Shown: in pieces, positions 1 through 35,439 of the stretch
Layout: every line of letters starts with the position of its first letter
How positions within the stretch are numbered: position 1 is the first letter of the stretch
Virus record (IMG/VR): IMGVR_UViG_3300031566_014029
Coordinates: 1 to 35,439 of that record
Length of the DNA: 35,439 nt
From: a virus
Direction: 5' to 3' (one strand)
Position numbers and translations under genes: made by a program
Notes under the pieces: generated by a model
What the model saw: the letters and a program-made list of their open reading frames with translations, nothing else
Database searches by the model: none
What the model was told of the DNA's origin: nothing

Positions 1-120
1 GTGTCTCTCGGCTGTTTTGATACAGAGGACGAAGCCCTCGAAATACTTGAAAACGAAGTTGGCTTTATGGAATTAGCCGAAGCGGCCAGGGAAGGGCTGA
101 GCTATGCCGGGCAAGGTTAA
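1..120 (+). CDS. 3' end of an unidentified phage protein (truncated by window edge)
   Basis: The frame starting at base 1 is open to a TAA at 118-120 and gives the last 39 residues of a protein. The start lies upstream of the window. The visible part is acidic (repeated Glu/Asp, ending LSYAGQG) and has no recognisable motif. Its last codons overlap the ATG of the replication-initiator-like gene at 104 by 17 bases, which suggests translational coupling and a shared early operon. The function cannot be assigned from this fragment. Confidence 0.6.
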   Translation: MSLGCFDTEDEALEILENEVGFMELAEAAREGLSYAGQG

Positions 121-889
121 GAAATCCTATTACGCAATAATACCTGCAGACGTCCGGTACGATGATTCACTGCAGGCCAACGCAAAATTACTCTACGGCG
201 AAATCACAGCCCTGTGTAACCAAGAAGGTTTTTGTTGGGCATCAAATAGCTATTTCGCTTCCCTCTACAACAAAGACACCCGCACTGTTAAGCGGTGGAT
301 TTCCCAACTCATCGAGAAGGGGCACATACGCTCTGAAATAGACAAACCGGCCGGCAATAAACGCCGGCTCTACCTGGTGACAAAAATGCCCCTACCTGGG
401 GGCAAAAATGCCCTTGGCTCGGGACAAAAATTTCCCGAGCCTCGCGACAAAAATGCCCCCCATAATAGTAAAGATAATACTACACCGAATATTACAGATA
501 ATAGGGGGAAAGTTTCTCCACAAAGGGATTTATCTTCAAAACAGGACCCTCGCCACTATGCCATTACGCTTTTGATGCGATATGATGTTGACCAGGAAGT
601 GGCCAGGAAGATGGTCTACGACCAGCACACGCCCCTGGAAAGCATTGAGGAAGTCATCAAGAACGGCCTGGCCAAAGAGCAATCCAGCGGCGGCAAGTTT
701 GTACTTGAGGCGGGTTATATTGTAAAGGCTCTGAACGGGGCCCGCAAAGAAGGCAAAACAGTCGGCCCGACGAAGGCCAGCAAAAATCTCAGCGCACAAC
801 TGAAAGCCCGGAAAAGAAAAAAGCCGCCGATGTCCCCAAAGGAATTCCAAGCGAAAAAACGCCGCGACGTAGCGGCCCTACGTAGTTGA
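104..889 (+). CDS. Phage replication initiator / lambda O-like winged-helix protein
   Basis: 261 residues. Residues about 24-95 form a winged helix-turn-helix of the kind seen at the N-terminus of phage replisome organisers and O-type initiators; the recognition-helix region reads NKDTRTVKRWISQLIEKGHI. A low-complexity linker (about 93-140) follows, then a small helical domain and a very basic C-terminus rich in Lys/Arg. In lambda O the N-terminal domain binds iterons located inside the O gene itself, and the C-terminal domain recruits the helicase loader. Here too the linker-coding DNA holds four spaced repeats (see 379-460), which supports the assignment. The start is the ATG at 104, overlapping the upstream gene. 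No helicase or helicase loader is visible downstream, so it may lie upstream of the window. It could alternatively be a transcriptional regulator, but the internal iterons favour replication. Confidence 0.75.
   Translation: MPGKVKKSYYAIIPADVRYDDSLQANAKLLYGEITALCNQEGFCWASNSYFASLYNKDTRTVKRWISQLIEKGHIRSEIDKPAGNKRRLYLVTKMPLPGGKNALGSGQKFPEPRDKNAPHNSKDNTTPNITDNRGKVSPQRDLSSKQDPRHYAITLLMRYDVDQEVARKMVYDQHTPLESIEEVIKNGLAKEQSSGGKFVLEAGYIVKALNGARKEGKTVGPTKASKNLSAQLKARKRKKPPMSPKEFQAKKRRDVAALRS
379..460 (+). repeat. Four iterons inside the initiator gene: putative replication origin
   Basis: Four copies of GRCAAAAATGCCCC-like sequence begin at 379, 401, 423 and 446, so they are spaced 22, 22 and 23 bases apart (about two helical turns). 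Copies 1, 2 and 4 share CAAAAATGCCC; copy 3 is CAAAAATTTCCC. Several copies are imperfect palindromes, for example GGGCA-AAAA-TGCCC at copy 2 and CTCGGGA...TCCCGAG (418-439) around copy 3. They fall in the part of the gene coding for the inter-domain linker. This is the same architecture as lambda ori, which has four iterons within gene O followed by an AT-rich segment. Origin function is inferred. Confidence 0.75.
461..506 (+). other. AT-rich segment next to the iterons, candidate unwinding element
   Basis: Immediately downstream of the fourth iteron the sequence is strongly A/T-rich (CATAATAGTAAAGATAATAC and onward to about 506), in contrast to the GC-rich flanks. In lambda-type origins the duplex first melts in an AT-rich stretch beside the iterons. 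Position and composition fit, but the role is inferred. Confidence 0.55.
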
Positions 890-914
890 TTGTTTTTTAA
901 GAAAGGAGCAAAAA

Positions 915-1520
915 ATGAAACAGACGAAATGGATTGTAATGTGTGTGATGTTGTTGTTGCTGAGCGGTTGCTTCGAGTCGCTTGCGCTGGTAGGCGCTGG
1001 AGCCGCCGGCGGAATTACCGTGGACCATCTTCTCAGGCAGGCCCAGGAGGACGTCCAGGAGGACATCCAGATATTGGAACAGCAGAACGCCGAGTACGAA
1101 CAGCAGCTTGAGCAGACTGCGGACGAAGCCGAGAAGGAAATAATTCGAGAGAAAATCAAGGCAAACCAGGACCTTTTAGAGAAGCTCATAATTACGGAAC
1201 TCACCCTACAGGGTGGCAGAGAAGGCTTGAAGGTCGATTGGGAAAGCCCGGAAGCCGTGACCTTATTCGCTACAACGGTCCTGGGCCTTTTAATGGCTTA
1301 CCTGCAGTGGAAAAAGAAACAAAAAGCCCTGGTCGAAAAAGCAGAGAGTGACACGGCCCTGGAGGAAGTGGTTGTAGGTGGAGAGTCATTCAAAGAGGCA
1401 CTCAAAGGCTCTCCCGCGAAAGAAGCAGTTGTCGTGTCTGCGATGTTCAAAGAGTCACACGGGGATAAGCAATCCGCCCTGACCAAAGAAAAGGTGGCCG
1501 TAATAAAGGCCCGCCATTGA
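915..1520 (+). CDS. Predicted lipoprotein with coiled coil and C-terminal membrane helix
   Basis: 201 residues, preceded by a good ribosome site (GAAAGGAG at 902-909). The N-terminus is a classic lipoprotein signal: MKQTK, a hydrophobic core, then the lipobox LLSGC with the acylated Cys at about residue 19. Residues about 43-95 are Gln/Glu-rich and predicted to form a coiled coil. A second hydrophobic segment (TLFATTVLGLLMAYLQW) lies at about residues 116-132, followed by a basic and polar tail. A lipid-anchored or membrane-spanning envelope protein is expected, for example a superinfection-exclusion or lysis accessory factor. No family was recognised and the specific role is open. Confidence 0.7.
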   Translation: MKQTKWIVMCVMLLLLSGCFESLALVGAGAAGGITVDHLLRQAQEDVQEDIQILEQQNAEYEQQLEQTADEAEKEIIREKIKANQDLLEKLIITELTLQGGREGLKVDWESPEAVTLFATTVLGLLMAYLQWKKKQKALVEKAESDTALEEVVVGGESFKEALKGSPAKEAVVVSAMFKESHGDKQSALTKEKVAVIKARH

Positions 1521-1533
1521 CAGGAGCAGAAAA

Positions 1534-2289
1534 GTGGGGATTATTTACGAACCAAGCGGCAGGGCCCAGGAATATGCTTGGCTTGCCTTGAATCATTATA
1601 CGGGCTGTTATCACGGCTGTCAATATTGCTATGGCCCTGCCGTTACCCACAACAAGGACTTCTTTATTCAACAAACAGTGCGCAGAGACGTGCTCGGGCT
1701 CTTACGCCGCGAGGCCCCACTACATAAGGGGACGGACAAGAGGGTGCTGCTTTGTTTTACCACCGACCCGTACCAACCCCTGGACGCTCGGACTCGGACA
1801 ACGCGGGAAGTGATAAAAATCCTGCGAGAATTCGATATACCTTTTCAGATTCTAACTAAGGGGGGGACATGGGCGGTGCGTGACTTCAATTTATACGGGC
1901 CGCATGACGCTTTCGGGACCACGTTGACTTTTACGGACCCGGCCGCGTCCCGCCAGCTGGAGCCCTGGGCCGCCTTGCCCCATGACCGATTCGAGGCCAT
2001 TATAGCCGCGAAGAAAAAGAGCATAGAGACATGGGTCAGCCTTGAGCCGGTGATTGACGCAAGAACGTCCCTGGACATTATCCGGCAAACGCACGACTTT
2101 GTGGACCTTTTCAGGATTGGCAAACTGAATCACCATCCAAGCGAAATCGACTGGCGGAAATTCGGGGAAAAGGCAATCGAGCTCTGCCGACGTTTTGGTA
2201 AAGATTACTTCATCAAAGAGGACCTGGCTCAGCATTTGAGCGGCGTCCCCTTTATCAACACAGACAAGCGGAAGGCCAAAAGAGAATAG
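1534..2289 (+). CDS. Radical SAM protein, SplB/COG1533-like
   Basis: 251 residues starting at a GTG (1534) with CAGGAG just upstream. The N-terminus carries the cluster-binding motif C25-x3-C29-x2-C32 (GCYHGCQYCY), the form of the radical SAM signature used by the spore-photoproduct-lyase-like group often annotated 'DNA repair photolyase'. Further family features are the CFTTDPYQPLD segment, the ILTKGG strand and the SLEPV segment. Members bind a 4Fe-4S cluster and SAM and do radical chemistry; the substrate of this subgroup is generally unknown. Phages carry such genes as accessory cargo, possibly for nucleic-acid modification. It lies between the lipoprotein gene and a PnuC-like gene in the same rightward operon. 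Family assignment is firm; substrate unknown. Confidence 0.85.
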   Translation: MGIIYEPSGRAQEYAWLALNHYTGCYHGCQYCYGPAVTHNKDFFIQQTVRRDVLGLLRREAPLHKGTDKRVLLCFTTDPYQPLDARTRTTREVIKILREFDIPFQILTKGGTWAVRDFNLYGPHDAFGTTLTFTDPAASRQLEPWAALPHDRFEAIIAAKKKSIETWVSLEPVIDARTSLDIIRQTHDFVDLFRIGKLNHHPSEIDWRKFGEKAIELCRRFGKDYFIKEDLAQHLSGVPFINTDKRKAKRE

Positions 2290-2298
2290 AGGGACTCA

Positions 2299-2532
2299 AT
2301 GAATTGGTTCGTTTGCATCATCGCCTTTACAGGTGCAGTCTTAAATGTTCAGAAGAAATGGCAGGGCTTTTGGTGCTGGCTCATCAGCAACGCCTGGTGG
2401 TGTTGGCACAACATCAAAATCGAGGAATATGAGCAGGCAATTACCTTTGCTATTTTCTGGCTGCTGTCTGCTTATGGATTAGCACAATGGCGATGGCCCA
2501 AAAAAGCCTGGGGAGATCACACCGGGACGTGA
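2299..2532 (+). CDS. Small PnuC-like membrane protein
   Basis: 77 residues with a GAGGGA ribosome site. Two or three hydrophobic segments are visible: residues 1-15, about 23-37 with many Trp, and about 47-62. The pattern TGAVLNVQKKWQGFWCWLISN, then W near the middle, and YGLAQWRW at the end is like small phage relatives of the nicotinamide-riboside transporter PnuC, but only about a third of its length. It probably sits in the inner membrane. Transport function cannot be claimed for such a short form. Its 3' end overlaps the recombinase frame by up to 46 bases. Confidence 0.65.
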   Translation: MNWFVCIIAFTGAVLNVQKKWQGFWCWLISNAWWCWHNIKIEEYEQAITFAIFWLLSAYGLAQWRWPKKAWGDHTGT

Positions 2533-3161
2533 AAAAGAAAAAGAAAAAAAAGAGGCATAGTGGGGGACTGGCTCCCGACCGTTATCTTACCAAGGACCAA
2601 CTGGCTCGGCTAAAGGGATTTCTGTCTACCCAACTGGTCCGGGCCACTTCTTTGTTTGCGGAACGCCGGGCGGCTACCAACCTTATGATTGTGGACCTGT
2701 TAGCCAACAGCGGCCTGCGGTCGGCGGACCTTATAAACTTGCAAATGAGAGACCTGCCGCACTGTCACGGCAAAATGGTAATTGACGTAAGAGAGGGCAA
2801 GCGGCTTGTGCAGCGGTCGGTGGAAGTCTCCACGGCGTTTGCTCTGCGTCTCGCGGGCTTTATAAAGAAATACCGCAAATCAGCGAAACCGAACAGTTTC
2901 CTTTTTCTCAATGAGGAAAACAAACCCCTGGGCTATAGAAGTCTCTACAGCAAAATAGTCCTTATGGGCAAGGCAGCTGGAGTGGGGCATGTCACGCCCC
3001 ACAAGCTCCGGCATACCTACGGAACTTTATTCTACAGCAGGAACAAAGACTTGTTGATGCTCATGGACCAATTGGGACATTCCAAACCCGAAACGACCGC
3101 GATATACGCCCGGACCGCAAACGAAGAACGCCGCCGATTGGTGGAAGATTTCGATGTCTAA
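2487..3161 (+). CDS. Tyrosine recombinase (phage integrase), catalytic-domain-only form
   Basis: Up to 224 residues. All catalytic residues of tyrosine recombinases are visible: Arg78 (SGLRSADL), Lys105 (REGKRL), His172 and Arg175 (HKLRHTYGT), His198 (LGHSKPETT) and the nucleophile Tyr207 (TAIYAR). The protein is short, with a Lys-rich N-terminus in place of a full core-binding (SAM-like) and arm-binding domain. The ATG at 2487 overlaps the upstream gene by 46 bases; a GTG at 2529 would remove the overlap and is a possible alternative. It could integrate the phage, resolve dimers, or work with another DNA-binding factor. A 400-base non-coding repeat region follows one gene downstream and may hold the attachment site. 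Confidence 0.88.
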   Translation: MAMAQKSLGRSHRDVKKKKKKKRHSGGLAPDRYLTKDQLARLKGFLSTQLVRATSLFAERRAATNLMIVDLLANSGLRSADLINLQMRDLPHCHGKMVIDVREGKRLVQRSVEVSTAFALRLAGFIKKYRKSAKPNSFLFLNEENKPLGYRSLYSKIVLMGKAAGVGHVTPHKLRHTYGTLFYSRNKDLLMLMDQLGHSKPETTAIYARTANEERRRLVEDFDV

Positions 3162-3175
3162 GGGAGACCCTTGAA

Positions 3176-3439
3176 ATGATAGACGATAGTTATCTCAAAT
3201 CGGTACTTATAGTGGAGAAAATCGCAGAGTGTCACCAGTCCGCCCTGGACCTATTCGGGAGGGAATTTGAGTCGAAGATAAAACCATTCCGCAACGCCTT
3301 ACAGACTTTAATTGCCCGGCAAGGGTATGACACGACTACGGCGGGGCTCGTACTAATGAAGGATTTGAGGGACAAAAACATTCTGGATTCAATGGGGATA
3401 CTGATGATTGCGGCGGCGATTTATGTCATGCACAAATAA
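3176..3439 (+). CDS. Small unknown phage protein
   Basis: 87 residues, ribosome site GGGAGA, starting 14 bases after the recombinase stop. Mostly helical by composition. The C-terminus is hydrophobic (ILMIAAAIYVM), which may be a buried helix or membrane anchor. No family was recognised. The tight spacing suggests co-transcription with the recombinase, so an accessory role in recombination is possible but unsupported by any motif. Confidence 0.55.
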   Translation: MIDDSYLKSVLIVEKIAECHQSALDLFGREFESKIKPFRNALQTLIARQGYDTTTAGLVLMKDLRDKNILDSMGILMIAAAIYVMHK

Positions 3440-3838
3440 GCACGGACAGCAAGCAGTTTGTAGGCTTAAACAGCTGTCATTGTATGAGAATCTAAGTAAA
3501 CGTACAACACGGACATAAAGGATTATGGAGCAAGCGGTTACAACAAGGGCAAAAAGGGGCGTTTTCCTGTCCGGACACGTTTTGTCCGACCCATGTCCGG
3601 TGCACCCCGTTTGCGGCCCGGAAATGCAATCCGGACACGGCCGTGTCCGGGCGGACATGAGCCCCCCCCCTGTTATTGGGCTGGAAACAAGGTTCCCCGA
3701 AAGGGACGTGTCCGGTTCAAACGGCCCGGGTCCTTCCCAATCTTTAACACAACCTGCGGTCGGAAGTGGCGCGCAACGAGTCTTTTTTTTGGCCCAAAAA
3801 CCGTGTCCGTCCGGGGGGGGAAGGGGGGTTTGTCTATA
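3440..3838. promoter_or_regulatory. Non-coding region with clustered CCGGACACG/CGTGTCCGG sites
   Basis: About 400 bases without a convincing gene. The 9-mer CCGGACACG or its complement CGTGTCCGG occurs at 3571-3579, 3631-3639, 3642-3650 and 3707-3715, with an 8/9 match at 3802-3810. Shorter TGTCCG/CGGACA cores occur at 3583-3588, 3594-3599 and 3652-3657. The site at 3568-3577 is the palindrome TGTCCGGACA, and 3631-3650 is a perfect 20-base palindrome, CCGGACACGGCCGTGTCCGG. Poly-C (3661-3670) and poly-G (3813-3820) runs are also present. Such a cluster could be operators, recombinase arm sites, a partition (parS-like) site or a second origin. Proximity to the recombinase and to ParB-type proteins makes these plausible, but none is shown. 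Confidence 0.65.
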
Positions 3839-4015
3839 ATGAAAATACCGTTTTTGCCACTTCACATAGTGACGTCTGGAACGCTCGACGCAAAGCTAAA
3901 GACGGCCCGGACGGAAGGCATTGAAGAGACCAGGCGTTTTCGGAACAAACAGATTGCAAAGCTCCTGCACAACAACGCGACGCAGCCTGTCCAGCTGTTG
4001 GCCAGGCGAAAGTGA
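3839..4015 (+). CDS. Small basic unknown protein
   Basis: 58 residues from the ATG at 3839, which follows a purine-rich site (AAGGGGGG at 3821-3828). The same frame runs open further upstream to 3593, but that extension lies in the repeat region, has no good ribosome site and is low in plausible protein character. The product is rich in Lys, Arg and Thr (KTARTEGIEETRRFRNKQ). No known family. It sits between the repeat cluster and a cysteine-containing protein. Confidence 0.5.
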   Translation: MKIPFLPLHIVTSGTLDAKLKTARTEGIEETRRFRNKQIAKLLHNNATQPVQLLARRK

Positions 4016-4027
4016 GAAGGTGACATA

Positions 4028-4582
4028 ATGAATGAGCAAAAGCCATTATTCGACACAAAAGATACGCAGCAAAGCATTGAGTGTAAAAGGTGCGGTTTGC
4101 CTTGCAGGTTGTCGGGCCAGCCGGGCGAAAAGGCAAAAATGTTACGCTTTGCCCAGGGCCCCGGCTTATGCGTCAATTGTGCTGTCCACGATTGGCTTAG
4201 AAACACTTATCCAGTCAACTTGATATTTACGACATTAAGCCCCGATGCGCTTCGATTAGAACATATTCAGCAACAGTTCGCAGGTATTATGCGAGCTGGT
4301 TTCGCGGATGCCTCTCCTGATGAGATTGACTGGGAGGCGATAATCACCAACTGGGATTTGCCTTTTAAGAATAAGGTAAAAGGTACGCCGATGAATCCGG
4401 CTTCGCAGGAAGTGTTGGATATGGAGCCGGAAATGCAGGCAAGAGACGAAGAGTTCTTTAGAGAAGAAATGATTGCACATGATGAGGGATTTGAGAGTTT
4501 GCATCATAAACGGCAAGCCGAGCGGAAAAGAATAATTGATGAGGAGTTTTTGCCGTTATTACGAAAAATGGGTGAGGAATGA
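4028..4582 (+). CDS. Unknown protein with N-terminal zinc-ribbon-like cysteines
   Basis: 184 residues, ribosome site GAAGGTGA upstream. Residues 19-51 contain C19-x2-C22-x3-C26 and C48-x2-C51, a treble-clef or zinc-ribbon-like arrangement that would bind one zinc ion. The remainder is acidic and helical, with a Glu/Arg-rich C-terminus. The last codon overlaps the next ATG (ATGA at 4579-4582). A nucleic-acid or protein-interaction role is typical for such ribbons; the exact role is unknown. Confidence 0.6.
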   Translation: MNEQKPLFDTKDTQQSIECKRCGLPCRLSGQPGEKAKMLRFAQGPGLCVNCAVHDWLRNTYPVNLIFTTLSPDALRLEHIQQQFAGIMRAGFADASPDEIDWEAIITNWDLPFKNKVKGTPMNPASQEVLDMEPEMQARDEEFFREEMIAHDEGFESLHHKRQAERKRIIDEEFLPLLRKMGEE

Positions 4583-4782
4583 AACTTAGCGAAGATATTA
4601 TTTCAGAGCGCAATCAGATAATGAGCGGTTTCTGTGTCCCACTCCAGAACACCCCATTATTTGCAACCGACCGAACCGACCACAGGTGCCAACTTGAGAA
4701 GGTTTACAAGGGGATGCTCAGGGAGGCTTGCGTGATTGATGATTGTTGCCGGCGATTTGAAAGAACGCTCAGGTGGAATTGA
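4579..4782 (+). CDS. Small unknown protein
   Basis: 67 residues, starting in a 4-base ATGA overlap with the upstream gene, so it is probably translationally coupled. Composition is soluble and cysteine-containing (FCVPLQ, HRCQ, ACVIDDCC). No family recognised. The stop at 4780-4782 directly precedes the DUF1643 start at 4784. Confidence 0.5.
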   Translation: MKLSEDIISERNQIMSGFCVPLQNTPLFATDRTDHRCQLEKVYKGMLREACVIDDCCRRFERTLRWN

Positions 4783-4783
4783 A

Positions 4784-5275
4784 ATGATAAAAGGTGCTCA
4801 ACTATCAGACTGTCGTAAATACAGATATGCCTTGTGGCGGACCTGGCAGGGGGGTGGAAGGCATGGTGATCCGGCAGAGCACCATGTAATGTTTATCGGC
4901 TTGAATCCATCGACCGCCGACGAAACCCAGGATGACCCCACAATAATACGGTGTATTGGATTTGCTAAAAGATGGGGTTTTGATGGGATATATATGCTGA
5001 ACCTCTTTGCATACAGGGCGACCAGCCCCAAAGATTTGATGAAGGCAGAAGATCCTGTCGGCCCTGAGAACAATAGTTTCCTGAGCATGTATCACGAACC
5101 GGCCGGCCTGAATATAGCATGTTGGGGAGCGCACGGAGTTTTTATGAAAAGAGACCAGGCGGTGATTGAATTATTGGGCAGAGAAAATTTGTCCTGTCTT
5201 GGTATTACAAACGGCGGCCAACCAAAACATCCCTTGTATCTTAAGCTGGACACAAAAATCATACGCTTACCCTGA
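4784..5275 (+). CDS. DUF1643 family protein
   Basis: 163 residues from the ATG at 4784, chosen because AGGTGG (4771-4776) sits eight bases upstream. An upstream ATG at 4736 in frame would overlap the previous gene heavily. The family hallmarks are present: FIGLNPSTADETQDDPTI, then CIGFAKRWGFDGIYMLNLFAYRATSPKDL, and a C-terminal GITNGGQPKHPLYL. DUF1643 proteins are common in phages and mobile elements and have no settled biochemical function. Confidence in family is high; function unknown. Confidence 0.85.
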   Translation: MIKGAQLSDCRKYRYALWRTWQGGGRHGDPAEHHVMFIGLNPSTADETQDDPTIIRCIGFAKRWGFDGIYMLNLFAYRATSPKDLMKAEDPVGPENNSFLSMYHEPAGLNIACWGAHGVFMKRDQAVIELLGRENLSCLGITNGGQPKHPLYLKLDTKIIRLP

Positions 5276-5299
5276 AAAGGCAGAAAGTGAGGTGACAAA

Positions 5300-5734
5300 A
5301 TGAGAGTGGAAGACAGAACTGGGGTTATGAAACCGAAGGATGATAAAACCCCGAACATAATCTGTATCTGTGAAGATGAAGCTGAAAGCCAGATTGTCGA
5401 TTTGCTGGGTAATCCGGAAGATAAAGTGACCGGCGAATTGCACCTGGCCGACGGCTACGGTGAATTCTATGTTAGGTTGGAGCCATATACCAAACCGGAA
5501 GCGGGGAAGTTTACGAATGAAGTCAGGCAATTTATCATTCGCAAGACGGCCATCGAGGGGATCGACAACCTTGAGAAATTTTTATCTGAGTACGGGGCGT
5601 ATATGACACAGGCCCTGGACCATCTCGATACAGCAAATGCTTTGAATGAGCATTTTGTGACTGTAATCCATGAGGTTATTGAGCGAATGGATGAAGAGCC
5701 GGCAAAAGAGATTCTGAGAAAGGCGTTGATATGA
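5300..5734 (+). CDS. Unknown acidic phage protein
   Basis: 144 residues with the ribosome site GAAAGTGAGGTGA upstream. Acidic N-terminal half with ICICEDEAESQIVDLLG, and a helical C-terminal half (EKFLSEYGAYMTQALDHLDTA). No family recognised. The stop overlaps the ASCH gene start (ATGA at 5731-5734), so the two are likely co-translated. Confidence 0.55.
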   Translation: MRVEDRTGVMKPKDDKTPNIICICEDEAESQIVDLLGNPEDKVTGELHLADGYGEFYVRLEPYTKPEAGKFTNEVRQFIIRKTAIEGIDNLEKFLSEYGAYMTQALDHLDTANALNEHFVTVIHEVIERMDEEPAKEILRKALI

Positions 5735-6075
5735 AGGCGATTAGTGTCAGACAGCCGTGGGCGTCCATGATTGCACAGGGCAGTAAAACGATCGAGACGC
5801 GGACCTGGTCGACCAATTACCGGGGGGACCTGCTAATTGTGTCATCGAAAAAACCAATTTTCCCAGGCCTGCCTTCCGGCAAGGGTCTGTGCGTGGTGAG
5901 ACTTTTTGATTGCCGGCCGATGACGGCGGACGATGAGTCAGAGGCCCGGTGTTCATGCTATGAAGGGGCCTGGGCCTGGTGCCTTGACTATCGCCGGCGG
6001 ATTGTACCGTTCGCAGTCAAGGGAGCCTTGAGCTTTTACGAAGTGGCAGACAATCTAATTGAGTTAGACAGTTAG
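5731..6075 (+). CDS. ASCH domain protein
   Basis: 114 residues. The N-terminus MKAISVRQPWASMIAQGSKT followed by IETRTW and YRGDLLIVSSKK is the typical ASCH-domain opening. ASCH proteins adopt a PUA-like beta-barrel and bind RNA or modified bases; some members are nucleases or hydrolyse N4-acetylcytidine. The conserved Lys/Glu pair (K-T-I-E) near residues 19-22 is present. Encoded within the early accessory block beside DUF1643. The exact substrate is unknown. Confidence 0.85.
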   Translation: MKAISVRQPWASMIAQGSKTIETRTWSTNYRGDLLIVSSKKPIFPGLPSGKGLCVVRLFDCRPMTADDESEARCSCYEGAWAWCLDYRRRIVPFAVKGALSFYEVADNLIELDS

Positions 6076-6085
6076 CGAGGAAAAC

Positions 6086-6208
6086 ATGGGTAATTTAAGA
6101 AGGGGCAAAAGGTCGTTGGTCGACAGGGACGGCCGGAAAAAACTAAAAGGGAAATGGGGACAGCTGGCGATTAAAGCCATTGTCACCCGCAAAAGAAAGG
6201 ACTCTTGA
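6086..6208 (+). CDS. Very small basic protein
   Basis: 40 residues starting at the ATG at 6086, with GCGAGG just upstream. Strongly basic (LRRGKRS, GRKKLKGKWGQ, VTRKRKDS), suggesting nucleic-acid contact. The stop TGA (6206-6208) overlaps the next ATG (6208-6210) by one base. The short length limits confidence, but spacing and ribosome site support it as real. Confidence 0.45.
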   Translation: MGNLRRGKRSLVDRDGRKKLKGKWGQLAIKAIVTRKRKDS

Positions 6209-6414
6209 TGGGTAATAGCGACAAGGTAGTGGTTGAGACAACCATAACGAGACGGACGAGAAAGAAAGGGGCGAGCTCCAGCCTGGGGACGGCCGACATC
6301 ACGCTGACCTCTGAGCAGGAAGGGAAAATTGACCTATGGATGGACGAAGCCGAGACGGTGCGCATAACCATGCAGCCGATTCAAAAAAAGCTGTTCGACA
6401 AAGATAAACAATGA
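6208..6414 (+). CDS. Small unknown protein
   Basis: 68 residues from the ATG at 6208 (AAAGGA at 6196-6201 as ribosome site), in a TGATG overlap with the preceding mini-gene. It has a basic N-terminal part and a more acidic C-terminal part. No family recognised. The stop overlaps the following cysteine-cluster gene (6411), continuing the tightly packed operon. Confidence 0.5.
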   Translation: MGNSDKVVVETTITRRTRKKGASSSLGTADITLTSEQEGKIDLWMDEAETVRITMQPIQKKLFDKDKQ

Positions 6415-6689
6415 GTTGTGAGCGTTGCGGTAAATGCTGTAAAGAAGTTGGCGGTTCCGCGTGGACGTCCAGTCCCCACCCTTTAATCAAGGCAATAAAC
6501 GCAGAGTTGCCTTTAGAGTTCTACACGGACTTCGGTGCTTGCGACATGCTTGTTGTTGCGGAAAGCGGCCGGGCCACTTGCCTGCTGCAGCAGTGGCTCA
6601 GTCACAAGGCAAAGCCGCAAGTCTGTAGGGAATACCCGGACGGCGAGAAATGTTTTTTGCAAAAAGAAAAGGAGTTAAGTCATGGCTAA
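6411..6689 (+). CDS. YkgJ-like cysteine-cluster protein
   Basis: 92 residues starting with MSCERCGKCC, the C-x2-C-x2-CC signature (Cys3, 6, 9, 10) of the YkgJ/UPF0153 putative zinc- or iron-binding family. Further cysteines lie at 44, 57, 72 (QVCREYP) and 81. The usual second-half motif C...YP...C is recognisable. The biochemical role of the family is not established. It overlaps the downstream ParB-PAPS reductase gene by 8 bases, so the two may function together. Confidence 0.75.
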   Translation: MSCERCGKCCKEVGGSAWTSSPHPLIKAINAELPLEFYTDFGACDMLVVAESGRATCLLQQWLSHKAKPQVCREYPDGEKCFLQKEKELSHG

Positions 6690-7986
6690 ACCAACAGCAG
6701 AAACGACGATTGTACCTGAAATCAAAAAGTTTAACGTAAAAGACATTAGGCCGGCGGAATATAACCCCAGGACGATCTCCAAAGACGCCTTGACCGGCCT
6801 TACTAATTCGATAGGGCAATTCGGCTGCGTCGAGCCTATTATTGTGAACGTCCGGGGCGGCAAAAATGTCATTGTCGGGGGACACCAAAGGCTCAAAGCC
6901 ATAAAGCGTCTCAAGCAAAAGTCGGTCGTTTGTGTCACGGTGGACCTGGACAAAAAACAGGAAAGGGCCCTAAACATCACACTGAACAACCCCGAGATAC
7001 AGGGCTCGTTTATTGCCGACATGGTAGAGCAGCTGGACAAGCTACGAAGAGATATCGGCGACACGGAATTTGCTCAGCTGCGGCTGGACAAGCTCCGGGA
7101 GCAGCTGGAGCAAAGGGAGCAAGAAAATAAATTCCATTTTCGCCCCGGGGAAGGTGCCATCAAGTTTGCCGGGGGGCTTGCCGGCTACAAGCTAAAGAGG
7201 GCGGAGATTCGCAGGTTCGATAAGTTTGAAAACTTTATTTTGGATTTCTCGGGTGGTAGGGACTCGACCCTGGCCCTGGCCTGGATGGCGGAGTATTTCC
7301 CGGATAAGAAACTATACGCCGTTTATAGTGACGTAGGCGTCGAATTCCCCGGGATGGGGGCCCACATAGAAAAGACCTGCGACTTTTTCAAGGCAGAGTG
7401 CGTCATATTGAAACCTAAAAAGGAATGGTGGGCGTGGCTGCGACAAGAGGGACAATGGCCGTCCCTGATCTACCGTAAATGTCAAACAGAATTTATTTTC
7501 AAGGTGACAGGGGCGTTTAGAAAGAAATTCCCGAAAGAAACGACTCTTTTGCTCGACGGCAGCCGGGGGAATCAATCGACGAGGGGAAGCAAGAAAAGTC
7601 TCGTCTCCCCATTAGGTAGCCTGCCTGGGTTCGAGGCTTACCATCCCTGCTTCAATTTGACCGACGCGAACGCAGAGCAGCTGCTAACAGATTTTAAGGC
7701 CCCGCTTTGGGAAGGGTACTCGATGGGCTTCGTCCGTAGTGCTTGCTGGTGCTGCCCGGGCCAGTGCGGGCTCCAGGCCCTTGCCCTTGAAGAAAATTAC
7801 CCGGGCCTGGCCAACAGCATCCGGCGGTGGGAAAAGATTCTCGGCATAATTAAGCCGATGAATGACCGCAGTTTCGATGACACCGTCCGGGCCGGCCGAA
7901 AGCAACGGCAGCAGCAGGCAAAGAAGGCGGCTACCGTCTCGAAGCCAAAAAAAAAGACAAAAAAAAAGCGTAGCGTTAAAAAATAA
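6682..7986 (+). CDS. ParB-like / PAPS-reductase-like fusion (IbrB-IbrA type)
   Basis: 434 residues with two domains. Residues about 15-145 are a ParB/sulfiredoxin-like domain (NPR at 28-30; GGHQRLKA at 66-73). Residues about 165-390 are a phosphoadenosine-phosphosulfate-reductase-like PP-loop ATPase domain (SGGRDS at 190-195; YRKC at 264-267; DGSRG at 292-296) with a C-terminal cysteine cluster, CWCCPGQC (355-362). The tail 405-434 is Lys-rich. In E. coli prophages the separate proteins IbrB (ParB-like) and IbrA (PAPS-reductase-like) act as a pair that activates prophage gene expression; related pairs are common in phages. Here both are one chain. Chemistry on DNA, RNA or sulfur is possible but undetermined. 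Confidence 0.85.
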   Translation: MAKPTAETTIVPEIKKFNVKDIRPAEYNPRTISKDALTGLTNSIGQFGCVEPIIVNVRGGKNVIVGGHQRLKAIKRLKQKSVVCVTVDLDKKQERALNITLNNPEIQGSFIADMVEQLDKLRRDIGDTEFAQLRLDKLREQLEQREQENKFHFRPGEGAIKFAGGLAGYKLKRAEIRRFDKFENFILDFSGGRDSTLALAWMAEYFPDKKLYAVYSDVGVEFPGMGAHIEKTCDFFKAECVILKPKKEWWAWLRQEGQWPSLIYRKCQTEFIFKVTGAFRKKFPKETTLLLDGSRGNQSTRGSKKSLVSPLGSLPGFEAYHPCFNLTDANAEQLLTDFKAPLWEGYSMGFVRSACWCCPGQCGLQALALEENYPGLANSIRRWEKILGIIKPMNDRSFDDTVRAGRKQRQQQAKKAATVSKPKKKTKKKRSVKK

Positions 7987-7994
7987 CGCTACGC
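7968..7994 (-). terminator. Perfect 11-bp hairpin with U-tract on the minus strand
   Basis: GCGTAGCGTTA (7968-7978) and TAACGCTACGC (7984-7994) are perfect complements around a five-base A loop. Read on the minus strand, the hairpin is followed at once by a run of nine T, then GTC, then another T run, which is a strong intrinsic terminator for the leftward operon. For the rightward gene the hairpin contains the stop codon (7984-7986) but lacks a following T-tract. The U-tract is supplied by lysine codons of the ParB-PAPS reductase gene. Confidence 0.85.
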
Positions 7995-8046
7995 ATGGTT
8001 AGTAACTTTTGTTCTTTGACAAGTTAATAAGATTTTTGAACCTGTG

Positions 8047-8193
8047 TCACTTAGACGGCTTTTTTTCGAAATGCCTTTGTAGGATTTCCCGAGCGACTTG
8101 GGCCGGGCTGGCCGGCTCTTTGCGTTTTCGGGCTTCTTCCCACAGTTTCCGCCAAATGTTGTCCGGCACCTGTATTGGATGTCTCTTTGCCAT
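8047..8193 (-). CDS. Small ribbon-helix-helix-like DNA-binding protein
   Basis: 48 residues, start ATG at 8193 with AAGGAG upstream on the minus strand. The sequence MAKRHPIQVPDNIWRKLWEE followed by a helix and VAREILQRHFEKK fits the beta-strand, helix, helix pattern of CopG/Arc-type ribbon-helix-helix regulators. Such proteins dimerise and bind palindromic operators, often controlling their own promoter. A palindrome lies directly upstream (8219-8237), within a promoter-like region. It is the last gene before the terminator at 7968-7994. Confidence 0.65.
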   Translation of the reverse strand: MAKRHPIQVPDNIWRKLWEEARKRKEPASPAQVAREILQRHFEKKPSK

Positions 8194-8218
8194 TTGGTTG
8201 CTCCTTAATTTATACAGT

Positions 8219-8259
8219 TAACCATGTAGACATGTTACCTGTATTCGGGAAGAGGTCAA
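8219..8259 (-). promoter_or_regulatory. Candidate promoter with overlapping palindromic operator
   Basis: On the minus strand TTGACC (8259-8254) is followed after 16 bases by TAACAT (8237-8232), a plausible -35/-10 pair for the ribbon-helix-helix gene. The -35 overlaps the stop of the DUF523 gene. TAACCATGT (8219-8227) and ACATGTTA (8230-8237) form an inverted repeat with one bulged base that covers the -10, a natural place for autorepression. Inferred from sequence only. Confidence 0.45.
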
Positions 8260-8675
8260 TAGTTTTTTACTTCAATTCCGTTTTTTCTCAGCAATTCCCC
8301 GGTAAATCCGTTTACGTCACAAGAAGGGGACCCGCGACACAGAAATGCCTTTAGGCAGCCTTTGTCCCGGGCGATGGCCAGGACCTTTTCGGCTCCGTCG
8401 ATAAATTGAGCCGATAGGTCCTGGCCCTGGACATTAGAGATTTTAAGGCCGAACTTCCGCCGAAGCGGTGCGGCCGGCCTGGGGACGGTCATGCCTGCCA
8501 GTAATTCAGGGCAGACAAATACGAGCTCGTATTTTTTCTCTAAGCGGTCCAAAAGACTTTGACGAGAACGAGCCAGGCCGTGATAACGGCAGGGCTTGCC
8601 GGTCCAGCACAAACTGACCAGGACCGGGGGCTTATCCGGTTCGTTGCCGAATAGGGTCTTTGGCGGGGTAGTCAT
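8256..8675 (-). CDS. DUF523 / TudS-like protein
   Basis: 139 residues from the ATG at 8675, which overlaps the clamp-loader stop (ATGA). The family landmarks appear in order: SLCWTGKPCRYHG (Cys23, Cys29), VCPELLAGMTVPRP (Cys55), GQDLSAQFIDGA, LKAFLCRGSPSCD (Cys119), and a final GFTGELLRKNGIEV. DUF523 includes the 2-thiouracil desulfurase TudS, where three cysteines hold a 4Fe-4S cluster that removes sulfur from thio-nucleobases. Conserved Cys-Tyr-Gly and SPSC motifs make a cluster-binding enzyme likely. A phage copy within a ParB and clamp-loader operon is unusual. The substrate is not known. Confidence 0.8.
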   Translation of the reverse strand: MTTPPKTLFGNEPDKPPVLVSLCWTGKPCRYHGLARSRQSLLDRLEKKYELVFVCPELLAGMTVPRPAAPLRRKFGLKISNVQGQDLSAQFIDGAEKVLAIARDKGCLKAFLCRGSPSCDVNGFTGELLRKNGIEVKNY

Positions 8676-9319
8676 AACATTTCTCCAGCTTCGACTTTTT
8701 GTAACATCATTCGACAATTGTTTCGGCACTGCCTTGCCAGGGTAATATAGTCGATTAAGGGCCGGCCATCTAACTTTTCTTTCTTCGCTATTTTCTTGCA
8801 AAGGATAGCGAAGGACCGGCACAATAGCCGATGGTTGGCAAGCTCAATCTGAATACAGCGTGACAGCAGCGGCAGGGCGTCGGCCTGGGTGTCGCAGAAA
8901 AACTCCCCTGATTTACGGCCAGCCGTAAAGATAAAAACGACATGGTCGGGGATTCGTTCCAGGACGCCGAGCAGCCAGCGGATCTCCGGCTTGCGTAGGC
9001 CGTGTGCTTCGTTTATAATGAAGGCCCGACCGCCTTTGCCTGTAGAGTAAAGGTGCATACTGTCTTCTATGCGTTTGGTTGTATCAGCAAGCATCAGGGC
9101 GGCCGGCGAGTCGAATTCTTCAACGAAGAACTCATCGGCCCCCTGGCTTGCGATAATCTTAGCCAGCGTGGTCTTGCCCAGGCCGCTGTCGCCGGCAATC
9201 CAAAAGGCCCGGCCACCCCATCCGCGACGCAGGACCGCCCGGACCTGTTTTAAGGCCCTGGTTTGCCCAACAACGTCCTGAAATAGCCGGGGCCTGTACT
9301 TTTCATATAGTTGTGTCAT
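8672..9319 (-). CDS. Clamp-loader-like AAA+ ATPase (DnaX/RFC small-subunit type)
   Basis: 215 residues from the ATG at 9319, with AGGAG just upstream; a longer in-frame extension to 9385 lacks a ribosome site. The N-terminus LYEKYRPRLFQDVVGQ is the characteristic opening of DnaX and RFC clamp-loader ATPases. Walker A is GDSGLGKT (43-50), the Walker B region FIINEAH (100-106, with Asn-Glu in place of the usual Asp-Glu), sensor 1 near FIFTA (129-133), and an SRC motif like the trans-acting arginine finger at 153-155. It lacks the large C-terminal collar of full DnaX. It may load a sliding clamp or act as a DNA-remodelling helicase loader in phage replication. Confidence 0.85.
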   Translation of the reverse strand: MTQLYEKYRPRLFQDVVGQTRALKQVRAVLRRGWGGRAFWIAGDSGLGKTTLAKIIASQGADEFFVEEFDSPAALMLADTTKRIEDSMHLYSTGKGGRAFIINEAHGLRKPEIRWLLGVLERIPDHVVFIFTAGRKSGEFFCDTQADALPLLSRCIQIELANHRLLCRSFAILCKKIAKKEKLDGRPLIDYITLARQCRNNCRMMLQKVEAGEML

Positions 9320-9321
9320 GT

Positions 9322-9690
9322 TTAGGCTCCTGTGGCTAATTTTGTGCGTTCTGGCGACGTCTCTGACAGCAACGCCTTTGCACAAAGGTTTCGGGGGTTC
9401 TTTTCGTTGCGGACAAACAAGCGGCGGACCGCTATGCTTAGCTTTTTAGCGTTCGCGGTCCCCACGTCCCCTTTGACGGGCAGGACGTGCTTAAATGTCC
9501 GCCACACGGCCAGGCTGAGTTTGTTGGCGTTCCGGGCCCCGTATCGGCAGAGCCAGCGGTCCCGGATTATTCCGGCGTCCCGGTCTATGCCTTCCCGGCG
9601 GAGCGGCCCGGTGGCCGCGTAATCGCGTAGCCACCGAGCCCGAACGGCCTGGGTTTCTCTGTTTCTTTGGTAACGTGACATGCGAATCAT
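9322..9690 (-). CDS. Basic unknown protein
   Basis: 122 residues; the ATG at 9690 overlaps the ParB stop (ATGA at 9690-9687) and the stop is two bases from the clamp-loader start. Very rich in Arg and Lys. It has two similar segments, NANKLSLAVWRTF and NAKKLSIAVRRLF, which look like an internal repeat with a helix of the same register. A nucleic-acid-binding partner of its neighbours is plausible. No family recognised. Confidence 0.6.
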   Translation of the reverse strand: MIRMSRYQRNRETQAVRARWLRDYAATGPLRREGIDRDAGIIRDRWLCRYGARNANKLSLAVWRTFKHVLPVKGDVGTANAKKLSIAVRRLFVRNEKNPRNLCAKALLSETSPERTKLATGA

Positions 9691-11351
9691 TTCTTTTTAC
9701 TCCCTTCGGTTTTTTTGCCGGTGGTTGTTTTCTTGGCTGCTTTGCTTTTGGCGGTTTTCTTTGTTTGTTTCTTGCCGGCGGTCTTTGGGGTGCCATCTTC
9801 GTTGAGCTTTGCCCAGGATTTGGGCTCCGGCATTTCGTCGGCAATCTTTTTGCGTAGCGGGCCTGTATCGACACCGAACAGGCCGACAAGGTTTACAGCT
9901 GCTTTCACCCGATAAGAGGAAGTCTGAGTCACCGGGCCCATATAGTCCAGGGTCCGTAACAATTGAGGCAACACGTTTTTCCATAAACTGTCGCGGACTT
10001 CGGACGCTTTTTGAGCAGACAGCTTCGCCAATTTCGTCCAGGGGACTTGCACGTCGGCACCGCTGTTTTGGAAATCGCAGACGGAGTGACTATAAAGTTC
10101 CTTCACCCCGAAAATTTCAGCCAGGGCCATTACCATCGAGGTCTTGTCTTTGACGACCAGGTCTTTTGTGCCTTTGCCTTTTACAACGGTCTTCATTTTT
10201 TCGAGGAATTGGGCGTCTCGTTTGCTGTTAAGCATCTCGCGACGGACCCGCAATGGCGTCGGCGTACCTTTTGTCTTTTTATCAGTCTTTGCCGGTGCGG
10301 TGCTTTTGACCTTAATCCACAGGATTGTCCCCAGGGCCTTGCCGTGAATGATAAAGCCCGGGACGGACCCTTTGTCCTTCTTAGAAGCCTGGCTGTAATA
10401 ATAATGCTCCAGCACTTGGGGAAAGGCTTCAATTAAGTGTCGTTTTATGTGGTTGTCCAGGTATTCAGTGGAAATCGGCAGCAGGTCGGGCTGCTCCGCC
10501 TTTTTGGCTTCATAGGTTGCTTTGAGCCATTCGGCTATTTTCGTGTCCCAACAGAGCCGGTCAAGGCAGCGGTCGTTTTTCTTGATGGCGGCATCGTCAA
10601 GCTTATCGTCGAAAAGTCCCGGCTGGCAGCTGGTTCTTTTCTGGCACTTTGTGCAGCCGGCTACTTCCGGATTGAATGGGGCCAGGCTGAGCAGCTGCAG
10701 CATTTCAGCAACTTGGCCTTCCAGTTCTTTTACTGTGGGGACTTCCTCTTCCATTTCATGCCACTCAAGCAGTTCTGCCTGCATCGGTTCCGGCAAAGAA
10801 GCAATCAGCTGCAAGTGAGCAGCCGTCCAGTATTGAAGTTTGCCATATTGCCCCTCTTTCAAGATGGCTTCCTGCCAGGGCTGGCTTAGCTTTGTCCCCA
10901 GGGCCCGTCTCCGGAGGACCCATTTAATAGACCGTCCGAGCTTCGAGGCGACGGCCTGGGTGTCGCCGTTGTATTTCTCATACAAGGTGACTACGGCTCT
11001 GCCCTGCTCCAGTGCGGTCAAGTCCTCTCGGGCAAAGTTTTCGGCAAAGGTGATTTCGAAAGCCTGTTCGTCGCTGATTTCGCCCCGGTTGATTGCCGGG
11101 ACCATTTCGAGCTTTGCGGCTTTTGCCGCCAGGAGCCGGCGTTCGCCGGCCAGTAGATCGAATTTGCCTTTCATTGTTGGGTGCGGCCGGACGTGGACGG
11201 GGACAATGACCCCCTGGCCCTTAATGCTTGCGACCAATTCCTTGAAACTGTCCGTCTTTTCGCTGATGAATCGCGGGTTGTCCTTCGAGGGGACAAGGTC
11301 ACGGACGGCCAACTGCTCCAATACTTCCGTTGTTTTTGTTTTGTTTTTCAT
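9687..11351 (-). CDS. ParB/RepB/Spo0J family protein, large phage form
   Basis: 554 residues, start ATG 11351 with AGAAAGGA upstream. The ParB N-terminal domain has NPR (25-27), AGERRLLAA (68-76) and ENFAREDLTALEQG (104-117), the usual boxes, followed by a helix-turn-helix (about 128-150). A cysteine cluster C233-x2-C236-x5-C242 and C262-x4-C267 follows, as in the larger ParB-related proteins of plasmid and phage cassettes. The C-terminus (about 515-554) is a Lys/Thr-rich tail. True ParB proteins bind parS and hydrolyse CTP for segregation; phage relatives may be regulators or nucleases. No ParA is visible in the window, so partition is not demonstrated. Confidence 0.85.
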   Translation of the reverse strand: MKNKTKTTEVLEQLAVRDLVPSKDNPRFISEKTDSFKELVASIKGQGVIVPVHVRPHPTMKGKFDLLAGERRLLAAKAAKLEMVPAINRGEISDEQAFEITFAENFAREDLTALEQGRAVVTLYEKYNGDTQAVASKLGRSIKWVLRRRALGTKLSQPWQEAILKEGQYGKLQYWTAAHLQLIASLPEPMQAELLEWHEMEEEVPTVKELEGQVAEMLQLLSLAPFNPEVAGCTKCQKRTSCQPGLFDDKLDDAAIKKNDRCLDRLCWDTKIAEWLKATYEAKKAEQPDLLPISTEYLDNHIKRHLIEAFPQVLEHYYYSQASKKDKGSVPGFIIHGKALGTILWIKVKSTAPAKTDKKTKGTPTPLRVRREMLNSKRDAQFLEKMKTVVKGKGTKDLVVKDKTSMVMALAEIFGVKELYSHSVCDFQNSGADVQVPWTKLAKLSAQKASEVRDSLWKNVLPQLLRTLDYMGPVTQTSSYRVKAAVNLVGLFGVDTGPLRKKIADEMPEPKSWAKLNEDGTPKTAGKKQTKKTAKSKAAKKTTTGKKTEGSKKK

Positions 11352-11409
11352 GGCTCTTTTCCTTTCTGCTTTTGGTTAGTGATTTGTTTACAGTTCTAAC
11401 CGAAACGAA

Positions 11410-11643
11410 TTACGATTTCTTCTTTCGGTAAACGCCGGGCCTGGTGAACGCGATTTCACCTAAGTCCCTAAGACGCTGCAGCTGCTGTCGTATCTTTGCC
11501 TTGATGTTTTGGTTGCCGGGGTGCCGACGCTGGAATTGCCGGCATTTGCCGTAAACATCGGCCAGCTTAAAGGTCCGGCCAGGCAACCTGGATACGACGT
11601 TGCGCACGTCCTGCTGCCAGCTGATTCTCTTTTTCTTTACCAT
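11410..11643 (-). CDS. Stand-alone winged-helix protein like the DpnI C-terminal domain
   Basis: 77 residues, start ATG 11643, ribosome site AAGGAGACA upstream. The pattern W-x-x-DV near residue 9, F-x-LADVY, then NQNIKAKIRQQLQRLRDLGE and IAF...GVYRKK closely follows the C-terminal winged-helix domain of DpnI and related Dam-replacing endonucleases, where it recognises methylated GATC. Here no nuclease domain is attached. It may be a sequence- or methylation-sensing regulator. It is preceded by a hammerhead ribozyme about 98 bases upstream. Confidence 0.7.
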   Translation of the reverse strand: MVKKKRISWQQDVRNVVSRLPGRTFKLADVYGKCRQFQRRHPGNQNIKAKIRQQLQRLRDLGEIAFTRPGVYRKKKS

Positions 11644-11740
11644 AATTCATGTCTCCTTAAATTGAAGTTAGCATTGTACGGAAAACTGTAGAAAAAAACA
11701 GAAAAAAGTTGTATTCTTGTTATAAATGCAGGATTGGCTT

Positions 11741-11800
11741 GTCTCATCAGCGGCCGGGTTGCCGTCCCTGCCGGACCCGGCCAGCCGGCCGGGTTTCGAC
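11741..11800 (-). ncRNA. Type II hammerhead ribozyme, copy 1
   Basis: Read on the minus strand: GUC (stem II 5' arm), GAAA (11797-11794), stem III with 7-bp arms CCCGGCC/GGCCGGG closed by GGCU, UC (11775-11774), then stem I (CGGC/GCCG, an A/G internal pair, GGG/CCC, loop ACGGCAA), CUGAUGA (11750-11744) and GAC (stem II 3' arm). Every core nucleotide of the hammerhead (C3 to A9, G12 to A14, A15.1-U16.1, cleavable C17) is present. Cleavage is predicted between 11774 and 11773. It lies nine bases past the stop of the 167-residue gene and upstream of the winged-helix gene. Confidence 0.9.
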
Positions 11801-11809
11801 TTTGGCTTT

Positions 11810-12313
11810 TTATTCGGCAGCCAAAAGAATCCTGTCAATAACAGCGTGACGACCTGGTTCAATAGCTTCGGGAAAAACGACGGTTTCTTCACAATCGCTG
11901 CTGTTATTGGGCGGGGCAATCGCCAGGACATTGCCGAGCTCGAAGAATGGATTCAACAGACCTGTCTCAATCCATACTTTGATTTCCAGGGGCAAGCCGA
12001 CAAAGTTATAGCAGGCATTGCCCCGCATAATGTTGCCGGTTTCGGAATCGCATTTAATCGGCTGGTCCCATCCATCAAAGATAGCTCCGACAAACGGCAG
12101 CATCGGTGCTGATTGATAGTGTCGAGATTCCAGTGGCAAGATAAACATTTTTCGGCCCCTGGGTTTCGAGAAGATAACGGAATTGCCATCGTCCCGAATC
12201 TCTTTAACCTTGATTTCGGTTTTGCAGGTCATGGCCATTCCCTCAGAAATCTTATAAAGCGTGTACTTGCTGCCGACCTGGAAAATGTTTTTTAGCTGTT
12301 CTTTCTTTTCCAT
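11810..12313 (-). CDS. Unknown protein between two ribozymes
   Basis: 167 residues, start ATG 12313 with TTAAGGGGACA upstream, a leader shared with neighbouring genes. Mixed alpha/beta composition with FILPLESRHYQSAPMLPF, MRGNACYNFVGLPLEI and a C-terminal GRHAVIDRILL. No signal peptide or membrane segment is evident, and no family was recognised. Its message would be bounded by hammerhead copy 2 upstream (12350-12406) and copy 1 downstream (11741-11800), so after self-cleavage it would be monocistronic. Confidence 0.65.
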   Translation of the reverse strand: MEKKEQLKNIFQVGSKYTLYKISEGMAMTCKTEIKVKEIRDDGNSVIFSKPRGRKMFILPLESRHYQSAPMLPFVGAIFDGWDQPIKCDSETGNIMRGNACYNFVGLPLEIKVWIETGLLNPFFELGNVLAIAPPNNSSDCEETVVFPEAIEPGRHAVIDRILLAAE

Positions 12314-12349
12314 CTTGTGTCCCCTTAAAAAAGTTTTCGGTTTTGGCTT

Positions 12350-12406
12350 ATCTCATCAGCGGCCGGAAGCCGTCCCGACCGGACCGGCCTTGCGGCCGGT
12401 TTCGAT
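12350..12406 (-). ncRNA. Type II hammerhead ribozyme, copy 2
   Basis: Minus strand: AUC, GAAA (12403-12400), stem III CCGGCC/GGCCGG with a GCAA tetraloop, UC (12383-12382), stem I beginning CGGU and ending GCCG around CGG/CCG, CUGAUGA (12359-12353), GAU. Stem II is AUC/GAU where copies 1 and 3 have GUC/GAC, a compensated base-pair change. Predicted cleavage is between 12382 and 12381. The stop codon of the 83-residue gene (12409-12407) abuts the element directly, and the next gene starts 37 bases downstream. Confidence 0.92.
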
Positions 12407-12658
12407 TTAGCTTAAATGCCATCTTTCGTTTCGCCTTTGGGTTAGTATTTTTTTTGCGGCCCTAAAACCGTTGGACCGCAAAACTATTGAGGCACATTTC
12501 GCGACCAACCCCGAGGGGAAAGAACATTGCCGCCAAGGCGTCACGAAGTTAAGCAATATATCCGATGGCTCTAATCCATGCGATTTGGCCACGACTTGCT
12601 TTACTTGTTTGGTTATTTCGGCTCGTGTGAAATAGCCATCCTTAATTTTACTTCTCAT
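12407..12658 (-). CDS. Small unknown basic protein
   Basis: 83 residues from the ATG at 12658, chosen because TTTAAGGAGACA lies just upstream; the frame is open further to 12748 but without a ribosome site. N-terminal helical region (FTRAEITKQVKQVVAKSHGL), then a cysteine-containing middle (RQCSFPSGLVAKCASIVL) and a basic C-terminus. No known family. The stop TAA is immediately followed by hammerhead copy 2. Confidence 0.55.
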   Translation of the reverse strand: MRSKIKDGYFTRAEITKQVKQVVAKSHGLEPSDILLNFVTPWRQCSFPSGLVAKCASIVLRSNGFRAAKKILTQRRNERWHLS

Positions 12659-12681
12659 TTTGTGTCTCCTTAAATTGTTGG

Positions 12682-12771
12682 TTACTTTTTGAGGTTGACT
12701 ACCACGGCCAGGCCCAGGAAAAAAACAGGCAGGCACAGCACGCAGCAAATACGAACGATTGCGGTTTCCAT
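12682..12771 (-). CDS. Tiny membrane peptide
   Basis: 29 residues (ATG 12771, stop 12684-12682) with AAGGGGACA as ribosome site, the same leader as the genes around it. The peptide is a single hydrophobic helix with three cysteines (RICCVLCLPVFFLGLAVVV) ending in NLKK, so it probably inserts in the inner membrane. It is the first gene of the leftward operon and lies 36 bases downstream of hammerhead copy 3. It could alternatively be a leader peptide with a regulatory role. Confidence 0.5.
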   Translation of the reverse strand: METAIVRICCVLCLPVFFLGLAVVVNLKK

Positions 12772-12806
12772 TTTTGTCCCCTTCTTTTTGAATTCCCGTT
12801 TGGCTT

Positions 12807-12864
12807 GTCTCATCAGCGGCCGGGTTGCCGTCCCTGCCGGACCCGTCTCACAACGGGTTTCGAC
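12807..12864 (-). ncRNA. Type II hammerhead ribozyme, copy 3
   Basis: Minus strand: GUC, GAAA (12861-12858), stem III CCCGU/ACGGG with loop UGUGAG, UC (12841-12840), stem I identical to copy 1 (CGGC/GCCG, GGG/CCC, loop ACGGCAA), CUGAUGA (12816-12810), GAC. Stem III differs completely in its distal part from copies 1 and 2, yet pairs. Predicted cleavage is between 12840 and 12839. It sits in the 5' leader, roughly 100 bases downstream of the presumed promoter and upstream of the first small gene. Confidence 0.92.
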
Positions 12865-12962
12865 TTGCGTCTAAGTTTGGGTTTTTATAGGCCACGCCGT
12901 TTTCCAGGCCCCGCCACACCCAACACCCGATTCAATTGTCAAAGATGTTTAATTTTATAACT

Positions 12963-12997
12963 GTTACAAGTTTACAAGTTTACAAGTAAACGGTCAA
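12963..12997 (-). promoter_or_regulatory. Candidate leftward operon promoter with 8-base direct repeats
   Basis: On the plus strand GTTACAAG (12963-12970), TTTACAAG (12971-12978) and TTTACAAG (12979-12986) are tandem 8-base repeats, and GTTTACAAGTAAAC (12978-12991) is an inverted repeat with 6-base arms. On the minus strand TTGACC (12997-12992) is a -35-like box, with TAAACT (12974-12969) 17 bases away, or the better TATAAA (12960-12955) further on. Repeats overlapping a promoter suggest an operator. The whole stretch is AT-rich and lies between the divergent leftward operon and the terminase genes. Confidence 0.5.
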
Positions 12998-13063
12998 TAA
13001 CAAAATTAAAAAAAACTAAAAAAATTTTTAAGGGCTCGATTTTTGGGTCCAAACAGCAGCCAA

Positions 13064-13720
13064 ATGGCAAAAAAAAATAAAAATTTAGACCCCGGGACCC
13101 CGGGGGCGACAGTCCGTTTAGCCGAAAAACAACGCCACATGTCTTTGCTCGAAAAAGTTACCCACAACGAAACCTTGACCCGGCCCGAGATAACCGAACT
13201 CGCCGAGCTCGAAGGGAAAGAGGACAGGGAAGCGGGGACCCGGCAGAGCCGGGCAAAGGTGGTGGTGGCGGCGGAGCAAATCCTGCGGTCCCAATCGGAA
13301 GCGGCCCGGTATGCCGGCGTTAGCGACCGGACGATTCGGCGTTGGGTACAAGCGGGGATGATGCGCACGGACAAAAACTATTATATCAAAAGCCAGCTGG
13401 ACGTCTTTAAGGAGAGCGAGGGACATCGCCCGAACGAGCACAACCTACGGAAGCTCAAGGCGGAGGCGACACTGAAAGAGGGCAAGGTCGAGCTGATTCA
13501 GATGCAAATCGAAAAGTTCCGGGACATACTTGTCAACCGGGAGGAATACTTAAAGCATGACGTGGCAAGAATCATAGCGGTCAAGCGGGGCCTGCTTAGC
13601 CTGGAAAGAAAGGTGGCACCGAAGGTCCCCGCAAAGTACCGCCGAACTGTGGCAACTGCCATTCACGCGGAAGTCGTTAACTTAATTAACGCCTTTGCCG
13701 AGGGTAGGGAAGTCCCCTGA
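13064..13720 (+). CDS. Terminase small subunit (putative)
   Basis: 218 residues from the ATG at 13064; a TTG at 13043 is also possible. An N-terminal Lys-rich stretch precedes a helix-turn-helix (SEAARYAGVSDRTIRRWVQ), the DNA-recognition element expected for a small terminase, then a long charged helical region (LKAEATLKEGKVELIQMQIE) suitable for oligomerisation. It overlaps the large terminase start by one base (TGATG). It should bind the packaging site, which is probably in or near the preceding AT-rich region or within this gene. Confidence 0.75.
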   Translation: MAKKNKNLDPGTPGATVRLAEKQRHMSLLEKVTHNETLTRPEITELAELEGKEDREAGTRQSRAKVVVAAEQILRSQSEAARYAGVSDRTIRRWVQAGMMRTDKNYYIKSQLDVFKESEGHRPNEHNLRKLKAEATLKEGKVELIQMQIEKFRDILVNREEYLKHDVARIIAVKRGLLSLERKVAPKVPAKYRRTVATAIHAEVVNLINAFAEGREVP

Positions 13721-15693
13721 TGAAAAAGGCAAAACCGTCAATCTGGACTCCAAGACACAAGGAAGCGTGGCGGCTGCCGGTGGACGTCACTGTCACCCAG
13801 TGGGCGGACGGCGGCAACCGGTTCCTTGACCCGGACACAAGCGCGGAGCCAGGGCCTTATCATTCAGACCGGACGCCGTACATGCGGGGGCCGATGGAAG
13901 CGTTCACCGACCCCGAGGTCGAAGAAATCGACGTGATGGCCGCGTCCCAGGTAGGGAAATCTACGTCCATACAAAACATGATAGCTTATACGGTCGACAA
14001 TGACCCCGGACCGTCCCTTTACGTTGTGCCCCGGGAGAAAGATGTCGATTATGCCTCTCAGAAAATCTTCCGGCAGATGATCTCTCTTTCCCCTGCATTG
14101 TTAAAGCATACGACGGGCAGTCCCCGGGACATGCAGACGGACTTCTTTACTTTCGATAGAATGACCCTGTATTTCGGTTGGGCCGGCAGTCCTTCGGAAA
14201 TGGCACAGAAGGCGATTAAGTACCTATATTTTGATGAGCCGGACAAGTACCCACCATTCGCCGGCAGGGAGGCGAACCCAATTGATTTGGCGGTCAAGAG
14301 GACCCGGACCTTTTGGGACCGTAAGATTGTCAAGATGTGCACGCCCACGACGGAAGACGGTTATATTTACGTCTCTTATTCCCATTCGAACAGGCAGAAA
14401 TACCACATTCCCTGTCCCCACTGTGGGGAACGCAAGGTTTGGAAATTCTCACAGCTGAAATTGCCGAAGACATTGAGGGCCCCGGACGAGATACTTGCCA
14501 GGGCCGACGTCTGGTATGAGTGCGAAGTCTGCGGAACAAAAATCTACGAGGAAAAAAAAGCAGACCTGGTCATCGAGGGCAAGTGGGTCCCCAAAGGACA
14601 GACGATAGACGCGGACGGCAACATTCACGGCCGCCCGGAACGCACCAAGCGGCACAGCGGCTTTCATATCTCGGGACTTGTCACGCCCTGGATTAGCTGG
14701 GCCCAAATTATGGCGGATTGGTTCAAGGCAAACACGGAGGTGGGGATCGCCCTGGGTAAATTGCTCGACTTCAACAACGCTACCCTGGGAGAGCCACACA
14801 GGGAGACGGGCAAAAAGCTTAAGGCGTCCGATGTCCGCAAGCTCACCGGGGGATTCAGCCGGGGCACGGTGCCGAGTGACGCCCATATTCTCGTAGCGGG
14901 GGCTGATTATCACAAATCCAAAACAAGGGCCATTGTACGAATCGACTACGAAGTGCGGGCCTTTGGGCTCGGGATGAAAAACCAGGTTATAACGACCGGC
15001 TCTGTCCCGAGCTTTTCAAAGCTCGACGAAGAAATTTTATTGAGTCCCTTTCCCTGGGCGGACGGGACCCCGAACGAAAAAAAGCCGTGGCCGGCAGTGA
15101 TGGTCCTGTTCGTAGACTCAGGCTACGAGCCGGACGATGTTTACAATTATTGTCTGCAAAGGCCGGGGCTCACAATTCCAACTAAGGGGGAAGCGGGCCC
15201 GAGAACTAAGCCCCTGCAGCCGTCCGACCTGGAAAGTGCCACCGAACGCAGATTGACGCAATACAAAAGGAGAAAATACAGGGGGATGCAGCTGCTCATT
15301 ATTGACGCGTCGTATTTCAAAAACCAGGTGACAGGTTGGGCGGAGCCGACTTTCGACGAGAACGGCAAGATTATTGCCGAGCCCTTGACTTCTTTTTATG
15401 AGGAAATACCTTCGTATTATTTCACCGAATTTACAAACGAGCACAAAGTAAAGACCCGCGACTCCCGGGGCAATATCAAATGGCTGTGGCAGCCGGTGAC
15501 AAGGGGGGCCCCGACCCATACGCTGGACCTGGCTGTGCTCTGCGCTGCAGCGGCATATTACAAAGGAGTCCATTACCTACGAAAGCCCCAGGAAGCCAAA
15601 GCCGTTATGCCGGCAGCCATGCGGCAAATACCAAAACCAAAAAAACGCAAAACCAGCCGGTCAACATGGCTGGCAGATTTACCGGAGCTATGA
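13720..15693 (+). CDS. Terminase large subunit, lambda gpA type
   Basis: 657 residues, the usual gpA length. ATPase: Walker A AASQVGKS (74-81) and Walker B YLYFDE (168-173). A zinc-binding insert is visible as C232-x2-C235 (PCPHCGERK) and C268-x2-C271 (CEVCG). The nuclease half begins with VAGADYHKSK (Asp396), continues with VMVLFVDSGYEPDDVY and ends near THTLDLAVLCAAAAYY. The enzyme cuts concatemeric DNA and drives it into the prohead through the portal, together with the small subunit upstream. The gpA family usually goes with cos-type packaging, so cohesive ends are likely. Confidence 0.95.
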   Translation: MKKAKPSIWTPRHKEAWRLPVDVTVTQWADGGNRFLDPDTSAEPGPYHSDRTPYMRGPMEAFTDPEVEEIDVMAASQVGKSTSIQNMIAYTVDNDPGPSLYVVPREKDVDYASQKIFRQMISLSPALLKHTTGSPRDMQTDFFTFDRMTLYFGWAGSPSEMAQKAIKYLYFDEPDKYPPFAGREANPIDLAVKRTRTFWDRKIVKMCTPTTEDGYIYVSYSHSNRQKYHIPCPHCGERKVWKFSQLKLPKTLRAPDEILARADVWYECEVCGTKIYEEKKADLVIEGKWVPKGQTIDADGNIHGRPERTKRHSGFHISGLVTPWISWAQIMADWFKANTEVGIALGKLLDFNNATLGEPHRETGKKLKASDVRKLTGGFSRGTVPSDAHILVAGADYHKSKTRAIVRIDYEVRAFGLGMKNQVITTGSVPSFSKLDEEILLSPFPWADGTPNEKKPWPAVMVLFVDSGYEPDDVYNYCLQRPGLTIPTKGEAGPRTKPLQPSDLESATERRLTQYKRRKYRGMQLLIIDASYFKNQVTGWAEPTFDENGKIIAEPLTSFYEEIPSYYFTEFTNEHKVKTRDSRGNIKWLWQPVTRGAPTHTLDLAVLCAAAAYYKGVHYLRKPQEAKAVMPAAMRQIPKPKKRKTSRSTWLADLPEL

Positions 15694-15926
15694 GAATGGG
15701 ACAAGGTTTTCTTGACGACCTGCCGGACCTTGACCTGGGCCCGGGGCGGAAAAGACCAAAAAAACCCGCCGAACCCAAAAAAAGCCGCAGGGGCCCGGTC
15801 CTCTGGCGGCCGGTGAAATGTCCCGAGTGCCAAAGCCCTAATTGTCCCGTTCACACCACCAGGAAGCCGATTCGATACCATAAATGCTCCGATTGTGGCC
15901 ACCATTTCAAGTCGGTCGAGCAATAA
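15690..15926 (+). CDS. Small zinc-ribbon protein
   Basis: 78 residues from the ATG at 15690, in an ATGA overlap with the terminase stop and with CCGGAGC upstream. The N-terminal half is basic and Pro-rich (RKRPKKPAEPKKSRRGP). The C-terminal half contains C-x2-C (VKCPECQSP), another Cys-Pro-Val-His, and C-x2-C-G-H-H (HKCSDCGHHF), a zinc-ribbon fold resembling Ogr/Com-like small phage regulators. Its position right after terminase could mean a regulatory role for late genes or a packaging cofactor; neither is proven. Confidence 0.65.
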   Translation: MRMGQGFLDDLPDLDLGPGRKRPKKPAEPKKSRRGPVLWRPVKCPECQSPNCPVHTTRKPIRYHKCSDCGHHFKSVEQ

Positions 15927-15995
15927 AGACTTTTCTGCTGTTCCTACGTATTAGGAAATGACCCCTTTTCGAGCAGCACTGCTTTATACGATGCT
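15927..15995 (+). promoter_or_regulatory. Short intergenic spacer with inverted repeats
   Basis: The 69-base gap between the zinc-ribbon gene and the gpW-like gene contains TTCCTA-CGTAT-TAGGAA and AGCAG-CA-CTGCT inverted repeats. Neither has a T-tract, and no clear promoter boxes are seen. They may be operators or RNA hairpins near the following start codon, which lacks a strong ribosome site. Confidence 0.3.
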
Positions 15996-16199
15996 ATGGG
16001 TATGGCATTAACATTAGCCGCAAAACTTGATAGCGTGCAGGCCGCAATCACCGCAATAGAGGGCGGGGCACAAAGCTTCACAATCGGACAGAGGACATAT
16101 ACGAGGCCGGATATTGATAAGCTTTACGATAGAGAGGCACAGCTGCTTGCACAAATCAACCGAGCGGACCAGGGAGGGAGGAGGGTTGCGGAGTTCTAA
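15996..16199 (+). CDS. gpW-like head-tail joining protein
   Basis: 67 residues. The pattern LDSVQAAITAIEGGAQSFTI followed by RTYTRPDIDKLYDREAQLLAQI matches the helix, beta-hairpin, helix layout of lambda gpW, and the position between large terminase and portal is exactly that of W. It completes the head after packaging and forms the platform for tail joining. The stop overlaps the portal ATG by one base. There is no strong ribosome site at the first ATG; the ATG at 16002 is an alternative. Confidence 0.8.
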   Translation: MGMALTLAAKLDSVQAAITAIEGGAQSFTIGQRTYTRPDIDKLYDREAQLLAQINRADQGGRRVAEF

Positions 16200-17953
16200 T
16201 GCGGGAAGTAAAGAGACAATTCAGGCCGGATGGCAATTTGTCGCTTCGGACGTCTCGGCGAATCGACAACATTATCGGGATTTTTTCGCCCCGGGCCGCG
16301 TACAGGCGGAAAGCCTATCGGTTTGGGTACGAGATTCTGGACAAACATCGCACCCGCAAAAAAAGGGACCTTACCGGGGGGACGGGTGACACCCACCTGG
16401 ACGAAATCAGTCTCGACAAATTGAGGGAAATAGGCAGGGAGCTCAGCAGAAACAACGCCCTGGCTAACGGCCTGCTCAAAATAGAACGCAACGGCGTAAT
16501 CGGCTCGGGGCCCAAAATACAGGCAAGGACCGACGAGAAAAACCTAAACGCTGAAATCGAAGCGGCCTGGAAAGAGACGATGGTTGATGCCCCGTGCGAT
16601 ATTACGGAAAGATTCAATTTTAATAAGTTCGTCCGGACAATGTATTTGTCATATCGTCGGGATGGGGACATTGCTGCTATATTTCAAGACGACAAGCTCC
16701 AGGCGGTCGAGGGGGAACAAATAGGAACGCCTTACGGCAAGAAGAAACCCGAGCATTTCGACATCATTAACGGGGTCGCTTACAGCAAGGAGACCGGGGC
16801 CGTGCTCGGCTATTATATCGGCAAGCCAACCAAGTGGGGCTTTATCAAACCCGACAGCTGGAAGAATTACCCGGCGGGGAAAGTGCACCACATGTTCGAC
16901 ACGGACCGTTTTAGTTACAGCAGGGGTGCTCCCGTTCTGACCCCGTCTATAAAGTATATCGACCATTTAAGTGGGTACATTGACGCCGAATTAGTGGCCG
17001 CAAAGGTCAACGCCTGCTTTTCGATGTTTATATCCCGCAAGGACGCAGAGCCCCCGGCTCCGTTCACGGGCGGCATAAGCCCGTCCGGGGAAGACGAGGA
17101 TGACAACAAACTGGAGAAGATGTCCCCGGGCATTATTCTTTACGGGGGGCCGGGCGAATCTGCAACGGGGATTGGCCAGTCCCGGCCGGGCAATCTGTTC
17201 GACCCGTTCGTAATGAGGATGCTTACCCTTATAGGCCGGCCGCTTTGTATGCCGCTTATGCTGATTACGATGGATTTCTCGGGAGCCACCTTTATGAACG
17301 CCCGGCTTGCTTATCAAAAGGTCCAGGAGTCCTGGCAGGCCGAGCAGGACCTTGTTGTCAAGCCGTTTGTTTCCCGGGTTTGGCGATGGCGGCTGCAGCG
17401 GCTCATCGACTCGAAGCAAATCAAGCCCGGCGAATTAGGTCCCCAGGTTTTTCTTCACGAAGTTTTCTGCCGACGCTGGCCTTATGTGGACCCGTGGAAG
17501 GAAGCAAAGGCCGACGAGCAGCAGCTAAAGAACGGGACAACGACCCGGACGATGGTTTGTGCTCGCCAGGGGGATGACTTCGTCGACGTCAACACCCAGC
17601 TGGCCGAGGAAGAAAGAAGCAGAAAAGAAGCCGGCCTGGTCGCCGACAAGACAAATAAAATTGAGAATCTTGTCAAGGCAATCGGTAAGGGTGTCCCCAT
17701 CGGGGTGGCGGAGGCCAGGCTGGAGCTCGGCCTGCCGGCAGAGGCAGACGGGGAAAGTCTCAGGTTCAACGATAAGGACGTGGTGCAATATCATATCGAA
17801 TCGGGGATTTTAACAATAAACGAGGTCCGCAAGAAGCTCGGGCTGCCTGCCGTGTCGTGGGGGAACGTCCCCGTCCGCAAGGCGGGCTTGACCCCGGTCG
17901 GCAGCGAACAAGAATCCGAGAAAAAAGGCGACTCCGAGGCCGAAGGAGACTGA
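16199..17953 (+). CDS. Portal protein, lambda gpB family
   Basis: 584 residues. The N-terminal part RRIDNIIGIFSPRAAYRRKA and the conserved GRELSRNNALANGLLKIERN with NGVIGSG are typical of lambda-type portals, as is the later SMFISRKDAE and LMLITMDFSGATFMNARLAYQ. The portal is a dodecameric ring at one head vertex through which DNA enters and leaves. The C-terminal ~100 residues are charged and rich in Glu and Lys. The gene directly precedes the protease-scaffold gene (3-base gap), as in lambda. Confidence 0.93.
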   Translation: MREVKRQFRPDGNLSLRTSRRIDNIIGIFSPRAAYRRKAYRFGYEILDKHRTRKKRDLTGGTGDTHLDEISLDKLREIGRELSRNNALANGLLKIERNGVIGSGPKIQARTDEKNLNAEIEAAWKETMVDAPCDITERFNFNKFVRTMYLSYRRDGDIAAIFQDDKLQAVEGEQIGTPYGKKKPEHFDIINGVAYSKETGAVLGYYIGKPTKWGFIKPDSWKNYPAGKVHHMFDTDRFSYSRGAPVLTPSIKYIDHLSGYIDAELVAAKVNACFSMFISRKDAEPPAPFTGGISPSGEDEDDNKLEKMSPGIILYGGPGESATGIGQSRPGNLFDPFVMRMLTLIGRPLCMPLMLITMDFSGATFMNARLAYQKVQESWQAEQDLVVKPFVSRVWRWRLQRLIDSKQIKPGELGPQVFLHEVFCRRWPYVDPWKEAKADEQQLKNGTTTRTMVCARQGDDFVDVNTQLAEEERSRKEAGLVADKTNKIENLVKAIGKGVPIGVAEARLELGLPAEADGESLRFNDKDVVQYHIESGILTINEVRKKLGLPAVSWGNVPVRKAGLTPVGSEQESEKKGDSEAEGD

Positions 17954-17956
17954 ATA

Positions 17957-19195
17957 ATGCCAGTGACTTGCAAATTAAGAAAAGGCAAATACCGGATTGT
18001 TGAGCCGTCCGGGAAAATAGCAAAGACAGACAAGGGCAACGCGGTCGACGGTGGGGGACATGCCACAATGGCAAAGTGCCAAAAACAGGCTGCAGCAATC
18101 AACTCACATTCTGAGGGTAATATAATGGACAAGAAAAACCAAAACAAGGCCCCGGCGAGTGCCTGCGTGTTCGGGTTGGGCGGCGATGAAGTGACTTTCG
18201 CCGAAGCGGGGGAAAAACAAGACGAACGGTTTAGCATCATAGCCTACTCGGGCGGCGTTATCACAGACCACTGGTTTTGGGGAAATATCGCCTTTGACTT
18301 GACCGGCGTTAAGTTCGATAAGAAAAAGACGGCAGTCCTGGAGGAACATTTTACGCACCTGCGGGTTGGCTTTACGACCAAACAGGACGTCTCCGACCAA
18401 ATCGCGGTCGAGGGCAAATTTCTAACGAACGATGTGGCCCAGGGGATTAGAAGTGACATACAAGAGGGTTTCCCCATGCAAGCCTCTATTTTTCTCAGAC
18501 CGTCGCTAATCGAGCACGTCAAGGAAGGCGAACAGGCCAAAGTCAACAAAATCGTACTAAAGGGCCCGGGGACAATCTTCCGCAAAGGCAGAATCCACGA
18601 AGTTAGCATGTGCACCCTGGGGGCCGACAAACAGACACAATCCAAAGCGTTTGCCGAAGGCGGCAAACAGGAAATTAAGTTTAACGTTATAGAAAAGGAG
18701 CACGACATGGAGACAAACCAAATAGAACTGAACGCAGAGACGTTTGCCGCCGATTACCCGGAACTGTTCGGGGACGTGACGGCAAAGGCAAAGGCCGAAG
18801 GGGAGACGGAGACAAGGGCCTTGTTCACTCAGTTCGCCGACCAGTTTAGCGAGGACCCCGCCTTTTGCGTCGAGCAGTTCAAGGCCGGCTTAAGCTTATC
18901 AGACGCGATAACGGCGGAAAACACCAAGCTAAGAAAAGCGGCGGACGAAGCGGCCGTCAAGGCGAGCCAGCAAGCGGCCACAAGCCAAGACCTGGCCGCC
19001 CAGGAATTCTCCGACGATGCGGCCAACCTGGAGACGCCGGCGGAGCCGCCAAAAACACCGGAGGAAAAGTACACGGCCGAATTCAACGCGTCGGCTGAAA
19101 TTCAAGAGGAATTCGGCGGGGCCAAAGGACAGGGTGACTATATCGCGTTCAGGAAAAACGAGGACGCCGGCAGGGTGGGGAAGCTGGGTAAATAA
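17957..19195 (+). CDS. Prohead protease with C-terminal scaffold domain
   Basis: 412 residues. Residues 1-52 (MPVTCKLRKGKYRIVEPSGK then IAKTDKGNAVDGGGH) look like a small separate phage domain. Residues about 65-232 fit a prohead protease of the herpes/HK97/Mu-I type: RFSIIAYSGG, His131/His134 in EEHFTHLRVG, then GFPMQASIFLRP with candidate Ser177, and FRKGRIHEVSM. Residues 251-412 are Glu/Ala-rich and coiled, as in scaffolds. An alternative start at Met57 (18125) is possible. The protease cleaves the scaffold and itself during head maturation. Confidence 0.8.
   Translation: MPVTCKLRKGKYRIVEPSGKIAKTDKGNAVDGGGHATMAKCQKQAAAINSHSEGNIMDKKNQNKAPASACVFGLGGDEVTFAEAGEKQDERFSIIAYSGGVITDHWFWGNIAFDLTGVKFDKKKTAVLEEHFTHLRVGFTTKQDVSDQIAVEGKFLTNDVAQGIRSDIQEGFPMQASIFLRPSLIEHVKEGEQAKVNKIVLKGPGTIFRKGRIHEVSMCTLGADKQTQSKAFAEGGKQEIKFNVIEKEHDMETNQIELNAETFAADYPELFGDVTAKAKAEGETETRALFTQFADQFSEDPAFCVEQFKAGLSLSDAITAENTKLRKAADEAAVKASQQAATSQDLAAQEFSDDAANLETPAEPPKTPEEKYTAEFNASAEIQEEFGGAKGQGDYIAFRKNEDAGRVGKLGK
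18707..19195 (+). CDS. Nested in-frame scaffold protein
   Basis: 162 residues from an internal ATG at 18707 in the same frame as the protease (Met251). AAAAGGAG (18693-18700) lies six bases upstream, better than the site of the full-length gene. The product is acidic, Ala/Glu/Lys-rich and helical, like scaffolds. This is the arrangement of lambda C/Nu3 and Mu I/Z, where the scaffold is made separately from the 3' part of the protease gene. It would be consumed during maturation. Confidence 0.75.
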   Translation: METNQIELNAETFAADYPELFGDVTAKAKAEGETETRALFTQFADQFSEDPAFCVEQFKAGLSLSDAITAENTKLRKAADEAAVKASQQAATSQDLAAQEFSDDAANLETPAEPPKTPEEKYTAEFNASAEIQEEFGGAKGQGDYIAFRKNEDAGRVGKLGK

Positions 19196-19262
19196 AAACC
19201 CAAACGATTAACGTTCTATTGAACCACGAACATGAAAACCTTCTTATAAAAAGGGGCTAAAC

Positions 19263-19829
19263 ATGAATGACAAAAACAAAGGCTTGATGAAATTCAAGTC
19301 CATGAAAAAGCTCAAGGAAGCTTACCCGGAACTAATGGGAAAGATAATCCTTGAGGCAAAGGCCGACGCGGCCAAAGAGGTCGCGGCAATGCCGCTGCCG
19401 GAATTCAAAGCCGCCTTTGGTAAGCTCTACGCGTCAATAGCGGCCGGTGGAGCCGACGGGGATGCTGCCATCCTTGAAGCAAAGGCCGAAGCAGCCAGGG
19501 AGATCGCCGCCCTGTCGGTTGGGCAATTCAAGAAAACCTTTGGCAAGCTCTACGAGGCAATAGCGGCCGACGTGGCCGGTGATGTCGACGCGGCCTCTTT
19601 GAAGGTGAAGGGTTTTCTGTTGGACCACGAGGACCCCTTTGCAGCCGGGGCCGCCAGGGCATACGCAGCGGCCAAAAAGAAGGAGACGCCCTTTAGGCTG
19701 CCGATTGTTTTGCCGTTCAAGGACCCGGACTCGAAGATTGCACTCGCCAGCTATATTCAGCGGGCAGGCGGGGCCGGTGACACCGACCGGGTAAAGGCAG
19801 CTGCGGACGCCTTGGAGAAATGTAAATAG
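19263..19829 (+). CDS. Scaffold-like protein with internal tandem repeat
   Basis: 188 residues, ribosome site AAAAGGGG upstream. Residues 29-61 and 70-102 are tandem copies of about 33 residues (ILEAKADAAKEVAA...FGKLYASIAA versus ILEAKAEAAREIAA...FGKLYEAIAA), 41 residues apart. The N-terminus YPELMGKIILEAKAD resembles the start of the nested scaffold (YPELFGDVTAKAKAE), so this may be a duplicated scaffold segment. A C-terminal part (RLPIVLPFKDPDSKIALASY) is unrelated. A structural or assembly role is likely from position; no named family. Confidence 0.6.
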   Translation: MNDKNKGLMKFKSMKKLKEAYPELMGKIILEAKADAAKEVAAMPLPEFKAAFGKLYASIAAGGADGDAAILEAKAEAAREIAALSVGQFKKTFGKLYEAIAADVAGDVDAASLKVKGFLLDHEDPFAAGAARAYAAAKKKETPFRLPIVLPFKDPDSKIALASYIQRAGGAGDTDRVKAAADALEKCK

Positions 19830-19915
19830 CAAAACGCCACAGAGGGACAATGAGAAGAAACAACGGGCGTAAATAAAGGAAACAGAAAAAGTAATATTTC
19901 GAAAGGACTAAAGCC

Positions 19916-20683
19916 ATGACTACGTTAGCAGCCAACAGCCCGATGACGAAAGTCAAGGGTGACAACAATTCAATCCCCATAATCGCCGCAGACATTGTCT
20001 ACGAAGGTGCGATGGTGGGTGACAACGCGTCCGGCTACGGCAGGCCGTTGGTGGCAGGCGATAAATTTGTCGGCCACTCCATCGACAAGGTCGACAATAC
20101 GAGCGGGGCCGCCGGGGCCAAAAACATTCCACTCATTTCCGGCCACTACAGGCAAGAAGTGGCCCTGGTCGGGCTAATCACAGACGTGGGCCGGCCGGTC
20201 TATGCTTCCGATGATGCGGCCTTTTCGTTTTCGGCGGCCGGTAACAGTTACGTTGGCGTTATATCAAGGTATGTCAGCGCAACAAAGATGGAGGTCGAAT
20301 TCCGGCCCGGGGACGTGGACGAGTTCGGCCCGGACCAGAACCGCGTGCTTAAGACCGACGATTACACAACCGACGCGGCGGACAACGGCAAAATTATTGA
20401 ACTGGGCACCGACGCCAAAACAATCACGCTCATTGCCACGGTTGCCGGTTACGAGATTACGGTCGTAAACACCGGCGGCGATGGAGTGGCGGGGATTATG
20501 GTCGACTTCAATGCCGCCGACCTGAATCTCGGCGGCTGCGGAATGGCAGCGGGTGGGGACGGCAAGAAGCTGACAAACACCAAGGGGACCGCGAGGCGAG
20601 GGGATTACCTGAGATTTATCGGCGACGGTATAGCAGGCTGGAACCTTGTGGGCAAACGTGGTACGTGGGCCCAAGAATCTTAA
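19916..20683 (+). CDS. Head decoration (cement) protein
   Basis: 255 residues with GAAAGGA upstream. The N-terminal ~125 residues (SIPIIAADIVYEGAMVGDN, GYGRPLVAGDKFVGH, ALVGLITDVGRPVYASDD) resemble phage cement/decoration proteins that bind trimer axes of the capsid. The C-terminal ~120 residues add a beta-rich domain with TDAKTITLIATVAGYEITVV, of the type used for surface display. It lies directly before the major capsid protein, as does lambda D. Confidence 0.75.
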   Translation: MTTLAANSPMTKVKGDNNSIPIIAADIVYEGAMVGDNASGYGRPLVAGDKFVGHSIDKVDNTSGAAGAKNIPLISGHYRQEVALVGLITDVGRPVYASDDAAFSFSAAGNSYVGVISRYVSATKMEVEFRPGDVDEFGPDQNRVLKTDDYTTDAADNGKIIELGTDAKTITLIATVAGYEITVVNTGGDGVAGIMVDFNAADLNLGGCGMAAGGDGKKLTNTKGTARRGDYLRFIGDGIAGWNLVGKRGTWAQES

Positions 20684-20802
20684 TTTTCGTTAGTACAAAG
20701 TTTTTTTGACAAGTGAATCCCGGGTCCTTTTGCCGGCCAGGGTAGTGGGTACGGCAGGGGCTTTATGAACAGCTAAACCAATTATTTGAAAGGAGCTATA
20801 CT
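20684..20802 (+). promoter_or_regulatory. Capsid gene leader, possible promoter
   Basis: A 119-base gap before the major capsid gene holds TTGACA (20706-20711) but no good -10 at the usual distance, a small stem TGCCG/CGGCA, and the strong ribosome site GAAAGGAG (20788-20795). A dedicated capsid promoter or a stabilising leader is plausible given the demand for this protein. Only the ribosome site is clear. Confidence 0.35.
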
Positions 20803-21759
20803 ATGGGAGCAGAATCATTAGGGTCCAGGGCGATTATAGGCAAGTTCTTCAATCGCCTGGAGGCGTATGTCGGGACAACCTGGCTGGATTTGGTCTCGAT
20901 GTACTTCGAAAGCGACCAGGCGTCCGAAACCTACAACTGGCTGGGCATGGTGCCGGCGATGCGTGAATGGATTGGCGGCCGCCAGGCTAAAGGATTCCGC
21001 GAAAACGGAATAACCATCTTCAATAAGAAATTCGAGGCCACCCTGGAGATCCTCTGCGACTGGATTCGCAGGGACAAGACCGGGCAAATCAACATCAGAA
21101 TCGACGAGCTGGTGGTTAGGTGCGTCGAGCACTGGACGAAGCTTCTCAGCACGCTTATCGCCAACGGGACCGGCTCCACCAGCGGGCTTTGCTACGACGG
21201 TCAGTATTTCTTCGATAGCGACCACTCCGAAGGTGACAGCGGGACGCAGCTGAATCTTCTCGCGGCCGCCCAGGTTGCAGCCCTGGACGTGACTGCACCC
21301 ACCAAGCCCACCCCGTCGGAAGCCGTCGCGGCGATTCTCGGCGTGATTGCATACATGCTGAAGTACAAAGACGACCAAGGAGAGCCGATTAACGCCAACG
21401 CCAAAGAGTTCCTGGTTATGACAAGTCCCAATCTCTGGCCGTACTTGACGCCGGCAGTGATGGCCGAAGCCATTACCGGCGGCGAGACCAATGTCATATT
21501 GACATTGAAAAAGACCGACTTTATTGTCCGGCTGGCCTGCAATCCCCGGCTGACTTATACGACTCAGTTCGTGACATTCCGAACCGACGCCCCGGCAAAG
21601 TCCCTTATCCGCCAGGAAGAGGAAAAAATGAGCGTTGATTCCCAGGCCGAAGGCAGTCACGAGGAATTCACAAACGACCGGCATCTTTACGGGGTCAAGG
21701 CCATCCGCAACGTTGGTTACGGCATGTGGCAATATGCGTCTCACTCAACGCTAAGTTAA
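20803..21759 (+). CDS. Major capsid protein, Mu gpT family
   Basis: 318 residues. The features of the Mu major head subunit gpT are seen: YFESDQASETYNWLGMVPAM with REW, GITIFNKKFEATLEI, the SGLCYDGQYFFDSDH segment and a C-terminal GYGMWQYA. It should adopt the HK97 fold and form the capsid shell around the portal. It is preceded by the decoration gene and followed by a hairpin typical of the end of a strongly expressed gene. A long reading frame on the opposite strand here is a codon-bias shadow. Confidence 0.9.
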   Translation: MGAESLGSRAIIGKFFNRLEAYVGTTWLDLVSMYFESDQASETYNWLGMVPAMREWIGGRQAKGFRENGITIFNKKFEATLEILCDWIRRDKTGQINIRIDELVVRCVEHWTKLLSTLIANGTGSTSGLCYDGQYFFDSDHSEGDSGTQLNLLAAAQVAALDVTAPTKPTPSEAVAAILGVIAYMLKYKDDQGEPINANAKEFLVMTSPNLWPYLTPAVMAEAITGGETNVILTLKKTDFIVRLACNPRLTYTTQFVTFRTDAPAKSLIRQEEEKMSVDSQAEGSHEEFTNDRHLYGVKAIRNVGYGMWQYASHSTLS

Positions 21760-21798
21760 GAGCGGGAAAGCGATTACGTTAACGAGCTAACCGAGCCC

Positions 21799-21831
21799 TG
21801 GGATGGTGACTTTCGCGGTCGCCACCCCAGG
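21799..21831 (+). terminator. Hairpin after the capsid gene
   Basis: CCTGGGATGGTGAC and GTCGCCACCCCAGG pair over 14 positions with one A/C mismatch and one wobble around a loop of about seven bases. No T-run follows immediately, but AAGAG-TTATG-CTCTT followed by TTCG comes next. It may be an attenuator, a processing site or a 3' stabiliser of capsid mRNA. Confidence 0.55.
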
Positions 21832-21872
21832 ACCGTTTCAAGAGTTATGCTCTTTTCGAAGGGAGACAGGAA

Positions 21873-22088
21873 GTGACGCAAGAAGAAAAAGACCATCCTG
21901 GCACTATATGCGTGAACGCCGGGACCCTGGGTTATTACGGGGCCCTGATTAAAAAATTAGAGGGCAGCGAAAAGGAACAGTGGAACGCAATAGACCGCCT
22001 GAGAAACCGGCTGCCGAATTGGGCGGTCCTGGTGATTGCAGGTTTGTCCGGGGCTCTGGGCTGGACCATGCAAATTGCTTTCGGTTAA
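21873..22088 (+). CDS. Small protein with C-terminal membrane helix
   Basis: 71 residues from a GTG at 21873 with GGAGACAGG upstream. The N-terminal ~48 residues are soluble and helical (LIKKLEGSEKEQWNAIDRLR), and WAVLVIAGLSGALGWTMQIAF is a single predicted transmembrane helix near the C-terminus. Many phage accessory proteins of this size act at the membrane, for example holin-like or exclusion proteins. Nothing more specific can be said. Confidence 0.55.
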   Translation: MTQEEKDHPGTICVNAGTLGYYGALIKKLEGSEKEQWNAIDRLRNRLPNWAVLVIAGLSGALGWTMQIAFG

Positions 22089-22124
22089 GCCGGCCGGTTT
22101 TTGTGCCGCAAAGGAAAATAGACA

Positions 22125-22448
22125 ATGAAGAATCACCCGCTATACAAGCGGCTGAAACAGATAGTTCTTGACGGCGATTATACAATCGAGCAGGTAAAGA
22201 ATATGCGATGGGGGCAAGCTGCCGAATTACTTGACTGTCAGGACTTTAGTAAAGCGTTCCTTAACAATATGAAACGCGGGATTGTGGATGCTTTACGTAA
22301 TCGTGATGATAAAGCGACCCTTGAGCAATTAAAAGAGGATATCAAAGCTTATCTTGACGCTAATGACCCGCACTGGGAAGCCGAACGCGGCAGAGAGGGT
22401 GGCAAGCCTTATGTAAAAATATGGCTGGAGGGCAAACCTGGTGAATGA
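22125..22448 (+). CDS. Unknown protein at the start of an AT-richer insert
   Basis: 107 residues. Ribosome site AAAGGAAA upstream. Charged and helical, ending GGKPYVKIWLEGKPGE. No family recognised. Base composition from here to about 24.5 kb is visibly AT-richer than the flanking structural genes. It overlaps the following glycosyltransferase-like gene by 8 bases. Confidence 0.5.
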   Translation: MKNHPLYKRLKQIVLDGDYTIEQVKNMRWGQAAELLDCQDFSKAFLNNMKRGIVDALRNRDDKATLEQLKEDIKAYLDANDPHWEAERGREGGKPYVKIWLEGKPGE

Positions 22449-23043
22449 CTTAACTTTTTGTATGCCTGTTTACAACGGGGCGGCTACCATCAAGATGTCG
22501 TTAACCCGGATTCACCAGCAAGGTATCCTTGGGCCCAACGTGCTCGTCAATTTGACATGGAGCCTTGACGGCACGGCCGAATTATTGGCCGCCCTGATAA
22601 AGTATGACTGGTTCAAAGGCATGGAGATCAATGTATTCTCCGGCCCGCGACCGGATTCTTTGCCAGGGAAAGTGCCTGCCCATGCCTCTCGTTATATCGC
22701 GTTGGCCCGAAAGCAATTAGTAGACAGGGTGACGACCCCGTTCTTAATGTTTGTTGATTGTGACGTATTGCTATGGCCGGACACTGTTTTAACTTTGCTG
22801 AAAGAGATAAGAGAGGACGAAGCCATTGGTATGTTAGGTATCCCGTACAACGGCTCGAACCATGTGCAGATGGGGGCAACAATATTGCGAACAATAATAG
22901 CCAGAGAGCTCGACTGGAACGTTGAAGACAAGGGCTGTGATTGCGGGCATATTGCCAGCCAGTTAAAGACAAGAGGACTTAAGGTGATACATTCTAAAGT
23001 AGAAAGAGCCAGGCATTTGACTTTTGATAGGGTGGGACAATGA
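22441..23043 (+). CDS. Glycosyltransferase-like protein (GT-A fold)
   Basis: 200 residues from a GTG at 22441. The N-terminus LTFCMPVYNGAATIKMSL is like the first strand and nucleotide-binding turn of family 2 glycosyltransferases, and FVDCDVLLWPDTVL provides a DxD-type motif (Asp106-Cys-Asp108) for metal and sugar-nucleotide binding. A His-containing region (IHSKVERARHL) follows. The substrate could be a virion protein, a host surface glycan or modified DNA. It shares an ATGA junction with the following beta-helix gene, so the two probably act together. Confidence 0.65.
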   Translation: MNDLTFCMPVYNGAATIKMSLTRIHQQGILGPNVLVNLTWSLDGTAELLAALIKYDWFKGMEINVFSGPRPDSLPGKVPAHASRYIALARKQLVDRVTTPFLMFVDCDVLLWPDTVLTLLKEIREDEAIGMLGIPYNGSNHVQMGATILRTIIARELDWNVEDKGCDCGHIASQLKTRGLKVIHSKVERARHLTFDRVGQ

Positions 23044-24455
23044 GTGCAGGTGCTACTCCAGTTTTTGTGACTGAGGATTCAGTATTTTTTGTAGGCGGAC
23101 GTGGAACTAAAGCCGGCGATGCTTATGCGGGGGGATGCACTAAGGATTACTGGGGTGATTTGGACAGTCCCAATATATCCCTATCTGATGTTATGGGTGC
23201 GAATGGTGAGGTTCTTTCGGCAGCTGGTGCGTGGAACGGGTGTCAAACTGCCTGTTCCATTACGTTGGCTGCTGATACTTGTCATATTTTAGTAACTAAG
23301 ACGGACGCGTTTCCATCACCTATTGCGGCAGGGTTGGTCGTATATATGAAATTCCACGCAGGCGGTCCTTACGTGGGTGACGATGGACGGTATGAAATAT
23401 TAGATGTAGTGAGTGACGATGCTATTGTAATTGATGTCGTCCATATCGGAGATGACGCGAATCATTGCGACGCGAAAGTAGGAGGGGCGTTCAGCACGTT
23501 GCAGATTGCTTCTGATAATACCGATGCAAATTCTACCAGTCCCCATAATGTTTTTGTTCTGACAAATAAACCCAAAACTTATGGGGCTGCCACGCCAATT
23601 GATATTGATGCGGGCGGCGGAGATTTGACACTAAACACGTGGAAACGAATAATCGGTATTGACGATGCCGGTGTCGAGCTTGCTGATGGTAGTTGGATGG
23701 AGTTTGATGGAAACGGGTACGCGTGTGACATTTTTAATATTGATTTGGTAGACAATATTGATTTTTGTCACATTAAGGCTGTTAATTCTGCGGCTTCACA
23801 TTCAGGTTTTCATTTCGAGGACACTGCTGCTCATTATGGGTTCGTTCTAAACGATTGCGCCACGAACGCCTGTTACGGGGTTATTGTAGAGGGCTCGGCG
23901 GTACGAAACGTTAGCATAATTGGTGGTAAGTATGAAGCTCAACGAATAGCGCTTTACGCTAAATCAGTTTTTGGCTGTGTGGTTCGAGAAGCGGAGTTTT
24001 ATGGTGAAGCTGATTACGTAGTTTATTGCGGATATTACGGGGCGACAATTGAAAATTGTATAATTCATAGCAACGGAACGATTCCGGGAATAAACGCCAC
24101 CAGCACCAATGCCGCCGTGGTAAAGAACTGTGTGATTTATAATGTTACTCATTGCATCGAGCTAAATCATGCTTCCACGTGCCTTGTTGAGTATAATAAC
24201 ATATTTGTAGTAGCAGCTAAAGCAACAGGCAAGGCCATCAACAGGACACTGGGCGGTATAGCTTACAGTGATTACAGTTGTCTCTGGGCTTTGGACGGAG
24301 CACCAGCGGCATCAGGTCGATGGGGCGGGAACGGCTTACCTGCTAACGCCATCGAGCAGGACCCTCAATTCGTGGATGCGGACAACGGTGATTTCAGATT
24401 AGAGCTTAGTTCTCCGTGTCTGCGCACGGGTCGATCTACTTTAGGGCAATTATGA
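23040..24455 (+). CDS. Right-handed beta-helix protein, pectate-lyase-like fold
   Basis: 471 residues, start in an ATGA overlap. The middle (about residues 215-390) consists of short repeats alternating hydrophobic residues and Asn/Gly with HIKAVNSAASHSGFHF, NDCATNACYGVIVEGSAV and ENCIIHSNGTIPGINA, typical of parallel beta-helix repeats, and the end (ELSSPCLRTGRS) resembles the usual final rung. Such proteins occur as tailspikes, polysaccharide lyases and head or neck decorations. No catalytic residues can be fixed by eye. The gene is clearly AT-richer than its surroundings, suggesting a recent acquisition. Confidence 0.65.
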   Translation: MSAGATPVFVTEDSVFFVGGRGTKAGDAYAGGCTKDYWGDLDSPNISLSDVMGANGEVLSAAGAWNGCQTACSITLAADTCHILVTKTDAFPSPIAAGLVVYMKFHAGGPYVGDDGRYEILDVVSDDAIVIDVVHIGDDANHCDAKVGGAFSTLQIASDNTDANSTSPHNVFVLTNKPKTYGAATPIDIDAGGGDLTLNTWKRIIGIDDAGVELADGSWMEFDGNGYACDIFNIDLVDNIDFCHIKAVNSAASHSGFHFEDTAAHYGFVLNDCATNACYGVIVEGSAVRNVSIIGGKYEAQRIALYAKSVFGCVVREAEFYGEADYVVYCGYYGATIENCIIHSNGTIPGINATSTNAAVVKNCVIYNVTHCIELNHASTCLVEYNNIFVVAAKATGKAINRTLGGIAYSDYSCLWALDGAPAASGRWGGNGLPANAIEQDPQFVDADNGDFRLELSSPCLRTGRSTLGQL

Positions 24456-24658
24456 AAACTGGTTTTAACAACATGGGCTGTTGGCTATATGCCGTCAATA
24501 TGGGGACCTGGCAAAAGGCCCTGGACCCCAGTCGGCGGTTTTTGGGGTCCATCGCGATTGAGCCGAAATATGATGGGGACGCAGCAAACGAGCCCAAGTA
24601 CGCAGGGACCGACGCCGTTGTGCCTAAATTTGCGGGGACTTCGGCGGTTAATAGTTAA
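24452..24658 (+). CDS. Small protein with short C-terminal repeats
   Basis: 68 residues from the ATG at 24452, in an ATGA overlap with the beta-helix gene. The N-terminal half is hydrophobic with Trp (MGCWLYAVNMGTW). The C-terminal half has three approximate repeats, EPKYDGDAA, EPKYAGTDA and VPKFAGTSA. Function unknown; position suggests a virion-associated peptide. Confidence 0.5.
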   Translation: MKTGFNNMGCWLYAVNMGTWQKALDPSRRFLGSIAIEPKYDGDAANEPKYAGTDAVVPKFAGTSAVNS

Positions 24659-24669
24659 GAGAGAGAAAA

Positions 24670-25578
24670 ATGGACATATACATCGCAACTGACAACGTAG
24701 TGACCTGGACGGGCCTGAAAGATTCAGAAACCGACGCCCTTGAAAATGCGGCAACGGTCACGATGTCACTTTTCCAAAAGACAACCCATACGCCTTCTCA
24801 GGCCGCCGCGGCCGTTCAGGAAGTCCAGACTTTGCTGCCCGACGCGGCGGCGTCGGCCGGCAACTGGACCTTGTCTTTCGAGGGGGAAACGACGGGGGCA
24901 ATTGCTCACAACGCATCGGTGGCGACGATAAAAACCGCCCTGGAAGCGTTGTCTAATATAGAAGCCGGCGACGTAGTGGTCGGCGGGGACACTTTGGATA
25001 CGTCCCCGGTATCCGGTGGCATGACTTTTACCTGGGAAGGCACCCTGGGAGACGTCTCTATGCTGGAGTTTGATTTGAGCGGGCTGACCGGCCCGACCCA
25101 AGCCGGCTCCACGATGACCGAAACGACGCAGGGGGCTGCGAAAGGCGAAATGATAGACGAAGGCGGCGGCCTGGTGGGCATACCCGTCCCCAATCACGGG
25201 CTCTTGAGCACCGACTATATCCGCCTGCAGGGCTTTGTCGACGCCGAATACAACAACGTGGAATTCAGCATAGACAGCGTCAAGAAAAACAAAATCTTCA
25301 TTACCGCAACTTACGTGGCGGAAGTTTTCTCGGGAGCCGAAAGGGTATATGCCGGTGTCCCGGACGGTTGCAATATCAACGTGCCTTATACCGGGACACC
25401 CGGGCAATACAGGGGCATTTTGCCCGACTCTATGGGCCGGCTGCGTTTATATGACGCCACGCAAACAGTTTCCTCGGGCGTGGCATCGACGGGACAATAT
25501 TACCTTTTCCTGTCGGCGGTCAAAGGGGCCAGCAAAACAACCAAGCGGCCGCTGCTTAGCGGTACTTATGATACATAA
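24670..25578 (+). CDS. Unknown structural protein, beta-rich
   Basis: 302 residues, ribosome site GAGAGA upstream. Start MDIYIATDNVVTWTGLKD, then many Thr/Gly/Ala-rich beta-like segments (GMTFTWEGTLGDVSMLEFDL), a central GLVGIPVPNHGLLSTDYIRL and a C-terminal beta region. No family recognised. It sits between the capsid insert and the neck genes, and so is probably a virion protein or neck or fibre component. Confidence 0.55.
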   Translation: MDIYIATDNVVTWTGLKDSETDALENAATVTMSLFQKTTHTPSQAAAAVQEVQTLLPDAAASAGNWTLSFEGETTGAIAHNASVATIKTALEALSNIEAGDVVVGGDTLDTSPVSGGMTFTWEGTLGDVSMLEFDLSGLTGPTQAGSTMTETTQGAAKGEMIDEGGGLVGIPVPNHGLLSTDYIRLQGFVDAEYNNVEFSIDSVKKNKIFITATYVAEVFSGAERVYAGVPDGCNINVPYTGTPGQYRGILPDSMGRLRLYDATQTVSSGVASTGQYYLFLSAVKGASKTTKRPLLSGTYDT

Positions 25579-25590
25579 AGGGTTTTCTTC

Positions 25591-25935
25591 GTGACCAGTG
25601 AATTTGACCAGGAACTGATTGACTCTGCCGCGGATATGGTCAACACCTGCGGAGAGAGTGTCACTTACTATCCGAAGGGCGGGGGCACTCGGGCGATTAC
25701 GGCGATTGTCAATAGGGGCCAGCCGGCAAGTCTGGACGGACCGCCGCAAGGGGTTGCTCCGCGACTGATAATTCACGTCGCAAACGATAGCACGACGGGG
25801 ATTAGCAGCGACGAAATCGACATCGGCGGGGACGAGGTCAAGGTCGCCGTGCGTATCGGGGAAACAGCAGAAAACCGCCGCATAACAAAAATCGCAACGA
25901 TGGACGCGGGGATGATGGAGCTTGAACTAAGGTAA
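25591..25935 (+). CDS. Putative head-tail joining (neck) protein
   Basis: 114 residues from a GTG at 25591. The beginning EFDQELIDSAADMVNTCGES and the beta-rich remainder (VTYYPKGGGTRAITAIVNRG, EIDIGGDEVKVAVRIGE) resemble the small connector proteins of the lambda FII or related type. Order relative to the next gene (Z-like) agrees with lambda, where FII precedes Z. Family assignment is tentative. Confidence 0.55.
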   Translation: MTSEFDQELIDSAADMVNTCGESVTYYPKGGGTRAITAIVNRGQPASLDGPPQGVAPRLIIHVANDSTTGISSDEIDIGGDEVKVAVRIGETAENRRITKIATMDAGMMELELR

Positions 25936-25940
25936 ACCAA

Positions 25941-26525
25941 ATGGCTGACAGGCTGGTAGATATAAAATTTGATGAAGCGAAATTGAGGCAGGTCCGGTTT
26001 ATGCTCCGTGATATCCCCAAGGCGATGCCGCAAGTGATGAGCAGGTCTATCAATCGGACGAGCAAATCGGCCGTCGTGGAGATCGCCCGGCAGATTGCCG
26101 GCAACGTTAAAATAACGCAGGCCGTCGTCAAGAAGAATATCTCGGTAAAAAGGGCCACTTATGCCCGCTGGCAGGCATGGCTGGACCTGCACACAAAGAG
26201 AATCCCCTTGATAAAGTTCAGGGCCCGGCAAATCAAGAAAGGTGTTTCTTATCAAATCAAAAGAGGGGGACGCCAGCGGATAACGGACCCGCCCAGGCCG
26301 TTTATACAGACAATGCCGGCTTCCGGGCATGAAGGCGTTTTCAAGCGGCACACAGAAGCGACAAGGCGGCTGCCCATTGTGCAGCTGTTCGGCCCATCGG
26401 TCGCCGGGGTATTCGAGGGGGCTTCCGGGATTGCCACGGACGTGCAGAGAACCACAGCCAAAAGGCTGGTCAAAAACATTGATTCGCAGGTTGCTTATAT
26501 CCTTAACAAAAGGAGGTCCGCATGA
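25941..26525 (+). CDS. Minor tail protein Z-like
   Basis: 194 residues, start six bases after the preceding stop. The N-terminal MPQVMSRSINRTSKSAVVEI and VKITQAVVKKNISVKRATYA are recognisable as the lambda gpZ family, which acts at the tail end that joins the head. The strongly basic character is usual for the family. The final codons overlap the tail-terminator ATG (26522), which follows AAAGGAGG. Confidence 0.8.
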   Translation: MADRLVDIKFDEAKLRQVRFMLRDIPKAMPQVMSRSINRTSKSAVVEIARQIAGNVKITQAVVKKNISVKRATYARWQAWLDLHTKRIPLIKFRARQIKKGVSYQIKRGGRQRITDPPRPFIQTMPASGHEGVFKRHTEATRRLPIVQLFGPSVAGVFEGASGIATDVQRTTAKRLVKNIDSQVAYILNKRRSA

Positions 26526-26986
26526 GCACCCCGATAATTGAATCAATCGCATTGAATATCGAGACGACCATCAACCTGATAACGGTGGTGAATGGATTCA
26601 ACCAGGACCTGGTCGCTCTCAGACCGAGACGTATCGACTTCGTGGACACCGCCCCGGCGGACGGGATTGTCCTAATAAAACAGGACGCAGAGGACCTGGC
26701 CGAATCGCAGGGTATGCAGGAATCAAGGTGGCAGCAAAAGTTTGTGCTAATGGCGATTGTCCTGGACAGTGACGAAGCGAACACTTCCCTTGACACGCGA
26801 CTAAACAAGGTCCGGGCCGATATACAAAAGAAACTGATGGAGGACAGGACGCGGGGCGGTTACGCCAAAGATACAAGAATCTTGCCGTCCTTTGAGTTTG
26901 ACAACGCGGAGGGTACGTCGGGAATAGCAGTCGAAATCATTATTGAATATGCAACGGTTTTTAATGACCCATATACTCAAACATAA
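26522..26986 (+). CDS. Putative tail terminator protein (gpU-like)
   Basis: 154 residues with a strong ribosome site AAAGGAGG (26509-26516). Alpha/beta character with KFVLMAIVLDSDEANTSLDT and a C-terminal AVEIIIEYATVFNDPY, which fits the short tail-terminator family. It is located between Z and the tail tube gene exactly as lambda U. Such proteins form a hexameric ring that caps the tail tube. Confidence 0.65.
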   Translation: MSTPIIESIALNIETTINLITVVNGFNQDLVALRPRRIDFVDTAPADGIVLIKQDAEDLAESQGMQESRWQQKFVLMAIVLDSDEANTSLDTRLNKVRADIQKKLMEDRTRGGYAKDTRILPSFEFDNAEGTSGIAVEIIIEYATVFNDPYTQT

Positions 26987-26997
26987 GGAGAAAAATC

Positions 26998-27915
26998 ATG
27001 GCTCTTTCAGCACCATTACTAACACGGAAAAAAGTAATCAAAGTCATCCTGGAAGCCGAGAAGGGGACAAAGCTCGCGGGGACTACGGCCATTATGGTTT
27101 TTGATTTGGCCATAAATCCCACCGCCCCGTATGAAGAAAGAAAGGGGACGGGCCTGTATCGAGGCCCCAAAGAGACGGGGGTGTTGGGCGAAAGGAGCGG
27201 GACTTGCAATTTCAGCGTGGAATTGCGGGCCGACACGGCCGCTATGGAAGCCGGCCTGGCTATTTTGCTCCAGGCCTGCGGGCTGAAACAGACAGTCCAG
27301 GTCTACCAGGTACATTCGGCTCCTGGGGACGATAAGACCATCTCTATCGACATTTGGGAAGATGGCGTTAAGAAGGGACTCGCCGGAGCGATGGGCAATG
27401 TCACTTTCGAAGGTGAAGCAGGCAAGCGAATGATGTGCAATTTCGAGTTCACCGGCATTTGGCAGGCTGTGATAGACGAAGCCCTGCCGGCTTTCGCCCC
27501 GGCCGTGTACCCGCCGATTCGGCTCCAGGGTGGCACCTTCACCTTGGGCGGCGAGTCCATCAAAGTGGGCAAGTTCAGCCTGAACATGGGCAACAACGTT
27601 GTGATGCGTGGCGACGTCGACGGGGTGGGCGGGATTGCCCACTACGCCATTACCGATATCGACCCGGTTGTCTCGATGGACCCCGAGGCCGATTTGGTCG
27701 CCGGCTACGATTTCAATGGGATATGGCTTGCCGGTACCGAGGCGGCCGTCTCGTTAGCGGTGACGGACGGCACGAACACAGTCACTTTCACGCTTCCGAA
27801 AGTGCAAGCCAGGGAGCTAACGCAAGGGGACAGGGAAGGAATTCAGATTTACGAGTTCACCGGCCAGTGCAACCATGACTCCGGCGATGATTCAGTCGCT
27901 ATTGCCGTTACGTAA
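26998..27915 (+). CDS. Major tail tube protein
   Basis: 305 residues, ribosome site AAGGAG just upstream. It contains RSGTCNFSVELRADTAAMEA, an internal beta-rich middle (GNVTFEGEAGKRMMCNFEFT) and a second FTLGG...LNMGNNVVMRGDVDG region, consistent with a two-domain tail tube protein with tail-tube-like beta sandwiches. The position between tail terminator and chaperone genes fits. It would form stacked hexameric rings around the tape measure protein. Confidence 0.75.
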   Translation: MALSAPLLTRKKVIKVILEAEKGTKLAGTTAIMVFDLAINPTAPYEERKGTGLYRGPKETGVLGERSGTCNFSVELRADTAAMEAGLAILLQACGLKQTVQVYQVHSAPGDDKTISIDIWEDGVKKGLAGAMGNVTFEGEAGKRMMCNFEFTGIWQAVIDEALPAFAPAVYPPIRLQGGTFTLGGESIKVGKFSLNMGNNVVMRGDVDGVGGIAHYAITDIDPVVSMDPEADLVAGYDFNGIWLAGTEAAVSLAVTDGTNTVTFTLPKVQARELTQGDREGIQIYEFTGQCNHDSGDDSVAIAVT

Positions 27916-27944
27916 TTAACCTACAAAACAGGAAAGGCTTAAAA

Positions 27945-28127
27945 ATGAAAGCTGACATGGAGACAATCCGTAAGGCCGTAACCAAAAATCACGGCGGCCT
28001 TGGAAAAGCAAGTGACTCTCAGATTATGACAATCTGGACGTCTCTCAGTGCCGAAACCCAAGAGCAGTACATAAAGAGCGTAGAAAAAGGAAGGAAGGCG
28101 AAAAATGCCATTAGCGACAAATCCTAA
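27945..28127 (+). CDS. Small basic unknown protein
   Basis: 60 residues with GGAAAGG upstream. Helical and Lys-rich (MKADMETIRKAVTKNHGGLG, VEKGRKAKNAISDKS). It overlaps the tail-chaperone start (28105) by 23 bases. No family recognised; a small tail-assembly partner is possible from position alone. Confidence 0.45.
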   Translation: MKADMETIRKAVTKNHGGLGKASDSQIMTIWTSLSAETQEQYIKSVEKGRKAKNAISDKS

Positions 28128-28548
28128 AGCCATGTTCATAGTGGTCCTGGAAAGTGACCAGGCCCTGCCGGAAGACGAGCAGCCGAAATTCTATTATCAT
28201 TACTTGACGGGCCTGCAGCAGATGGAGCTTGCCCAAAAAATGGATGACCTGGAAATGACCGAGACCGGCAAAGAGGCGATGCAAAAAGTGTTCGAGGCTG
28301 CGGCCACGTCCCTGGTCGGCTGGACCAACATCAGGGATATAAAAGGGGCGGCAGTCCCCTTTGACGCAAAAAAGCTTAGCTCAATCATGGGTATGTCCGA
28401 AGCGCAAGAGCTAATTCAAAAGATTTTAGTACAAACCCCTTCGGCAGAGGATAAAAAAAAATTAGACTCGCCGTCGGAATCCAGTACGGTCAAATCTGTA
28501 AAACCTGCAAAGGGACAAGCAAATGCAAAGACAAGCCCTCAGCAATAA
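28105..28548 (+). CDS. Tail assembly chaperone, gpG-like (0-frame product)
   Basis: 147 residues, ribosome site GGAAGG upstream. A helical protein typical of the shorter tail chaperone: KFYYHYLTGLQQMELAQKMD, VFEAAATSLVGWTNI, ending in a Lys/Ser-rich tail. Near its end the A9 run at 28453-28461 (codons 117-119, GAT AAA AAA AAA TTA) allows ribosomes to slip -1 into the frame of the next gene. In lambda, gpG and the frameshifted gpGT together load tail tube protein on the tape measure. The location directly upstream of the tape measure gene is diagnostic. Confidence 0.8.
   Translation: MPLATNPKAMFIVVLESDQALPEDEQPKFYYHYLTGLQQMELAQKMDDLEMTETGKEAMQKVFEAAATSLVGWTNIRDIKGAAVPFDAKKLSSIMGMSEAQELIQKILVQTPSAEDKKKLDSPSESSTVKSVKPAKGQANAKTSPQQ
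28453..28461 (+). other. Programmed -1 frameshift site (A9 slippery run)
   Basis: Nine consecutive A form A-AAA-AAA type slippery codons in the 0 frame (AAA at 28453, 28456, 28459). In the -1 frame a TAA (28452-28454) lies immediately upstream, and the frame is then open from 28455 to 28814. The precise coincidence of frame opening with the slip site supports real recoding. Confidence 0.8.
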
Positions 28549-28814
28549 GTCCCATAGAAATGGAGTGTGTCAGCTGCAACGGTGCCGGCTGCCTGGATTG
28601 TGACGAACAGGGCAGGATTATTATTCCGGCATGTCCCCTGGAATACGTGACAGCCGATGTTTGGGAAGTAATTAAGTTTGCTGAATTGTACGAAAAAGGA
28701 TTGCCGCCGGTCGCCGGCGGGGCTTTAGACCAGGCCAGCATTTTTATAAACGCGGCCTTGTTTATTTTTCGTGAAAAAGCTCACTGGAAAGCAAAGTTAG
28801 GCATTTTTGGATAA
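28455..28814 (+). CDS. Frameshift extension of the tail chaperone (gpT-like part of gpGT)
   Basis: This -1 frame has no need for its own start: it is open from the slip site through 119 residues to the stop at 28812-28814. A free ATG at 28560 has no good ribosome site. The segment upstream of that ATG still has coding character and encodes an extra cysteine pair (ICKTC) and KCKD, which join with CVSCNGAGCLDC to give a complete set of C-x2-C motifs for zinc binding. The rest is helical (VWEVIKFAELYEKGL). The expected fusion from 28105 is 236 residues. It stops right at the tape measure ATG. Confidence 0.75.
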   Translation, partial: KKIRLAVGIQYGQICKTCKGTSKCKDKPSAISPIEMECVSCNGAGCLDCDEQGRIIIPACPLEYVTADVWEVIKFAELYEKGLPPVAGGALDQASIFINAALFIFREKAHWKAKLGIFG

Positions 28815-30629
28815 ATGGCAACGCACGCCGTAAATGTCGTTATAAGGGCCAGGGACGAGGCAAGCAGGAAATTCGGCCGGATAGGCAGGGCTACGCGGGG
28901 GATGGACGGTATTCTCAGAAAAGCGGCCGGTGCAATAAGTCTCTATTTCGGGGCTCGCCAGATAGTAGGCTTTCTCAAATATGGGGCCGCCTTTGAAAAA
29001 ACAATGAGCAGGGTAATGGCACTGTCTGGAGCCGTTGGCGAAGAACAGACAAGGCTGACCGATACGGCAAAGAAGCTCGGGGAAAGGACGGCCTTTACAG
29101 CCAGCGAGGTTGGGCAAGGAATGGGTTATTTGGCCCAGGCCGGCTTCGAGGTAGATGAAATCATAGCGGCCATGCCGATGACTTTGAATATGGCGGCGGC
29201 CGGCCAGCTGGACCTTGCCCAGGCTTGCCAAATCAGTGCCGGCATTATGAGAGGGATGGGCCTTGGTACTGACGACTTAGGGATAGCGGTCGATGTGCTG
29301 ACTAAATCTTTCACTTCCGCCCAAACGGACCTGGTCCAGCTGGGAGAAGGAATGAAATACGTGGGACCCATCGGAAGGACGGCGGGAAAAGACCTTGTAG
29401 AATTAACGTCGGTAATAATGATGATGTCTAACGCCAACATTCAGGGCTCGATGGCAGGGACTTCTTTGCGTATGATTTTGGCCGCACTCAGCGGGGGAAG
29501 CACTGCAGCGGTAAAGGGAATTGCGGCCCTGGGGATCACCACGACGGACACAGCCGGCAAATTGCTGCCTATGGCCCAAATCATCGACCTATTTAATGAG
29601 AAGATGGCAGGCATGGGCAAGGCCGAAAAGACGGCACAGCTTATGAAAATCTTCGGCAAGCGGGCCGGCCCGGGCATGGCCGCCCTGCTAAACGAAGGTG
29701 GGGACGCCCTGCGTGAATTTCAAGACTCCCTGGGGGACTCAACGGGTCACGCCGCGAATATCGCCAAGATACAGCTGGACAATGTTTCTGGTTCATTCAC
29801 AAAACTAAAGTCGGCCGCGTCGGGCATCGTGGTTGATCTTTTCTCGAAACAGCAAGGCTGGTTAAAGGGCTTTATCGACCGCATCAGGAACGGGGTCACG
29901 TTCATCGGCGTTATTATCCAAAACTTCGGCCTGTCTATGGATATCGTCTGGAGCTCTCTGACCCTGGGCATGATTATTTGGTGGGAGGATACAAAGCACT
30001 TGTTTGTCACCGTCATCCCCGAACTGCTCTTTTGGTTTGGCCGTAACTGGAAAGAGATATTTACGGACATTTGGAACGTCACCAAGGCGATTTTCATAAA
30101 CATGGGTGAGAACATAGCTGAATTTTTCAAAGCAACCTGGTCATGGCTCAAGGGCGGGGGATTCGATTTTACCTGGACGGGCCTGCTCGAAGGCTTCGAG
30201 TCCACTCTCGAAGAAATGCCGAAAATAGCCAAGCGGTCGGTGACGGACACGGAAGAACAAATGGCCAAAGAAATAGCGGACATGAAGCTGAAGTTTGCCG
30301 AGAATCTTGCCGCAAAATTTGAAGACGAAAAAATTGAATTGGCGGTGGCCACGAAAAAAGCTGTGACTGAAGTATTACCCGCTGAGCCTGAAGGGGAAGT
30401 GACAAAAAAGGACAGCAAGTCCGGCCTGTCGGCCCTGCAGGCTCGTTTTCTAACATTCGCCCCGGGGACTCAATTTGATTACCAGCTCCAGACAGCAACC
30501 GGGGTGGGCCAAATGGTCAAGCTGCAAGGCAAAGCCAATTTGGTTTTAGAAAAAATTGAAAGGTCGGTCGCCAGAACAGGCATCGGCACGGAAGGGGAAT
30601 CCGTTCTCGTTCAAACAGATTTTACTTAG
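28815..30629 (+). CDS. Tape measure protein (TP901 type)
   Basis: 604 residues, beginning at the base after the chaperone stop. The N-terminal region KFGRIGRATRGMDG and FEKTMSRVMALSGAVGEEQT, LAQAGFEVDEIIAAMPMTLN and MMMSNANIQGSMAGTSLRM are typical of TP901-family tape measures. Central hydrophobic segments (VTFIGVIIQNFGLSMDIVW, LTLGMIIWW, VIPELLFWF) probably insert in the host membrane during ejection. At roughly 1.5 angstrom per residue, length would suggest a tail near 90 nm, an estimate based on the general rule for this family. The C-terminal part is Glu/Lys-rich. Confidence 0.93.
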   Translation: MATHAVNVVIRARDEASRKFGRIGRATRGMDGILRKAAGAISLYFGARQIVGFLKYGAAFEKTMSRVMALSGAVGEEQTRLTDTAKKLGERTAFTASEVGQGMGYLAQAGFEVDEIIAAMPMTLNMAAAGQLDLAQACQISAGIMRGMGLGTDDLGIAVDVLTKSFTSAQTDLVQLGEGMKYVGPIGRTAGKDLVELTSVIMMMSNANIQGSMAGTSLRMILAALSGGSTAAVKGIAALGITTTDTAGKLLPMAQIIDLFNEKMAGMGKAEKTAQLMKIFGKRAGPGMAALLNEGGDALREFQDSLGDSTGHAANIAKIQLDNVSGSFTKLKSAASGIVVDLFSKQQGWLKGFIDRIRNGVTFIGVIIQNFGLSMDIVWSSLTLGMIIWWEDTKHLFVTVIPELLFWFGRNWKEIFTDIWNVTKAIFINMGENIAEFFKATWSWLKGGGFDFTWTGLLEGFESTLEEMPKIAKRSVTDTEEQMAKEIADMKLKFAENLAAKFEDEKIELAVATKKAVTEVLPAEPEGEVTKKDSKSGLSALQARFLTFAPGTQFDYQLQTATGVGQMVKLQGKANLVLEKIERSVARTGIGTEGESVLVQTDFT

Positions 30630-30639
30630 GACCGGGACA

Positions 30640-31515
30640 ATGGCTGTATCAAAGGTAGTAGAAGACTGGTCGCAACGCTCTGTCGGCGTAGAGGCGGACA
30701 GGCTGAGCACAAAGCGGGCTTACGACGTCGAGTTTGACAATAATGACGCCCCGGAAAACAGACCCCTTTTGGCCGTGAATGCGACGGACGGAACAACCAC
30801 CATTCCCGGCATTTATGCGGTCCACCCGTACAATCCCTGGCTCTATGTGAAAAGCAAGCAAGTGGATTCAGCTGGTCCGTTCAACTTCAAAGTGACAGTA
30901 AATTACGAGGCGACACTCGACAAGGACACCGGGGAGCCCACGACTCCGCTAATGGACCCGCCGACCTGGTCTTACCATTTTGTCTCTTCGAATGAGCCGA
31001 TTGACAGGGACGAGGACGGCAATCCCATTACGAACTCATCGGACGAAGCCTACGACCCCCCGGTGACTAAGGATATTCACGATTTGGTCCTGCGCATTCA
31101 GCGAAGCGAGGCGACTTACGACCCGCTGCGGGCTTACCTATACAAAGGGGCCGTGAACAGCGACGAATTCTTGGGCGTCCCCGCCGGCAAAGTCCTTTGC
31201 TCTGTTATCGACGCGGAAAAGGCCCAGGCAGCCGCCCTGGTTTACTACAAGGTGACTTATGAATTTCAGATGCGTTTTGACGGTTGGAAATTAAAGCTGG
31301 TCGACCAGGGCTTCCGGGAAAAGACGGGGACGCTACAAGATGGCACCCCTGCTTATGAGGCCATCACCAATAAGGATGGCAGCAATATCTCGCAGCCGGC
31401 TTTCCTGGACGGCAGCGGTGGGAAATTGACTCAGGCCGAAATCGCCGCCGGCACCATTTCGATTCGGGAGTTCGACATTCGTCGCAGCCTGCCCTTTTCA
31501 ATCTTCAACCTATAA
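30640..31515 (+). CDS. Putative minor tail / baseplate protein
   Basis: 291 residues from the ATG at 30640; an earlier in-frame ATG (30556) would lie inside the tape measure gene and lacks a ribosome site. Start MAVSKVVEDWSQRSVGVEAD. Beta-rich with VKVTVNYEATLDKDTGEPTT, and AYDPPVTKDIHDLVLRIQRS. No family recognised. The position immediately after the tape measure is where distal tail proteins or baseplate hub components are encoded. Confidence 0.6.
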   Translation: MAVSKVVEDWSQRSVGVEADRLSTKRAYDVEFDNNDAPENRPLLAVNATDGTTTIPGIYAVHPYNPWLYVKSKQVDSAGPFNFKVTVNYEATLDKDTGEPTTPLMDPPTWSYHFVSSNEPIDRDEDGNPITNSSDEAYDPPVTKDIHDLVLRIQRSEATYDPLRAYLYKGAVNSDEFLGVPAGKVLCSVIDAEKAQAAALVYYKVTYEFQMRFDGWKLKLVDQGFREKTGTLQDGTPAYEAITNKDGSNISQPAFLDGSGGKLTQAEIAAGTISIREFDIRRSLPFSIFNL

Positions 31516-31523
31516 GCTAAGCC

Positions 31524-32159
31524 ATGAAGAAATCATACGCTCTATCGGAAAAAGACCACGGCCGGGTCCAGGAACAAGTGCGATGGACCGAACGCAACAG
31601 GAATCTCCGCCACCGTCACCGTCGAAGAAACATTTCTGCTGCCGGAAGCAATATCACCTATGCCCGCATCGTTCAGACGCTCCGTAGAGTCGACGAATCT
31701 GTAGACCCCCCGATTACGGCCGTCAATTGGTATGAGATTGAATTTTTGAATGACCCCATCCAGGCGTGGAGTGCCACTTACGGGACTTATTATGTCGGGG
31801 ACCTTGTAAAATATACGGTTGCAAGTGAAACGAAAATTTACGAGTGCCTTCAAGAACACACATCGCATCCTTCTTTGCCGCCGACGGTGGCCTCTCATTG
31901 GGCCGAATCCACCGACACAAAGGCGTGGGTCTTTGGGTACAGTGGGGACCTGCTGGATTCAGCCCCCTGGTTCCAAGAAGGGGACATCGTCCGGGTCGCA
32001 AGATATGTCGACGCAAGGTGGGCGGACCGTCTGTGGTGGATTTTAGAGACTGTAGTTAAAATTGCCACCGGAACCGGGCTGGACAGAAAAGAGTCCTTGT
32101 ACTGGATTCAAGAGGTTAATGGGGAGATAGAAGCGAGGCTGGCAAGTGTTTACCGCTGA
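31524..32159 (+). CDS. Unknown tail protein with carbohydrate-binding-like module
   Basis: 211 residues. The N-terminal 45 residues are Arg/His-rich (WTERNRNLRHRHRRRNI). Residues about 90-130 have YYVGDLVKYT...KIYECLQEHTSHPSLPP...HWA, the pattern of small chitin-binding-like (CBM5/12-type) modules: Y..G..V.Y, a central aromatic-Cys, and a terminal W. The C-terminus is Trp-rich. It overlaps the next gene (GTG 32146) by 14 bases. A tail-tip adsorption role is inferred. Confidence 0.6.
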   Translation: MKKSYALSEKDHGRVQEQVRWTERNRNLRHRHRRRNISAAGSNITYARIVQTLRRVDESVDPPITAVNWYEIEFLNDPIQAWSATYGTYYVGDLVKYTVASETKIYECLQEHTSHPSLPPTVASHWAESTDTKAWVFGYSGDLLDSAPWFQEGDIVRVARYVDARWADRLWWILETVVKIATGTGLDRKESLYWIQEVNGEIEARLASVYR

Positions 32160-34749
32160 GGATTATTATTGGATGGTTGGGGAATGGCCTCTTGAAAAGG
32201 GGAATGAGATACAGTCTGCCCATTTTGAAGACATAAGTAAGCTGGCGTGGCTCATCGAGCACCCTTGTGCAGGGAACATCGACTTGCTGTCAAACTACGG
32301 AAAGTGGGTCGGTGACGCGACAACCCACAGGTATGTTGAATACGACCAAAGCAATTGGCCTTCATGGAATCCGGGGGCCGTCTACCATTACGGCTCTCCG
32401 GTCGTGCTGTATAGGTGGGGGCCTGATGAAGGGCAAGTTGATTTGTTTGTGTTGAACGCTCAAATTAAAGGGGATTTACTAAACCTAAATCCACCTGTAA
32501 TGGCTGGTGTATTGAGTAACTACTGGCTTTTAACGGTGGACCCGAACAAATATTCTCACTGGAATTTTAACGCTGGCAGACCGGGTATTGGGGCGGACGC
32601 ACGTTGGATAATGGCCCAACATGGACAAGACGAGCTTACAAAAGAGTGGTGGTATGGTCGATGGGAAGCATGGCGGGAACTGCCAAAACACACGGACAAA
32701 TTTGAACAGATTCCATACCTAAAAACCGGGCCTACTGCGGAGCCCAGGAGCAGCCCCGTCGAACAGGACCGGGACCATATCTCGCAGCTGCTAAAGACTC
32801 AGACCGGGCGGTCGTTTACGGACGGCTCCGTTGGCGTCGACCCGATTACGTATTGGGTCCACAAAGACATCCCGACCATGTATTCGGAATATGCCGCCGT
32901 TAGCGGCGAGCCGGTCGGCAGCCTGCAAGTAGGGCCCGACTACACCGACCGCAAGCTTAATCAGGCCCACCAGGACAGGGTCCAGCACTTGATAGAACGC
33001 AATTATACGTACCTTTGGCCGGTCGACCAATTCTGGAAAGACAACTGGCAATACTGGCAAGTTTATGGCATGGAAATGGACAAGGACCACGACGGGGGCT
33101 GCCTTAATGCTGTTTACGATTACGCCGGCGGGTACAGGGGGGCGTGGGTTGTCCCCACCTACTATTATAAAGGGGAAAATGTTTATCATAACGGCTATTG
33201 GTGGCGGTGCATTATGAACAACCCGGCTGCGGCTGACAACGAGCCGGGGGTGGGGGTAGATTACTCAACCTATTGGGCCGACCCGCCCTTGCACCAACCC
33301 AACTACATAGCGACGGACCCGATTTACGTCCGGTTTAATGACCCACTTTGGAGGTGCAACAGCAGTGCGTTTGAAAAGGTTTTGGAAATAATAAGCCAGG
33401 GCGGCGAATCAAAATGCGACTGGTACTTCGACGATAAATACCCGGCCATGGATTGGATTACCTACCAAAAGCATTATCATCTTTTGACTTTGCACGATGC
33501 GGACCCGACGGCCGGCTGGCGTGAATTGGCATTACGTCGATACCCATTGCCGAGAGGTTGCTGGAGAAGAATCTGGCGGCACACGCAGCACTGGGACCAG
33601 GACCGCGTACAAAAAGGCCGCTTCGGAAAAGAGATTGACATAAACGGCAAGATGGTGTCGATGATGTGGCCTGGGGAGCTCGGCACCCCGCCAGGTTTCA
33701 CAGGCGGACCCGACGACCAATTAGTCTGGTTCGGGGACGTCGGCGGCATCCATTATGACTTCTGGATTTTTCGTTACCTTGTTACCCAGGAAGTTTTTGA
33801 CAACATGGAGCGGCCGGGCGGCTCTGAATGGATCTACGACCAATATTACATAGCCCAGGACACGGAGCAGCTGTTTAGGGACGCGTACAGGGCAAATACG
33901 GACGTGGAAGCGAAGATTGCGGCAAGACATGACCCCGTCTCTACTGAATGGCTGGACAGCGGCGGGGGAACCATGAAGGAATATCCCGTTTACGAAATTC
34001 ACCACGACCTGCTGAACGATTTAAGGGACGCATTGTCCCAACTGCGTATTTTCGGGCAATACTGTAACGTTGAGGCTCAGGTACATAAAAGTACCGCTCA
34101 ACTAAGCGACTTCTCAACTTCTTTAGCAGCGTATGCTGCCGGAAAAGCTCACTGTGAAGCAGAGATAGATGTTGACCATGTTTGTAATTTTATGAGCGTT
34201 GGCTATATCGGAATGGTAGTAGTAGATATTGGTCCGCCAGTTACTTACGACACCAGCGGTACAGTTTCCCATGATTATTGGACTTCAAAACACTGGCATG
34301 AGATAACAATCACCAAGGGTTCGGGCGAACATTTTCCAGCCAAAGAAGTTGGCACCCTGATAATGGATGTCAAAATTTGGTGGGAGCAGCACGACCCCGG
34401 CGACACCTGTACGATAGGAGCGGGTAGTTTTACTTATAAGCCGCCAGCCGATGGTATAACAAGAAGAGCTTTTATTGGAGAAGTTCCGATAGATTGCGAT
34501 TGGGTCTACGACGGTAGTGGAGGTGACCCCGGTGATTGGAATTTAGAATGCACTTTTCGTATTGTTCCTGTTGACCCTTGGCCCCCGGACGCTGCTTTTA
34601 ATTTTGTTGGTACATCAAGAGATTGGTATCGAGGTGCGTGGGTTACAGTCACGACCGGTAGTAGTCAGGCACTTGCTTGGGAATTGAATTTTGATGGTTT
34701 TGAAAAAAGTGTTTTTGAATTGGATTGGACAAAAGTTATTGAGGTGTAA
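32146..34749 (+). CDS. Large tryptophan-rich tail-tip protein (putative host-recognition)
   Basis: 867 residues from GTG 32146; the ATG at 32173 is an alternative. It is extremely rich in Trp and Tyr (WWYGRWEAWRELP, YLWPVDQFWKDNWQYWQVYG). Segments with YYKGENVYHNGYWWRCIMNN and ...YWADPP resemble the carbohydrate-binding-like module of the upstream gene. Base composition changes within the gene: about 32160-32620 and about 34080-34749 are AT-richer, and the last ~225 residues are beta-rich (GSFTYKPPADGITRRAFIGE). This suggests a mosaic assembled by recombination. No enzymatic motif is clear. Confidence 0.7.
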   Translation: MFTAEDYYWMVGEWPLEKGNEIQSAHFEDISKLAWLIEHPCAGNIDLLSNYGKWVGDATTHRYVEYDQSNWPSWNPGAVYHYGSPVVLYRWGPDEGQVDLFVLNAQIKGDLLNLNPPVMAGVLSNYWLLTVDPNKYSHWNFNAGRPGIGADARWIMAQHGQDELTKEWWYGRWEAWRELPKHTDKFEQIPYLKTGPTAEPRSSPVEQDRDHISQLLKTQTGRSFTDGSVGVDPITYWVHKDIPTMYSEYAAVSGEPVGSLQVGPDYTDRKLNQAHQDRVQHLIERNYTYLWPVDQFWKDNWQYWQVYGMEMDKDHDGGCLNAVYDYAGGYRGAWVVPTYYYKGENVYHNGYWWRCIMNNPAAADNEPGVGVDYSTYWADPPLHQPNYIATDPIYVRFNDPLWRCNSSAFEKVLEIISQGGESKCDWYFDDKYPAMDWITYQKHYHLLTLHDADPTAGWRELALRRYPLPRGCWRRIWRHTQHWDQDRVQKGRFGKEIDINGKMVSMMWPGELGTPPGFTGGPDDQLVWFGDVGGIHYDFWIFRYLVTQEVFDNMERPGGSEWIYDQYYIAQDTEQLFRDAYRANTDVEAKIAARHDPVSTEWLDSGGGTMKEYPVYEIHHDLLNDLRDALSQLRIFGQYCNVEAQVHKSTAQLSDFSTSLAAYAAGKAHCEAEIDVDHVCNFMSVGYIGMVVVDIGPPVTYDTSGTVSHDYWTSKHWHEITITKGSGEHFPAKEVGTLIMDVKIWWEQHDPGDTCTIGAGSFTYKPPADGITRRAFIGEVPIDCDWVYDGSGGDPGDWNLECTFRIVPVDPWPPDAAFNFVGTSRDWYRGAWVTVTTGSSQALAWELNFDGFEKSVFELDWTKVIEV

Positions 34750-34752
34750 ATT

Positions 34753-35439
34753 ATGGCTGATAAATACTGGCGAGGCGGAGCTTTTACGTTAAGGGGCGAA
34801 GGGGACGCCTCTTACGACGGCGATGGGGAGTATGACGATTCCGGCGATTCCTATAACAACAGCAACTGGATGGATGCTTCAGGGACTGGCGTTGCGAAGC
34901 CCACAAGCTCTGACAGGGCGATATTTAGTGCCCTGGCGGACAAGGCTCCAAGTAGTTACGACAACAGTGCATATCCTCATACAGCAGGTAAACACTGGAG
35001 CTGCTGTAAGAACCTTGACCAAACTGCTCTCGACGTGCAGGGGATTTTGATCGCCCCCGGTTATGACCCCGGAAGCAGCGGCGGTATATTCGGATACAAT
35101 GCCAAGTCGCTGACTGCCGGTGCCGTGACGGATGAAGGGAGCGGAGAAGTCGGCATACCCTGCGATTCTCATGGTTCTTCTGCCGGTGACTACGCAACAA
35201 TCGGAGGGTCTGGCAATTATGATGGTGAACATCGCGTTACCGGCCAGGTTGACGCGAACAAGTTTAAGATCAAAGCTCCTTTTGTAGCGGAAACCGTGGA
35301 GGCCTCGGACACCGTAACATTCAGAACACCCCTGCAAATTAGCGTCGCCGATACTTACGAGATCGTAATGATGTCAAACGGCACTGTGTATATTGAAGCC
35401 AGCTCAACCACGCAGAACATCCCAAACCTGAAATTCAGC
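34753..35439 (+). CDS. Tail fibre-like protein, 5' part (truncated by window edge)
   Basis: The ATG at 34753, three bases after the previous stop, opens a frame of 229 codons with no stop before the window ends. The product is rich in Gly, Ser, Asp and Thr (DASYDGDGEYDDSGDSYNNS) and looks like an extracellular fibre or surface protein. About residues 155-205 (GSGNYDGEHRVTGQVDANKF then KAPFVAE) form a beta-rich unit. It overlaps nothing and is AT/GC-balanced. Its full length and function are unknown. Confidence 0.7.
   Translation, partial: MADKYWRGGAFTLRGEGDASYDGDGEYDDSGDSYNNSNWMDASGTGVAKPTSSDRAIFSALADKAPSSYDNSAYPHTAGKHWSCCKNLDQTALDVQGILIAPGYDPGSSGGIFGYNAKSLTAGAVTDEGSGEVGIPCDSHGSSAGDYATIGGSGNYDGEHRVTGQVDANKFKIKAPFVAETVEASDTVTFRTPLQISVADTYEIVMMSNGTVYIEASSTTQNIPNLKFS

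Follow-up and report, generated by a model that had tools for sequence, protein, structure and literature searches.

The role of self-cleaving ribozymes in phages is a long-standing question, and the closest described systems are clusters of hammerhead ribozymes carried by prophages. Perreault et al. (2011; PMC3088659) described and assayed interleaved or clustered arrays of this kind, one of them a triple, in which several hammerheads flank single genes or short blocks of genes, and the cutting of long phage transcripts was proposed there too. The A. tumefaciens triple around ardA cleaves in E. coli, and the arrays of C. scindens and A. caulinodans cleave in vitro (PMC3088659). A single hammerhead, HHphage, lies just upstream of an early-gene start in the haloviruses HF1 and HF2, where the mapped 5' end is at most 3 nt from the cut (PMC3088659). 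Among engineered systems, RiboJ (a hammerhead plus a hairpin in the 5' UTR) increases protein output two- to tenfold and roughly doubles the transcript (PMC6206723). Moreover, a passage in PMC4604425, citing Weinberg 2015, notes that the genes of one ribozyme class are located in the vicinity of another class and of particular phage genes.

Here we analyze a virus record from IMG/VR, the whole 35,439-base stretch of which is called the window below, with three hammerheads at the head of a gene block. The array is an example of a known, poorly understood way to cut a long phage message into separate ones. It resembles the prophage clusters in flanking single genes or short blocks and differs from them in the genes concerned, and in that those ribozymes were assayed and found active while the window copies are known from sequence alone. 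An earlier note on this DNA had considered three tandem copies between genes to be out of the ordinary. That judgement is not supported, as gene-flanking triples in prophages had been published with assays in 2011, and the phages examined here hold as many as 13 copies in one array; since other phages carry arrays longer than three, three copies are not exceptional, and the window array is itself ordinary among known gene-flanking phage hammerhead arrays. What the window led to are three handles on the older question: a fixed ribozyme geometry at gene boundaries, the replacement of one ribozyme class by another there, and two cultured phages, R4 (9 copies) and Paedore (13 copies), that would allow direct measurement of cleavage and of what it does to expression.

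Identity and Structure of the Three Elements

All three elements lie on the minus strand within 1.1 kb, and are named here copy 3 (12807-12864, first in the transcript), copy 2 (12350-12406) and copy 1 (11741-11800). Re-reading of the sequence bears out the earlier description of their parts: every copy runs from the 3' strand of stem II through GAAA, a closed stem III, UC, a closed stem I and CUGAUGA to the 5' strand of stem II, and all three have an intact conserved core, made up of CUGAUGA, GAAA and a UH where the cut falls. A descriptor scan likewise finds stems I and III closed by loops and a 3-bp stem II left open in each copy. Stem III has 7 bp and a GGCU loop in copy 1, 6 bp and GCAA in copy 2, and 5 bp and UGUGAG in copy 3, each with an additional A15.1-U16.1 pair. 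Copies 1 and 3 have GUC/GAC as stem II, and copy 2 has AUC/GAU. The stem lengths, loops and stem II pairs are exactly those that had been claimed, and the predicted cut sites, after 12840 (copy 3), 12382 (copy 2) and 11774 (copy 1), coincide with the positions given before. Each element is followed on the same strand by a 3' tail able to pair with loop I. In copy 2 the tail AAGCCAAAA (12341-12349) pairs with GGCUU in a 5-bp pseudoknot (GGCUU/AAGCC), and the tails of copy 3 (AAGCCAAAC, 12798-12806) and copy 1 (AAGCCAATC, 11732-11740) offer GCC to the GGC of loop I, for 3 bp; the pairings were read from the sequence and from a pseudoknot search. When the copy 1 fragment is folded in isolation (11741-11800), the minimum free energy structure is not a hammerhead, the strands of stem III pairing with those of stem I.

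A covariance search, which the earlier note had proposed as a check, places Rfam family RF02276 (Hammerhead_II; gathering score 37 bits) at all three elements, with two copies above that score and one below it. Using cmscan, copy 2 is matched at 12341-12407 (44.7 bits, E 3.7e-6) and copy 1 at 11733-11801 (37.3 bits, E 3.3e-4), while copy 3, at 12798-12865 (34.9 bits, E 1.4e-3), falls 2.1 bits short; no other Rfam family was found at E up to 1. The likeness to RF02276 extends to the core, the three stems, the open stem II, the closed stems I and III and a tail able to pair with loop I. The differences are the sub-threshold score of copy 3 and the 3-bp pseudoknot of copies 1 and 3, where most members of the family have at least 4 pairs. 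A strict descriptor of core plus stems matches the whole window exactly three times, at these copies, and had no match in 600 first-order Markov versions of the window and two in 4 Mb of shuffled loci. A chance origin was considered and is ruled out by the shuffled windows, the shuffled loci and a scrambled-core control. Taken together, the Rfam model, the exact core and stems, the shuffled controls and the wider family described below uphold the earlier identification and support the assignment of the three minus-strand elements, as sequences, to the type II hammerhead ribozymes.

The Operon and Its Boundaries

On the minus strand, the genes between about 12.8 and 8.3 kb form a block with the three ribozymes at its head, which reads ORF1, ORF2, ORF3, ORF4, a ParB-like gene, a small ORF, a clamp-loader-like AAA protein and a DUF protein with a 2-thiouracil desulfurase-like domain; a GpA-type terminase (13720-15693) lies on the plus strand. 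ORF1 (12682-12771) would encode a candidate hydrophobic peptide of 29 aa, METAIVRICCVLCLPVFFLGLAVVVNLKK, with GAAGGGGAC upstream. ORF2 (12407-12658, 83 aa) and ORF3 (11810-12313, 167 aa) have no match in Pfam or the PHROGs. ORF4 (11410-11643, 77 aa) consists of a DpnI_C (Dam-replacing HTH) domain alone (PF17726, E 2.1e-22), and the next gene on the strand (9687-11351, 554 aa) is identified as ParB-like by PF02195 and PHROGs. The earlier note had all three copies separating genes of one operon. This applies to copy 2, between ORF2 and ORF3, and to copy 1, between ORF3 and ORF4, but copy 3 stands in the leader before the first gene; the ORF1/ORF2 and ORF4/ParB boundaries have no ribozyme. The stop codon of ORF2 directly abuts copy 2 (0 nt) and that of ORF3 is 9 nt from copy 1, and the next start codons are 35, 36 and 97 nt beyond copies 3, 2 and 1, respectively.

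From the order of the genes we infer that genes and ribozymes share a single transcript, the only promoter match being a weak sigma-70-like candidate (9/12 matches) upstream of copy 3 at 12969-12997 on the minus strand; sites of this kind occur close to the chance rate in the window (six, vs 3.4 ± 1.8 in shuffles). Three tandem ACTTGTAA-type repeats (12966-12996, minus strand) lie upstream of copy 3, where the region is divergent, and are possibly operator sites. The spacer between copy 1 and ORF4 (11644-11740, minus strand) is unusually long at 97 nt, is T-rich, contains TACAAT and could hold a further promoter. An exact pattern built on the window's own three copies had no match in IMG/VR, the ParB gene as a query found no relatives, and searches by these two routes found no relative of the window phage with the same three copies.

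Arrays in Other Phages

When IMG/VR was scanned with the strict type II pattern, at least 120 stretches matched, as opposed to three in total with a scrambled-core version of the same pattern. The sampled loci and the window together hold 198 copies. Among 115 loci, 31 have at least two copies and 17 at least three, fractions that apply to loci selected for carrying at least one copy and not to phages in general. The long arrays in the sample are confirmed by Rfam. One of them belongs to the cultured Streptomyces phage Paedore (L084, also L141), of which Streptomyces phage R4 (L140) is a relative. R4 has 9 hammerheads above the gathering score, and Paedore 13, made up of Rfam matches plus two from the descriptor. 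Both arrays are like that of the window in being of type II, on one strand and at gene boundaries, and differ from it in copy number and in belonging to phages in culture.

Selection on RNA Structure

The earlier note had read the preserved pairing as strong evidence for selection on structure. On the three window copies alone that evidence is weak: copies 1 and 3 are 90% identical across a 60-nt stretch, although their stem III sequences differ, and as near-duplicates they are not independent. It becomes strong across 172 distinct phage copies, in which all stems pair and nearly every variable position shows several pair types (for the second pair of stem III, CG 79, GC 65, AT 20 and TA 6). 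The outer stem pairs are demanded by the descriptor and the pairing statistics at those positions lean on it, but positions outside this demand are paired as well, namely the fourth pair of stem III in 169/172 copies and the fourth to sixth pairs of stem I in 165, 145 and 150/172. The pseudoknot between loop I and the tail is not part of the descriptor. In the 44 distinct loop/tail combinations with no AGCC in the tail, its mean length is 4.3 bp, vs 2.95 when loops and tails are re-paired at random (highest mean in 200 trials, 3.41 bp). Over all copies the contrast is weak (4.44 vs 3.95 bp), because most copies share one consensus. Finally, alignments of R4 with Paedore, read by eye, show that corresponding copies have diverged in stems I and III through changes on both sides of a pair.

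These observations bear on two explanations in which catalysis would matter little. If the ribozymes were selfish or near-neutral passengers, duplicating between genes wherever a cut is largely harmless, then duplication within a phage, as between copies 1 and 3, and copy numbers that differ between related phages (9 in R4, 13 in Paedore) would be expected; the explanation is nonetheless an unlikely one, given that corresponding copies of R4 and Paedore keep function via paired changes and that an exchange of class at equivalent boundaries, described below, would be unexpected. The shared 60-nt stretch of copies 1 and 3 could also be taken to mean that such boundary repeats act in DNA, as recombination points for the exchange of gene cassettes, with catalysis incidental. 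A functional census of 141 proteins encoded downstream of hammerheads agrees with this in finding great diversity and no dominant family (the largest Pfam family has 5 members). Selection at the RNA level is needed to account for intact cores, for stems that vary and still pair, for a pseudoknot that covaries and for recourse to an unrelated class of ribozyme, and we regard a role in DNA as highly improbable.

Position Relative to Genes

Across the sample, the ribozymes hold a consistent place between genes. An ORF precedes 168 distinct copies, and for 138 of these it stops no more than 30 nt away, vs 13% of random positions; the median gap from stop to ribozyme is 2 nt. The next Shine-Dalgarno sequence and start follow at a median of 25.5 nt downstream of the ribozyme (interquartile range 23-31.5), and adjacent copies are on one strand in 83/83 pairs. 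The spacings of the window copies given above conform to this arrangement. Called sense ORFs of at least 100 aa appear to enclose 41/173 copies, vs 58% of random positions; the caller extends each ORF to the first possible start, and the R4 annotation illustrates how a gene can come to be drawn across a ribozyme. In the GenBank annotation of Paedore, 12 of the 14 gaps longer than 45 nt contain a hammerhead and no copy falls inside an annotated CDS.

A Second Ribozyme Class at Gene Boundaries

ORF3 (11810-12313) is a member of a protein family without earlier description, which shares a conserved MRGNACYNFV-like motif. It has only two homologues in IMG/VR, in the loci L004 (49% identical over 160 residues) and L006 (44%), and searches of annotated phages and plasmids gave no match. 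Four genome contigs from a motif search were considered as further relatives and are not homologues. AlphaFold, supplied with the three sequences, returned a pLDDT of 33, and its model was set aside. In L004, Twister-P5 ribozymes (RF02684) are found at the last codons of the ORF3 homologue and at the end of the next gene (Rfam 53.4 and 47.2 bits), with the next starts 23 and 16 nt downstream. Their fold is unrelated to that of the hammerhead, and they resemble the window copies in their position relative to the stop and the next start and in a P1 hairpin that closes the upstream end. No recognized ribozyme was found in the neighborhood of the homologue in L006, and the exchange of class beside this gene is seen in one homologue only.

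The two classes also occur together in a single operon. On the minus strand of locus L122 (IMG/VR record G029), 5300-10821 holds ten ribozymes, four Twister-P5 (T) and six type II hammerheads (H), that follow one another along the transcript as T H T H H T H H T H. Most neighboring ribozymes have one gene between them, one interval has two, and the tenth ribozyme (G029:32817-32875) sits in the gap between two called genes. L004 and L122 were the only ones of 33 records searched to contain Twister-P5, so class mixing is uncommon in this sample. The exchange suggests that what is kept may be cleavage at the gene boundary and no particular ribozyme class.

In L004 the stop codons overlap the twisters (gene ends at 4364 and 4700, twister starts at 4360 and 4696). 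Together with the 2-nt median gap of the hammerheads, this would fit cleavage gated by translation, in which a ribosome halted at the stop codon would hide GAAA and one half of stem III, so that the ribozyme would cut mainly if the upstream gene were untranslated and would act as a sensor. Against it, a compact genome alone would also give tight packing, no gene precedes copy 3, and copy 1 sits 9 nt past its stop; such gating seems to us improbable. A broader conjecture, which we put forward tentatively and with considerable doubt, is that phages use a class-independent punctuation unit (stop codon, hammerhead II or twister P5, ribosome site, start codon) with translation-gated cutting. Its class-independent part draws on one homologous gene and one mixed ten-ribozyme operon, and its gating part on spacing alone.

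A Proposed Role in Dividing Phage Transcripts

The best explanation, and in our view a probable one, is that type II hammerheads cut the nascent transcript in cis into separate mRNAs with hairpins at their ends. The identity of the ribozymes, their position at gene boundaries, their coherence of strand and the presence of another class at the same kind of boundary are features read from the sequences themselves; cleavage in the cell, protection of the ends and an effect on expression are what we infer. Each copy in the window would cut the minus-strand transcript co-transcriptionally, copy 3 trimming the leader, copy 2 cutting between ORF2 and ORF3 and copy 1 between ORF3 and ORF4, to leave messages for ORF1-ORF2, for ORF3, and for ORF4, ParB and onward. 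The type II permutation would put closed hairpins on both sides of the cut, with stem III at the new 3' end and stem I at the new 5' end. The upstream message would finish with its stop codon followed by stem III, with a 2',3'-cyclic phosphate at the end, and the downstream one would carry a 5'-OH, then stem I, then a leader with a Shine-Dalgarno sequence. Twister-P5 also would place a closed hairpin, P1, on the upstream end, because its U-A cut (site taken from PMC6154101) follows the 5' strand of P1; this permutation is read from the Rfam consensus. The likely benefit would be separate, end-protected messages with uniform leaders, each gene's expression being set independently, and the arrays may split an extended early transcript into units that are protected at their ends and uniform in their leaders.

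RtcB-type ligases accept 5'-OH and 2',3'-cyclic phosphate ends. The cut pieces might on that account be circularized or re-ligated into small circular or spliced RNAs, to which we give hardly any credence, as Perreault et al. looked for spliced and circular products and detected none (PMC3088659).

The leader copy has two close parallels. The leader hammerhead of the RiboJ insulator yields a uniform 5' end starting near a hairpin (PMC6206723, PMC7536230), a geometry shared by copy 3, in which stem I would stand at the predicted new 5' end, followed by GAAGGGGAC and then the ATG of ORF1 35 nt downstream; RiboJ differs in being engineered, with its hairpin added separately. HHphage is similar in lying just upstream of a start, and differs in being a single copy with a variant core in an archaeal virus (PMC3088659). 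Several points count against the explanation by transcript cutting: the sub-threshold score of copy 3, the 3-bp pseudoknots of copies 1 and 3 (pseudoknot shortening slowed one characterized type II ribozyme 20- to 100-fold; PMC3088659), the non-hammerhead fold predicted for isolated copy 1, the ribozyme-free neighborhood of the ORF3 homologue in L006, and an exchange of class in a single homologue.

Annotation and Further Features

In R4, annotated CDS overlap several of the copies. Two tiny ones, gp67.1 (3573-3665) and gp75.1 (6521-6622), coincide with ribozymes and are probably not genes, and existing annotations may therefore hide the feature; gp60.1 (1210-1293) overlaps another hammerhead. 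Elsewhere in the window, 6682-7986 encodes a ParB N-terminal domain fused to a PAPS-reductase-like domain, and a 109-nt repeat occurs twice within an ORF at 19347-19578, the two units being 75% identical and spaced 123 nt apart.
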